DNA of 53,009 nt, taken from the NCBI GenBank assembly GCA_014377665.1, contig JACMPF010000079.1:1-53009 (forward strand), read 5' to 3'. Shown in pieces: positions 1 to 53,009 of the stretch; the first letter of the stretch is position 1, and every line of letters starts with the position of its first letter. Made by a program: the position numbers and the translations under genes. This DNA is from Pedobacter sp. Its GTDB lineage: Bacteria; Bacteroidota; Bacteroidia; Sphingobacteriales; Sphingobacteriaceae. The notes under the pieces are model-generated. The model searched no databases and was not told the DNA's origin. It was given only the letters and a program-made list of their open reading frames with translations.

Positions 1-1
1 A

Positions 2-88
2 GGCAAAAGATTAAGGTTCAGTAGCGCGGGCGCTTTCGTGCTTCAACACAATAATGGCCACTCAAAATTAATTTCGAAAATCATATAG
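2..88 (+). CDS. 3' end of a CDS that begins before the window (partial)
   Basis: The frame starting at base 2 is open for 28 codons and ends at TAG (86-88), 49 bases before the methyltransferase start. The readable end (GKRLRFSSAGAFVLQHN...) looks like coding sequence and lies on the same strand as the polysaccharide genes that follow, so it is probably the C-terminus of another gene of that cluster. Too little is present to name a family. It could also be chance, since 28 open codons is not significant alone. Confidence 0.4.
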   Translation, partial: GKRLRFSSAGAFVLQHNNGHSKLISKII

Positions 89-137
89 GACTATTTAAAA
101 TTCTAATTGTCTTGTATGCAGTAATCGGGATTAATAG

Positions 138-938
138 ATGTTTAATAACTTGTTTTCAAAGCGCAAAAATAATACTTCAGGTTGGTTCGGGAATTATTCC
201 TCCTGGGCTACAGTAAATGCTGTGGCTGTGGGTTACGATGCAGATATCATTCTAAATATAACCAAAGAGGCCATTTTAAAAGTGAAAAATGGCGAGGCAG
301 TTTATGAGCGTGATTCCGTTATTTTTGAGGAAAAACATTGCCCATATGCTCTTTTAGCATACTTACAATTGAGCGCTGCCCTCAAAAAAACCGCTATTCA
401 TGTAATGGACTTTGGTGGCTCACTTGGAAGCACCTATTACCAAATTAGGGAATACCTTACCAAAGAAGTTTGTGCAAGTTGGAATGTAATAGAACAAGCA
501 CATTACGTAACCTGTGGAAAGGAATTTTTTGAAGATGAAGTCCTTAAATTTTACCCAACTATTGAAGAATGCAGAGCAGCAAAAAAGATAAGTCTCGTGA
601 TACTTTCAAGCGTTATCCAATATTTGGAGAAGCCTCATGAGTTTTTAAAGCAACTGGTAAACCATGGTTTTGATTTCCTGATTTTTGATAGAACGGCTTT
701 TAATAATAAGGCCGACGATAGGTTAACACTACAAGTTGTGCCTGCTAATATATATCCTGCATCTTACCCATCTTGGTTTTTTAATCAAGAATTTTTCCTA
801 AGTCATTTTTCACAGCACTATAAGATAGTTGCTGAGTTCCCTTCCTATGTGGAAGGCGAGCAAATAATGAAGATTGATAACAAGCCCGCTGGCAGTGATA
901 AAGGTTTTTATCTAATAAATAAGTCATTCCATGCTTAA
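138..938 (+). CDS. putative methyltransferase, TIGR04325 type
   Basis: A 266-residue protein that I recognise as the TIGR04325 class of putative methyltransferases, usually found in surface-polysaccharide clusters. The N-terminus carries the family-typical W-x-G-x-Y-x-x-W segment (residues 16-23), and a glycine-rich loop, VMDFGGSLGSTYYQ (about residues 89-102), fits a Rossmann-type SAM-binding motif. No signal peptide or membrane segment is seen, so it should be cytoplasmic. Its last codons overlap the next gene by 8 bases, which implies co-translation. The substrate is unknown; methylation of a glycan or a sugar precursor is inferred from context only. Confidence 0.75.
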   Translation: MFNNLFSKRKNNTSGWFGNYSSWATVNAVAVGYDADIILNITKEAILKVKNGEAVYERDSVIFEEKHCPYALLAYLQLSAALKKTAIHVMDFGGSLGSTYYQIREYLTKEVCASWNVIEQAHYVTCGKEFFEDEVLKFYPTIEECRAAKKISLVILSSVIQYLEKPHEFLKQLVNHGFDFLIFDRTAFNNKADDRLTLQVVPANIYPASYPSWFFNQEFFLSHFSQHYKIVAEFPSYVEGEQIMKIDNKPAGSDKGFYLINKSFHA

Positions 939-1938
939 TTTCTGCACCTTATTTAACACTACCTATCTATCACGAGGCCTAGCAATGTACCGGTCATTAG
1001 AAAAGTATTCCGCTGATTTCCATTTGTACATCGTTGCATTTGATGACCACTGCTTTGATCTTTTAACCAGGCTTGGTTTGGAGAGCGCAACGATCATAAG
1101 CCTGAAACAGTTTGAAAATGAAAGACTGCTAAAGATTAAAAATGACAGAACTGACGGCGAGTATTGCTGGACATGCGCTTCATTTAGCATAAAATACTGT
1201 ATAGAAACATTCAATCTTGACCATTGCACTTACGTAGATGCAGATCTTTTATTCTTTAAAGATCCATCAATTTTACTAGAGGAGATGGGAGAGAAATCAG
1301 TCTTAATCACCGAACACCGCTTTTCTCCCCGTTATATGCAAGCTGTAAGTAATGGGAAATATTGTGTTCAGTTTATGACATTTAGAAATACCTGGGGGGG
1401 TATGGAAGTGCTTAACTGGTGGGTTGATGCCTGTATCACATGGTGTTTTAACCGCATCGAAGATGGTAAATTTGGAGATCAAAGATACCTTGACGATTGG
1501 ACTACCAGATTTAGTACTGTCCACGTGCTGCAACATCTGGGGGGTGGCGTTGCCCCCTGGAATGTTCAGCAATACGACTTCAAGACAGAAGGGACAAAGG
1601 TTTTGGGCAGAGAAACCGCTACCAATGAGAGATTTAATCTGGTATTCTATCATTACCACGGTTTTCACTATACAAAAAACGATGCTTATAGCTTGTCTAA
1701 CGAAACGTATCAGCTTGAAAGAAATCATGTAAGGCACATTTATCGCGCTTATGGCACAGCTCTATCCGAAGCAGAAAAAATAATTAATGCTTATAACAAA
1801 GAGATTGTTTCTCACGAAGTAACAGACGATATCAGCTGGATTAAGAAAGTGCCAGGTAGGTCATTGCTATTCTTCCTTCGTGGTTATTATAAAAATATTT
1901 ATAAAAAAAATGCATTAGAATATGGCTTCCTTAGTTAA
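931..1938 (+). CDS. glycosyltransferase, GT-A fold, GT8-like
   Basis: A 335-residue protein opening with a nucleotide-diphospho-sugar transferase pattern (FNTTYLSRGLAMYRSL, residues 8-23) and carrying a D-x-D metal/nucleotide-sugar motif in YVDADLLFF (D103, D105). This is the GT-A arrangement of GT8-like and related transferases. There is no signal peptide; the basic, hydrophobic C-terminus (LLFFLRGYYKNIYKK) may associate with the membrane. The start overlaps the upstream methyltransferase by 8 bases and the end overlaps the next gene by 17 bases, so the cluster is tightly coupled. It probably adds one sugar to a lipid-linked O-antigen or capsule repeat. Donor and acceptor are not predictable. 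A run of seven G at 1394-1400 lies inside the gene. Confidence 0.8.
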   Translation: MLNFCTLFNTTYLSRGLAMYRSLEKYSADFHLYIVAFDDHCFDLLTRLGLESATIISLKQFENERLLKIKNDRTDGEYCWTCASFSIKYCIETFNLDHCTYVDADLLFFKDPSILLEEMGEKSVLITEHRFSPRYMQAVSNGKYCVQFMTFRNTWGGMEVLNWWVDACITWCFNRIEDGKFGDQRYLDDWTTRFSTVHVLQHLGGGVAPWNVQQYDFKTEGTKVLGRETATNERFNLVFYHYHGFHYTKNDAYSLSNETYQLERNHVRHIYRAYGTALSEAEKIINAYNKEIVSHEVTDDISWIKKVPGRSLLFFLRGYYKNIYKKNALEYGFLS

Positions 1939-2302
1939 TTTAAAAACGTTTACCGACAAAAGAGGAAACCTTACAGTGATTGAAAGGGTGGTGCCTTTTG
2001 ACATCAAAAGGATTTTTTACATCTACGGTGTTGATGATTCAGAGCGAGGTGGCCACAGGCACTATGAAACAAGACAAGCTGCTATTTGTATCCGTGGAAA
2101 TTGTACGATTTACAATGATAATGGCATGGAAGAATCATCAGTTTTGTTAGATAGTCCGGATAAATGTCTGATCATTGAGCCGGAAGACTGGCACACTATG
2201 CATAGTTTCAGCGATGATGCAATTTTAATGGTACTTGCTTCAGAGTATTTTGAAGCGGCAGATTACATTCATACTCCTTATCAAATTAAGTGTGCGATAT
2301 GA
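1922..2302 (+). CDS. FdtA/QdtA-like dTDP-4-keto-6-deoxyhexose 3,4-ketoisomerase (cupin)
   Basis: A compact 126-residue single cupin. Known FdtA/QdtA enzymes convert dTDP-4-keto-6-deoxyglucose to the 3-keto isomer, the step before 3-amino-sugar formation. The sequence has the family's opening (F-x-D-x-R-G-x-L, residues 10-17), the R-I-F-Y-I-Y-G-V strand, and the active-site stretch RGGHRHYE (residues 42-49) followed by a strand holding C-I-R-G. The start overlaps the glycosyltransferase end by 17 bases and the stop overlaps the aminotransferase start as ATGA. Pairing with the next gene matches FdtA-FdtB/QdtA-QdtB order. Fuc3N-type and Qui3N-type products cannot be told apart here. It is not fused to an acyltransferase as in WxcM proteins. 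Confidence 0.8.
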   Translation: MASLVNLKTFTDKRGNLTVIERVVPFDIKRIFYIYGVDDSERGGHRHYETRQAAICIRGNCTIYNDNGMEESSVLLDSPDKCLIIEPEDWHTMHSFSDDAILMVLASEYFEAADYIHTPYQIKCAI

Positions 2303-3381
2303 TTGAGTACGAAAACTTGTTTTTATTGAACGAGCCTTTTATGGAAAGCTATAAAGAGAGTTTCTCTGATAGTTTGAACAAGGGTTGGTTTATATTAGGA
2401 AACAAGGTAAGTACATTTGAAACTGAGTTTGCTACCTATTGTGGCAGTAAATACGGTGCGGGATTAGCATCCGGATTGGATGCATTGGTACTTGCGCTGA
2501 AATATTTTGAATTTCCTGAAGGATCGGAAGTTATCGTTCCTTCCAATACCTATATCGCTACAATCTTGGCGATTTATAATAACGGTCTCGTTCCAGTTTT
2601 GGTAGAGCCAGATATACATACCTACAATATAGATCCGCAAAGGATAGAGGAAAAGATTACATCTCGTACAAAAGCTATCATGGTGGTGCATTTATATGGG
2701 AAAGCATGTGAAATGCACGCGATTATGGATCTTGCCGGCAGATACAAGCTTAAGGTAATTGAGGATTGCGCCCAGTCTCATGGATCAAGTTATAAAGGTA
2801 AGAAAACGGGTACCTTTGGTGATTTTGGTGCCTTTAGTTTTTACCCCACTAAAAACCTCGGGGCTCTGGGAGATGGAGGAGCATTGCTATCGAACGATTT
2901 TGATGCCATCACTAAAATAAAGGCCTTGCGTAACTACGGTTGCCATGAAAAGTACTACAACAACTACATTGGGATAAACTCTAGATTAGATGAAATACAA
3001 GCAGGGTTTTTGTCAGTTAAACTGACACACCTGGATGAAATTAATTTCCATAAGAAGAAACTCGCGAAATTATATCAAGAGGGTTTGAAGTCTGATTTCA
3101 TTCTGCCGGCTTTAAATGAAGATTTTGATGATGTTTTTCATATTTATGCAGTTAGACATCCGAAGAGGGATAAGTTAAGGGAGCATTTGCTTGCTAATAA
3201 CATTCGTACGGAAATACATTATCCAGTTCCACCGCACCAACAGAATGCTTTAAAGACCAGGCTTAAAGGAGCCTTCCCGATCTCAGAACTAATACACCAA
3301 ACAACTATAAGTTTACCCATTTCGTTCTACCACACTACACCACAGGTAGAGGAAGTGATAGAAGTAATGAACGCCTTTTGA
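2299..3381 (+). CDS. DegT/DnrJ/EryC1/StrS sugar aminotransferase (FdtB/QdtB-like)
   Basis: A 360-residue PLP-dependent aminotransferase of the DegT/StrS family, which adds an amino group to a keto-sugar nucleotide. Visible hallmarks are GLASGLDALVLAL (about 55-67), the PLP-contacting EDCAQSHG (residues 155-162), and the Schiff-base lysine in FYPTKNLGALGDGGA (K185). Length is normal. The ATG at 2299 overlaps the upstream stop (ATGA); a GTG at 2290 is possible but less likely. With the upstream ketoisomerase it should make dTDP-3-amino-3,6-dideoxyhexose, with glutamate as the usual amino donor. The stop codon lies in the loop of a hairpin (3365-3394) that probably ends the polysaccharide operon. 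Confidence 0.88.
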   Translation: MIEYENLFLLNEPFMESYKESFSDSLNKGWFILGNKVSTFETEFATYCGSKYGAGLASGLDALVLALKYFEFPEGSEVIVPSNTYIATILAIYNNGLVPVLVEPDIHTYNIDPQRIEEKITSRTKAIMVVHLYGKACEMHAIMDLAGRYKLKVIEDCAQSHGSSYKGKKTGTFGDFGAFSFYPTKNLGALGDGGALLSNDFDAITKIKALRNYGCHEKYYNNYIGINSRLDEIQAGFLSVKLTHLDEINFHKKKLAKLYQEGLKSDFILPALNEDFDDVFHIYAVRHPKRDKLREHLLANNIRTEIHYPVPPHQQNALKTRLKGAFPISELIHQTTISLPISFYHTTPQVEEVIEVMNAF

Positions 3382-3394
3382 CAGGCGTTCATTA
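3365..3394 (+). terminator. hairpin at the end of the polysaccharide operon
   Basis: TAATGAACGCC (3365-3375) pairs perfectly over 11 bases with GGCGTTCATTA (3384-3394). The 8-base loop contains the TGA stop codon of the aminotransferase gene (3379-3381). No clean T-run follows directly, so this may be a weak or Rho-assisted terminator, or a 3'-end stabilising hairpin. Confidence 0.55.
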
Positions 3395-3405
3395 TCTATC
3401 AAAAA

Positions 3406-3436
3406 TTAGTATTTTTGCCCTTAGGTAAAATACTAA
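3406..3436. promoter_or_regulatory. 10-bp inverted repeat overlapping a -7 promoter element
   Basis: TTAGTATTTT (3406-3415) is repeated inverted as AAAATACTAA (3427-3436), ending just before the lipoprotein start codon at 3438. A Bacteroidota -7 consensus match, TATTTTTG (3410-3417), lies inside the left arm, so transcription would start near 3423, within the loop. Only the right arm would then be transcribed, so the repeat fits an operator better than an RNA hairpin. No regulator can be assigned. Confidence 0.45.
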
Positions 3437-3437
3437 A

Positions 3438-3911
3438 ATGAAACATAGTAATACTAAGGGATTTGTGAGGCTAATTATAGCAGTTATGCTATGCTTTTTG
3501 GGAGCCTGTAAGAAGGAATTAAGCACAGAATCGGCCAAAATAAAACCGCCTGTTCGAACATATATAGTTACCGCACGTGCGGATAAAAAAGGCACTAATA
3601 GCAACTCTGCAGGATCTGCAGTGCTTAGGGGCAATTATGATGAAGAGACAAAGGTGCTGAGCTATAGCATCGATTATATTGATATCGAACCTCAGGTTAT
3701 GACTTTGAGGTACGGTTCGAAAGGTTCGGTAGGAACTTTTGTTAGAGAACTTTATAATATCCAAAATGGAAAACTATCTGTAGTCAGGGGAGGATTTGAA
3801 CTAACGCCCTTGCAGGAGAGAAACTTTTTAAAGGGACTTTGGTTTGTAACTGTAAACACAGCGACAATGTCACCAGAGATCTCTGGCGTGCTTACTTACA
3901 AACAACAATAG
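3438..3911 (+). CDS. CHRD-like lipoprotein
   Basis: A 157-residue predicted lipoprotein: positively charged start, hydrophobic stretch, then lipobox FLGAC with C24. The mature part has features of a small CHRD-type beta domain, such as GSAVLRGNYDEETKVLSYSI (about 60-79) and a C-terminal strand with P-E-I-S-G-V-L. Known CHRD domains are poorly understood extracellular modules. It probably sits in the periplasm or outer membrane. It is read just before the ECF sigma gene (9-base gap), so it may be part of the same surface-signalling locus, though its expression is likely driven from the operator-like promoter at 3406-3436. The CHRD assignment is from pattern only. Confidence 0.65.
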   Translation: MKHSNTKGFVRLIIAVMLCFLGACKKELSTESAKIKPPVRTYIVTARADKKGTNSNSAGSAVLRGNYDEETKVLSYSIDYIDIEPQVMTLRYGSKGSVGTFVRELYNIQNGKLSVVRGGFELTPLQERNFLKGLWFVTVNTATMSPEISGVLTYKQQ

Positions 3912-3920
3912 GTTGGGCAC

Positions 3921-4535
3921 ATGAAGAATCAGGTATCAGAAGTTACAGAAGAAGATCTTGATATTATCGACGCTTTAAAAACGCGGGATAGGAGGAGATT
4001 TGAGGTGTTTTATAAAAAATTTTACAGGCCGTTATTTACTGTTGCCTACAGATATGTTAGGCATACGCAGACAGCCGAAGAAATAGTGCATGATGTATTT
4101 ATTAATATTTGGAATAAGTCGGATCAATTGAATATTCAAAGCTCCATGAAAAGCTACCTGTTCAGGTCTATTGTAAATTCTTCCTTGAACTACATCAAGA
4201 AAGAGAAAACACAGATGGAAAAGCAATCCGCATACAGGATCGTGCATGAACAGGGTTTGGAAATTGGGGAGAGCGAAGCCACCGAAGCGGAAGAGATTTT
4301 ATTAAAGGGACTAGAAGATGCGCTTGCACAATTGCCGGAGAAATGCAAGCAGGTAATGTACTTGAGTCGCTTCGGAAAATTAAAACAACAGGAAATTGCC
4401 GATCAACTGGAGATTTCTATTAAAACTGTGAAAAATCACTTAACCTATGGATTCAAAAAGTTAAGGGAGCATTTGGAAAAACATCAGCAGCTTACGATTT
4501 GGGTAATGTTGCTATTAAAATTTATAACGCCTTAA
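3921..4535 (+). CDS. RNA polymerase ECF sigma-70 factor
   Basis: A 204-residue ECF sigma factor of the FecI/RpoE type common in Bacteroidota. Region 2 covers about residues 24-90, including RPLFTVAYRYVRHTQTAEEI and VHDVFINIW. Region 4 covers about 133-188, with LPEKCKQVMYLSRFGKLKQQ and a helix-turn-helix around QEIADQLEISIKTVKNHL. The protein ends in a hydrophobic tail (LTIWVMLLLKFITP), which may hold it at the membrane or its anti-sigma partner. It lies 10 bases before the fecR gene. By analogy with FecI-FecR-FecA, it should be freed when the downstream TonB receptor binds its substrate, and then transcribe the receptor locus. Confidence 0.93.
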   Translation: MKNQVSEVTEEDLDIIDALKTRDRRRFEVFYKKFYRPLFTVAYRYVRHTQTAEEIVHDVFINIWNKSDQLNIQSSMKSYLFRSIVNSSLNYIKKEKTQMEKQSAYRIVHEQGLEIGESEATEAEEILLKGLEDALAQLPEKCKQVMYLSRFGKLKQQEIADQLEISIKTVKNHLTYGFKKLREHLEKHQQLTIWVMLLLKFITP

Positions 4536-4545
4536 TCTCAAAAAA

Positions 4546-5541
4546 ATGGCACATCAAAATAATGAGGAGTTGATTTACGAGCTGATCATAGAAGATCTGG
4601 AAGAAACAATTGCTGTTCAGGATAAAATGATTCTGCAACAATGGAGAACGGCTGATGCCGCAAATGAACGCACTTATCTAGAGTTTTTAAATGTTCAAGC
4701 GAGTATTGATAAACTTTATGGGGCAAATGGCAATGCTGATGCTTCCTGGGAAGTGCTTGACAAAAAACTTTCGATACCAGAAAACCCCAACTTTAAGATC
4801 AGGGCTAAAAAACTCAATATTGGATTTTATCTGCGGATTGCAGCGGTGCTATTATTGGTTTCATCATTGGGTTATTATTTTATGGCTCAAGGAAAGTACG
4901 CCGTAATAAGCACTTCAGAGACTGCTAATGTAACCCGTATCGTATTGCCTGATGAAACTATTGTAAACCTAAACGCGGGAACTAAAATTAGATACAACAA
5001 GGAAAACTTCTTGTCCGACAGAGATTTAGAGGTGTTGAACGGGGAGGTGTTTATTCAGGTTGTAAAACATGCAGGGGGACAATTCAAAGTTATTGCTGGT
5101 GATGTCGAGGCAGAGGATATAGGTACTAGTTTCAATGTTGAAAATCAAAATGGCAACGTTTCTGTAACAGTTGAGGAAGGCAAAGTAGCGCTGAAGCATG
5201 AAGGAACAAATCAAAAATTGCTGCTTAGTGCAGGGAAAATGGGGACTTTTAACCCGAGTACTAAACGGCTGGTGTTAACAGACAATTCTGATTTAAATTA
5301 TAAATCCTGGTTAGATAAACGTTTTAACTTCGATGGTATGGTGCTTTCCAAAGTAGCATCTCAGTTGGAGGAAGTTTATCAAGTGCCAGTAGTTGTTAGG
5401 GGAAATTTATTAAATAATAGAAAATTTACTGTGGCCAAACTTCATTATCAAACAATTGATAGTGCATTAGCTGTTATTTCTGCATCTTTGCAGTGTAAAA
5501 TAACCAGGGAAAAAGGCACTTATGTTCTATCGGATAATTAA
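4546..5541 (+). CDS. FecR-type anti-sigma factor with DUF4974
   Basis: A 331-residue inner-membrane anti-sigma regulator. The cytoplasmic N-terminal part (about 1-85) would bind the sigma factor encoded upstream. One transmembrane helix follows (FYLRIAAVLLLVSSLGYYFM, about 93-112). The periplasmic FecR domain (about 125-220) contains the typical LPDETIVNLNAGTKIRY and DIGTSFNV stretches. A C-terminal DUF4974 module (about 262-330) contains KRFNFDGMVLSKVASQLEEVY. Its last 20 bases overlap the start of the TonB-receptor gene, so sigma, anti-sigma and receptor are translated as one unit. It transmits a signal from the receptor's N-terminal STN domain. Confidence 0.92.
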   Translation: MAHQNNEELIYELIIEDLEETIAVQDKMILQQWRTADAANERTYLEFLNVQASIDKLYGANGNADASWEVLDKKLSIPENPNFKIRAKKLNIGFYLRIAAVLLLVSSLGYYFMAQGKYAVISTSETANVTRIVLPDETIVNLNAGTKIRYNKENFLSDRDLEVLNGEVFIQVVKHAGGQFKVIAGDVEAEDIGTSFNVENQNGNVSVTVEEGKVALKHEGTNQKLLLSAGKMGTFNPSTKRLVLTDNSDLNYKSWLDKRFNFDGMVLSKVASQLEEVYQVPVVVRGNLLNNRKFTVAKLHYQTIDSALAVISASLQCKITREKGTYVLSDN

Positions 5542-8077
5542 ACGAGTTGGTTTTTTAATTACTCTACTATTATTCTTCTGTATCACGAATCTTTATGCGC
5601 AAGTTAAAGATCCTTTAAAGCACAAAGTGACCATCCAGATTGCATCTGATTCATTAATCAGAACGATTTTCAATTTGGGACAACACACGGGGTTCAATTT
5701 TGCTTTTGATCCCGATGAGCTGCGAAATAAAAAATCGGCATCAGGTTATTTTGTCCAGACTCCACTCGAAACGATTTTAACTAAAGTACTTTTCGGGACA
5801 GGGCTAGGATTCTCGTTTGTCGGAAATGATATTGTGATTGCGCCAAACCGTGTGCAGCAACGTACGATAAGTGGTCGGATTAGAGATCGTGAAAATGGAG
5901 AGGAACTAATTGGCGCGACCGTTCAGATTCAAGAACTACGTGCAGGGGTGGCGACCAATCAATATGGCTTTTATTCCCTTTCTGTTCCTGAGGGTGATTA
6001 TAATATGTTTATTTCATATGCGGGTTATCAAACACAGCAACTAAAATTGCGCTTGATTGATGATGTGCTTAAGGATGTTGAATTGCATCCTCAAGATAAT
6101 AAACTTGAAGAAGTGGTGATCAGTAAATCGACTAAGACACCCAATCCTATTTTGATGAATGAGCAGAATTTTAGTATCAAACAGTTAAGACGTGCTCCCT
6201 ACTATTTGGGTGAAACGGATGTGCTGAAAAGGCTACAAATGCAAAACGGAATCAAAGCCATAACAGAAGGCAGTTCCGGTCTCTTTATTCGTGGTGGTAA
6301 TGCGGATCAAAATCTGATATTACTTGATGAAGCGATCATTTACAATCCTTCTCATTTATATGGACTGGTTTCAGTATTTAACTCTGATGCGGTAAACAAC
6401 GTACAGTTGTACAGAGATTATATGCCTGCTAATTATGGAGGTCGGCTCTCGTCTGTTATCGTAAACCGGATGACAGAAGGAAATAGCAAGGAATACCATG
6501 TAAGCGGTGGCATCAATCTGATGTCTGCCAGAATTTCAGCGGAAGGTCCTTTGGTGAAAGACAAAGGGTCTTTTTTGGTCGCTTACCGCCGAAGTCTTTT
6601 AGATGTTTTCCAAAATAAGTTCAAGCTGTTCAATCCACGGTCAGTGTACTCTGATTTGAATGCCAAAGCAAATTATAAGATAGATATAAACAACAGTTTG
6701 TTTTACTCTGTCTATTACGGTAAGGATCACCTGTTATCTGAAGAATCTTTCTCCAACGATTGGGGTAATGTTACTTCAACATTACGTTGGAACCACTTGG
6801 TAAATTCGAGTATTTTCTTGAACGTCTCTGCGATCTACAGCAACTACAGTAACCTGTTGGATTTGAACGCTGACACCCTGTCTCAAAAAAGCCAATGGAG
6901 CACTGCGGTAAAAGACTTAACTGTTAAAGCCGATTATACCTATTATCGTACGCCTACTAATCAGATAAAATTTGGTGCAGCTGTAATCTACCATCGTTTT
7001 ATGCCTGGTGAATCTTACCGACTGCAAGAATTGGAGTATAACATCCCAAGGGACAAGTCGGTCGAATCCGCACTTTATTTTACACAGCAGTTAAATTTAA
7101 GCAGCGTTTTTGAGCTGAACTATGGACTACGACTAGGGGGATTCTATAACCTACAAGAGCGGCGAAACGTCTATGACAACGAAGGCAACCTGATTAAGGC
7201 CGAGGAAACTTCGGTCTTTGTAAATCCTGAGCCACGTTTCAATATAAGTTATTTGCCTGCCGATAACCAGCGAATTTTCTTAAGCTATAATTTGAACTAT
7301 CAGTATCTGCAGTTAGTCCAGAATAGTACCCTTGCTTTTTCTTCTCTGGAACCTTGGGTACCGGCTTCTAAAAAAAATAAGCCACAACGATCCAATCACC
7401 TATCCCTAGGTTACCGTTTTGCGCCACGGGAATATATCTTCTCTGCAAGCGGTTATATTAAAAGATTAGAAAATCAACCAGAGTTACTTGGACATGCACA
7501 AATTATACGTAATCCAATTGTAAAGAGCCAGATCAGGTCCGGGTCGTCTGATGCCTATGGATTGGAATTCGAAATTAACAAGACAGAGGGGAAATTGTCG
7601 GGAACTCTTGCCTATAGTTATTCGCGTGTGTATAGAAAGATCCAGGATATAAATTTTGGGAATCGGTTCGTTGCAAGCTATGATATTCCTCATGAGCTGA
7701 AGCTTACCGCCGATTATCAACTTAACGAGAAACTCTCTTTTCAAAGCTTTTTCATATACTCCACAGGCAGGCCCCTTACGCTGCCGGTGGGTTATTATCA
7801 ACATGACGGGTTGAAGGTCCCGATTTTCGAAGGCAGGAATACAAGCCGCTTTCCTGATTTTAGTAGGGTAGACGTATCTGCAAAGTACAAATTTCAAACT
7901 CGCGTTTCAGGCAAACGCTCTCTTGAACATACTGTTTCTGTAGGAATTTATAATGTATATAATCAAAAAAACCCGTTATATTACCATTTAAATTCATCGT
8001 CATTTGAACAAAGCAAGACAGCTATCGAGTATGGCTTTGGTTTTTATCCATGGATCGCTTATAGTTTTAAAATTTAA
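5522..8077 (+). CDS. TonB-dependent receptor with STN and carboxypeptidase-regulatory domains
   Basis: An 851-residue outer-membrane receptor. In order: a signal peptide ending ITNLYAQ (about 1-27); an STN signalling domain (about 35-90); a CarboxypepD_reg-like domain (about 117-195, GRIRDRENGEELIGATVQI); a TonB plug (about 205-320, with LLDEAIIYNPSHLYGLVSVF); and a beta-barrel ending in an aromatic C-terminus (WIAYSFKI). The STN domain links it to the FecR protein, with which its gene overlaps by 20 bases. It is shorter than typical SusC (about 1000 residues), and there is no susD next to it; instead a DUF4249 lipoprotein follows at once. This is the TonB-receptor/DUF4249 pairing. The substrate is unknown. 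Confidence 0.92.
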   Translation: MFYRIIKRVGFLITLLLFFCITNLYAQVKDPLKHKVTIQIASDSLIRTIFNLGQHTGFNFAFDPDELRNKKSASGYFVQTPLETILTKVLFGTGLGFSFVGNDIVIAPNRVQQRTISGRIRDRENGEELIGATVQIQELRAGVATNQYGFYSLSVPEGDYNMFISYAGYQTQQLKLRLIDDVLKDVELHPQDNKLEEVVISKSTKTPNPILMNEQNFSIKQLRRAPYYLGETDVLKRLQMQNGIKAITEGSSGLFIRGGNADQNLILLDEAIIYNPSHLYGLVSVFNSDAVNNVQLYRDYMPANYGGRLSSVIVNRMTEGNSKEYHVSGGINLMSARISAEGPLVKDKGSFLVAYRRSLLDVFQNKFKLFNPRSVYSDLNAKANYKIDINNSLFYSVYYGKDHLLSEESFSNDWGNVTSTLRWNHLVNSSIFLNVSAIYSNYSNLLDLNADTLSQKSQWSTAVKDLTVKADYTYYRTPTNQIKFGAAVIYHRFMPGESYRLQELEYNIPRDKSVESALYFTQQLNLSSVFELNYGLRLGGFYNLQERRNVYDNEGNLIKAEETSVFVNPEPRFNISYLPADNQRIFLSYNLNYQYLQLVQNSTLAFSSLEPWVPASKKNKPQRSNHLSLGYRFAPREYIFSASGYIKRLENQPELLGHAQIIRNPIVKSQIRSGSSDAYGLEFEINKTEGKLSGTLAYSYSRVYRKIQDINFGNRFVASYDIPHELKLTADYQLNEKLSFQSFFIYSTGRPLTLPVGYYQHDGLKVPIFEGRNTSRFPDFSRVDVSAKYKFQTRVSGKRSLEHTVSVGIYNVYNQKNPLYYHLNSSSFEQSKTAIEYGFGFYPWIAYSFKI

Positions 8078-8078
8078 G

Positions 8079-8921
8079 ATGAAAATATTTCGTTACCTAT
8101 GCTGCTTTTTACTGGTAATAGCTCTTACTGTTAACGGCTGTAAGAAAAGTAATTTCGGAGAGGAATTTTTCCTGACGCCAGTAAAGCAGTACGATATGGC
8201 TGTGGAGGGCGGATTTAATACCCTCACGATAAGTCAGTACATCAGGCTCACTAAACCTTCCTTGAACCCGGATTCAGTCCCAGCGCCGATCCGTAAAGCA
8301 TCAATTGTATTGAATGACGGTAGGGTTGATATTGTATATAAAGAATCGGCTACACCCGGAGTTTATGTGGGTGTTTTTCGGGGAGATCCAAACTACAACA
8401 ATGCATACAAGCTGACGATAAAGTACGATGGAAAATCGTACATAGCAGTGGATACCCTTAGGCAAGTAGTAAATATTGTAGACGACTTTTTGCCTTTATC
8501 CACCCGCATTAATGTGGAGAAAAATGTAGAGGGAAATATCCCTAAGCACACCTTCGGATACTTAAATCCAAATAAGTGGTATATTTCTTATGGAGAAACC
8601 CCATTCTGGAATCCATCAAAATTTGATCAGACTAATTATTACAGTTACACTCATTTTTTGGGCTCTCCAAACTCATTGTATCCGCTAAATAATCTAAAGC
8701 GGGCATTTACGCTGCGGCCTGAAGAGTTTATCTACATTTATAAAATCTCCCTTTCCAGAAAATACTCTCAGTACTTGTATTCTGTCTTTATGGAAACCGA
8801 TTGGAATGGGCTATTTTCCGGTGTGCCGGTAAATGTAGATGGCAATGTATCTGGTAATGTTCAAGGATTTTTCTCTGTTGTTGACGTCGATTTTAGACGC
8901 TATCGAGCTAAGGAGTTATAG
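8079..8921 (+). CDS. DUF4249-type outer-membrane lipoprotein
   Basis: A 280-residue lipoprotein starting one base after the TonB-receptor stop. The ATG at 8079 is chosen because it gives a signal peptide with lipobox (TVNGC, C21); the 25 in-frame codons before it lie inside the receptor gene. After the lipobox comes a beta-rich protein with DUF4249 features (V-V-E-G-G-like opening, ASIVLNDGRVDIVYKE, then a conserved YYSYTHFLGS region). DUF4249 proteins typically accompany TonB receptors in Bacteroidota and are presumed surface-exposed substrate-binding or lid partners, comparable in role to SusD but unrelated in sequence. The exact role is not established. Confidence 0.78.
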   Translation: MKIFRYLCCFLLVIALTVNGCKKSNFGEEFFLTPVKQYDMAVEGGFNTLTISQYIRLTKPSLNPDSVPAPIRKASIVLNDGRVDIVYKESATPGVYVGVFRGDPNYNNAYKLTIKYDGKSYIAVDTLRQVVNIVDDFLPLSTRINVEKNVEGNIPKHTFGYLNPNKWYISYGETPFWNPSKFDQTNYYSYTHFLGSPNSLYPLNNLKRAFTLRPEEFIYIYKISLSRKYSQYLYSVFMETDWNGLFSGVPVNVDGNVSGNVQGFFSVVDVDFRRYRAKEL

Positions 8922-8969
8922 TGTAATTTATGGCCTTGATATTGCTTGACAAAAGCTTACTTAAATATC

Positions 8970-10781
8970 ATGGAGCAGAAAAAAAAGGGTAATTATAAGG
9001 TTTTATTGTGGATTGCCGGTATCTTGGGATCCCTGATATTGTTGATCGGCATATCTGCAATATATCTCAGTGTAAAATGGAAACCCCTTGTTACTGAAAA
9101 ATTGAAGGATGGTGTCCATAATGCCTCTCAGGGATTATACGCACTGAATTTTGAGGACATCCATTTAAATCTCCTAACCGGTAGTGCTACGCTTGACAGG
9201 GTATCGTTGATGCCCGATACTGCCATATATAATCAGTTAAGATCAAAAAAAACTGCTCCTGCAAACTTATACGAACTTAAACTTGAGAAGCTACGGATTA
9301 ATAGACTCGGCATATTGACAGCTTATTTTAAAAAAAAGTTGGAGCTGAATGCTATTATTCTTGATCATCCTTCAATAAATATTCTCCATTTCAATGTTCC
9401 AAAAAAGGATGATAATTTACAGGAGGAAAAGACGCTATATGAGCAGATTTCGAAGGCACTTAATTCAATTCACGTAAAAGCCATAAAGGTAGTAGATGCG
9501 GATTTGGACTATATGAATGGGGAGACTGGAAAAGCCTTGAACTCAGTAAAGCATCTGGACATTAATGTCATTGATTTTTTAGTGGATTCATTATCGCAAT
9601 CTGACTCCAGTCGTTTTTACTATACTAAGGACATTAACTTTGTACTAAAGGGGTACAAAAGTACTGGCAAAGATAAGATGTATACGATTAAGGTAGACAC
9701 CATCACTGGGTCTGCGAGAGGTAAAAGCTTGAGGGTTTTAGGTTTACAAATGATTCCTCTACATCCAGATCTAGAATTTAGCAGGATGTATAAATATGGT
9801 AAAGACAGGTACGACTTAAAGTTTGATCATATTACGTTTGCGGGTGTAGACTTTTTGAAACTTAATAACGAGGGGAGTCTACATTCCAATTCGCTGAGCA
9901 TTGGGCCTGCTAAAGTGAATATTTTTGTAAACCGTGAACTACCAGCACCTCCTGGGCTTGACAAAGTTAGAAACTTCCCTCACGTTGCTTTAAAGAGGTT
10001 TCCTATTCCAATTGTGATTGATACCTTAAAGCTGCGGGACCTGGATGTTGCCTATACAGAATATAATCCGTTAAGTTTGAAGAAGGGCACCGTTTTTTTT
10101 GAGAATTTCGGTGGGAATATTTACAATTTAACGAATGATTCCTTACAACTCAAAAAAAATAATCATGCGGTAGCTAAGTTGCACGCAATGGTAATGAAAA
10201 CAAGTAGGATTGACATTACAATGGATTTGAATCTTACTGCAAAGAATGCTGCCTTTACTTATAAGGGAAGCGTTGCCGCGATGGACATGAAGGTTCTAAA
10301 TACTGTATCTAAGAATATGGGATTGGTTGAGATCGAGAGTGGCAAGATGCAGAAGACTACGTTTGATATTAAAGCTAACAAATATGGTTCCTCCGGAACA
10401 GTTGCATTCTACTACACCAACCTGAAAGTCAAGTTGCTTAAAGACGGTGAGCTTGGAGAACCAACGAAGAAGAAGGGTCTGTTGTCGTTTATTGCGAATA
10501 CAGTATTGATTAAAGATGACAACCCTACCAAAAACGATCCTCCAAGAATAGCGAAGGTAACTTTTGAACGGACTCCTGCTGCATCTTTCTTTAACTTACT
10601 TTGGAAGGGAGTATTTATAGGGATGCGTGAAACAATAGGATTAGGAATTGTTCCTGTAAAAACTCCTGAACAGGCAATGAAAAAGGTGGCTGAAAAGAAG
10701 GAAAACCGGAGAGCGGAACGACAAGAGCGAAGAGCGGAACGTAAAAATGAAAAGGACAAGAAGAAAAAAGCGGATCAATAG
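8970..10781 (+). CDS. AsmA-like membrane-anchored protein, first of two tandem paralogues
   Basis: A 603-residue protein with an N-terminal membrane helix (VLLWIAGILGSLILLIGISAIYL, about 10-33) and a long beta-rich region that should lie in the periplasm. The start just after the helix (L-K-D-G-V, then LYALNFEDIHLNLLTGSATL) resembles AsmA/TamB/DUF748 proteins, which move lipids or assemble the outer membrane in other bacteria. The C-terminus has a second weakly hydrophobic segment followed by a highly charged R/E/K tail (about 568-603). I start at ATG 8970; an in-frame TTG at 8946 is possible. It is clearly homologous to the next gene along its whole length. Function is inferred from architecture and is uncertain. 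Confidence 0.7.
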   Translation: MEQKKKGNYKVLLWIAGILGSLILLIGISAIYLSVKWKPLVTEKLKDGVHNASQGLYALNFEDIHLNLLTGSATLDRVSLMPDTAIYNQLRSKKTAPANLYELKLEKLRINRLGILTAYFKKKLELNAIILDHPSINILHFNVPKKDDNLQEEKTLYEQISKALNSIHVKAIKVVDADLDYMNGETGKALNSVKHLDINVIDFLVDSLSQSDSSRFYYTKDINFVLKGYKSTGKDKMYTIKVDTITGSARGKSLRVLGLQMIPLHPDLEFSRMYKYGKDRYDLKFDHITFAGVDFLKLNNEGSLHSNSLSIGPAKVNIFVNRELPAPPGLDKVRNFPHVALKRFPIPIVIDTLKLRDLDVAYTEYNPLSLKKGTVFFENFGGNIYNLTNDSLQLKKNNHAVAKLHAMVMKTSRIDITMDLNLTAKNAAFTYKGSVAAMDMKVLNTVSKNMGLVEIESGKMQKTTFDIKANKYGSSGTVAFYYTNLKVKLLKDGELGEPTKKKGLLSFIANTVLIKDDNPTKNDPPRIAKVTFERTPAASFFNLLWKGVFIGMRETIGLGIVPVKTPEQAMKKVAEKKENRRAERQERRAERKNEKDKKKKADQ

Positions 10782-10827
10782 CGGTTATTATCGTTAAAAC
10801 AGTATCTTGTAAGCAACGTTTGCGTCT

Positions 10828-12624
10828 ATGCGGGGGAAAAGTCGAAGGAGTTACAATACAATTAAATGGGTTGCAGGATTATTTACCATCCTATTAATTT
10901 GTGTCTATTTAACTGCTAACTATTTTGCAGATAGACTTAAGCCAATCATTAAAGCGGAATTGAAAGACTTGGTTCTTAATGCAACGGATAGCTTGTATAG
11001 TGTAGAGTTTTCAGATCTAAGCCTCAACTTGCTTACAAAGGGAGCTTCCCTAACTGATGTCAAGTTCATACCGGATACCACTGTTTTTAAACGCCTGATT
11101 GCTTTAAAGCGCGCACCCAATAACGTGTACTACATTAGGCTAAAAAACCTATCTATAAAAAACTTTCGTCCAAAGAATCTCTTTAAGTTCAAAAAGCTAA
11201 ATGTAGAATTATTATTATTCGATAATCCAGATGTGGTGATGGTAAACACTCAGTTTGATTTCAATGAAAACAAGCCTTCATACTTACAAAAATCACCCTA
11301 CGACTACATTTCGAAATATCTTCAGGAGCTCAGGGTGAATGAAATTTCCTTCAGAAATGTGAAGTTCAAATACATCAACAACAATGGAAAATTGCCTGAG
11401 ATTGACTCCATTGATAACCTGAATGTTAATTTGAAGGGCTGGTTGATAGATAAGGATTCTGATAAAGATCCTACGCGCCTTTATGCGCTACAAGATGTTA
11501 TGATTAATCTGAATGACTTTTCATATGCTACACCAGACAGTCTTTATCATGTGAATTGGGAGCATTTCAATTTCAGTTCTGCCTCTGGTAAGTTGAACAT
11601 TACCAACTTTAAAGTGACGCCTCGCCTATCTGAGATGAACTTTGCCAAGACAGCCGGTTACTCCAAGGAGCGGTATCAGATATCGATGAGAAAAATTGAT
11701 CTTGAGGGGATAAACTTCCCTTTGTATATAAAGAAAAGAGAACTGTATGCTACCCAAATGAGTGTTATGGACGGTGCATTAGATGTATTCAATAACAATG
11801 AACTTCCTTTAAGGAAGAAGATCAGGAATGGTAAGTATCCTCATCAATTGTTGCAACAATTAAAAGATGCGATCACAGTTAGAATGCTTAGCCTGGCAAA
11901 TGTTGACATTAGTTATGCAGAATATGATCGGGACAGCAAAAAGAAGGGAAAAATAACTTTCAAAAAGACTTCTGGAACAATAACCAACATTACCAATGTA
12001 GAAAAGATTAAGGCTAAAGACCCTTATCTTTTTGCGAAATTAACCACTTACATGATGGGTGAGGGTAAACTCGACGTCAACTTTAGATTTGACCTTGATG
12101 CGAAGGATGGGGCTTTCTCTTATTCTGGTTCTTTAGGGAGTATGGATGGGAGAGCGCTAAATAAGGTGACTATGCCACTAGGTATGGTGCAGGTTAAACG
12201 TGGAATGGCGAAAAAATTGTCCTTTGATATTAAAGCCAATGATCAAAAAGCTAAGGGGTCCTTGAAGTTTGCTTATAATGATTTGTCGGTTGCTTTATTG
12301 AAACGGGATAAGGAAGGTGACAAACTGGTAAGACAGGTATGGATGTCCCTTTTAGCAAATGCGATGGTTATCAATTCTGACAATCCGGGTAAAGATAGCG
12401 TGCTAATCACCGCACCTATAAATTACCAGCGGACTGAAACAGCATCTTTCTTTAGTTTCATCTGGCGAACGCTGTTTGTTGGCATAAAATACAGTGTGGG
12501 TGTTACCCCAAAAAAGGAAGAAGAGATTTATAGGAAAATTCGGAAGTTTGAGCAGATCAAAATTGACCGAGATAAACGCCGAAGCCTTAAAGAAAAAAGA
12601 AGGAGGTCAAATGATAGCCGTTAG
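10828..12624 (+). CDS. AsmA-like membrane-anchored protein, second of two tandem paralogues
   Basis: A 598-residue paralogue of the preceding gene. Shared landmarks in the same order are the N-terminal helix (WVAGLFTILLICVYLTANYF, about 14-33), FSDLSLNLLTKGASL against FEDIHLNLLTGSATL, a repeated P-D-T motif, SYAEYDRDSKKKG against AYTEYNPLSLKKG, and TASFFSFIWRTLFVG against AASFFNLLWKGVFIG near the C-terminus. It also ends in a charged basic tail. The gap to the first copy is 46 bases. The two proteins probably act together or on related cargo at the envelope. The end is only 3 bases from the convergent GH16 gene, so transcripts from both strands may overlap. Confidence 0.7.
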   Translation: MRGKSRRSYNTIKWVAGLFTILLICVYLTANYFADRLKPIIKAELKDLVLNATDSLYSVEFSDLSLNLLTKGASLTDVKFIPDTTVFKRLIALKRAPNNVYYIRLKNLSIKNFRPKNLFKFKKLNVELLLFDNPDVVMVNTQFDFNENKPSYLQKSPYDYISKYLQELRVNEISFRNVKFKYINNNGKLPEIDSIDNLNVNLKGWLIDKDSDKDPTRLYALQDVMINLNDFSYATPDSLYHVNWEHFNFSSASGKLNITNFKVTPRLSEMNFAKTAGYSKERYQISMRKIDLEGINFPLYIKKRELYATQMSVMDGALDVFNNNELPLRKKIRNGKYPHQLLQQLKDAITVRMLSLANVDISYAEYDRDSKKKGKITFKKTSGTITNITNVEKIKAKDPYLFAKLTTYMMGEGKLDVNFRFDLDAKDGAFSYSGSLGSMDGRALNKVTMPLGMVQVKRGMAKKLSFDIKANDQKAKGSLKFAYNDLSVALLKRDKEGDKLVRQVWMSLLANAMVINSDNPGKDSVLITAPINYQRTETASFFSFIWRTLFVGIKYSVGVTPKKEEEIYRKIRKFEQIKIDRDKRRSLKEKRRRSNDSR

Positions 12625-12627
12625 CCT

Positions 12628-13428
12628 TTAGTCCACCCTGAATACCCTAACATAATCGACATAATATTTTTGCGGAAAGATAGAGTCGTCTATCGGACCT
12701 CCCCACTCGCCTCCTACGGCGGTATTTATCAGCAAATATAATGGGCCTTTGAAAGAATTGCTAAAAGCTGTTTCAGGAGCCTTTACACTGAGATAGACTT
12801 GATCGTCAACGAACACTTTGATGGAATCGCCACGGCGCTCCAGGCCATAAACATGATAGTTCGTGTGCAGATCGGAAAAGTTCATGGTATTCCCTTGCGA
12901 GCTCTTTCTATTGGATTGCGTGGAAGCTGAATCCCACCAGTGAAGGTTAGCGTGCACGGTATTTTCTGTGTGACCTACAAACTCCATAATGTCAAACTCA
13001 ACACATTTAGGCCAGCCCACTTGATTTACATTAGTTCCCATCATCCAGAGCGCAGGCCAGATGCCTTTTCCTGTAGGTAGTTTTGCTTTGATCTCAACCC
13101 TTATGTTTCCCTCGAAACTTTGCTTTCCCAAAGTATTAATACTTGCTGATGTGTAAAAAGCTCCTTGATAGTCTTCTTTGATCGAGGTAATGATCAAATT
13201 ACCACCATTAACCTCCGCATTTTCCAGCCTATCTTTCGTATAATATTGCTTCTCGGAATTTCGAACAAAACCTGTTTCATAACCCCACTTCTTTGGATTG
13301 GGTAATCCTTTATAATTGAATTCTTCGCTCCAGATTAGCTTTTTGGTTTTCGCTTGCGAAAATGTAGTGTAGCTGGCTCCTGTCAATAGGATCAGCCAAA
13401 CAGCTGCGGTTTTTAAAACAGGTTTCAT
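12628..13428 (-). CDS. glycoside hydrolase family 16 (beta-glucanase/laminarinase type)
   Basis: A 266-residue secreted GH16 enzyme. A signal peptide covers about residues 1-26 (ending TTFSQA). The fold's landmarks are WSEEFNYKG (33-41), WPALWMMG (124-131), and the catalytic E-x-D-x-x-E in EFDIMEF, with E144 as likely nucleophile and E149 as acid/base; the extra residue marks the beta-bulge type. GH16 enzymes with this motif cut beta-1,3- or mixed-linkage glucans, or related polysaccharides; the sequence does not fix the substrate. The start lies 3 bases after the dipeptidyl peptidase stop, so the two secreted hydrolases are co-transcribed. Confidence 0.9.
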   Translation of the reverse strand: MKPVLKTAAVWLILLTGASYTTFSQAKTKKLIWSEEFNYKGLPNPKKWGYETGFVRNSEKQYYTKDRLENAEVNGGNLIITSIKEDYQGAFYTSASINTLGKQSFEGNIRVEIKAKLPTGKGIWPALWMMGTNVNQVGWPKCVEFDIMEFVGHTENTVHANLHWWDSASTQSNRKSSQGNTMNFSDLHTNYHVYGLERRGDSIKVFVDDQVYLSVKAPETAFSNSFKGPLYLLINTAVGGEWGGPIDDSIFPQKYYVDYVRVFRVD

Positions 13429-13431
13429 ATC

Positions 13432-15549
13432 TTATTTTAATAATTCTTCGGGAATGGGTTTGTCGAGTAGGTTGAGATAATAGAACCTAATTCTTTCTGC
13501 TTTATCATGCGGGGTTTTAGTTATACCGAATCCATGTCGGCTTTCTGGATAGATCATCAATTCGAAATGCTTATTTGCATTCTGTAATTTATCTATTAGC
13601 TGAATGGTATTTTGAACGTGAACATTGTCATCCATATCGCCATGCATGATCCTGAGCAAGCCTTTATATTTGTCGACATAGGTTAACACTGACCCATTTT
13701 TGTAGCCTTCAGGATTCTCTTGTGGTGTATCCATGAATCGCTCCGCATAGTTGGTGTCATATAATTCCCAGCTTGTTACCGGTGCTCCTGCATAACCAAA
13801 GTCAAAATCATCAGCTCCCATAGTTAACGCCATGCAAGTGATGTAGCCACCGTAGCTATGACCAGTGATCAACAGTTTTTTATTGTTCACCCAGGGCTTA
13901 GCCTTCAGCCACCTTGCTGCGGTTGTATAATCTTTCATCTCCCATTTGCCAAGGTTGCGGTGCATTAAGGCGACTCCTTCTTTTCCGAACTGACCAGAAG
14001 CACGGTGGTCAACTGCAATCTGGATTACCCCTTCATTAGCCCACCATTGATTTCCAGTTCCTTTCCAGGTGTTGGTTACCGTTCCTGCATTTGGGCCACC
14101 ATAAATACTCATCACAACAGGATAACGCTTGGTTTGATCAAAGTCTGTAGGATAAGTGATTACTGCAGGTAAGTTATAACCGTCATCTGTCGGTATAGTA
14201 ATCATTTCGGTTTTACCGTAGTTATAGGTAGCAAAGTCAGCAGATTTACTATCGCTAAGCTCTTCGATTACTTTACCTTTCTTATCTACCAAAGTGCGTT
14301 TTGGAGGGGTGGTTACGTTAGAATAAGTGGTGATGAATTTAGAGCCATTGGGCGACATTTGTATGGAATTGGTATAATCTCCGAAGGTTAATCTATGGAG
14401 ATTTTTACCGTTGTAGCCAACGCTATAGAAATCTGTTCTTGTTGAGGACTCTTTGCGGGCGGTAAAGTATACCACTTTATTTTTCTCGTCGACGTTAACG
14501 AGTTTTGATACCTGCCATTTTCCACTGGTAATTGGATTGATGAGTTTGCCGGCGAGAGAATATAAGTAAAAATGAGCCCATCCAGTTTTGTCGCTTTTAA
14601 GAATATAGTGTTTTTTATCTTCCAGATATTCAATTCTTCCGTCGAAGTCCAAATCTACCCATGAGGGTTGCTTTTCATCATAGATTTCTTTCTTAACACC
14701 AGAGGTAGGATTGACCGAATAGAACTTCAGGTTATCCTGTCCCCTGTTCATCCATTGTACCATGAGGTTACTTCCATCAAAGCTCCAGTAAGGTGTGCCG
14801 AAATATTGGTCGTCCTTCTCATTGAAATCGGCCCAGGTAATCATTCCACCCTGAGTTGGGACGAAGCCTACTTTTACTTCAGGGTTTGGATCTCCTGCTT
14901 TTGGATATCTTGTTTTTTCAGTATAACCATGTTGTCCGGTTGAACCAACGATTGGAAACATAGGAACTTTTGTGTCATCAAAACGCATGAAAGCCAGGTG
15001 CTTGCTGTCTGGTGCCCACCAGAAAGCTTTGTAGTTGGTTGCCCGACCAAGAATCTCTTCAAAGTATACCCAGGACGACCACCCGTTATAAATTACATCG
15101 GTGGCGTCTGTAGTGTATCTCAGCTCTTTCAAGGTTTCCACTTCCACTGCGTAAAGGTCGCTGTTGCGTGTGAAGGCGACATATTTGCCATCAGGAGAAA
15201 GTGTTGGGTTCTTTTCCTCGTCTTTATTGTGTGTCAGCTGCTTAGGACCTTGAATCCCATATTGAATGTATATGTTGTTGTCTTTACTGTATACCTTGAC
15301 ATTACTTTTGGGAGGTGGTGTATATGGTGTTTTAGTTCCAGTAGTTATGTCTACAGCAAACATTTTTCTTGCTTTATCTACCTCTATGTAATGGCTGTCA
15401 TCGCTCCATCCGGTTATTTCGTTTACAGGCTGAGTCAATGATGGGATGTTGTCGAATATTTGCTGCTTGCTGAGCTTTTTCATCTGCGCCTTAACAGCCG
15501 CATTAAGAGATAGAGACATGGTTAAAAAAATGATAAAGGACTTTTTCAT
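13432..15549 (-). CDS. dipeptidyl peptidase IV family serine peptidase (S9B)
   Basis: A 705-residue exported prolyl dipeptidyl peptidase. It has a signal peptide (about 1-21), an eight-bladed propeller region with the substrate N-terminus-binding Glu pair in WVYFEEILGR, and a C-terminal alpha/beta hydrolase domain. The catalytic triad can be placed as S565 (GHSYGGY), D640 (HGDMDDNVH) and H672 (ESRHGFG); the Asp-His spacing of 32 equals that of human DPP4. It removes Xaa-Pro or Xaa-Ala dipeptides from peptides in the periplasm. It is the first gene of a two-gene unit with GH16. A strong hairpin upstream (15606-15634) separates it from the ilvE operon. Confidence 0.95.
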   Translation of the reverse strand: MKKSFIIFLTMSLSLNAAVKAQMKKLSKQQIFDNIPSLTQPVNEITGWSDDSHYIEVDKARKMFAVDITTGTKTPYTPPPKSNVKVYSKDNNIYIQYGIQGPKQLTHNKDEEKNPTLSPDGKYVAFTRNSDLYAVEVETLKELRYTTDATDVIYNGWSSWVYFEEILGRATNYKAFWWAPDSKHLAFMRFDDTKVPMFPIVGSTGQHGYTEKTRYPKAGDPNPEVKVGFVPTQGGMITWADFNEKDDQYFGTPYWSFDGSNLMVQWMNRGQDNLKFYSVNPTSGVKKEIYDEKQPSWVDLDFDGRIEYLEDKKHYILKSDKTGWAHFYLYSLAGKLINPITSGKWQVSKLVNVDEKNKVVYFTARKESSTRTDFYSVGYNGKNLHRLTFGDYTNSIQMSPNGSKFITTYSNVTTPPKRTLVDKKGKVIEELSDSKSADFATYNYGKTEMITIPTDDGYNLPAVITYPTDFDQTKRYPVVMSIYGGPNAGTVTNTWKGTGNQWWANEGVIQIAVDHRASGQFGKEGVALMHRNLGKWEMKDYTTAARWLKAKPWVNNKKLLITGHSYGGYITCMALTMGADDFDFGYAGAPVTSWELYDTNYAERFMDTPQENPEGYKNGSVLTYVDKYKGLLRIMHGDMDDNVHVQNTIQLIDKLQNANKHFELMIYPESRHGFGITKTPHDKAERIRFYYLNLLDKPIPEELLK

Positions 15550-15605
15550 TTTTGACTGGTAGTTTTTTATGATTTCGAGAAGAAGGGTGGAAGGTACAAA
15601 AAGGC

Positions 15606-15634
15606 GTCTTTAGCGATCAAGGATCGTTAAAGAC
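15606..15634 (-). terminator. strong hairpin terminator after ilvE
   Basis: On the + strand bases 15606-15618 pair with 15622-15634 over 13 positions, with one G-T wobble and a 3-base loop. Read on the minus strand, the hairpin follows the ilvE stop (15647) by 12 bases and is followed by GCCTTTTTG, a short T-tract. This is a good intrinsic terminator for the four-gene amino-acid operon, and it isolates the dipeptidyl peptidase gene downstream. Confidence 0.75.
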
Positions 15635-15646
15635 AATTGTATTGGA

Positions 15647-16711
15647 TTACAAGATCCAGTTCCAGCCGAACTCATCGGGGATTAACCCATAACGGATATC
15701 ATTGAGTGTTTTAGCAATTCCAGACGAAATGGTTCTTGTAGACGGATCTGGCAGTGTAAAGATCTTTCCATTGTATCCGATTTCACCAATAGGCGTAACA
15801 GTAGCGGCAGTTCCAGCAGCAAAGGCATCTGTTACGCTTCCACTTTCGATTCCGTCTAATATTTCTTTAACACTAACACGTCGCTCTTCAACTTCGATAC
15901 CAGCTTTTTTTGCGAGGGTAATTATGGTATCTCTTGTCACACCATCTAATACTGTACTTCTTACTGATGGAGTAATCAATTTACCTTCTATTACAAAAAT
16001 AAGGTTAGCCGTCCCAGCTTCCTCAATGTATTCGTGAGATACTGCATCGGTCCAAATCAATTGATCATATCCTTCTTTCTGTGCCTCAGCGAAAGGATAT
16101 AATGAGCGGGCATAGTTGCCTGCGGTTTTGGCAAAACCAACGCCGCCTTCGTCAGCACGTGTAAATTCAGTCTCTATCTTTACTTTCAAGGCTTTACTGT
16201 AGTAAGGCCCAGTCGGCGTGGTCAATAAGGCAAATGTATACTTGTCAGATGGCCTAACGCCAAGATAAGGGTCAGTTGCAAACATTACTGGGCGGATATA
16301 TAAGGAATACCCATCCTGTGAAGGAACCCACTTTTCATCGATCTCGATCAATGCTGCGATTCCCTGCATAAATATATCACTTGATATCGAAGGCATTGAC
16401 ATGCGGGCGGCAGATCTATTAAACCGTTCATGGTTTTTATTCCCACGAAAAACCCCAATCTTTCCGTTCTCCTGACGATATGCTTTCATACCTTCAAAGA
16501 TTGCCTGACCGTAATGAAGTGCTGAAATTGCAGGACTCATAGGAATAGGTCCGAAAGGCAAAACTTGCAGGTTACCCCATTTTTCGTTGTCATATTCGGC
16601 AATAAACATGTGGTCTGAAAATACTTTACCAAAAGGTAGTTGAGAAAAATCTGTTCCAGTTAATCTACTTTCTTGTGCCTTTGTTACCTTTATATCTAGT
16701 GCTTCGTTCAT
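15647..16711 (-). CDS. ilvE: branched-chain amino acid aminotransferase
   Basis: A 354-residue fold-type IV PLP aminotransferase, which transfers the amino group between glutamate and the 2-keto acids of Leu, Ile and Val. The Schiff-base lysine is K195 in GFAKTAGNYARS. Other class-IV features are ALHYGQAIFEGMKAYR (65-80), YIRPVMFATDPYLG (138-151) and EEAGTANLIFV. The length fits the eukaryote-like BCAT subgroup (about 355 residues). I take the ATG at 16711; a TTG at 16732 would add 7 residues. A TAnnTTTG match on the minus strand (16730-16737), overlapping the end of the upstream gene, could be an internal promoter. It is the last gene of the operon. Confidence 0.94.
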   Translation of the reverse strand: MNEALDIKVTKAQESRLTGTDFSQLPFGKVFSDHMFIAEYDNEKWGNLQVLPFGPIPMSPAISALHYGQAIFEGMKAYRQENGKIGVFRGNKNHERFNRSAARMSMPSISSDIFMQGIAALIEIDEKWVPSQDGYSLYIRPVMFATDPYLGVRPSDKYTFALLTTPTGPYYSKALKVKIETEFTRADEGGVGFAKTAGNYARSLYPFAEAQKEGYDQLIWTDAVSHEYIEEAGTANLIFVIEGKLITPSVRSTVLDGVTRDTIITLAKKAGIEVEERRVSVKEILDGIESGSVTDAFAAGTAATVTPIGEIGYNGKIFTLPDPSTRTISSGIAKTLNDIRYGLIPDEFGWNWIL

Positions 16712-16729
16712 TTTGGTAGTGCTTTGCTG

Positions 16730-16737
16730 CAAATCTA
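16730..16737 (-). promoter_or_regulatory. possible internal -7 promoter element before ilvE
   Basis: The minus strand reads TAGATTTG here, a match to the Bacteroidota consensus TAnnTTTG, placed 18 bases before the ilvE ATG and overlapping the stop codon of the dioxygenase gene. I see no well-spaced -33 TTG. It may allow ilvE to be expressed separately from the rest of the operon. Confidence 0.3.
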
Positions 16738-17697
16738 AGTAAAATTACTTTTATTTAATGCTTCAATGACCCAACCTTTGCCCCATTCCTCCTTCTGCTG
16801 GCCCGTCCATAAGAACGGGTAAAATATCCTCTTTTGGAATCGCGGAGGTAAATATTTCTGCCAGTTGGTGCCGCCAGTTGCAGCTATGTTTACAGGATCA
16901 CGCTCCAAATATCGAACGGCAGATTTGTAATGAGATAATGGCCATTCCACATTTACATGTATGTCCAATTTCCTTAATTCAGCTGCCAGTTGAGAAGTGT
17001 CTTGTCCTTCCCTTTCCAATCTGTGATACAATGCAGAAAAGTTGTTGTATTGCTTTTTCTTTATAAGTTCTAAAAGTTGGTCTGAGTACTTACTAATGAA
17101 CTGCTTAAGCGTCAATGTTTGCTTGCCGCTTGCCAGTTCTGTTGCACCGAACTTCCAATAGATATTTTCAAATTGTTCCTCGAGGGAAGTATTCTGTAAT
17201 TCCTCCCTTCTACTTTTATCAACTAACCGAATGAAGTCAGTAGCACAGATTTCTATCATTCTATATTGAGCGGATTGAAAACCACTGGCAGGTAAGAGCG
17301 ACATTCTAAACTTTAAGAACTGGTCCCGTTCCATTCCGTCTACCATTACGTGAAATGAGGTGACCAAGGCGTTAAAATAGGTATTAATTCGTTTCACCCG
17401 ATTGGTGAAGAATTTTGCTGTAAGTTGCTGATGATTGGCAATCTGTTCGCATTCGTGGAGTGAAAGCTTAAAGTACAGCTCCGTGATCTGATGATACATG
17501 ATGAAAATCTCTTCATCAGGAAAGGGAGTCTTAGGACTTTGAAGGCTTAATAGGGTGTCTAAATGGATATAATCCCAGTAGGTGAGGAAGTCAGCATATA
17601 GCAAGCCATCTAGGTATGCCGACATATCCTGGCCCATAGCAGCATATTTCTCCTGTAACTTGTCTAATTTTTCTTTGATCTCTGGGGTAAGTTCCAT
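16735..17697 (-). CDS. tryptophan 2,3-dioxygenase family haem protein
   Basis: A 320-residue member of the tryptophan 2,3-dioxygenase superfamily. Known TDO oxidises L-tryptophan to N-formylkynurenine. Core features are kept: IFIMYHQITELYFK with the distal His H69, FRMSLLPASGFQSAQYR (130-146) with R131 expected at the substrate carboxylate, the proximal haem ligand H256, and T274 in AATGGTNW. However, the usual G-T-G-G-S-S-G-Y loop is replaced by ATGGTNWQKYLP, and the C-terminal tail differs from canonical TDO. Activity on tryptophan is therefore likely but not certain. It lies 9 bases after the SerB-like gene and 23 bases before ilvE. No kynurenine-pathway genes are in the window. Confidence 0.82.
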   Translation of the reverse strand: MELTPEIKEKLDKLQEKYAAMGQDMSAYLDGLLYADFLTYWDYIHLDTLLSLQSPKTPFPDEEIFIMYHQITELYFKLSLHECEQIANHQQLTAKFFTNRVKRINTYFNALVTSFHVMVDGMERDQFLKFRMSLLPASGFQSAQYRMIEICATDFIRLVDKSRREELQNTSLEEQFENIYWKFGATELASGKQTLTLKQFISKYSDQLLELIKKKQYNNFSALYHRLEREGQDTSQLAAELRKLDIHVNVEWPLSHYKSAVRYLERDPVNIAATGGTNWQKYLPPRFQKRIFYPFLWTGQQKEEWGKGWVIEALNKSNFT

Positions 17698-17706
17698 AAT
17701 TAATGG

Positions 17707-19005
17707 TTAATAAAGAACTCTGAATTTGATCGTATGTTCGATCTTTTTCAAAGATTTAAACACTTGATCATCATATTGTGCATTGATATCTGTAATCACA
17801 TATCCGATAACTGTGTTCGTCATCAGGAATTGCCCTACGATATTGATATCATGGTTAGCGAAAACCGTGTTTACCTGAGCCATGATACCTGGTACATTTT
17901 TATGAATGTGAATTAGGCGATGTGACTTGTCAATTCTTGGTAGCTGTAGATTGGGGAAATTATTACTAAGGTATGTAGTTCCTGTGTTCATGAAATCAAT
18001 CATCCTTTTCGGGATAAAGTTTGCATGTCGGGGATTCTGTTTGAGGTCTTCAAACACCACTATGCCCTTTTGAGTGCATGCAGTAATATCCAGCTTAGTT
18101 TTCGCACTGCCTAGATATCCTATTGTTTTAAGTTTTAAGGCTCTTTCCAATTTCTCTGCTTCGATCTTTTCGCCATCGGCAAGTAGCATCATATGGACAT
18201 CAGCTACGTACTTTTCTTCAAATGTGGGCTTATGCCTTATAGAGAATCCGTCTCTCTTCAACATCTCCAGACTTTCGGTAGGTGCATCTCCTATTACCAA
18301 GCAAAGAATTCTATTTTTTGGGTATGAAATAGCCCTTGGAAGGTTATTTACATATAGAAATTCATCAAAACTAGGGGTAACGTGATCAGCCTTTTCAACT
18401 ATACTGGCCCTTGAAATGTTTTCAGTAAAGGCATAGAACTTTTTAATTAGACCACTTTCTCTTAATTGGAAATCGGAATATCCATCGCCAATACCGTACA
18501 AATTACCTTCCAGGTTCATTTGACTAACGAGCTTTACTTTGCCACCTTCTTCACTTAATGGATTAGCGTGGTCATAGTCAATGATGTTCCCATCCCCTGT
18601 TGTGACAAAGGTATTGGCATAGATATTTTCTTTTTTAATATGATACTGACTTACTACAGGTGTAATGAATTCTTTGAAGCCGCCAGAAATGATAAGAACT
18701 TCATCAGCATGTGCTTTAAAAAATGCTGCATTTCTGGAGAAAGACGCAGAAACCTTTTTCTTTAACCTAGTAATTAATTGTTTTAGATGGTCTTCATTGG
18801 CTTCTAAAAGCTTAACCCTCTGTGCAAGGCTTTCGCTAAAAGACAGCTTTCCTTCCATAGAGAGATTAGTATATTCTTCAATCTTTTGAAATATTGCTTC
18901 TTTATCAGGATGTTTCTTTAGAGATATACGGGCCAGTTCATCTAGCGCCTCTACTTGCGTAAATGTGCTATCGAAATCAATGATGTAATAATTTTTTTGG
19001 TTCAT
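17707..19005 (-). CDS. SerB-type HAD phosphatase fused to a PGDH remnant and ACT domain
   Basis: A 432-residue fusion. Residues 1-220 form a phosphoserine-phosphatase-type HAD-IB domain with motif I DFDST (nucleophile D10, D12), motif II SGG (S107), K156, and motif IV GDGYSD (D174, D178). Residues 232-325 resemble the N-terminal substrate-domain half of 3-phosphoglycerate dehydrogenase, but the whole NAD-binding domain is missing. Residues 330-432 resemble the end of SerA: a stretch like NFPNLQLP followed by an ACT domain (RLIHIHKNVPGIM to the terminal LY). It probably dephosphorylates phosphoserine in serine synthesis, with the SerA-like/ACT part as an amino-acid sensor. The gene begins 1 base after the SDR gene ends. 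Confidence 0.85.
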   Translation of the reverse strand: MNQKNYYIIDFDSTFTQVEALDELARISLKKHPDKEAIFQKIEEYTNLSMEGKLSFSESLAQRVKLLEANEDHLKQLITRLKKKVSASFSRNAAFFKAHADEVLIISGGFKEFITPVVSQYHIKKENIYANTFVTTGDGNIIDYDHANPLSEEGGKVKLVSQMNLEGNLYGIGDGYSDFQLRESGLIKKFYAFTENISRASIVEKADHVTPSFDEFLYVNNLPRAISYPKNRILCLVIGDAPTESLEMLKRDGFSIRHKPTFEEKYVADVHMMLLADGEKIEAEKLERALKLKTIGYLGSAKTKLDITACTQKGIVVFEDLKQNPRHANFIPKRMIDFMNTGTTYLSNNFPNLQLPRIDKSHRLIHIHKNVPGIMAQVNTVFANHDINIVGQFLMTNTVIGYVITDINAQYDDQVFKSLKKIEHTIKFRVLY

Positions 19006-19006
19006 T

Positions 19007-19975
19007 TTAAATGTGTTTTAACGCCTCACAGGTTTCTTTAATGGATTGCTTTAGGGGTTTAAATTGTATTCCTGTTGTAAGTTTGATTTTTTCGTTTTCA
19101 TAAAGGCTTTCATTCATACTGCTCTTAGCTGCGTCATGGGTTAGCGCTGGAGTCTTAGATGTAAAAAAAGACGCTACTTTTGCTGCTCTCCATGCTATGC
19201 CTAACATCCATGGTGTAGCTTCTTTTGAAGGGGGCTTAACCCCAAAGCCATCAGCAATTTCTCTGAAGAATTCTTCATAGTAATAATTCTCTGCTGAAAT
19301 GGTGAAACGGTTTGATTGCTCTGCACTCTCCATAAGCGAGATCATACTTTTTGCAACGTCTGCAACATCCACGATTCCGGTAGCACCTCGTGTGTAATAG
19401 GAAAGCCCTTCTTTGACCAATTCAAATATTGCCCCGCTACCGGAAAAACCTGAATTGGCACCTATGATTACCGAGGGATTAACAATTACAGCATCCAGCC
19501 CCTCTGCAATACCCCGCCAAACTTCCATCTCTCCTTCATATTTTGAAATGGCGTAGCTATGAGCCTTAGCATCATATTCCCAAAAGTCAGTTTCAGTAAT
19601 AAGTTGGCCCTTTTTAGCATTACCAAGTGCTGCTACAGAACTGACGTGAAGGAGTCTTGCTTGATTTGATAAACATAAATTTACAATGTTGCTTGTCCCT
19701 TCAATGTTTGTCTTGAGCAGCTTTTTTTTATCTTTGGGATTGAAAGATACAAATGCCGCACAATGATAAACCTGGTGAATTCCTTCAAAGCTATCTTCCA
19801 GAGTGGCAAGATCCAGGATGTCGGCAATATACCATTCTATATTTGTATTGTTTTTCAGTAGCGCCGGTATAGCAGATTGCGCACGCTTAAGGGCACGTAC
19901 TTCTTTGCCTTGGTTGGTTAGCTGATGAACTAATTCTGATCCTAAAAATCCTGTAGCCCCTGTAATTAATATCAT
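19007..19975 (-). CDS. NAD(P)-dependent epimerase/dehydratase-like reductase (extended SDR)
   Basis: A 322-residue extended short-chain dehydrogenase. The N-terminus holds the cofactor motif G-A-T-G-F-L-G (residues 6-12), ADILD after strand 3 (51-55), and the active-site Y141-x-x-x-K145 with Ser near 112-113. This subgroup includes dihydroflavonol reductase-like and sterol dehydrogenase-like proteins, so the substrate is open. I choose the ATG at 19975; the in-frame TTG at 20002 overlaps a -7 promoter match and is unlikely. It is the first gene of the operon and ends 1 base before the phosphatase-fusion start. Why a reductase is coupled to serine, tryptophan and branched-chain genes is not clear. 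Confidence 0.85.
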   Translation of the reverse strand: MILITGATGFLGSELVHQLTNQGKEVRALKRAQSAIPALLKNNTNIEWYIADILDLATLEDSFEGIHQVYHCAAFVSFNPKDKKKLLKTNIEGTSNIVNLCLSNQARLLHVSSVAALGNAKKGQLITETDFWEYDAKAHSYAISKYEGEMEVWRGIAEGLDAVIVNPSVIIGANSGFSGSGAIFELVKEGLSYYTRGATGIVDVADVAKSMISLMESAEQSNRFTISAENYYYEEFFREIADGFGVKPPSKEATPWMLGIAWRAAKVASFFTSKTPALTHDAAKSSMNESLYENEKIKLTTGIQFKPLKQSIKETCEALKHI

Positions 19976-19999
19976 TTCATTTTTTTTAGGACTGTTTAT

Positions 20000-20007
20000 C
20001 AAAAATA
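20000..20007 (-). promoter_or_regulatory. -7 promoter element for the SDR-serB-TDO-ilvE operon
   Basis: The minus strand reads TATTTTTG, an exact match to TAnnTTTG, ending 24 bases before the SDR start codon at 19975. A second copy of the same octamer lies 14 bases upstream (20014-20021). One of the two should be the -7 box. This position also argues against a translation start at 20002. Confidence 0.5.
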
Positions 20008-20051
20008 TGAGCTCAAAAATAGATATTTGAGGCCATACATTTAAGTGCTAT

Positions 20052-21233
20052 ATGTCTTTATCCGATTTTTTTTCGCCGGTAAACCTTGAAAAATTTACGC
20101 CTAAAGCGGGTTTCTACACCAGTCAGCTAGGTTTGAAGGCTACCTTTTTTCAAGATAGTTTTCCGGATCTGGGAGAAGATAAATACGATATGGCTATAGT
20201 AGGAGTTCAAGACGACAGGGCTGCAGTTAACAATGAAGGATGTGCTTTAGCTCCTGATTATTTTAGAGAACAATTCTATACTTTACATGAGGGGCCTTAT
20301 TTTACCAGATTGGTTGATTTGGGTAATATTAGAGCGGGCGCATCTATTTCTGATACGTATGTGGCGTTGAAAATGGTGGTTTCTGAACTTGTTAAATTAA
20401 ACATCGTTCCGGTAATTATTGGTGGCGGACAAGACCTTACTTACGCACAATATCTTGCTTACGAGTTGCTGGAGCAAAAAGTAGATCTGGTGGTTATTGA
20501 TAGTAAGTTTGATTTGGATGAAGAAGATCAAGATGGATTATCTGCTAAATCTGACACTTATCTAAACAAGATCCTTTTACATCAGCCCAATTACTTATTT
20601 AATTTTAGCAACATTGGTTATCAAACCTATTTTGTAAATCAGGACAGTCTTAATGTCATGAGTAAGCTATATTTCGACGTGCACAGGCTTGGAGAATTTA
20701 GCGACGACATGGCTTTAGCTGAACCGATTGTGCGCAATGCGAATATGATCAGTTTTGATATTGGTTCCATACGTTCATCAGATGCGGGAGCCAACGCTAA
20801 TTCCAGTCCCAACGGTTTCTATGGCGAACAAGCTTGTCGAATTTCACGTTATGCAGGAATGAGTGATAAATTAACTTCAATTGGGTTTTATGAATTCAAC
20901 CCTGCTTTTGATCAGAATGGGCAGACAGCTATGTTACTAGCACAAATTGTTTGGTACTTCATGGACGGCTTTTACAATCGTAAGAAAGATTTTCCACTTA
21001 CTCCAAAATCTCAATACCTCATTTACAGAGCAAGTTTAAATGATGGATCTGGGGAGATGTTGTTTGTAAAAAGCAAGAAGTCTGATCGCTGGTGGATGCA
21101 GGTTCCTTATCCAACAGGGGTATCCAAAAATGAGCGGTTTCACCTGGTGCCTTGCCGCTATGAAGACTATACCACAGCAGTAACGGGTGAAATGCCTGAT
21201 TTATGGTGGAGAACGTTTCAAAAACTACTATAA
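20052..21233 (+). CDS. arginase/formimidoylglutamase-fold protein with lost metal ligands
   Basis: A 393-residue protein with the ureohydrolase (arginase/agmatinase/HutG) fold, usually annotated formimidoylglutamase in Bacteroidota. Three signature loops are present, but several Mn ligands are altered: GG(D/G)H has become GGGQDLT (Q127), D-A-H-x-D has become DSKFD (D150, K152, D154), and S-F-D-x-D has become SFDIGSIRSSD (D236 kept, G238 in place of the second Asp). About three of six usual ligands are gone, so hydrolase activity is doubtful. The N-terminal part (about 1-60) and a C-terminal tail rich in W/Y/P (about 310-393) are extra compared with classical enzymes. It is divergent from the SDR operon and monocistronic. 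Role unknown. Confidence 0.8.
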   Translation: MSLSDFFSPVNLEKFTPKAGFYTSQLGLKATFFQDSFPDLGEDKYDMAIVGVQDDRAAVNNEGCALAPDYFREQFYTLHEGPYFTRLVDLGNIRAGASISDTYVALKMVVSELVKLNIVPVIIGGGQDLTYAQYLAYELLEQKVDLVVIDSKFDLDEEDQDGLSAKSDTYLNKILLHQPNYLFNFSNIGYQTYFVNQDSLNVMSKLYFDVHRLGEFSDDMALAEPIVRNANMISFDIGSIRSSDAGANANSSPNGFYGEQACRISRYAGMSDKLTSIGFYEFNPAFDQNGQTAMLLAQIVWYFMDGFYNRKKDFPLTPKSQYLIYRASLNDGSGEMLFVKSKKSDRWWMQVPYPTGVSKNERFHLVPCRYEDYTTAVTGEMPDLWWRTFQKLL

Positions 21234-21271
21234 TTTTACACTTATCCTTTATCTTTAAATCGTTAACTAGT

Positions 21272-21300
21272 TATATTTGATTTTTACTACGTATGTAGTA
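21272..21300 (+). promoter_or_regulatory. promoter and inverted repeat before the tlpA-like gene
   Basis: TATATTTG (21272-21279) matches the -7 consensus exactly. It is followed by an inverted repeat, TACTAC-GTAT-GTAGTA (21285-21300), which begins about where transcription should start. It may be an operator or a 5'-end hairpin. The -33 region is not clear. Confidence 0.45.
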
Positions 21301-21331
21301 GTTACAAGTTATAATCAAGTATTGAAAATAT

Positions 21332-22477
21332 ATGAAAAAGATTGTTTTTAGTGCGATGTGCCTACTGCCAATTGCCTCATTCGCGCAAAAGGAATTTACT
21401 TTGCAAGGAAAAGTAGGCTCTCTAAATGCTCCTGCTAAAGCTTATTTAAGTTATAGATCGGGTACAGAACAAGTTCTTGATTCTGCTGTTCTACAAAATG
21501 GAGAATTTACTTTTAGTGGTAATGTTACCTCTCCAACGTCTGCAACGATTAGAATCAAACATGATGCAGTTCCTGCTAATCCGGAAAAGAGAATGTCAAT
21601 TGACGCATTGGCATTTTATCTTGAAAATACAGCTATTACTGTTTCATCGGCTGATTCCATTAAGAATGCTAAGATCAAAGGATCTTGGGTGAATTGGGAC
21701 AGCCAAAGACTTAAAGAAAGTTTGATGCCCTATACCCTTCAGATGAATGCTTTAAACGCAGAGTACATGAGTAAGAGTCCAGAGGAGAGAAAAGACAAAG
21801 CATTTATGGATGGTTTGAATGCTCGCGCAGAAGCAATTAGTAGTAAGATGACGGATGTAAGCCGTGACTTTGCATTTAACAATACTCAGTATTATATCGG
21901 CTTAGTAGCTTTTAGGAACTATATGGGGTATGATATTGATGCGGTTAAACTGAGTCCTGAGTTTGAGCGTTTTGCTCCAAATGTTAAGAATAGTGTATTA
22001 GGAAAAACCATTGCAGGTCAGCTTAAGGCAGCCAATATAAGTGGAGTTGGTCAGATGGCTATGGATTTCATACAAAATGATGTGAATGATAAGCCGGTGA
22101 AGCTATCTGATTTCAAAGGCAAATATGTTTTGCTTGATTTCTGGGCTTCGTGGTGCGGACCATGTAGGGCAGAAAATCCGAACGTAGTTGCCGCCTACAA
22201 AACTTATAAGGACAAAAATTTCACCGTATTGGGTGTTTCCCTGGATCAGCCAGGTAAGAAAGACTTATGGCTGCAAGCTATCGCAAAAGATGGTTTGACA
22301 TGGACTCACGTGTCGGATTTAAAATTCTGGGACAATGCGGTAGCCAAACAATATGGTATTCAGGCTATACCTGCCAATTATCTGATTGATCCCACTGGAA
22401 AGATTGTTGCTAAGAACATCAGAGGTGAGGAACTACAAAAGAAATTGGCAGATCTTTTAAATAGGGGTACTAAGTAA
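21332..22477 (+). CDS. TlpA-like thiol-disulfide protein with N-terminal DUF4369
   Basis: A 381-residue exported protein. A signal peptide (about 1-18, ending ASFAQ) is followed by a beta-rich DUF4369-like domain (about 20-120, FTLQGKVGSLNAPAKAYLSY), a helical linker (about 130-230), and a C-terminal TlpA/AhpC-TSA thioredoxin domain (about 240-381). The active site is C275-G-P-C278 in WASWCGPCRAENP, and the cis-proline lies in IQAIPANYLID. Such proteins reduce or isomerise disulfides in the periplasm, for example in cytochrome c maturation or during oxidative stress. It is a single gene, convergent with an OmpA-like gene. Its stop codon forms part of an inverted repeat (22475-22601). Confidence 0.92.
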   Translation: MKKIVFSAMCLLPIASFAQKEFTLQGKVGSLNAPAKAYLSYRSGTEQVLDSAVLQNGEFTFSGNVTSPTSATIRIKHDAVPANPEKRMSIDALAFYLENTAITVSSADSIKNAKIKGSWVNWDSQRLKESLMPYTLQMNALNAEYMSKSPEERKDKAFMDGLNARAEAISSKMTDVSRDFAFNNTQYYIGLVAFRNYMGYDIDAVKLSPEFERFAPNVKNSVLGKTIAGQLKAANISGVGQMAMDFIQNDVNDKPVKLSDFKGKYVLLDFWASWCGPCRAENPNVVAAYKTYKDKNFTVLGVSLDQPGKKDLWLQAIAKDGLTWTHVSDLKFWDNAVAKQYGIQAIPANYLIDPTGKIVAKNIRGEELQKKLADLLNRGTK

Positions 22478-22601
22478 CGAGCAAAATCACCGTTCTCTTC
22501 ATCCGCTGGAATCTTGGCTCTTGAATTAGGGCAAACATTCCTAGGCGTCTTCTGAGAAGATAATTTTGCTTTTGGAACCGGCTTCGTGGGGTTCCTCGTT
22601 A
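22475..22601. other. nested inverted repeats between convergent stop codons
   Basis: TAACGAG (22475-22481), which includes the tlpA-like stop, pairs with CTCGTTA (22595-22601), which includes the ompA-like stop. GCAAAAT (22481-22487) pairs with ATTTTGC (22563-22569). A third hairpin, GGAACC/GGTTCC (22574-22579 with 22590-22595), lies between them, and a short palindrome, TCTTCTGAGAAGA, lies at 22548-22560. Together these could fold as a three-way junction in either transcript. It probably works as a bidirectional terminator or 3'-end structure; a small RNA is possible. Confidence 0.45.
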
Positions 22602-23126
22602 ATTTCTTGTTACTTCTACTCTTCTATTTAATATTCTACCAGCTTCTGTCTTGTTATCAGCTATAGGTTTAGATTCTCCGTTACCGTTAATGGTGAAATT
22701 ACTTCCATCTAATCCGCCATTTACCAAATAGGTTTTTACGGAGTTTGCGCGATCTACTGAGAGAGACTGGTTACGCTCTGCTGATCCTTCTGCAGAAGAA
22801 TTACCATTGAGTATGAATTTAGCAGTTGGTTCTTTTTTGATTTCTGCGATTACTTTATCAAGGATTGCATAGGAAGAAGTTTTTAGAACGTCAGAGTTAA
22901 ACTCGAACTGTACATTTTTGAAGTTAAAGTTCGGTTTTTCTACAGGCGCTGGTTCTTCTAATTTTTGAACAGGAGGAGTTTCAGGTTGTTTAGTCTCTAT
23001 TGGCGTCTCTTTAACTGTTGGTGCAGGTACAGGTTTAGCAGCTAGTTTTTTTGTCTTACAGGAAAAGAGCGAGATGCTCAATAGCCCGAATAATACAGGA
23101 AGTAAGATACTTTTTGTTAATTTCAT
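22599..23126 (-). CDS. OmpA-family lipoprotein
   Basis: A 175-residue lipoprotein. The signal peptide ends in lipobox SLFSC (C23). A proline- and glutamate-rich linker (about 30-66) reaches across the periplasm, and an OmpA C-terminal peptidoglycan-binding domain (about 68-175) follows, with FEFNSDVLKTSSYAILDKV, NQSLSVDRANSVKTYLV and a final NRRVEV. It should tether the outer membrane to peptidoglycan, as Pal does. It is monocistronic and divergent from the GH105 gene across a 260-base gap, which probably holds both promoters. Confidence 0.9.
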   Translation of the reverse strand: MKLTKSILLPVLFGLLSISLFSCKTKKLAAKPVPAPTVKETPIETKQPETPPVQKLEEPAPVEKPNFNFKNVQFEFNSDVLKTSSYAILDKVIAEIKKEPTAKFILNGNSSAEGSAERNQSLSVDRANSVKTYLVNGGLDGSNFTINGNGESKPIADNKTEAGRILNRRVEVTRN

Positions 23127-23386
23127 TTGTGTTGTTTGTTAAAATTTAATTATTTGCAAGCATAAAATGTTCAGCCATATTTCGCGCCATAAATGTTGTA
23201 ACATTGTGGTTATATAACGAAGCTAAGTATGTTTTCTTACGTCTTGGATGTTTTGTTATATCCTCAAGAGTATAAACTCTCAATTCCATCATATTCTTCG
23301 AAATTAATATTTATTCTCACGAAGTTATTACAAACGCTTTTTTTTAAATAATTATTCCTAGGTTTAAAAAGCCGAATATTAAACTA
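23127..23386. other. 260-base divergent intergenic region
   Basis: This AT-rich gap separates the divergent starts of the OmpA-like and GH105 genes and is the longest gene-free stretch in the window. I see no RNA gene or long repeat. On the minus strand TATGCTTG (23158-23165) is one mismatch from the -7 consensus for the OmpA-like gene. The region should hold the promoters and any operator for the glycoside hydrolase pair. Confidence 0.4.
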
Positions 23387-24487
23387 ATGATCAGATTTCT
23401 AATAGTATACATTATCGCCATTTACTCAAATGTTGCGACAGCACAAAGTTCTATTCTTTCTAGGGATTCTATATTAAAGCACATGAAAAAGGTCGGAGCC
23501 TGGCAGATCAATGAATTTAAAGAAGGTAAAGTGAAAATCCCTAAGACAAACTGGGAAAATGGAGCCCTGTATGCTGGTATAATGGCGCTGAAAAGTGTTG
23601 ATAATGACAAAGCATATTATGATTTTCTGTACGGCATTGGTGAGAGCAATCATTGGGACATGGGCCGGAACCATCTTTTCGCCGATGATTATTGCGTTGC
23701 TCAGTTGTATACGCAGCTTTATTTGGAGTATAAAGATCCAAAAATGATCAATAAATGGGTCGGTCTGGCGGATACCCTAGTTGCCCATCAATTTAATGAG
23801 CCTTTAAAAGTAGTTCCGAATATCAACCTACGAGAGTGGGCTTGGTGTGATGCCTTATTTATGGGCCCACCATCGCTAGCCTATTTGTCTACTGCAAAAA
23901 AAGACTTAAAATATTTGAAGAAGGCAGATACCCTTTGGTGGAAGACTTCAGCATATCTATATGATAAAAAGGCCCATTTGTACTATCGCGATAGTCGCTT
24001 TTTTGACATGAGAGAAAAGAATGGAGCAAATGTATTTTGGTCACGTGGAAATGGCTGGGTAATGGGTGGACTCGTCCGAATGATGAATAACATGCCTAAA
24101 AACTTCCCGCAAAGGAAGAAGTTTGAAAGCCAATTCATCGAAATGGCGGAGAAGGTTGCAAGCCTACAGCAGCCGGATGGTAGCTGGCATGCTTCTTTAC
24201 TGGATCCGGTAACTTTTAGTGAAAAAGAGACCAGCGGAACCGGCTTCTTTTGCTACGCAATGACATGGGGAGTCCGCAAAGGATTACTTTCAAAGGAAAA
24301 ATATTTACCAATTATAGAAAAGGCCTGGAAGGCACTAACTTCTTCAGTTCATCCTAACGGGAAATTAGGCTATGTGCAGAAAGTAGGAGATCAACCTGGG
24401 GCTGCAGGTTATGAAAGCACCAATGTTTACGGCGTAGGCGCATTTTTACTTGCAGGTAGCGAATTGTATCAATTATATAAAAAATAA
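23387..24487 (+). CDS. glycoside hydrolase family 105 (unsaturated rhamnogalacturonyl hydrolase type)
   Basis: A 366-residue secreted (alpha/alpha)6-barrel enzyme. It has a signal peptide (about 1-19, ending NVATAQ), then the family's conserved pieces: WENGALYAGIMAL, HLFADDYCVAQLY with paired Asp, EWAWCDALFMGPPSLAYL, and FWSRGNGWVMGGL. This matches YteR/YesR-type GH88/105 enzymes, which remove 4,5-unsaturated uronic acid from rhamnose in oligosaccharides made by polysaccharide lyases. The gene is followed after 8 bases by a rhamnosidase-like gene, so together they would strip uronate and then rhamnose from rhamnogalacturonan or a similar glycan. No lyase or SusCD pair is in the window. Confidence 0.9.
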   Translation: MIRFLIVYIIAIYSNVATAQSSILSRDSILKHMKKVGAWQINEFKEGKVKIPKTNWENGALYAGIMALKSVDNDKAYYDFLYGIGESNHWDMGRNHLFADDYCVAQLYTQLYLEYKDPKMINKWVGLADTLVAHQFNEPLKVVPNINLREWAWCDALFMGPPSLAYLSTAKKDLKYLKKADTLWWKTSAYLYDKKAHLYYRDSRFFDMREKNGANVFWSRGNGWVMGGLVRMMNNMPKNFPQRKKFESQFIEMAEKVASLQQPDGSWHASLLDPVTFSEKETSGTGFFCYAMTWGVRKGLLSKEKYLPIIEKAWKALTSSVHPNGKLGYVQKVGDQPGAAGYESTNVYGVGAFLLAGSELYQLYKK

Positions 24488-24495
24488 ACTCATTT

Positions 24496-26244
24496 ATGCC
24501 GTCACTTAAAATATCGAAAGTACTCCTGTTTTGCGCTACCGTTTTTAGCAGTTTAACCTATTCTAATTCTTATGCTCAAATTTCATCAAAGCCTGTTTTG
24601 GAACCAACGGTTAAAGAAAGAATTCATCCTGTACGCATTGTATGGAAAAGTGAAACTGGCAATCGCATATCAAACGCAGAAAGCTTATTAAAAAAGGGTA
24701 ATGGGCAGGCTGATTTGAACTCAGGCAATCTTTGCGTTTTAAAAAGTGACAAGGATACTAAACCAGGTATTTTATTAGATTTTGGAAAGGAACTTCATGG
24801 AGGAATCCAATTAGTTACGGGAATCTGGCCGGGAAATAAGCCAGTTCGTGTTCGAATAAGACTTGGAGAGTCCGTTAGTGAGGCTATGTCTGAAGTGAAT
24901 TCTTCTAGTGCAACAAATGACCATGCGCTTCGTGATTTTGTTACTGCCTTACCATGGCTTGGAAAGCTTGAGTTTGGGAACTCAGGGTTCAGGTTTGCCA
25001 GAATTGATATGGTGGATACAAACGCCACGGTAATTTTGAAAGAGGTTAATGCTATGGCGGTATATCGTAATATTCCTTATCTGGGATCCTTTAATAGTAG
25101 TGACACCTTATTAAATAAGATATGGCAAACGGGAGCTTATACCGTTCATCTGAACATGCAGGATTACTTATGGGACGGTATCAAAAGGGACAGGTTGGTA
25201 TGGGTGGGTGATATGCATCCAGAAGTCACCACAATTAATGCCGTATTTGGTAATAACGAAGTGGTTGCGAAGAGTCTTGACCTTTCACGTGACATCACAC
25301 CTTTACCCCAGTGGATGAATGGAATCAGTGCATACTCGATGTGGTGGATAATTATCCACCGTGATCTTTATAAAAACAACGGCGACCTGGTTTATTTAAA
25401 AGAGCAAAGAGAGTACATGGTCAAGTTGCTGGATCAGCTGGTGACCAAAATTGGCGATGACAATACAGAAAATTTGGAGAGCAAGTTTCTGGACTGGCCA
25501 TCGAGCGAAAATAAGCCAGCGATTCATGCGGGATTACAGGCTTTGATGGTGATGTCTTTGAACGCAGGAGCCGAAATGTGCGTGGTATTAAAGGAAGAGG
25601 CTGCGGCGGTGAAATATCGAGCGGCTGTGGAACGCCTGAAGAAAAACATCCCTGATATTAATGGGTCAAAACAAGCTGCGGCATTGTATTCACTTGCCGG
25701 GCTGATGTCTAACGAAAGTGCCAATAAGGTATTGTTGGATGGTGGCGCTAAAAATTTCTCTACTTTTTACGGATACTATATGCTTCAAGCGATGGCTAAG
25801 GGAGGCAATTACCAACAGGCCATGGATGTGATCCGTACGTATTGGGGAGCAATGCTGAAGCTTGGCGCGACTACGTTCTGGGAAGATTTCAATATGGATT
25901 GGCTGCCAAATGCTGCAGGTATTGATCAGCTTGTCCCGGCAGGAATGAAGGACATTCACGGGGATTTCGGTGCTTACTGTTACATCGGCTTCCGACATAG
26001 TTTAGCGCATGGTTGGGCATCCGGACCAACACCATGGTTAACAGAACATGTGCTGGGAATCTCAGTTGTAGAAGCTGGTGGTAAAGCGATCAGAGTTGTT
26101 CCTCATTTGGGAGACTTGATGTTTGCGGAAGGAACGTTCCCTACTAAGTATGGAATAGTTAAGGTTAAGCATACCAAACTCGCCAACGGAAAGGTGCAGT
26201 CTGACATTACTGCGCCAAAGGAAGTTCGTATTGTTAGAAATTAG
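24496..26244 (+). CDS. alpha-L-rhamnosidase-like glycoside hydrolase (GH78 related)
   Basis: A 582-residue exported protein with a signal peptide (about 1-28). After a beta-sandwich (about 60-190) comes an (alpha/alpha)6 barrel typical of bacterial alpha-L-rhamnosidases. The best signature is LWDGIKRDRLVWVGDMHPE (about 224-242), which carries acidic residues expected at the active site; TTFWEDFNMDWLP and HSLAHGWASGPTPWL follow in the C-terminal part. Known enzymes remove terminal rhamnose. At 582 residues it is shorter than multidomain GH78 enzymes, lacking extra N-terminal carbohydrate-binding domains. It is paired with GH105 upstream, so the substrate is probably a rhamnose- and uronate-containing plant or algal glycan. 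Confidence 0.85.
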   Translation: MPSLKISKVLLFCATVFSSLTYSNSYAQISSKPVLEPTVKERIHPVRIVWKSETGNRISNAESLLKKGNGQADLNSGNLCVLKSDKDTKPGILLDFGKELHGGIQLVTGIWPGNKPVRVRIRLGESVSEAMSEVNSSSATNDHALRDFVTALPWLGKLEFGNSGFRFARIDMVDTNATVILKEVNAMAVYRNIPYLGSFNSSDTLLNKIWQTGAYTVHLNMQDYLWDGIKRDRLVWVGDMHPEVTTINAVFGNNEVVAKSLDLSRDITPLPQWMNGISAYSMWWIIIHRDLYKNNGDLVYLKEQREYMVKLLDQLVTKIGDDNTENLESKFLDWPSSENKPAIHAGLQALMVMSLNAGAEMCVVLKEEAAAVKYRAAVERLKKNIPDINGSKQAAALYSLAGLMSNESANKVLLDGGAKNFSTFYGYYMLQAMAKGGNYQQAMDVIRTYWGAMLKLGATTFWEDFNMDWLPNAAGIDQLVPAGMKDIHGDFGAYCYIGFRHSLAHGWASGPTPWLTEHVLGISVVEAGGKAIRVVPHLGDLMFAEGTFPTKYGIVKVKHTKLANGKVQSDITAPKEVRIVRN

Positions 26245-26418
26245 ATTATGAAAAACGCTCTCATTGTGTCGAGCAGGAAATTTATATATGGTTCGAAATA
26301 ATCCGAATTATTATCTCAAAATTATTGGGGCTGAAGGATTGCAACTCTATGGTGTAGCTGATAAGGTCTTCGGTTTTGTGATCACCAAACGAGTAAATTG
26401 ATAAATTAGAAGCTAATT
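26245..26418 (+). other. intergenic region with a short open frame, possible gene remnant
   Basis: Between the rhamnosidase and A2M genes there is no full gene. One frame, starting at ATG 26288 and ending at the TGA at 26399-26401, encodes 37 residues that look protein-like (YYLKIIGAEGLQLYGVADKV). It has no clear ribosome binding site, and its frame is closed upstream at 26249-26251. It may be a decayed gene end, a small protein, or chance. Confidence 0.25.
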
Positions 26419-29400
26419 ATGAAACATGTTCTCCGATTTGCAGCTTTGATTCTAATCTTGATGTTTAGCAGCTCAGGATTATTTGCACAAAAAACCAGTT
26501 ATGATGATGTTTTCGAGCGGATAGATTTGCTAGCTGCCGATCAGAAAGCCAAACCTGCCCTTGAACTGATAAACGGGCTTAATATGAGAGCTAGGAAAGA
26601 GGGAAATACTGTCATGGTAATCAAGGCTGTGATGTATCGGCGGCTTTTTCAGGCCTATCTTGATGGGAATGACATTGTCAGTCAAATCAATTTGCTTCGT
26701 CAGGATATTCAAGTTACCAAACAGCCCGAAAAAAGCATTTTGCAGTCTTTGTTGGCCGAAACGTATTGGAATTACCTTTCTCGAAATAATTATAAAATTA
26801 GTCTGCGAACTGAAGTAGATGGTGACGTTGGGAATGACGTGCAGACTTGGTCAATCCGAAAGTTATTGTCGGAAGTAACCAGCCTTTACATGAGTTCACT
26901 ATCTGAAGTTACGTTACTTCAAAATTCACCTATAAGCAACTTTGAGGAGGTGTTGATAGGTGATAAGTCTACACGGTATTTACGACCAACACTCTATGAT
27001 TTTTTAGCTAATAGTGCCTTGCCTATTTTCAGGGATTCGAGGCTAAATATTTTGAGTAGTTTGCCAGAAGACGAGGTGAAGTCTGCAAACAGAGCCAAAG
27101 GGATTTTCGAAAATATCATAAATTATCACCAAAAAAACGGTAATAAAGCGGCGTATTGTGATGCAGAACTGGCACGTTTGAAGTATTTTCATAAAGATGC
27201 AAACGGGTTTCTGGAGAATCGTCCTTATTATAATTCCCTCAATGAGCTACTAAAAAGGTCTGAAGGCACCGAGATTTATTCAGATGTTTTGTACGAGATC
27301 GCCCTGCTTTATCGAAATGATAAAGTGGAAATGGATAAGGGTGTTAATAATTTGAAGGTAGCTGTTGAACTTGCAGAAAAAGCGATAAAGGCTTATCCTA
27401 AAGGGTCTGGTGCTAGCAGCGCTCAGTTCTTATTGGCGCAAATAAGAGGCCTGCAGCTAAACCTTAAAATAAGGGGATTTGTTGCGCCTGGACAAATTAT
27501 AGATGTTTTGTATAACTATAAAAATATGGACTCGCTGTATCTCAGTGTATATCGTTTAACTTCCTTAGAAGCAGCTGTTTTAAATTTGGGAATAGTCACA
27601 AATTACACTCAGTTCTTGAAGCGGGTTACTCCTATGCGTAGTTGGAGCAGATTAACACCATTGTCTGATGACCACCGCGGACATTACTTATCGGATACTA
27701 TTGGAGGTCTTCCAGTTGGTGAATACATTTTAATTGCTCAAAACAAACCTATTCTTGACACCCTTAATGAAGGACTTATTAACAGATTCATAAAATTTAA
27801 GGTTAGTGGACTGGTTGTTAGTAAACGCACGTTATCGAAAAATAGAACCGAATATAGGGTTTTAGAATCCGTAGGCGGTCTGCCTGTAAAAGGTGTTAAA
27901 ATCGAGAAGCTCCCGAATACAAAAGTTAAAAACGGCGACAAGTCCCTCGCAATTTTCACGGACTCTGATGGTTTCGCAAGTGCCAGCAATTTTTCTCAAC
28001 GTGAAGATGAAGTATTGGCGACCTTGGATGGAGATTCCACTTATTTAGATATAAAAATGTTTTATGGTAATAGTAGTGATGAAGAGGAGGAGACAAAGAT
28101 TATTCTGTTTACTGACCGGCCCATCTACCGACCTGGTCAAACTATATTCTATAAAGGAATCGTATTAAAGGAAAAAGACCATAAAAGTTCGATCTCAGTA
28201 TCCGAAAAAGTTTCACTAATCTTCAAAGATGTAAATAATGATGATCTGAGCACAAAAGAGCATATTTCCAATGAATATGGATCCTTTCATGGGTCTTTTA
28301 TCATTCCAACTGGCAAGTTAAACGGCACAATGAAAATACTCACAGACTTCGGTTCTGTAAATGTACTTGTAGAAGAGTATAAAAGGCCGACTTTTGAAGT
28401 GAAATTCAAAAACACGGGGCAAGAGTATCTATATAATGATACCGTAAGAGTCAACGGTGTCGCGACAAACTATGCTGGTTATGCAGTAGCAAATGTAACA
28501 GTAAAATATAAGGTAAATTGGGGCAGTCGTAGTATAGCTATTGGAAGCACAAACACTGATAGGGCTGGTAATTTTAAAGTGGCATTTTTCCCTTTAAGTA
28601 AGGATGAGATTGGCAATGGCTATAATGGATACAATGTTTCTGTAGAGGTGATCGACCTTTCGGGGGAAACCAGAATGGCGAATAAATATTTGCAGGTCAA
28701 TAAGAAGGGACTTTCTTTTGGTGTGCCCAATGATTCAAAAGAAATTTTTCTTGAAAAGCCGCGGGAGACAACCCTTTATGTTCACACAAACAGCGGCAAT
28801 GCCGTTAAAGCAGAAGTACAGGTAAAGTGGCTGAAGTTGGAACCGCCCCGCAATCTCGAAAGAGATTCCCTGCGTTGGGAATACCGAAGTTCGGATAATG
28901 TAGATAACTGGAAAGCAACAGGTTTAGCATTCGAACAGAATATTACAACAAAGGATGGGGAGATCCGATTCACAATTAAAAAGGGCAATCTAAAGCCTGG
29001 GTATTATCGAAGGATCGTTACAGCAGTCAGTGAAGCCTTAGATACCGGGGTTTATACAAGGGTTTACCGTGTCTTTGATGAAAAACCAGATTATATACTG
29101 GTCCGATCAGAGTGGGTGGTCTTGCAAAATGAAAAGCTAACCCTTGGTGAAGATGCCATGTTCAGGGTAGCTGGTTTTAGGGATGGTACAAATGTCTACT
29201 ATGAAGTTACGGCTAAACAAAAAGTTGTAGAACATGGCTGGGTCAAAGCATCTCCAATACAGACTATTTTAAAAGTACCTGTTAAGGAGAGTTATGGCGA
29301 TGTTTTTAATGTTGCCTTTATGATGGTGCAGGATGGGGAGTGGCACCAGTGGCAAAGCAAAGTGTATGTAGCCGATCCATCAAAAGAGCTAGATGTTAAA

Positions 29401-32400
29401 TTTCTAAGCTTTAGAGACAAGCTGCAACCAGGGGAAAAGGATAATTGGAAGTTGAGAATAACAAACATGGCAGGTGAAAAGAAGATGGTGGAACTGGCCG
29501 CAACATTGTACGATGCTTCTTTAGATATGTTGAATCCAATGGATTATAGATTTTACAATAATAGGGGTAGCAATAATGTTAAGAGTTGGAAGGTAGATAT
29601 TAATACTGAGGGAGATTTGGGTGGTGTATATTTTTTAAACCGCAGTTACACACCAAATATTCTGTTTAAAGTATATGAACGACTTAATACGTATAGTTAT
29701 TCCAATTATGCCGATGGAATTTTCAGTTTCGCTAATTTCTTAAAAGGCGTTAAAGTTGAAGTGCTTAAACGCTCCTTGAAAAAAGCCTTGGAGCAAGTAA
29801 AGGTATTCAAGAATACAGGTAAATTCTATGGGTTGGTTAAGGATGATTTAGGTTACGGAATTCCTTATGTCAAAATCATGGTTAATTATAAATTGGCGGG
29901 AAGTACCGATCAATTTGGCGTATATGCTATCAATGCAAACGCTGGAGATCAGGTAACTTTTACTTCAGCAGGTTTTGCGACTCAGAAGATAAATGTTGTT
30001 AAGTTGGAAAGGCATGACATAGTACTAAAAGAGATCACAAATAGTTTAGGCGAAGTGGTAATTAGGGGCTATGTCAAAAGAACTAGAGAAGTTACCACCG
30101 GGTCGTCCTTCATTGTTTCGGGAAAGGAAGTTGTAGACGTCCCTGTAGGAAATGTGGAACAACTTCTGCAGGGAAAAGTTGCAGGTTTAAATATACAAAA
30201 TTCCTATACTGATGGTTTTCCTAACAGGATCGACCCAGGTAATCCCGGGTCTTTAGGACGCATTATACCTAGAAGCAATTTTTCTGAAAGTGCTTTCTTT
30301 TATCCGCAATTGCGAACCAATTCAGCCGGTGAAATAGATATAGAATTTACCATTCCAGAGTCTTTAACGCGTTACAAGATGATGGGCTTCGCGCATACTA
30401 AAGCATTTGAAACCTTATACTTCAGTAGAGAATTGATTACACAAAAACAGTTTGCCATCTCTGCTAATGCGCCAAGGTTCTTTAGGGAACGAGATACCAT
30501 TGTACTTGCTGCCAAACTAAATAATATGTCTGGTAAAATGCTTAGAGGAAAAGCTTACCTGGAACTGCGTGACGCAGTGACCGGAAATGTGATTAGCATC
30601 TTCGCACCAAAAACCCAAGCTACACAGAATTTTGAATTGAGCGATAAAAATATTTTCGTGCTCAACTGGCCCTTGATTATTCCTGATGGAGTCAGTGCTA
30701 TTACTTATAAAGTTGTTGCAGAATCTGGGAAGTATAGTGATGGGGAAGAAAGCACTGTTCCTGTGTTGACCAATTCAATATTGGTTACGGAGGCCATTCC
30801 ATTGAACGTTCGGGGGAACACGAGTAAAACCTTTACACTGGATAAACTTTTGCAATCGGGCAAGTCTGCAACCATGCGGAATCAAAGTCTTACGTTGGAG
30901 TTTACGTCCAATCCTATATGGAATGCTATTCAGGCCCTGCCGTACTTAATGGAATATCCTTATGAATGTGCAGAGCAGACGATGAGCCGCTTCTATGCGA
31001 ATAGTATTGCAACCGGGATAGTACACAGTTCTCCAAAGATCAAGAGTGTATTTGAAGAGTGGCAAAAGTCTCCCGGTGACAGCTTTACTGCGAACCTCGA
31101 TCGGAATGCCGAATTGAAAGCCGTGCTGTTAGCAGAAACTCCTTGGGTACGTGCAGCAGGTGACGATGCCTCAAAAAAGAAACGTGTGGCAACTTTATTC
31201 GACTTAAACCGGATGAGTGGGGAGCTCAAAGCCAATTTTGATAAGCTGGTTAATCTGCAAAATGCAGATGGATCTTTCCCCTGGTTCAAAGGCATGTATG
31301 GAAATAGATTTATTACTCAGCAAATTGTGCTGAATCTTTCTCAGTTACAGTATCTCAAATTGGTGGATGAAAAAGTCTTCCCTTTATTTAATAACGTATT
31401 GAATAAGGCGATCCTATACCTGGATGCACAGTTGGTGTCAGATGTTAGCATGAAACGAATGAAAATCGGTAATTATTCTACGCCATTACATTATTTATAT
31501 GCACGGAGTTACAGCCACCAGATTAATGAAAATAAGAACTATATAGCCGCGCTGAATGATGCATTGATTGCGATAACATCAGACTGGCAAAAAATGACCA
31601 CTTACGAGCAGGGCCTCGCTGCACTTGTTTTGTATAGGAACAGCAGAAAGGAAACTGCTGTTAAAATAGTCAATTCCTTGAAAGACCGTGCGCAGCACAA
31701 TGAAGAAATGGGTATGTACTGGGCAGACAATCAAGCAGGCTGGTGGTGGTATCAGAGCCCTGTAGAAACTCAGGCGCTAATGATTGAGGTGTTTGAAGAA
31801 GTAGCTCAGGATGCCTCTGCTGTAGAAGAATTGAAGGTCTGGTTGCTCAAAAATAAACAGACCAACGAATGGAAAACTACTAAAGCTACGACTGCAGCTT
31901 GTTATGCTTTGCTAATGAGGGGCTATAATCTGCTGGACGAATCTGCCGAGCCAGAAATTACTTTAGGGGGCAAAACGCTTGCGCAACTCGGTCTGGCTAT
32001 CCCTGCAAAAGAAGCTGGTACAGGTTACCGGAAGATCCAAATCGAAGCCGCTGCAATTAAACCAGATATGGGAACAGTCGTTATCAAAAATAACAATAAA
32101 GGTATTGCCTGGGGAGGATTGTATTGGCAATACTTTGAGGGATCCGATAAGGTAACGCCTGCTGGATCAAGTATTACAATCAAAAAAGAATTGTTTCTCC
32201 AGTCCTCTACAGCAAATGGGCCACTTTTAAGTCGGTTAGGCCCAGGTAACGTGTTGAAGAAAGGCGATTTGATTACAGTTCGTATGGAGATCCGCTGCAA
32301 TCGGGATATGGAATATATCCACCTGAAAGACATGCGGTCATCAGGTTTTGAACCAGTAAACGTAATATCGCGTTACAAGTATCAGGATGGGTTGGGTTAT

Positions 32401-32589
32401 TATGAAAGCACCAAAGATGCCTCTACTAACTTTTTCATTGATTACCTACGAAAAGGGGTATATGTTTTTGAATATCCATTACGTGTAAGCCATTCCGGGA
32501 GCTTTTCAAATGGCGTCACTACCTTACAAAGCATGTATGCTCCAGAGTTTGCGACGTACTCTGAGGGTATGAGAGTAAGTGTGAAATAA
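26419..32589 (+). CDS. giant alpha-2-macroglobulin family protein with inserted TonB-plug segment
   Basis: A 2056-residue exported protein. The signal peptide is about residues 1-24. The N-terminal region (about 25-350) looks helical and repeat-like. The macroglobulin region includes the MG2 hallmark FTDRPIYRPGQ (about 564-574). Inserted at about 1135-1210 is a CarboxypepD_reg-like domain (FYGLVKDDLGYGIPYVKI), followed at about 1225-1290 by a TonB-plug-like segment (VPVGNVEQLLQGKVAGLNI). The A2M domain then resumes (LRTNSAGEIDIEFTIPESL), and the thioester motif is C1517-A-E-Q1520 with a downstream thioester/complement-like helical domain. Known bacterial A2Ms trap proteases that enter the periplasm. 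No receptor beta-barrel follows the plug, so it is not a transporter. PbpC, a frequent partner, is not adjacent. Confidence 0.88.
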   Translation: MKHVLRFAALILILMFSSSGLFAQKTSYDDVFERIDLLAADQKAKPALELINGLNMRARKEGNTVMVIKAVMYRRLFQAYLDGNDIVSQINLLRQDIQVTKQPEKSILQSLLAETYWNYLSRNNYKISLRTEVDGDVGNDVQTWSIRKLLSEVTSLYMSSLSEVTLLQNSPISNFEEVLIGDKSTRYLRPTLYDFLANSALPIFRDSRLNILSSLPEDEVKSANRAKGIFENIINYHQKNGNKAAYCDAELARLKYFHKDANGFLENRPYYNSLNELLKRSEGTEIYSDVLYEIALLYRNDKVEMDKGVNNLKVAVELAEKAIKAYPKGSGASSAQFLLAQIRGLQLNLKIRGFVAPGQIIDVLYNYKNMDSLYLSVYRLTSLEAAVLNLGIVTNYTQFLKRVTPMRSWSRLTPLSDDHRGHYLSDTIGGLPVGEYILIAQNKPILDTLNEGLINRFIKFKVSGLVVSKRTLSKNRTEYRVLESVGGLPVKGVKIEKLPNTKVKNGDKSLAIFTDSDGFASASNFSQREDEVLATLDGDSTYLDIKMFYGNSSDEEEETKIILFTDRPIYRPGQTIFYKGIVLKEKDHKSSISVSEKVSLIFKDVNNDDLSTKEHISNEYGSFHGSFIIPTGKLNGTMKILTDFGSVNVLVEEYKRPTFEVKFKNTGQEYLYNDTVRVNGVATNYAGYAVANVTVKYKVNWGSRSIAIGSTNTDRAGNFKVAFFPLSKDEIGNGYNGYNVSVEVIDLSGETRMANKYLQVNKKGLSFGVPNDSKEIFLEKPRETTLYVHTNSGNAVKAEVQVKWLKLEPPRNLERDSLRWEYRSSDNVDNWKATGLAFEQNITTKDGEIRFTIKKGNLKPGYYRRIVTAVSEALDTGVYTRVYRVFDEKPDYILVRSEWVVLQNEKLTLGEDAMFRVAGFRDGTNVYYEVTAKQKVVEHGWVKASPIQTILKVPVKESYGDVFNVAFMMVQDGEWHQWQSKVYVADPSKELDVKFLSFRDKLQPGEKDNWKLRITNMAGEKKMVELAATLYDASLDMLNPMDYRFYNNRGSNNVKSWKVDINTEGDLGGVYFLNRSYTPNILFKVYERLNTYSYSNYADGIFSFANFLKGVKVEVLKRSLKKALEQVKVFKNTGKFYGLVKDDLGYGIPYVKIMVNYKLAGSTDQFGVYAINANAGDQVTFTSAGFATQKINVVKLERHDIVLKEITNSLGEVVIRGYVKRTREVTTGSSFIVSGKEVVDVPVGNVEQLLQGKVAGLNIQNSYTDGFPNRIDPGNPGSLGRIIPRSNFSESAFFYPQLRTNSAGEIDIEFTIPESLTRYKMMGFAHTKAFETLYFSRELITQKQFAISANAPRFFRERDTIVLAAKLNNMSGKMLRGKAYLELRDAVTGNVISIFAPKTQATQNFELSDKNIFVLNWPLIIPDGVSAITYKVVAESGKYSDGEESTVPVLTNSILVTEAIPLNVRGNTSKTFTLDKLLQSGKSATMRNQSLTLEFTSNPIWNAIQALPYLMEYPYECAEQTMSRFYANSIATGIVHSSPKIKSVFEEWQKSPGDSFTANLDRNAELKAVLLAETPWVRAAGDDASKKKRVATLFDLNRMSGELKANFDKLVNLQNADGSFPWFKGMYGNRFITQQIVLNLSQLQYLKLVDEKVFPLFNNVLNKAILYLDAQLVSDVSMKRMKIGNYSTPLHYLYARSYSHQINENKNYIAALNDALIAITSDWQKMTTYEQGLAALVLYRNSRKETAVKIVNSLKDRAQHNEEMGMYWADNQAGWWWYQSPVETQALMIEVFEEVAQDASAVEELKVWLLKNKQTNEWKTTKATTAACYALLMRGYNLLDESAEPEITLGGKTLAQLGLAIPAKEAGTGYRKIQIEAAAIKPDMGTVVIKNNNKGIAWGGLYWQYFEGSDKVTPAGSSITIKKELFLQSSTANGPLLSRLGPGNVLKKGDLITVRMEIRCNRDMEYIHLKDMRSSGFEPVNVISRYKYQDGLGYYESTKDASTNFFIDYLRKGVYVFEYPLRVSHSGSFSNGVTTLQSMYAPEFATYSEGMRVSVK

Positions 32590-32593
32590 AACA

Positions 32594-33703
32594 ATGGAAG
32601 GCCTGCTTTGTTATCAACTACAGATGCTTATTGATACAATTTTTGGCTACCATTTGCCACATTTACTTCAAAATTTGATTATTGGAGCTTTAGCAATCCT
32701 GCTGGGACTTCTCGCTAAAGTATTGGTGAGAGCAATCTTTAATTTATTAGCTAAATTCTGGCCTTTACACCTCATCCACTCAACTATTAAGTACTTGGGA
32801 GGTCCTATCGCTTCTTTTCTTCCGCTGATGTTTCTTAACGGTAGTCTGGATTATATGAAAATGGGTCTGGTATATTTCAATGGCTTTAATAAAACGATTG
32901 AAATTGCGTTGATAATTAATTTCGCTTTTATACTAGTAAGGATCGTAAAAATTATGGAGGAGCAGTTTTATCTCCATTTTGATCTAAATAAAGAGGATAA
33001 CCTTAAGGAGAGAAAAGTGCGTACACAGCTTCAGTTTGTGCGTAAATTTTTAGTTTCAGTAATCATCATCATAGCCATGTCGGTGGTGCTTTTGAGTTTC
33101 GAAAGCATGCGGAAGATTGGAACAGGGCTACTCACAGGTGTAGGAATTGGCGGTATCATTATTGGTTTTGCAGCGCAAAAGTCTTTGGGTAACTTACTTG
33201 CCGGTTTCCAAATTGCTTTTACCCAACCTATCCGTATCGATGATGTATTAATTGTAGAGGGGGAATGGGGCCGTGTAGAAGAAATTACATTAACCTATGT
33301 CGTATTAAATATCTGGGATCAAAGACGCTTGATTCTTCCTATTACTTATTTTATTGAGAAGCCCTTCCAGAATTGGACACGCGGATCAGCAGAGTTACTT
33401 GGAACGGTATTTCTCCATCTGGACTATGATACTCCGATTCAACCATTAAGGGAAAAACTGACAGAACTGCTCATTTCTAGCCCACTTTGGGATAAAAGGG
33501 TGAATGTGGTACAGGTTACAGACAGTAGACAAAATACTATTGAAGTGAGGTTTTTGATGAGTGCGAGAAATTCGTCTCAGGCCTTTGACCTGCGTTGCAT
33601 AGTTCGGGAGGAAATGCTAGCCTATATTCGTACATATTTCCCTGAGAGTCTCCCAAAAACCAGAGTTTCCATAAAAGGAGGAGAACAGAATTACACTGGT
33701 TAA
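32594..33703 (+). CDS. MscS-family mechanosensitive ion channel
   Basis: A 369-residue inner-membrane channel. Hydrophobic helices occur at about 25-50, 60-85, 98-120 and 150-170, followed by the glycine/alanine-rich pore helix TGVGIGGIIIGFAAQKSLGN (about 180-199), and then the soluble beta domain (IRIDDVLIVEGEWGRVEEI) and a C-terminal alpha/beta vestibule part. Such channels open under membrane tension and release solutes on osmotic downshift. The start lies 4 bases after the A2M stop, so it is probably co-transcribed with the giant A2M gene. ATG 32594 is used; an in-frame ATG at 32624 is an alternative. Length is between E. coli MscS and the larger MscM types. Confidence 0.9.
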   Translation: MEGLLCYQLQMLIDTIFGYHLPHLLQNLIIGALAILLGLLAKVLVRAIFNLLAKFWPLHLIHSTIKYLGGPIASFLPLMFLNGSLDYMKMGLVYFNGFNKTIEIALIINFAFILVRIVKIMEEQFYLHFDLNKEDNLKERKVRTQLQFVRKFLVSVIIIIAMSVVLLSFESMRKIGTGLLTGVGIGGIIIGFAAQKSLGNLLAGFQIAFTQPIRIDDVLIVEGEWGRVEEITLTYVVLNIWDQRRLILPITYFIEKPFQNWTRGSAELLGTVFLHLDYDTPIQPLREKLTELLISSPLWDKRVNVVQVTDSRQNTIEVRFLMSARNSSQAFDLRCIVREEMLAYIRTYFPESLPKTRVSIKGGEQNYTG

Positions 33704-33759
33704 ATGCCTCCGTCCCTGGATTTGTAGCGCAGTTTTTGATGTTGTGCTATTAAATCCTA

Positions 33760-33767
33760 TATATTTG
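33760..33767 (+). promoter_or_regulatory. -7 promoter element for purD, predicts a leaderless mRNA
   Basis: TATATTTG matches TAnnTTTG exactly and ends 4 bases before the purD ATG at 33772. TTTG at 33735-33738 is a fair -33 element with a 21-base spacer. Transcription should start at or within a few bases of the start codon. Confidence 0.5.
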
Positions 33768-33771
33768 CTTC

Positions 33772-35043
33772 ATGAATATCTTAATTTTAGGATCAGGGGG
33801 CAGGGAAAGCGCTTTTGCATGGAAAATTGCACAATCTGAATTGTGTTCACAGCTGTTTATCGCTCCTGGAAATGGAGGAACAGGTGCTTACGGAAAGAAT
33901 GTAAACCTCAATCCAAATAACTTCGAGGCGGTTAAAGCACTCGTTTTAAAGGAGAACATTGAGATGGTCGTTGTTGGTCCTGAGGAACCTTTAGTAAATG
34001 GTATTCATGATTTCTTTTTGGCTGATGTTGCATTGGCGCAGATTCATGTGATCGGACCAAAAAAGGAAGGCGCAATTTTGGAGGGAAGCAAAGATTTCTC
34101 TAAACAATTTATGATGCGCCATGGCATTCCTACTCCGGTTTCTCAATCTTTCACCAATGAGACCTTAAAGCAAGGATTGGACTATTTAAGCAGCCATAAT
34201 CTACCCATAGTGCTCAAGGCTGATGGCCTCGCTGCAGGTAAAGGAGTTGTCATTTGTCAAACTGTTTCTGAGGCTCAAGAAGAATTGAAACTCATGCTTG
34301 GAGGAAAGTTTGGTAACGCCGGTTCGCTGGTTGTTATAGAAGAATACCTAACAGGAATAGAACTCTCCGTTTTCGTATTAACAGATGGCCAAAATTATTT
34401 GATTCTTCCAGAAGCAAAAGATTATAAAAAGATTGGTCTGGCAGATAGTGGACTTAATACCGGTGGAATGGGTTCAGTCTCTCCAGTTCTATTTGCCGAT
34501 GAGAAATTTTTAAACGAGGTAGAACGTAGCATAATCATTCCCACGATTGAAGGATTAAAAAAGGATGGTATTGATTATACCGGGTTTATCTTCTTTGGCC
34601 TGTTTAAAGTAGGAGACAATCCGCTTATCATCGAATACAATTGCCGTATGGGTGACCCCGAAACAGAAAGTGTAATTCCAAGGATAGAAAACGATCTGGT
34701 AGAATTATTTCAAGCAGTAGCCGATAAGAAGCTCATGGATTACCAGTTGAACATAAGCGAAAAGACTGCGGCCACAGTAATGATAGTAGCTGGGGGTTAT
34801 CCGGGAGACTACGAAAAGGGTAAAGCGATAACAGGTATAGATAATATCAGGAAGTCTACCGCTTTCCATGCCGGCACATCATTGGAAGGCGGCGTTGTGA
34901 AAACTAATGGTGGTCGGGTGATTGCTATCACCAGCTTGCAGGATACCCAGTTCGAAGCTTTGCAGAGTGCGACCGCCGATGCTGCAAGAATATATTTTGA
35001 CGGTAAATATTTTAGAGAAGACATTGGCTTTGACCTTATTTAA
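33772..35043 (+). CDS. purD: phosphoribosylamine-glycine ligase
   Basis: A 423-residue GAR synthetase, second step of purine synthesis: ATP, 5-phosphoribosylamine and glycine give glycinamide ribonucleotide. Features in order are the N-terminal LILGSGGRESAFAWKIA, GPEEPLVNGI, the ATP-grasp lysine region (PIVLKADGLAAGKGVVI, about 144-160), the GGMGSVSPV loop, and the metal-binding EYNCRMGDPETESV. Length is normal. The protein is cytoplasmic. It stands alone apart from a NIPSNAP gene starting 7 bases after its stop. The promoter box ends only 4 bases before the start codon. Confidence 0.97.
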   Translation: MNILILGSGGRESAFAWKIAQSELCSQLFIAPGNGGTGAYGKNVNLNPNNFEAVKALVLKENIEMVVVGPEEPLVNGIHDFFLADVALAQIHVIGPKKEGAILEGSKDFSKQFMMRHGIPTPVSQSFTNETLKQGLDYLSSHNLPIVLKADGLAAGKGVVICQTVSEAQEELKLMLGGKFGNAGSLVVIEEYLTGIELSVFVLTDGQNYLILPEAKDYKKIGLADSGLNTGGMGSVSPVLFADEKFLNEVERSIIIPTIEGLKKDGIDYTGFIFFGLFKVGDNPLIIEYNCRMGDPETESVIPRIENDLVELFQAVADKKLMDYQLNISEKTAATVMIVAGGYPGDYEKGKAITGIDNIRKSTAFHAGTSLEGGVVKTNGGRVIAITSLQDTQFEALQSATADAARIYFDGKYFREDIGFDLI

Positions 35044-35050
35044 AACACAC

Positions 35051-35830
35051 ATGAAAAAAATCACTATCGCGCTGACCTTTATGGTCCTATTCGTTTCCCA
35101 GGCATTTTCTGCCTCAAAAGATCTTTATCAGATCAAAATCTATCATTTGAAAAATGCAGATCAAGAGCTAGTAGTAGAAAGCTATTTGGAAAAAGCTTAT
35201 CTACCAGCACTTCACCGTGCAGGTATTTCGAAAGCTGGTGTATTTAAAAACATTAAATCTCCCTCGGCAGATAAAAAGGATGAACTATTGATCTACGTAC
35301 TTGTTCCATACAAGTCTGCAGACGACATATTGAAAACAGAGCTAAAGCTGGACAAGGACAAAATTTATAATGAAGTAGGCGCTGGTTACTTAAATGCTGC
35401 TTATAATTTGGTTCCTTACGATCGAATCGAAACGATCTTGATTAATGCCTTCGAAATGAGCCCACGCTTCAATCTTTCTGCTGTTACTGCACCTAAAGCT
35501 GAGCGTGTTTATGAACTTAGAAGTTATGAAGGCCCCACAGAGAAGCTATATAAAAGCAAGGTCAAGATGTTTAATACTGGTGACGAAATCGGTCTTTTCA
35601 AACGTCTGGGTTTTAACGCTGTTTTTTATGGATCTGTAATAGCAGGATCAAGAATGCCTAATTTAATGTACATGACAACCTTTGCAAATAAAGCGGACAG
35701 GGACAAGCATTGGGATGCTTTTGTCAACGATAGCCAATGGAAAACATTGTCGGCAATGGAAGAATATAAGAACACGGTATCCAAAAGCACGATTACTTTT
35801 TTGTATCCAACAGATTACTCTGATATCTAG
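35051..35830 (+). CDS. NIPSNAP family protein, exported
   Basis: A 259-residue protein with a signal peptide (about 1-21, ending SQAFSA) and two tandem ferredoxin-like NIPSNAP units: one starting YQIKIYHLKNADQE (about 26-39) and another starting RVYELRSYEGPTEK (about 154-167). The family is widespread, but its biochemical role is poorly known. The ATG at 35051 is chosen because it gives the signal peptide and follows the purD stop by 7 bases; the 43 codons before it in the same frame lie inside purD. It is probably co-transcribed with purD, without an obvious functional link. Confidence 0.85.
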   Translation: MKKITIALTFMVLFVSQAFSASKDLYQIKIYHLKNADQELVVESYLEKAYLPALHRAGISKAGVFKNIKSPSADKKDELLIYVLVPYKSADDILKTELKLDKDKIYNEVGAGYLNAAYNLVPYDRIETILINAFEMSPRFNLSAVTAPKAERVYELRSYEGPTEKLYKSKVKMFNTGDEIGLFKRLGFNAVFYGSVIAGSRMPNLMYMTTFANKADRDKHWDAFVNDSQWKTLSAMEEYKNTVSKSTITFLYPTDYSDI

Positions 35831-35878
35831 CAAAGGTCTTTTTATAGGCTCAGATTTCAATATATAAAAGATTACAGG

Positions 35879-35886
35879 TAGATTTG
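35879..35886 (+). promoter_or_regulatory. -7 promoter element before a small secreted protein gene
   Basis: TAGATTTG matches TAnnTTTG exactly and ends 8 bases before the ATG at 35895. The expected transcript start would leave almost no leader. The -33 element is not clear. Confidence 0.35.
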
Positions 35887-35894
35887 CTCCTTAG

Positions 35895-36197
35895 ATGAGA
35901 CACATAGTAACTTTATCCCTCGTATTTTTCAGCCTTACACAATTAGGAAGGGCGGAGCGTGTTGAAGTGTTAAGGGTTTTAAACAGACAGTACTGCGATA
36001 AACAGCTGACTAGTTCTGTTACTACTTGTTTCAGCCAGAGTAACCCCGACGATCCCAGATATCCCTTCTTTTTGTCATACAGTGAATTGACCTCAATTGG
36101 CGTAGCTCCACAGCAATCAGAGTTAGGATACCGTATCTACAATCAAAACATCGCTGATCTTACTGTAAAAGAAACACCAAAAAATAACAGTCCTTAG
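35895..36197 (+). CDS. small secreted protein of unknown function
   Basis: A 100-residue open frame that I do not recognise. It begins with a plausible signal peptide (MRHIVTLSLVFFSLTQLGRA, 1-20). The mature part has two cysteines (RQYCDKQLTSSVTTCF, about residues 32-47) that could form a disulfide, and a C-terminal region with YPFFLSYSELTSIGV. A promoter-like -7 box lies just upstream. It fills the gap between the NIPSNAP gene and secA. It may be real, but there is no family support. Confidence 0.45.
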   Translation: MRHIVTLSLVFFSLTQLGRAERVEVLRVLNRQYCDKQLTSSVTTCFSQSNPDDPRYPFFLSYSELTSIGVAPQQSELGYRIYNQNIADLTVKETPKNNSP

Positions 36198-36323
36198 CAC
36201 TGATTTGATCAAAATATGCATTCATGCATCAGACAACTAATATTCTGGCTCTTTTCTCGGAGTAGATTGTTGGCGTAATTACTGTTTTTCAAATAATAAT
36301 ACATTAAACACAAAATATAGAAC

Positions 36324-39300
36324 ATGTTAGGATTTTTAACCAAGATTTTTGGAAGCAAATCAGAAAGAGATATTAAGGTTATTCAACCTATAGTCACAAA
36401 AATAAATGAAGAGTACGCTAAATTGTTTTCGTTTAGCAATGATGAGCTGCGTAATAAAACGGTATACTTTAAAGAAATTATAACGAAAGCTTTGGCTGAA
36501 ATTGATGGTAAAATTAGTGGATTAAAAGCTGATGGAGACAATCAAGAATTGGCCTTATCGGAGAAGACTGCCATCTACGACCAGATCGATGTGTTGATCA
36601 AAGACCGCGATAAGGAATTAGAAATAATATTATCGGAGATTTTGCCTGAAGCATTTGCTGTTGTAAAAGAGACATCAAGACGTTTCACTGAGAACGAGTT
36701 CTTAACAGTAACAGCATCTCAGTTTGATAGAGACTATGCTGCCAGAAAAGGAAATGTGACGATCAAGGGTGATGAGGCGCATTGGGCAAACAGATGGGAC
36801 GCCGCCGGAACTGAGGTGCTTTGGAACATGATTCACTATGATGTACAATTAATTGGAGGTATCGTGTTGCATAATGGTAAGATTGCAGAGATGGCTACAG
36901 GTGAAGGTAAGACGCTTGTAAGTACATTACCTGCTTACTTGAATGCTCTTGCCGGACAAGGGGTTCACATTGTAACAGTGAATGATTACCTGGCACGACG
37001 TGACTCTGAGTGGAACGGTCCATTGTTTGAATTCCACGGATTGAAAGTTGATTGTATCGATAGGCACGAGCCGAACTCACAGGAAAGAAGAGATGCTTAC
37101 CTTGCTGATATCACTTATGGAACAAATAATGAGTTTGGGTTTGATTACCTTAGGGATAACATGTCGCAAACACCGGATCAATTAGTTCAGCGCAAGCTGC
37201 ACTTTGCGATGGTGGATGAGGTCGATTCAGTTTTGATTGACGATGCACGTACCCCATTGATTATTTCAGGTCCTGTTCCTTTTGGAGATCAGCATGAATT
37301 CCATGAGCTTAAACCTCGTATTGAAAGACTTGTTTCTGCCCAAAGGGAATATGTGACCCGAGCCTTAAATGAAGCTAAGAAATTAATGAATGATGGCAAA
37401 TCAGGAACTGAGGAAGGAGAAGGTGGCTTAGCACTATTGCGGGCGCATCGTGGTTTACCTAAAAACAAAGCCCTGATTAAATTCTTAAGTGAGGGTGGTA
37501 ATAAACAAACGTTGTTGAAAACTGAAAACCATTATATGGCAGATCAGTCCAAGAATATGCCTAAAGTTGATGGGGAATTGTTCTTCTATATTGACGAGAA
37601 AAATAACCAGGTTGAACTTACCGAAAAAGGTATTGAGCTAATCACCAAGTCTGGCGAAGATGCGAATTTCTTCGTGTTGCCAGACGTAGGCACTTCAATT
37701 GCGGAAATTGAGAAATCTGATTTGAGTAGCGAAGATAAGATTGCTCAAAAGGATGCTTTGATGCGTGATTACTCTATCAAAGCAGAAAGAATTCATTCGG
37801 TAAACCAATTACTCAAAGCATATACGTTATTTGAGATCGATGTAGAATATATCATTGATGAAGGCAAGATCAAGATCGTAGATGAGCAAACAGGCCGTAT
37901 CATGGATGGCCGTCGTTATTCTGATGGGTTACACCAGGCAATTGAAGCGAAAGAGAACGTGAAAGTAGAAGATGCTTCACAGACTTATGCTACCGTTACT
38001 TTGCAAAACTTTTTCCGTATGTACCACAAGCTTTGTGGTATGACGGGTACTGCAACTACTGAAGCTGGCGAATTCTGGTCTATCTATAAATTAGATGTTG
38101 TGGAGATTCCAACGAATCGTGTCATTTCCAGATCAGATCACCAGGATTATGTGTACAGAACTGTACGTGAAAAATACAATGCAGTTGCAGAGGAGATAGT
38201 TAAGTTGACAGAAGCAGGCCGACCAGTGTTGGTAGGTACTACGTCTGTAGAGATTTCTGAACTGCTAAGCCGTATGCTAAAACTCAGGGGTATTAAGCAC
38301 AACGTACTGAATGCAAAGATGCACCAGAAAGAGGCTGATATTGTTGCCGAAGCTGGTCAACCAGGACAGGTTACTATAGCCACTAACATGGCCGGTCGTG
38401 GTACGGATATCAAGTTAGGTGCTGGCGTTAAAGAAGTCGGCGGTTTAGCTATAGTAGGTACAGAGCGTCATGAGTCTCGTCGCGTCGACAGACAGTTACG
38501 TGGTCGTGCTGGTCGTCAGGGTGACCCTGGATCATCTCAATTCTTTGTTTCATTAGAGGATAACTTGATGAGGTTGTTTGGTTCTGAGAGAATCTCTAAC
38601 GTAATGGTAAGAATGGGTATTGAGGATGGAGAAGTGATCCAGCATTCAATGATTACCAAATCCATTGAGCGTGCGCAAAAGAAAGTAGAGGAGAACAACT
38701 TTGGTATTCGTAAACGTTTATTGGAGTATGATGACGTGATGAACTCACAGCGTTCGGTTATCTACGCAAAACGCAAAAATGCATTATTTGGTGAGCGTCT
38801 TGACGTAGACATGAGCAATATGGCATTTGACGTTGCTGAGGATATCGTTACAGAATATAAAGAAGCAGGAAATTATGAAGGCTTTAAGCTGGAAGTTATC
38901 AAAAACTTCTCTGCAGATACAACCATAGATGAAGCTGAATTTGCCTCAAGAAATATACATACCCTAACAGACAAATTGTTTGATGAGGTCACTGCATTTT
39001 ATGCAAGAAAATCTGATGCAATCATAAATCAGGCGATGCCAGTTTTGGTACAAGTATATGATGAAAGAGGTGAGCAGATAGAGCAGATCCTGGTTCCTTT
39101 TACTGATGGTATCAGAAGCGTTCAGGTTCCTGTGGGGTTAAAGAAAGCAATTGAAAATAAAGGAAGAGAAATCACTAAATCTTTCGAAAAAACAATTGTA
39201 CTAGCGCTAATTGATGAAACTTGGAAGGAACACTTGCGTGAGATGGATGATTTGAAACAGTCGGTTCAGAATGCGGTATATGAGCAAAAAGACCCCTTGA

Positions 39301-39635
39301 TTATCTATAAAATGGAGGCTTTTAATTTGTTTAAGAACATGTTGAATGCAGTTAACAAAGAGGTGGTAAGTTTCTTATTTAAAGGAGGTATTCCGGTAGA
39401 AACAGATCCTGGAGATGTAAGAGAAGCTCAGGCTCCACGTCCTGCTGCTAACAGACTCAGAACTTCAAAGCCAGAATTCGCGCAGTCTACCAGTACCGGT
39501 ATGCCTGAATTGGAAGATACCCGTGAGGCGATTCCTCAGCAGCCAGTTCGTAAAGAAGTTACCATTGGAAGAAATGAACCTTGTCCTTGTGGAAGTGGTA
39601 AGAAATATAAAAACTGCCATGGTGCAGGTCTGTAA
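36324..39635 (+). CDS. secA: preprotein translocase ATPase SecA
   Basis: A 1103-residue SecA motor that drives proteins through SecYEG. It has Walker A (ATGEGKTL, near residue 192), Walker B ([10 protein letters not shown]298), PPXD, a second helicase domain ([14 protein letters not shown], then [14 protein letters not shown]), the helical scaffold, and a C-terminal SEC-C zinc site (C1087, C1089, C1098, H1099). It is longer than E. coli SecA (901) because of insertions in the first half, as in other Bacteroidota. The region after the scaffold (about 1030-1080) is a P/A-rich linker. The intergenic region upstream (36198-36323) should hold its promoter. A SPOR gene follows after 14 bases. Confidence 0.98.
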
Positions 39636-39649
39636 ATCGTAGTTTATTG

Positions 39650-40105
39650 ATGAAGTTTGGACTTTTATTATTGTGTTGTTTTTTTTCTGCTAGTTTGTTT
39701 GCGCAAACCAGAGGTAGGATAACCATTGAGAAAGACCCGCTAATTGATAGTTTAATTGCAAAGAGAATTCAATTGAGTATTACACCCTCCAGCGCCCCAA
39801 GCGCTGGGGGGGTAATTACTAAGCCCGGAATTATTGTAGCTCAAATGGGATACCGGGTCCAGGTTTTTTATGGTTCAGACCGGAGACAGGTATTTAGTCA
39901 GCAAGCAAAGTTTAATGGACTCTATCCTTCTCACAACACATACATTACCTTTAAGCAGCCCAATTATTATTTAAGGGTTGGTGATTTTAGAACCAGGCTT
40001 GACGCTCAAAAGTTTATGAATGAACTTCGTGGAACCTTCCCTACGCTTTTCATTTTCAGAGAGAAGATAAATGCTCCTAGTTTAGATTACAACAATGATA
40101 GATAA
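39650..40105 (+). CDS. exported SPOR-domain protein
   Basis: A 151-residue protein with a signal peptide (about 1-18, ending SASLFAQ) and a C-terminal SPOR domain (about 65-143, GYRVQVFYGSDRRQVFS, then YYLRVGDFRTRLDAQKFM). SPOR domains bind denuded peptidoglycan glycan strands, often at the division site. ATG 39650 is used; the preceding TTG would add one residue. The linker between the signal peptide and SPOR (PSSAPSAGGVI) is encoded by a very GC-rich hairpin (39785-39811). It follows secA by 14 bases and overlaps the next gene by 11 bases, so secA, SPOR and M20 genes form a unit. Confidence 0.88.
   Translation: MKFGLLLLCCFFSASLFAQTRGRITIEKDPLIDSLIAKRIQLSITPSSAPSAGGVITKPGIIVAQMGYRVQVFYGSDRRQVFSQQAKFNGLYPSHNTYITFKQPNYYLRVGDFRTRLDAQKFMNELRGTFPTLFIFREKINAPSLDYNNDR
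39785..39811. repeat. GC-rich hairpin inside the SPOR gene
   Basis: CCCTCCAGCGC (39785-39795) pairs with GCGCTGGGGGG (39801-39811) over 11 positions with one wobble; the loop is CCCAA. It stands out sharply from the AT-rich surroundings and lies in frame in the non-conserved linker. It resembles a REP-like palindromic element captured in coding sequence. Confidence 0.5.
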
Positions 40106-41282
40106 AGAAAAGATTCAGGCACTTTCAGGTGAAATTTTTGAGAAAGTAGTTGGATTTCGTCAGCACATTCACGCGAATCCAGAACTTTCGTATAAAGAGT
40201 TTGAAACGTCGGCCTATATTAAAAGTCATTTGACAGAATGGGGTATACCATTTTCAGATATGGCCAATACTGGAGTGGTGGGATTGATTAAGGGGGACTT
40301 AGTTTCCGATAAAGTTATCGCATTACGCGCCGATATGGATGCCCTGCCGATATTGGAGGCAAACGAAAAACCTTATGCTTCTAAAAATACGGGTGTCATG
40401 CATGCTTGTGGACATGATGTACATAGCTCTTCGCTATTAGGTACTGCTTTTATACTGAATAGTTTAAAAGCAGAGTTTGGCGGAACTGTCAAATTGATCT
40501 TTCAACCTGCAGAGGAAGTACTGCCTGGAGGGGCAAGTATCATGATCAGAGAGGGTGTGTTAGATAATCCAAAACCACAGTCAATAATTGGTCAACATGT
40601 AATGCCATTGATCGAAAGCGGTAAAGTAGGTTTCCGTTCCGGAATTTATATGGCCTCAACGGATGAGCTGTATGTTACTGTACATGGAAAAGGTGGTCAC
40701 GGCGCACAGCCACATCAAAATATTGATCCAGTACTAATCGCCTCCCATATTATTATTGCGCTGCAGCAGATTGTTAGTCGCAATGCTGACCCGAGGTTAC
40801 CATCTGTACTTTCTTTTGGCAAAGTTCAGGCTAACGGGGCTACCAATATTATTCCAAATGAGGTGAAAATGGAAGGAACGTTCAGGACATTGAATGAGGA
40901 TTGGAGAAAGGAAGCGAAACGTCTGATGAAAAAGATGGCGGAAGGTATTGCCGAAAGTATGGGTGGAAGTTGTGATTTTAGAATCATGAATGGTTATCCG
41001 TTCCTGATTAATGAACCACAATTGACCGCAAATACCCGTACTCATGCAGAAGATTATTTAGGCAAAGATAACGTTGTAGACTTAGATATATGGATGGCTG
41101 CGGAAGATTTTGCTTATTATTCTCAGGTTACCGATGCCTGTTTTTATAGGTTGGGGACGGGTAATGAAGAAAAAGATACCATGTATTCTGTACATACACC
41201 AAAGTTTGATATTGACGAAGATGCATTAAAGGTTTCGACAGGATTGATGGCATATGTCGCATTAAAACAATTGGGAAATTGA
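40095..41282 (+). CDS. M20 family amidohydrolase, cytoplasmic
   Basis: A 395-residue M20D-type metallopeptidase (N-acyl amino acid amidohydrolase/hippurate hydrolase group). Metal and catalytic residues are visible: D80 in ALRADMDALP, HACGHD with C105 and H107, catalytic E140-E141 in FQPAEE, and a final His near HTPKFD. The dimerisation/lid domain is in the middle (about 190-305). There is no signal peptide, unlike the paralogue at 47921. Such enzymes remove acyl groups from amino acids or conjugates; the natural substrate is not predictable. The start overlaps the SPOR gene by 11 bases and the stop overlaps the next gene's TTG start. Confidence 0.92.
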   Translation: MIDKEKIQALSGEIFEKVVGFRQHIHANPELSYKEFETSAYIKSHLTEWGIPFSDMANTGVVGLIKGDLVSDKVIALRADMDALPILEANEKPYASKNTGVMHACGHDVHSSSLLGTAFILNSLKAEFGGTVKLIFQPAEEVLPGGASIMIREGVLDNPKPQSIIGQHVMPLIESGKVGFRSGIYMASTDELYVTVHGKGGHGAQPHQNIDPVLIASHIIIALQQIVSRNADPRLPSVLSFGKVQANGATNIIPNEVKMEGTFRTLNEDWRKEAKRLMKKMAEGIAESMGGSCDFRIMNGYPFLINEPQLTANTRTHAEDYLGKDNVVDLDIWMAAEDFAYYSQVTDACFYRLGTGNEEKDTMYSVHTPKFDIDEDALKVSTGLMAYVALKQLGN

Positions 41283-42229
41283 GAAAGCTTCTTCTTTCAG
41301 GACTGATGATTATTTTTACTCTTCCCGGTTTCGGGCAGGCGATAGACCGTTTCAACCCCGATACAATCAAGACCATTGAACTTGACTCGACTGTAAGGAT
41401 AACCGCCAGGAAATTCGGGATAGAAACCTTTATAAATGCCATCATAACCGACGAGAGTTTTTATCAGTCTTTCAGAAACATGAAGAAGTATACCTTCATA
41501 GCTGAGAATCGAATTTATACTTACGATAAAAAGAATAAGGTAGAAGGAAAGATCTATAGAAAGATCAGACATAATAACGATGGGCCTTACAAGATGGAAT
41601 ATCTTGCAAAGGAAGATGCCGGTAAATTGTTCAAGAAAAACGGTAAGTATCAGTTGTATACTGTTGAAATGTTTGATTACATTTTCATGAATCCATACAA
41701 CTCGGATTTAGTTACTGAAGAACCAATGACTACTGGTGCGAAAGGAAAAGGAGCCAACGAAAGCTATAAAGACAAATTGAAGACTTTGATTTTTAGCCCA
41801 GGAAGACCAATCAAAGGACTGCCGTTCATAGGCGATAAAACACAGATTTTTACCGCAAACATGCGTCAGTATTACGATTACTCGTATGACAGTGGTACCT
41901 ACCTGGATTCAATCCCTGTCTACAGATTCAAGGTTGCCGTAAAAAAAGACATTAGTAACAGTACCCGAAATGGTTTGATGATCAAGACCCTGACCACCAT
42001 CTTCGACAAACGAAACTTTGCGATCTTAGGTAGGTACGTAGATATGAAGTACAGCAATATAGTATTCGATTTTGATGTGCAGATGAATATTGAGATGAGC
42101 TATTTCGGAGGAGAGAAATTGCCTACAAAAATTACGTATCAAGGTAACTGGGACTACCCTTTTAAGAAGGAAGAACGCGCCAGCTTTTTGATCGTTCACA
42201 AGGATTATCGGCTTGGAAAAGGCAAGTAA
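41279..42229 (+). CDS. conserved-type secreted protein of unknown function, TTG start
   Basis: A 316-residue exported protein without a domain I can name. The TTG at 41279 overlaps the upstream TGA stop (TTGA) and gives a complete signal peptide (RKLLLSGLMIIFTLPGFGQA); the next ATG at 41306 would leave a weaker one. The mature protein is beta-rich, with many Tyr/Phe/Lys residues, for example YRKIRHNNDGPYKMEYLAK and MRQYYDYSYDSGTYLDSIP, similar in style to outer-membrane-lipid-binding or GLPGLI/DUF3108-like proteins of this phylum. Translational coupling to the M20 gene suggests constant co-expression, not a shared pathway. Confidence 0.75.
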   Translation: MRKLLLSGLMIIFTLPGFGQAIDRFNPDTIKTIELDSTVRITARKFGIETFINAIITDESFYQSFRNMKKYTFIAENRIYTYDKKNKVEGKIYRKIRHNNDGPYKMEYLAKEDAGKLFKKNGKYQLYTVEMFDYIFMNPYNSDLVTEEPMTTGAKGKGANESYKDKLKTLIFSPGRPIKGLPFIGDKTQIFTANMRQYYDYSYDSGTYLDSIPVYRFKVAVKKDISNSTRNGLMIKTLTTIFDKRNFAILGRYVDMKYSNIVFDFDVQMNIEMSYFGGEKLPTKITYQGNWDYPFKKEERASFLIVHKDYRLGKGK

Positions 42230-42290
42230 TTTTCTAACTTCGTACTGCGCTGCTTCTCCGCAGGCCTAACTAAAATTAAAACCTTAATAA

Positions 42291-42956
42291 ATGAAAACGT
42301 TATTTAGACCAATGGCATTTCTATCTGTATTTATGATGGTCGTGCTTTTAACTGCAATGAATTTTAAGCCTAAAAGGATCATTTTTTTTGGTGATTCAAT
42401 TACTCAAGCCGGTGTTCAGCCTGGCGGTTATGTGGACCTTATAAAGAAAGCCCTGGACCCAACAAAGTATGAAGTGATCGGATCTGGTATAGGGGGTAAT
42501 AAGGTATACGATCTGTTCTTTAGGATGGAAGATGATGTGTTGACAAAAAAGCCTGATCTGGTGGTGATCTATATTGGCGTTAATGATGTTTGGCATAAAG
42601 CGTTGAGCAAAACTGGTACTGATTATGATAAGTTTTCTAAGTTCTACCAAGGTCTGATTACAAAGATTCAGAACAATGGTGCCAAAGTAGTTTTGTGCAC
42701 ACCTGCAGTTATCGGTGAAAAGAAAGATGGCGCGAATGAAATGGATGCTGATCTTGACAAATACTCAGGAGCAATCCGCGAGCTTGCTACCAAGAATAAT
42801 TTGCCTATATGTGATTTGAGAACAATCTTTAAAGAATATGATGCTGCGAATAATCCAGACAATAAAGAAAAGGGGATATTAACTTCCGATGGTGTGCATT
42901 TGAATGCATTAGGCAACCAAACATTAGCTGATCGGTTGTTGCCGCTAGTAAAATAG
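42291..42956 (+). CDS. SGNH/GDSL-type hydrolase
   Basis: A 221-residue exported SGNH esterase/lipase. A signal-anchor stretch (about 5-24) leads into block I FFGDSITQ with the catalytic S36, then GGYVDLI and GSGIGGNK (block II Gly), GVNDVWH (block III Asn), and the final SDGVHLNALG with D200 and H203 of the triad. Enzymes of this fold deacetylate glycans or cleave lysophospholipids and thioesters. The 61-base gap upstream has no clear promoter consensus. The N-terminal hydrophobic region has no clear cleavage site, so it may stay membrane-anchored. Confidence 0.9.
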   Translation: MKTLFRPMAFLSVFMMVVLLTAMNFKPKRIIFFGDSITQAGVQPGGYVDLIKKALDPTKYEVIGSGIGGNKVYDLFFRMEDDVLTKKPDLVVIYIGVNDVWHKALSKTGTDYDKFSKFYQGLITKIQNNGAKVVLCTPAVIGEKKDGANEMDADLDKYSGAIRELATKNNLPICDLRTIFKEYDAANNPDNKEKGILTSDGVHLNALGNQTLADRLLPLVK

Positions 42957-43018
42957 GCACCAAAGACATATTCATTTAACATTTTGTTATGTGAATTTAA
43001 TATTTGTACATATAATTA

Positions 43019-44971
43019 ATGATTAATCAGGATACCATAAACAAGATCATGGACACCGCCCGGATAGAGGAGGTTGTCGGTGATTTTGTAGCTTTAAAAA
43101 AGCGGGGTACCAGCCTAATTGGTAATTGTCCATTTCATAATGAGAAGACCCCGTCTTTCCACGTTTCGGTAACAAAGGGTATCTATAAGTGTTTTGGCTG
43201 TGGTAAAGGAGGCGACTCAGTCCATTTTGTTATGGATCATGAAAAATATTCCTACCCTGAAGCATTAAAATTCCTTGCCAACAAATACAATATCGAAGTT
43301 GAGGAGACTGTGCAGTCTCCCCAGAATATTGAATTGCAGAATGCGAGGGAAAGCTTATATATTGTTTCTGAATACGCAGCTAACTATTTCGCAAATGAAC
43401 TTCTTACAGGTGAAGAAGGCCGTGCCATAGGTCTTAGTTACTTTAAAGAACGTGGTTTCAGAGAAGACATTGTCAAGAAGTTTCAGTTGGGCTATTCACC
43501 TGATGTATGGGATGCATTGATTCAAAATGCAGTTGCGGCAGGCCATAAAGAAGAGTATCTTGAGAAGACTGGACTAGCGATAAGAAACGATAAAGGAAAG
43601 GTCTACGATCGTTTTAGAGGTCGGGTTATGTTTCCTATTCACAACTTCACTGGACGAGTTATTGGATTCGGTGGGAGGACTTTAAAAACGGATAAGAACG
43701 TTCCCAAGTATGTCAACTCTCCTGAGAGTGATATTTATCATAAATCGAGTGTATTGTATGGCCTCTTTCATGCAAAAAAGTCAATTAGGGATACCGACAA
43801 CTGCTATCTTGTTGAAGGATATGCCGACGTACTCGCTGTTCATCAGGCGGGAATTGAGAATGTAGTTGCCTCCTCCGGAACTTCGCTGACAGTTGAGCAG
43901 ATCAGAATGATTGGTCGCTTTACGGAGAATGTAACTATTCTTTATGATGGAGATGCAGCAGGGATTAAGGCTTCATTAAGAGGTTTGGACATGATTCTTG
44001 AAGAAGGCCTGAACGTCAAGGTAGTTTCATTTCCAGATGGACATGATCCTGATTCTTATATGCACCATATGGGTGCTACTGCCTTTAAAAGTTATATAGA
44101 GAATTCACGTAAGGACTTCATTCTTTATAAAGCTAATATACTATTAAAGGAAGCTGGCAACGACCCCATCAAAAGGGCTGGGATTATCAAGGATATCGTG
44201 GAAAGTATTTCAAAGATTCCAGACGATATTAAAGCTTCCATATTCATCCGGGAGTGTAGCAGTTTATTGCAGATTGAGGAGCGGATTTTACTATCTGAAC
44301 TCAATAAAATAAGGGCTGCCAAATTTAAGAAGGCCAACAATGCCTCGCAATCTTATAATCAGCCTTTAGACGGTCCGCCCGATAACCTCTTCGAAAATCC
44401 AGATCCCTCTGTAGTTGTTGTTGCAAACCAAGAATCTGCAAATGATGATTCTATTCAGGAGCAGGAAATTGTGAGGTTACTTCTAGCTTTTGGCCATGAG
44501 CTTGTCAACTGGGATAAAATCGACAATATGTATATTGGTTCATTTATCATGCAAAATCTATCTGACGTAACCTTTCAAGATGCCTTATGCAAACAAGTGA
44601 TTGATACGTACCGGGAGGAAATTGAGAATGGACACTTGCCCGTTGCAAATCAATTTATCAAAAGTGAAAAAAGAGAGATTGCTGATCTCGCCATTACGTT
44701 ATCTACCTCTCCATATATGTTGAGCGACAATTGGTATAACAAGCATAAGATTTACGTGAGGGATGAAACCGTGAATCTTAAGGCGACTATACTCGGTGGG
44801 ATTTACCATTTAAAAAAGCGTAAGGTAGACAGGATGTTGCTTCAGCTTTTGCAGGAGATTAAAACAGAAGAAGATCCTGTTAATCAAGAGATATTAATGC
44901 AACGTTATTCATTCATTAAAGGCGTTGAGAAAGAGATTTCCAAATTCTTGGGATCTGTAATACTGAAATAG
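43019..44971 (+). CDS. dnaG: DNA primase
   Basis: A 650-residue DnaG, which makes RNA primers for replication. The N-terminal CHC2 zinc finger has C37, H40, C58 and C61. The RNA polymerase core includes FPIHNFTGRVIGFGGRTL, and the Toprim centre shows VEGYADVLAVHQAG and LYDGDAAGIKA. A C-terminal helicase-interacting region covers about 480-650. Length is normal for the phylum. A sequence one mismatch from the -7 box (AATATTTG) lies about 12 bases before the start. Its stop codon (44969-44971) shares its last base with the GTG start of yraN, so the two are translationally coupled. Confidence 0.97.
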   Translation: MINQDTINKIMDTARIEEVVGDFVALKKRGTSLIGNCPFHNEKTPSFHVSVTKGIYKCFGCGKGGDSVHFVMDHEKYSYPEALKFLANKYNIEVEETVQSPQNIELQNARESLYIVSEYAANYFANELLTGEEGRAIGLSYFKERGFREDIVKKFQLGYSPDVWDALIQNAVAAGHKEEYLEKTGLAIRNDKGKVYDRFRGRVMFPIHNFTGRVIGFGGRTLKTDKNVPKYVNSPESDIYHKSSVLYGLFHAKKSIRDTDNCYLVEGYADVLAVHQAGIENVVASSGTSLTVEQIRMIGRFTENVTILYDGDAAGIKASLRGLDMILEEGLNVKVVSFPDGHDPDSYMHHMGATAFKSYIENSRKDFILYKANILLKEAGNDPIKRAGIIKDIVESISKIPDDIKASIFIRECSSLLQIEERILLSELNKIRAAKFKKANNASQSYNQPLDGPPDNLFENPDPSVVVVANQESANDDSIQEQEIVRLLLAFGHELVNWDKIDNMYIGSFIMQNLSDVTFQDALCKQVIDTYREEIENGHLPVANQFIKSEKREIADLAITLSTSPYMLSDNWYNKHKIYVRDETVNLKATILGGIYHLKKRKVDRMLLQLLQEIKTEEDPVNQEILMQRYSFIKGVEKEISKFLGSVILK

Positions 44972-45333
44972 TGGCAAGTCACAATGACCTTGGAAAAAGG
45001 GGGGAAGAAATAGCTAAAGAATATCTTGAGAATAAGGGTTATCAGATTTTAAAGATGAACTGGCGTCACAAACGAGCAGAGATAGATTTAATTGCAAAGC
45101 AGGAAGGTACTTTAGTTTTTATTGAAGTTAAAACTAGAAGTTCAACCAATTTTGGTCAGCCTGAAGAGTTTGTGGATTGGAAGAAGGAAAAGCAGTTTGA
45201 GTTTGCTTCCCTTTTTTTTATTGAACAGAGTAACCATGAAGGCGAAATTCGTTTTGATATTATAGCAATCACTTTTGAGAATAGGAACAGTTATATTGTA
45301 AATCATATAGAAGATGCATTTTGGCCAAGTTAG
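44971..45333 (+). CDS. yraN: YraN/UPF0102 family endonuclease-like protein, GTG start
   Basis: A 120-residue protein of the YraN (UPF0102) family, which has a Holliday-junction-resolvase-like PD-(D/E)xK nuclease fold. Catalytic-site residues are visible as E37-x-D39 in RAEIDLIA and E52-x-K54 in IEVKTR; the family opening GKRGEEIAKEYL is at 8-19. The GTG start uses the last base of the dnaG stop codon, which fits replication or recombination-related co-expression. The biological role of YraN is not firmly established. A hairpin about 130 bases downstream (45466-45494) may terminate the unit. Confidence 0.9.
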   Translation: MASHNDLGKRGEEIAKEYLENKGYQILKMNWRHKRAEIDLIAKQEGTLVFIEVKTRSSTNFGQPEEFVDWKKEKQFEFASLFFIEQSNHEGEIRFDIIAITFENRNSYIVNHIEDAFWPS

Positions 45334-45465
45334 ACTCTATTTCCTAAATAATGATACCTATGAAGAAGAGCGTTCAATAATAATATTTAAATGGAATTGC
45401 CTGGGATAAGAAGAATAACCGGCTATTTGTGACTGGCAAAAAGTGGCCTAAATTATTTGAAATTA

Positions 45466-45494
45466 CGTTAGTTCCTCAATAGGAAGAACTAACG
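45466..45494. terminator. bidirectional hairpin between yraN and a convergent gene
   Basis: CGTTAG (45466-45471) pairs with CTAACG (45489-45494), and inside it TTCCT pairs with AGGAA around a CAAT loop. The alternative outer pairing CGTTAGTTC/GAACTAACG is 9 bases long. It sits 13 bases after the stop of the DUF4251 gene on the minus strand and 130 bases after yraN. T-tracts are weak on both sides. Confidence 0.5.
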
Positions 45495-45507
45495 CTAAAG
45501 AAAAATT

Positions 45508-46044
45508 TTAGTTTGATGCTAACTTGGCAGGGTCGCTAATAAAACCACTGTAGCTAATAGTTTGTCTGTTGTTACTGATCACACTTAAAGAAGCGTAACC
45601 TTTTTCACTGATATGCAAAGTCATTGATTGTACATCTCCTTTTGTTTCGGCAGGCTTAATGGTAACAACGTAATTCCCCTTTTTCTTTTTGTCTGCTTTG
45701 TAGCTGAACTCTTTTGTATTAAATTTTATGCCGGCCTCATTTGAGGTTTTTGGTGCGTTATATGACCTACCATAGTATGGAAGATAGGCTTCAACATTAT
45801 CATTGGATACATTAAGTTGATAAACATCACTCCGTAGTGGAACTGAGGCTCCCGCCATTGCACCAGGTATTTTGCTAAAAATAGCACTTATTTCTACCGA
45901 ATTCATTGGCTGGGCACTTGTTGCATTAAAAATGAAATTCTTACCCTCTACCAATCTGATCGTGGTGGCTTTATCAGTTTGAGCTGATACCTGAACTGCC
46001 GTGAAAAGCCCGGCAATTAATAACATGTTTTTTAGCGTTTTCAT
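45508..46044 (-). CDS. DUF4251 domain protein, exported
   Basis: A 178-residue exported protein with a signal peptide (about 1-21, ending VQVSAQ) and a DUF4251-type beta domain: FIFNATSAQPMNSVEIS (about 37-53), YLPYYGRSYNAP (about 88-99), GIKFNTKEFSYKAD, and a C-terminal VISNNRQTISYSGFI. DUF4251 proteins occur widely in Bacteroidota and have no established function; the fold recalls lipid- or ligand-binding beta proteins. It stands alone between two hairpins, so it is likely monocistronic. Confidence 0.82.
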   Translation of the reverse strand: MKTLKNMLLIAGLFTAVQVSAQTDKATTIRLVEGKNFIFNATSAQPMNSVEISAIFSKIPGAMAGASVPLRSDVYQLNVSNDNVEAYLPYYGRSYNAPKTSNEAGIKFNTKEFSYKADKKKKGNYVVTIKPAETKGDVQSMTLHISEKGYASLSVISNNRQTISYSGFISDPAKLASN

Positions 46045-46079
46045 AATACGTGGTTGTTTATGTGAATATACAGAATTTC

Positions 46080-46115
46080 TTTGACTTCTAATAAGAGAAC
46101 AAATTAGAAGTCAAA
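46080..46115 (-). terminator. 13-bp stem hairpin after pgi
   Basis: TTTGACTTCTAAT (46080-46092) pairs perfectly with ATTAGAAGTCAAA (46103-46115) around a 10-base loop. On the minus strand it lies 38 bases after the pgi stop and before the DUF4251 gene. The T-tract is poor, but the stem is strong, so it probably ends or protects the pgi mRNA. Confidence 0.6.
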
Positions 46116-46153
46116 AGGTTATGTTGCTAGGAAAGAAATTCAGAAGACCAATA

Positions 46154-47830
<1,677 letters not shown>

Positions 47831-47879
47831 TTATTTTATTTGCTAAAATTGAATTATGATATTATCTCCCGACGAAATC

Positions 47880-47918
47880 ATCGGTCGATAATACTATATT
47901 TAAAAGAAAAAGACCGAT
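47880..47918 (+). promoter_or_regulatory. inverted repeat in the leader of the secreted M20 peptidase gene
   Basis: ATCGGTC (47880-47886) is repeated inverted as GACCGAT (47912-47918), two bases before the start codon at 47921. In RNA the stem would close off the initiation region. CCGA a little upstream (around 47871) could pair with TCGG instead, so two folds are possible. This is suggestive only. Confidence 0.3.
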
Positions 47919-47920
47919 CC

Positions 47921-49225
47921 ATGAAAAAACTTTACTTTATACTGTTTGTGCTCAGTTCATTTAATGCCTTAGCGCAAAAGAATGTTTTAAGAACAGCGAT
48001 CTCAAGCAAAGCTTTAAGCATTGAGCAAAAGGTAATTGCATGGCGAAGGGATTTGCATGAACATCCTGAATTAGGAAATAATGAAACCAGAACTGCAGGC
48101 ATCATCGCGAAGCACCTTCAGTCATTAGGTATTGAAGTGAAAACAGGTGTCGCCAAGACAGGAGTGGTAGGGATATTGAAGGGCGGAAAGCCTGGTCCGG
48201 TTGTCGCACTAAGAGCTGATATGGATGGCCTGCCAGTTACAGAACGGGTGGACTTGCCTTTTGCATCGAAAGTCAAAACTACTTATAATGGTCAGGAAGT
48301 TGGGGTAATGCATGCTTGTGGGCATGATACACACGTAGCCATTTTGATGGGAGTAGCTGAAGTGTTGGCTTCCATGAAAAAAGACATTCCGGGTACTGTC
48401 AAGTTTATTTTTCAGCCCGCAGAAGAAGGCGCACCTGTTGGGGAGGAAGGTGGTGCCGAGTTGATGGTAAAGGAAGGAGTATTACAGAATCCGAATGTTG
48501 ATGCAGTGTTCGGATTGCATATTAATTCGCAAACTCCGGTGGGCGATATAACTTATCGTCCCGGGGGAACAATGGCAGCAGTTAACGACATGAAAATTAT
48601 TGTTACTGGCAGACAAGCGCATGGTGCTTATCCATGGAGTAGTATTGACCCAATTGTCATCTCCTCTCAAATTGTAAATAACCTGCAGACAATCGTTAGC
48701 AGGAATCTGAATGTTACTGAAAATCCTGGTGTGGTGACCATCGGGTCTATTAACGGAGGTATAAGGTCTAACATCATACCCGAGAAGGTAGAAATGTTGG
48801 GAACCATCCGGAACTTTAGCAAAGAAGACGAGGCGATGTTTATCGAACGCGTTAAGACCATTGCAACCAAAACTGCCGAAGCTGGCGGAGGTAAAGCAGA
48901 GGTCATCATCCCTTACAGCGCACATTATCCGGTAACGTTCAATGATGTATCGCTCACAGAAAAGATGTTGCCGAGTTTACAGGCGAGTGCTGGGAGGGAG
49001 CATGTAAAACTAAAGCCACCTGTTACAGGAGCTGAAGACTTCTCTTTTTATCAGGAGAAGGTTCCCGGCTTATTCATCTTCCTAGGAGGGATGCCCAAAA
49101 ATGGGGATCCTGTTAAGGCACCTTCACACCATACGCCAGATTTCTTTATTGACGAGAGTGGCTTTACGCTTGGTGTAAACGCCCTTTGTAATCTGGCTAT
49201 CGATTTTATGGTAATGAAGAAGTAA
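47921..49225 (+). CDS. M20 family amidohydrolase, secreted
   Basis: A 434-residue M20D-type amidohydrolase related to the cytoplasmic one at 40095. The ATG at 47921 gives a signal peptide (MKKLYFILFVLSSFNALAQ); the frame is open further upstream, but that part overlaps pgi on the other strand and lacks a signal. Metal and catalytic residues are D100 (ALRADMDGLP), HACGHD with C133 and H135, and E168-E169 in FQPAEEG. A final His lies in SHHTPDFF. In the periplasm it could cleave acylated amino acids or small peptides for uptake. An inverted repeat sits directly before its start. Confidence 0.92.
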   Translation: MKKLYFILFVLSSFNALAQKNVLRTAISSKALSIEQKVIAWRRDLHEHPELGNNETRTAGIIAKHLQSLGIEVKTGVAKTGVVGILKGGKPGPVVALRADMDGLPVTERVDLPFASKVKTTYNGQEVGVMHACGHDTHVAILMGVAEVLASMKKDIPGTVKFIFQPAEEGAPVGEEGGAELMVKEGVLQNPNVDAVFGLHINSQTPVGDITYRPGGTMAAVNDMKIIVTGRQAHGAYPWSSIDPIVISSQIVNNLQTIVSRNLNVTENPGVVTIGSINGGIRSNIIPEKVEMLGTIRNFSKEDEAMFIERVKTIATKTAEAGGGKAEVIIPYSAHYPVTFNDVSLTEKMLPSLQASAGREHVKLKPPVTGAEDFSFYQEKVPGLFIFLGGMPKNGDPVKAPSHHTPDFFIDESGFTLGVNALCNLAIDFMVMKK

Positions 49226-49268
49226 CACATGCCATTTCTTTCTATCGGATATAATTAACAATTTTAGG

Positions 49269-49276
49269 TAAGTTTG
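49269..49276 (+). promoter_or_regulatory. -7 promoter element for prfB, predicts a leaderless mRNA
   Basis: TAAGTTTG matches TAnnTTTG exactly and ends 5 bases before the prfB ATG at 49282. No clear -33 TTG is seen. Transcription would start at about the initiation codon. The bases that follow (CGATT, then ATG) are the same as at 52168-52175. Confidence 0.45.
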
Positions 49277-49281
49277 CGATT

Positions 49282-50356
49282 ATGACAAAAGAACAAATTC
49301 AGGATTTAAGGGACAGAATAACGTCGCTGAGGAGGCATCTTTGACGTCGAAACGCGTTTAGAAGACATATATGTTGAGCAGCAAATGACACTGCAGCCCA
49401 ACTTTTGGGACGATCCCAAGAAAGCAGAACAACACATCGCGCAGATCAATTCTAAGAAAGTGTGGACTGATGCCTGGCAGGAAGCCAATGGGTTACTGGA
49501 AGATACACAAGTGCTATTTGACTTTTTCCAGGGAGGTGATGCCTCCACGGAAGAGATGCAAGAGCAGTTTGACCTTTGTAAGGAAGCTGTAGAGACTCTG
49601 GAGCTTAAAAACATGCTAAAAAACAAAGAGGACCAATTGCCCGCTGTAATGCAGATTACCGCAGGGGCTGGGGGTACAGAAAGTTGCGATTGGGCTTATA
49701 TGCTCATGCGGATGTACATGATGTGGGGTGAAAAGAACGGTTACAAAATTACAGAGCAAGATTCCCAGGAAGGGGAAGTTGCCGGTGTTAAATCTGTAAC
49801 GATCCAGTTTGTAGGCGCATTCGCTTACGGGTATTTGAAGGGGGAGAACGGCGTACACCGTTTGGTGAGGATATCACCATTTGACTCTAACGCCCGCAGG
49901 CATACCTCTTTTGCATCAGTATACGTTTACCCGCTTGTTGACGATACCATCGAAATAGAAGTTAAAGATTCGGAGATTGAATTTGAGACTTTCCGTTCAG
50001 GTGGTGCAGGTGGTCAAAATGTGAATAAGGTGGAGACCGCAGTTCGTTTATATCACAAGCCGTCAGGTATTGTGATTAAAAACCAGGAATCCCGTTCACA
50101 ATTGCAGAATAAGGAAAATGCAATTCGGCTACTAAAATCCCAATTGTATGAGGCGGAAATGCGTAAGCGTATGGAAGCATCTGCACTGGTGGAGGGAAAT
50201 AAGAAGAAGATTGAATGGGGATCACAAATCAGGAGTTACGTGCTAGATGATAGAAGGGTAAAAGACCACCGAACTAACTTCCAAACATCTAACCCACAAG
50301 CTGTTCTTGATGGTGATATCAATGATTTTTTAAAAGCATACTTAATGGAATTCTAA
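49282..50356 (+). CDS. prfB: peptide chain release factor 2, made by programmed +1 frameshift
   Basis: RF2 of 357 residues, read as 49282-49341 joined to 49343-50356. It ends translation at UGA and UAA codons. The first 20 codons end at CTT followed by an in-frame TGA (49342-49344); skipping one base continues the protein ([14 protein letters not shown]). An AGGAGG lies just upstream of the slip site. The RF2-specific stop-codon-reading motif S-P-F is at 198-200, and the catalytic G-G-Q at 243-245 in [11 protein letters not shown]. Low RF2 allows frameshifting instead of termination, so the gene is autoregulated. An esterase gene follows after 2 bases. Confidence 0.97.
49330..49345 (+). promoter_or_regulatory. 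programmed +1 frameshift site of prfB
   Basis: The site reads AGGAGGCATCTTTGAC. AGGAGG is Shine-Dalgarno-like, 3 bases before CTT, and pushes the ribosome forward so that CTT-TGA-C is read as CTT then GAC. This is the classical RF2 autoregulation cassette, slightly different from the common AGGGGGTATCTTTGAC. Confidence 0.95.
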
Positions 50357-50358
50357 AT

Positions 50359-51273
50359 ATGAAACACTACATCGCATTGTTTATGGTAATTTGTTTGTTC
50401 AACACGGTTAAAGGACAAGAAGTTATAAAACTTTATAAAGGCATTATCCCTGGCTCTAAGCCAGCGCCGTCTGATTATAAGGAAGAATCGCCGCTAGGTG
50501 AAGATAAGATTACCCGAACATCGAAAGTAAGCGAACCTACCATGATTGTCTACCAACCTGAGAAGGGTAAAGCTACTGGAGCCGCTGTAATTATTTGCCC
50601 GGGTGGTGGCTATGGAATTCTAGCTATCGATCACGAGGGTTTTAATATCGCAAAGCGTTTCAATGACTACGGAGTTACAGCTTTTGTGTTAAAATATAGA
50701 TTGCCAAGTGATGCCATAATGGTCGACAAATCCTTTGGGCCTTTGATGGATGCAGAACAAGCGATGTATCTGGTAAGAAAGGATGCTGCAAAATGGGGCG
50801 TTGATCCTAAGAAGATTGGTATCATGGGCTTTTCCGCAGGTGGGCACCTTGCCTCTACGCTAACTGTGCATTACAACGATGTTAAAATAGAGAATAAGGA
50901 GAAAATTAGTCTTCGTCCTGACTTCTCTATTTTGGCATATCCTGTGATTACTTTCGGTAAATATACCCATGGAGGCTCAATGGCTAACCTAATAGGCCCT
51001 AACCCTACAGATGCACAGAAAGAATATTTCTCTAATGAAAAACATGTTACAGCAGATACGCCTCCTACATTTTTAGTGCATGCAAATGATGATGGTGCAG
51101 TTCCTGTTCAGAACAGTATGGATTTCAATGCGGCATTAGTAGAACACAAGGTTAAAGGGGAGATGCACATTTACCAGGCTGGTGGACATGGTTTTGGATT
51201 GAATAACAAGACCACAACAGACGATTGGTTTGAACGACTTCATAATTGGATGAAATCTAACAAATTTTTATAG
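50359..51273 (+). CDS. exported alpha/beta hydrolase (acetyl esterase/xylanase type)
   Basis: A 304-residue exported esterase. A signal peptide covers about 1-19. The oxyanion region is VIICPGGGYGILA (78-90), the nucleophile elbow is GFSAGG with S159, the acid is D244 or D245 in HANDDGAVPV, and the His is H277 in GGHGFG. This is the BD-FAE/acetyl-xylan-esterase-like branch (DUF1749/dienelactone-like relatives are less similar). It may remove acetyl groups from plant polysaccharides, which fits the GH16, GH105 and GH78-type enzymes elsewhere in the window. It starts 2 bases after prfB, probably on the same mRNA. Its end overlaps the convergent gene by 6 bases. Confidence 0.88.
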   Translation: MKHYIALFMVICLFNTVKGQEVIKLYKGIIPGSKPAPSDYKEESPLGEDKITRTSKVSEPTMIVYQPEKGKATGAAVIICPGGGYGILAIDHEGFNIAKRFNDYGVTAFVLKYRLPSDAIMVDKSFGPLMDAEQAMYLVRKDAAKWGVDPKKIGIMGFSAGGHLASTLTVHYNDVKIENKEKISLRPDFSILAYPVITFGKYTHGGSMANLIGPNPTDAQKEYFSNEKHVTADTPPTFLVHANDDGAVPVQNSMDFNAALVEHKVKGEMHIYQAGGHGFGLNNKTTTDDWFERLHNWMKSNKFL

Positions 51274-52137
51274 GTCGGGGTTTACCAAAATTTCCTGAAG
51301 CTTTTTCAGTTCATCTACCTTTTCTTTAGCTCCTGCATTTTCATACGCGGAAATCAGGTTTCTAATTACACGTCTTATGATTTCTACGTTGCTGCAGGGC
51401 GCATAAAATCCTGGCTGGGAGTCAAGATTAAGCTGACGAAGGAACTGGTCTACATCATGCTTTCCAAAGATTGCACCCTTATTAAATGCGTTGATATAAA
51501 ATAGCACACCAAATTCATGCTCTTCTCGTTTGCTCTCATCGATGTATCCAAGAATGAAATGCTGTGGTAAGTTAACGCCATATACCGGGATGTCAAGCTT
51601 TTGTGCCAGCGTAGAATAGATGATAGCCAGGGAAATTTGATTTCCTTTTTTGCTTTCCATCACTTGGCTGATAAATGAGTTTTGCGGGTCCAAATGATTC
51701 TTAGTATTCCCTCCAAAGCCATATACATTGTAGAAGATGTGATTAATGAGTTTTATTTTCTCAATAGAACTCATCTCATATTGCAAACCCAGCCATATCT
51801 CACGTTTGATCTCCTCCATTTGCAGGATAATCTTTTCTTCATTTAGATCGGGGTATTGGTAACGGTTGATCACTAAAGCCCCTTGAAGCAAATCAAAAGC
51901 TCCACTTTGGTACCAAAGGTTCAAATCTTCTTTTACGCTATTGAATTGAATCTTATGAACAATATTTTCAATTCTTTGTTGTAGCAATGCATCTAACGAA
52001 TGTTCCCATGTGTTTTCTAAAAAGTCAACAACCTCATTACCGTATTCTAATAGCTTCTCTTCCACATGCTGGAAAACTTCCTGATCAGGATCATCAAGAA
52101 GTTTCACTAGCGCATTTATTTCTTTAACGTTTTCCAT
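51268..52137 (-). CDS. SirB1/transglutaminase-like family protein
   Basis: A 289-residue protein of the SirB1/YchA type (transglutaminase-like core 2). An N-terminal helical region (about 1-70, including LLDDPDQEVFQHVEEKLLEYG) is followed by the family core with KGNQISLAIIYSTLAQKLDIP and GVNLPQHFILGYID (about 160-195). In related proteins this core lacks the full transglutaminase triad and enzymatic function is unproven. There is no signal peptide. The gene is divergent from the methyltransferase gene, with only 35 bases between the starts, and its 3' end overlaps the esterase gene on the other strand by 6 bases. Confidence 0.82.
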   Translation of the reverse strand: MENVKEINALVKLLDDPDQEVFQHVEEKLLEYGNEVVDFLENTWEHSLDALLQQRIENIVHKIQFNSVKEDLNLWYQSGAFDLLQGALVINRYQYPDLNEEKIILQMEEIKREIWLGLQYEMSSIEKIKLINHIFYNVYGFGGNTKNHLDPQNSFISQVMESKKGNQISLAIIYSTLAQKLDIPVYGVNLPQHFILGYIDESKREEHEFGVLFYINAFNKGAIFGKHDVDQFLRQLNLDSQPGFYAPCSNVEIIRRVIRNLISAYENAGAKEKVDELKKLQEILVNPDL

Positions 52138-52159
52138 TAAACATCCAATTATGAATCCC

Positions 52160-52167
52160 TATTTTTG
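52160..52167 (+). promoter_or_regulatory. -7 promoter element for the last methyltransferase, predicts a leaderless mRNA
   Basis: TATTTTTG matches TAnnTTTG exactly and ends 5 bases before the ATG at 52173. The following CGATT-ATG is identical to the prfB arrangement. The -33 element is not clear. Confidence 0.45.
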
Positions 52168-52172
52168 CGATT

Positions 52173-52955
52173 ATGGTTTTTAGTTTCATTAGCGATTACA
52201 TTAAGCATCGCCTCAGTTCAAAAAGTAGGCATGGAACTCACTCTCCGTTCGTTTATAAGTTGACTGATGAGGTAATTTACGATTTTAAGTCTAAAGATGA
52301 CTATAAAAGTATTGAGGCTCAACGAAAAAAACTTTTGAATGACGATTCCATAGTCAAAGTCACCGACTTAGGGGCGGGATCGCATCTAAATAAAAATAAT
52401 AAGAAGAAGGTTCGTCAGATTGCTAAGAATGCCTTAAAGAGTCCGTCGCTTGCTCAATTGATTTATCGACTAGCGAAAAATAATGATCCTAAGAGCATTA
52501 TTGAATTAGGTACATGCTTAGGGATTACAACCGCATATTTATCCAAGGCATGTCCTGATGCAGATATAATCACTATTGAAGGTTGTCCGGAGACCGCAAA
52601 AGTTGCCTATAACAACTTCCGACAGTTAGATTTGGAAAATGTAGAATTGCAGGTTGGAAATTTTGATTTGCTACTGCCTGAAATTATTGCGGAACAACCT
52701 CAACTTGATTTCGTCTATGTAGACGGTAACCACCGTAAAGATGCAACTCTTAACTATTTTAACTGGTGCTTACCCAAGGTTCATGAGGGCTCGTTGTTGA
52801 TTTTTGATGATATCTATTGGAGTGAGGGGATGAAGGAGGCCTGGGAGGAGATTAAAGCCAACCCCCAGGTTAGCGTTACTGTTGATTTGTTTTGGATAGG
52901 CCTGGTATTTTTTAGAAAAGGCCAGGTCAAAGAGCACTTTAAAATAAAATACTAG
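52173..52955 (+). CDS. class I SAM-dependent methyltransferase
   Basis: A 260-residue methyltransferase of the Methyltransf_24/O-methyltransferase-like type. SAM-binding motif I is SIIELGTCLGITTAYLSKA (about 109-127), with the acidic motif ITIEGCPETA (about 134-143), then FVYVDGNHRKDATLNYF (about 184-200) and FDDIYWSEGMKEAW (about 212-225). Residues 15-27 hold a typical SRHGTHSPFVYKL stretch seen in related Bacteroidota proteins. The substrate is unknown and the context gives no hint. The last 54 bases of the window after its stop hold nothing recognisable. Confidence 0.88.
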   Translation: MVFSFISDYIKHRLSSKSRHGTHSPFVYKLTDEVIYDFKSKDDYKSIEAQRKKLLNDDSIVKVTDLGAGSHLNKNNKKKVRQIAKNALKSPSLAQLIYRLAKNNDPKSIIELGTCLGITTAYLSKACPDADIITIEGCPETAKVAYNNFRQLDLENVELQVGNFDLLLPEIIAEQPQLDFVYVDGNHRKDATLNYFNWCLPKVHEGSLLIFDDIYWSEGMKEAWEEIKANPQVSVTVDLFWIGLVFFRKGQVKEHFKIKY

Positions 52956-53009
52956 TCTTAAATTGGTTGTTCCATCACCTTATTCTTGGACCTAAGCATT
53001 AAATACAAA

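Follow-up and report, generated by a model that had tools for sequence, protein, structure and literature searches.

The described proteins closest to the one analysed here are SerA of E. coli, a type II 3-phosphoglycerate dehydrogenase (PGDH), and phosphoserine phosphatases (PSPs) that carry ACT domains. Passages of PMC6300728 place R60, R240 and H292 in the active site of E. coli SerA and describe H344, N346 and N364 of its ACT domain as serine ligands. Serine is described there as making the substrate and ACT domains rotate relative to the NAD domain, a response in which a Gly-Gly hinge has a part; absence of this hinge is named as one cause of the missing feedback in human PGDH. As described in passages of PMC10564941, SerB2 of M. 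tuberculosis, an ACT-bearing phosphoserine phosphatase, is inhibited by L-serine with a Ki of 22 µM; it carries both its ACT domains at the N-terminal end, and a substrate domain derived from SerA is not mentioned. In an algal bidomain PSP/glycerol-3-phosphate dehydrogenase, whose structure (6iuy) was among our solved-structure matches, a PSP-type HAD domain is fused to an NAD dehydrogenase of another family, and the protein is reported as a glycerol maker (PMC7468427).

No SerB-SerA fusion of Bacteroidota was named among the literature matches listed (titles and opening lines of abstracts, with few subscription papers covered). In the passages matched, GapMind (PMC7311316) covers a Pedobacter strain, for which no SerB gap is shown, and PMC2705460 describes a PGDH-aminotransferase fusion in oomycetes and no SerB-SerA fusion. 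The latter is not described in the matched passages of PMC5764234 and PMC6303947 either. The individual domains are known, and their present arrangement and stepwise history were not found described among the matches listed.

The protein reported here is encoded in a 53,009-nucleotide stretch of DNA from Pedobacter sp., the whole of which is called the window below. It resembles E. coli SerA in its substrate and ACT domains and in its serine-binding residues, and it differs in having an added phosphatase domain and in lacking the NAD domain, the substrate arginines, the catalytic His and Glu, and the hinge. With SerB2 it shares the combination of a PSP with ACT and, if our reading is right, inhibition by serine. 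Its closest parallels are full-length SerB-SerA fusions of other Bacteroidota, which have the same domain order and the same phosphatase and ACT residues. Unlike the window protein, they keep the NAD domain and the equivalents of R60, R240, E269 and H292, and they likely represent the ancestral type.

Domain layout and predicted fold

The open reading frame at 17707..19005 on the minus strand was confirmed and encodes 432 residues. Its features are listed below, with the evidence for each in brackets.

17707..19005, minus strand: SerB-deltaNAD-SerA fusion protein, 432 residues plus stop (ORF, translation, relatives)
18340..19005, minus strand: HAD-IB phosphoserine-phosphatase-like domain, residues 1-222 (Pfam, NCBIfam, matches to 3kd3 and human PSP, residue conservation)
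18025..18312, minus strand: N-terminal part of the SerA substrate domain, residues 232-327 (PF00389, model, superposition, residues)
18024..18025, minus strand: junction of residues 327 and 328, marking the site of the missing NAD domain, about 112-304 in E. coli numbering (alignment)
17971..18024, minus strand: C-terminal helix of the SerA substrate domain, residues 328-345 (NCBIfam, model, superposition)
17923..17970, minus strand: linker with NFPNLQLP, residues 346-361, without the Gly-Gly hinge of E. coli SerA (sequence, alignment)
17710..17922, minus strand: ACT domain, residues 362-432, with H368, N370 and N388 at serine-binding positions (Pfam, alignments)

Pfam searches of the window protein placed HAD (PF12710) at residues 9-181 and the ACT family PF22629 at 364-427, both above cut-off, and 2-Hacid_dh (PF00389) at 241-319 with 26.8 bits against a cut-off of 24.6; a second ACT family, PF01842, stayed below its cut-off. 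None of the four Pfam families with E ≤ 1 is an NAD-domain family, and the alignment likewise contains no NAD-binding Rossmann domain with GxGxxG. Residues 328-432 aligned with positions 306-410 of the 410 in the NCBIfam SerA model PRK11790, whose whole-protein score (146 of 404 bits) was below cut-off. A sequence search against solved structures found the C-terminal half closest to E. coli-type SerA. When aligned with the E. coli enzyme, residue 327 corresponds to 111 and residue 328 to 305. Relative to the intact fusion of genome G529, 192 residues are missing, and overall about 193 of SerA's NAD domain. The initial annotation, which had put the SerA-like segments at 232-325 and 330-432 with some 190 residues lost between them, was right to within a few residues.

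In the enzyme family of SerA the NAD domain is an insertion within the substrate domain, so its excision leaves the parent domain whole. A model of residues 225-432 built from 49 sequences reached a pLDDT of 80.7 and a pTM of 0.79, with ten-residue pLDDT means of 90-95 at fragment residues 11-80 and 80-86 at 81-130. The best structural match of the predicted fold was E. coli SerA (2p9g_A; Z 22.8, 2.2 Å over 202 residues), residues 5-207 of the model superposing on residues 7-410 of that chain with the NAD domain skipped, and Foldseek concurred (1sc6_D, TMq 0.81). A resemblance to the PGDH substrate domain that had at first been noticed by eye is borne out by this superposition. Pfam, the model and the superposition together place both the substrate-domain fold and the C-terminal ACT of type II SerA in the protein. 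The ACT part was modelled less surely, with block means of 49-85 in this model and 41-72 in a whole-chain model. The latter (pLDDT 74.1) had a pTM of 0.46 and was therefore set aside for placing the ACT domain relative to the phosphatase.

All HAD-IB motifs that had been claimed for residues 1-220 were found, namely DxDST (D10, D12, S13, T14), the motif II serine (S107), the motif III lysine (K156) and GDGxxD (G173, D174, D178). E19 and R63 are present too, at positions that grip the serine moiety in known PSPs. Of the fusion rows covering these phosphatase residues, only that of G403 deviates (S13Q, E19D). The closest solved protein is the PSP-like 3kd3 (E 1.2e-24 with the whole protein, 3.5e-25 with the domain alone), and human PSP matched at about 6e-15 and 2e-15, respectively. 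The window protein scored 60.4 of the 144.15 bits required by the serB model TIGR00338, a cut-off that no protein reached in any of the 26 genomes examined, whereas 7 of 14 control genomes have one that does; the window protein passed the broader HAD-SF-IB model (60.4 vs 45).

On the dehydrogenase side, R60-S61 of E. coli SerA are replaced by A-D, and binding of 3-phosphoglycerate is therefore unlikely. R240, H292 and E269, the last a catalytic residue of the E. coli enzyme, are all absent from the aligned window protein. A best-hit annotation could mislabel the fusion as a dehydrogenase, which it cannot be. H368, N370 and N388 align with H344, N346 and N364 of E. coli SerA; they do not vary within alignment A1 (55 rows, almost entirely Pedobacter), and the serine-ligand positions are kept in every covering fusion row, all NAD-less ones included. 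Purifying selection is strong. The ratio of dN per domain to whole-gene dS, estimated from 52 pairs with whole-gene dS of 0.15-1.0 among 76 sequences (nearly all Pedobacter), was lowest in the phosphatase (0.007), followed by ACT (0.015) and the substrate remnant (0.043). Constraint extends to the remnant, where it is roughly sixfold weaker than in the phosphatase.

Distribution, intermediate forms and order of events

The same one-piece protein occurs, far more often than chance would give, in 35 of 35 sampled congeners (78-91% identity) and in all 80 loci kept, the best 80 of 167 relatives, which are nearly all from Pedobacter, have 79-88% identity and span residues 1 or 3 to 432. In a sample of the family (Sphingobacteriaceae, going by organism names), 290 of 301 genomes matched, each once except G309, which matched twice; residue spans were seen for the listed rows, and elsewhere "NAD-less" rests on the single match. 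At the level of the order 120 of 121 genomes matched, every one of them in this family. That the protein is an assembly artefact or a decaying pseudogene might be suspected of a source assembly that is an 80.6%-complete draft in 296 contigs. This explanation was rejected as having next to no credibility, considering that the 290 matching family genomes include single-contig ones and that the gene is under strong purifying selection. The survey confirms that the NAD-less SerB-SerA architecture is real. Within the family sample, no match was obtained in G264, which belongs to the same genus, in G178, or in any genome sampled from genera g34, g46 and g47. In G264, which is 99% complete, the fusion was not found and the TIGR00338 matches were only weak.

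Outside the family the picture is more varied. A match of some kind was seen in 94 of 295 genomes sampled from the class, in many cases to the phosphatase alone or SerA alone, and in a sample of the phylum 35 of 296 matched at E ≤ 1e-30. Many of the strong matches fall into two segments separated by about 570 bp within a single open reading frame, which makes them complete SerB-SerA fusions, of 627-685 residues stop to stop when intact, in other Bacteroidota families (for example G529, G049 and G474). Among 49 full-length fusions scored, 44 (one of them, G591, read from two contigs) keep R60, R240, E269 and H292 along with the NAD domain and are therefore probably bifunctional. The other five have a damaged dehydrogenase. 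The fusion of G344 (L143) has R60G and R240G with H292 kept; those of G553 (L154), G442 (L192) and G501 (L213) have lost R60, carry R240Y and N or R for H292, retain a recognisable Rossmann domain and, judging from these substitutions, are likely pseudo-dehydrogenases; and that of G361 (L193), 732 residues long, has an eroded Rossmann motif. In genus g76, serB (233-236 residues) adjoins serA (376-414 residues) as a separate open reading frame.

NAD-less fusions also occur outside the window family, namely in genus g14, where they were seen in G048, G376 (split between two frames) and G412 (split between two contigs), and in one f36 genome, G835. The G835 fusion (L205:6339-7634) is 63% identical to the window protein and five other f36 genomes listed had no match at 1e-30 in the phylum sample, which suggests acquisition by horizontal transfer. 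In the single-contig genome G376 (L139) the NAD-less fusion lies in two overlapping frames of 115 and 345 residues; sequencing indels are possible in this genome, since its stand-alone SerA match is split too.

A tree of 65 rows was calculated with the NAD and R60 columns left out and without G501. The window family forms one clade (100/100), sister to the damaged-dehydrogenase fusions of family f11, which are those of G553 and G442 (98/90), and g14 falls outside the clade that holds both (100/99). A single excision of the NAD domain shared by the window family and g14 was considered and judged unlikely. A clade of the two is rejected by the AU test (p 0.0135), and their junctions differ, with 192 residues missing in the window family vs 199 in g14 relative to G529. 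Thus g14 likely lost the domain independently, and there were probably two excisions. This independence is not certain because the g14 branch is long (1.31), the model's bias with such branches carries over to the AU test, and grouping window family, g14 and f11 in one clade is not rejected (p 0.132). On the tree, at least four changes are needed to account for the lost dehydrogenase residues, a count that alone does not separate gain from loss.

Separate genes, full-length intact fusions, full-length damaged fusions and NAD-less fusions all exist among living genomes. From these forms we infer that an ancestral serB-serA gene pair would have become one bifunctional protein and that, in the window lineage, the dehydrogenase would have died before the inserted NAD (Rossmann) domain was excised, with the parent substrate domain remaining as a continuous folded adaptor followed by ACT. 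The initial claim of a two-enzyme fusion whose SerA had lost its NAD domain agrees with the intact, unfused-adjacent and damaged forms as well as with the superposition. It amounts to a plausible stepwise route for converting one enzyme into a component of another from the same pathway, and nearly all of the steps have living representatives.

Proposed function and alternatives

The window genome encodes, beside an over-cut-off serC, a 316-residue SerA without ACT; it has both 2-Hacid_dh Pfam domains, and its best NCBIfam model, PGDH TIGR01327, is below cut-off. A match to this stand-alone SerA at E ≤ 1e-60 was found in 60 of the 63 NAD-less genomes tested, in all five damaged-fusion genomes and in 28 of 44 intact-fusion genomes; the separate SerA envisaged at the outset exists and is ACT-less in the window genome. 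Not included in these counts are G496 (residues unscored), G375 and G600 of genus g76, whose genes are unfused, and five genomes of the family that lack a fusion and all have the stand-alone SerA. The NAD-less genomes without a match are G067 (71% complete), G090 (92%, 230 contigs) and G835, where serC adjoins a divergent dehydrogenase with 35% identity. The 16 intact-fusion genomes without a stand-alone SerA would need their fused dehydrogenase, which fits the picture. Over 56 tree rows, with 5 family rows not covered by the search and 4 unfused rows dropped, a second SerA accompanied a dead dehydrogenase in 28 and was missing in 1, and accompanied an intact one in 14 and was missing in 13. 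The association was not significant, and no link is claimed because just three independent contrasts exist, one in favour and two uninformative.

We propose, with a probability of roughly 65%, that the fusion is the cell's phosphoserine phosphatase and carries a SerA-derived serine-sensing ACT module. The ACT domains would probably pair side by side, with L-serine bound where they meet as in E. coli SerA. Binding would lower phosphatase activity, for which the serine inhibition of SerB2 is a precedent, so that feedback would sit on the last enzyme of the pathway, and the 3-phosphoglycerate dehydrogenase step would be done by the separate ACT-less SerA encoded beside serC. The initial annotation had suggested that SerA became a serine sensor; the evolutionary half of that suggestion is supported, and the regulatory half is favoured by the conservation of the ACT and phosphatase residues and by purifying selection. 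If true, end-product control moves from the first to the last step, and an unusual control point of serine synthesis is predicted for a large bacterial family. A broader version, in which a bifunctional fusion of first and last enzymes repeatedly became a phosphatase with its dead partner as a serine-sensing allosteric module, end-product control shifting from the committed to the final step, is tentative, its odds being slightly short of even.

The missing Gly-Gly hinge argues against serine sensing, and with the NAD domain absent, a serine signal would have to reach the phosphatase in some other way. ACT could serve oligomerisation alone, the substrate shell and ACT acting as a scaffold that keeps the phosphatase dimeric while ACT senses nothing or, for example, glycine. 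Besides the lost hinge, the roughly sixfold faster change of the substrate remnant fits such a scaffold, as does the precedent of mammalian PGDH, in which ACT domains are present yet serine-insensitive. In that enzyme, however, the serine-site residues are altered (both points from passages of PMC6300728), whereas the invariance of H368, N370 and N388 exceeds what pure oligomerisation would need. We regard a mere scaffold as unlikely.

Still less probable is that the module acts in trans, binding the separate SerA and conferring serine feedback on it, with first and last enzymes in one complex. The 316-residue protein has no ACT, such type III enzymes are described as not serine feedback regulated (passages of PMC6300728), and the two proteins co-occur in nearly all NAD-less genomes, as counted above. 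However, E. coli SerA is described in the same source as assembling through NAD-NAD and ACT-ACT interfaces. The fusion lacks the former and the separate SerA the latter, and a heteromer is less likely because neither known interface is available to pair. The two genes lie on different contigs of the window assembly (184 and 83) with no linkage seen, although long-range linkage is still possible. It is very improbable that the HAD domain is another small-molecule phosphatase, such as a histidinol-phosphate phosphatase, with phosphoserine not its main substrate. The sub-cut-off TIGR00338 score would allow it, and genetic data in passages of PMC5764234 led to the proposal that some PSP-annotated genes are histidinol-phosphate phosphatases. 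Against it, the solved structures nearest in sequence are those of PSPs or of a PSP-like protein, E19 and R63 are kept in all covering rows but that of G403 (E19D), the domain is fused to SerA of the same pathway, and the window protein is the only one above the HAD cut-off in its genome (80.6% complete). A serine-sensing phosphoserine phosphatase is thus the reading that we prefer.

Gene neighbourhood

There is no adjacent serine gene in the window, and the neighbourhood therefore says little on function. The neighbours of the fusion gene are the following.

19007..20002, minus strand: NAD-dependent epimerase/dehydratase-family gene, directly upstream (PF01370)
16735..17697, minus strand: tryptophan 2,3-dioxygenase-family gene, 9 bases downstream (PF03301 over cut-off, TIGR03036 below)
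15647..16732, minus strand: branched-chain amino acid aminotransferase, further downstream (PRK13357 and TIGR01123 over cut-off)

None of the three was seen by fusions of other families (0 of 35 loci) or of g14 (0 of 4), absences that are uncertain because the flanks are short in some loci. With the fusion gene they form a tight four-gene run at 15647-20002 on the minus strand (1, 9 and 2 bases apart, going by the listed starts) that is widespread in Pedobacter. All 80 Pedobacter-type loci (L025-L104) have the epimerase-family gene upstream in the same orientation; the dioxygenase-family gene was found in 69 of them and the branched-chain aminotransferase in 76. The epimerase-family gene is also upstream in 19 of 20 loci from other genera of the family.
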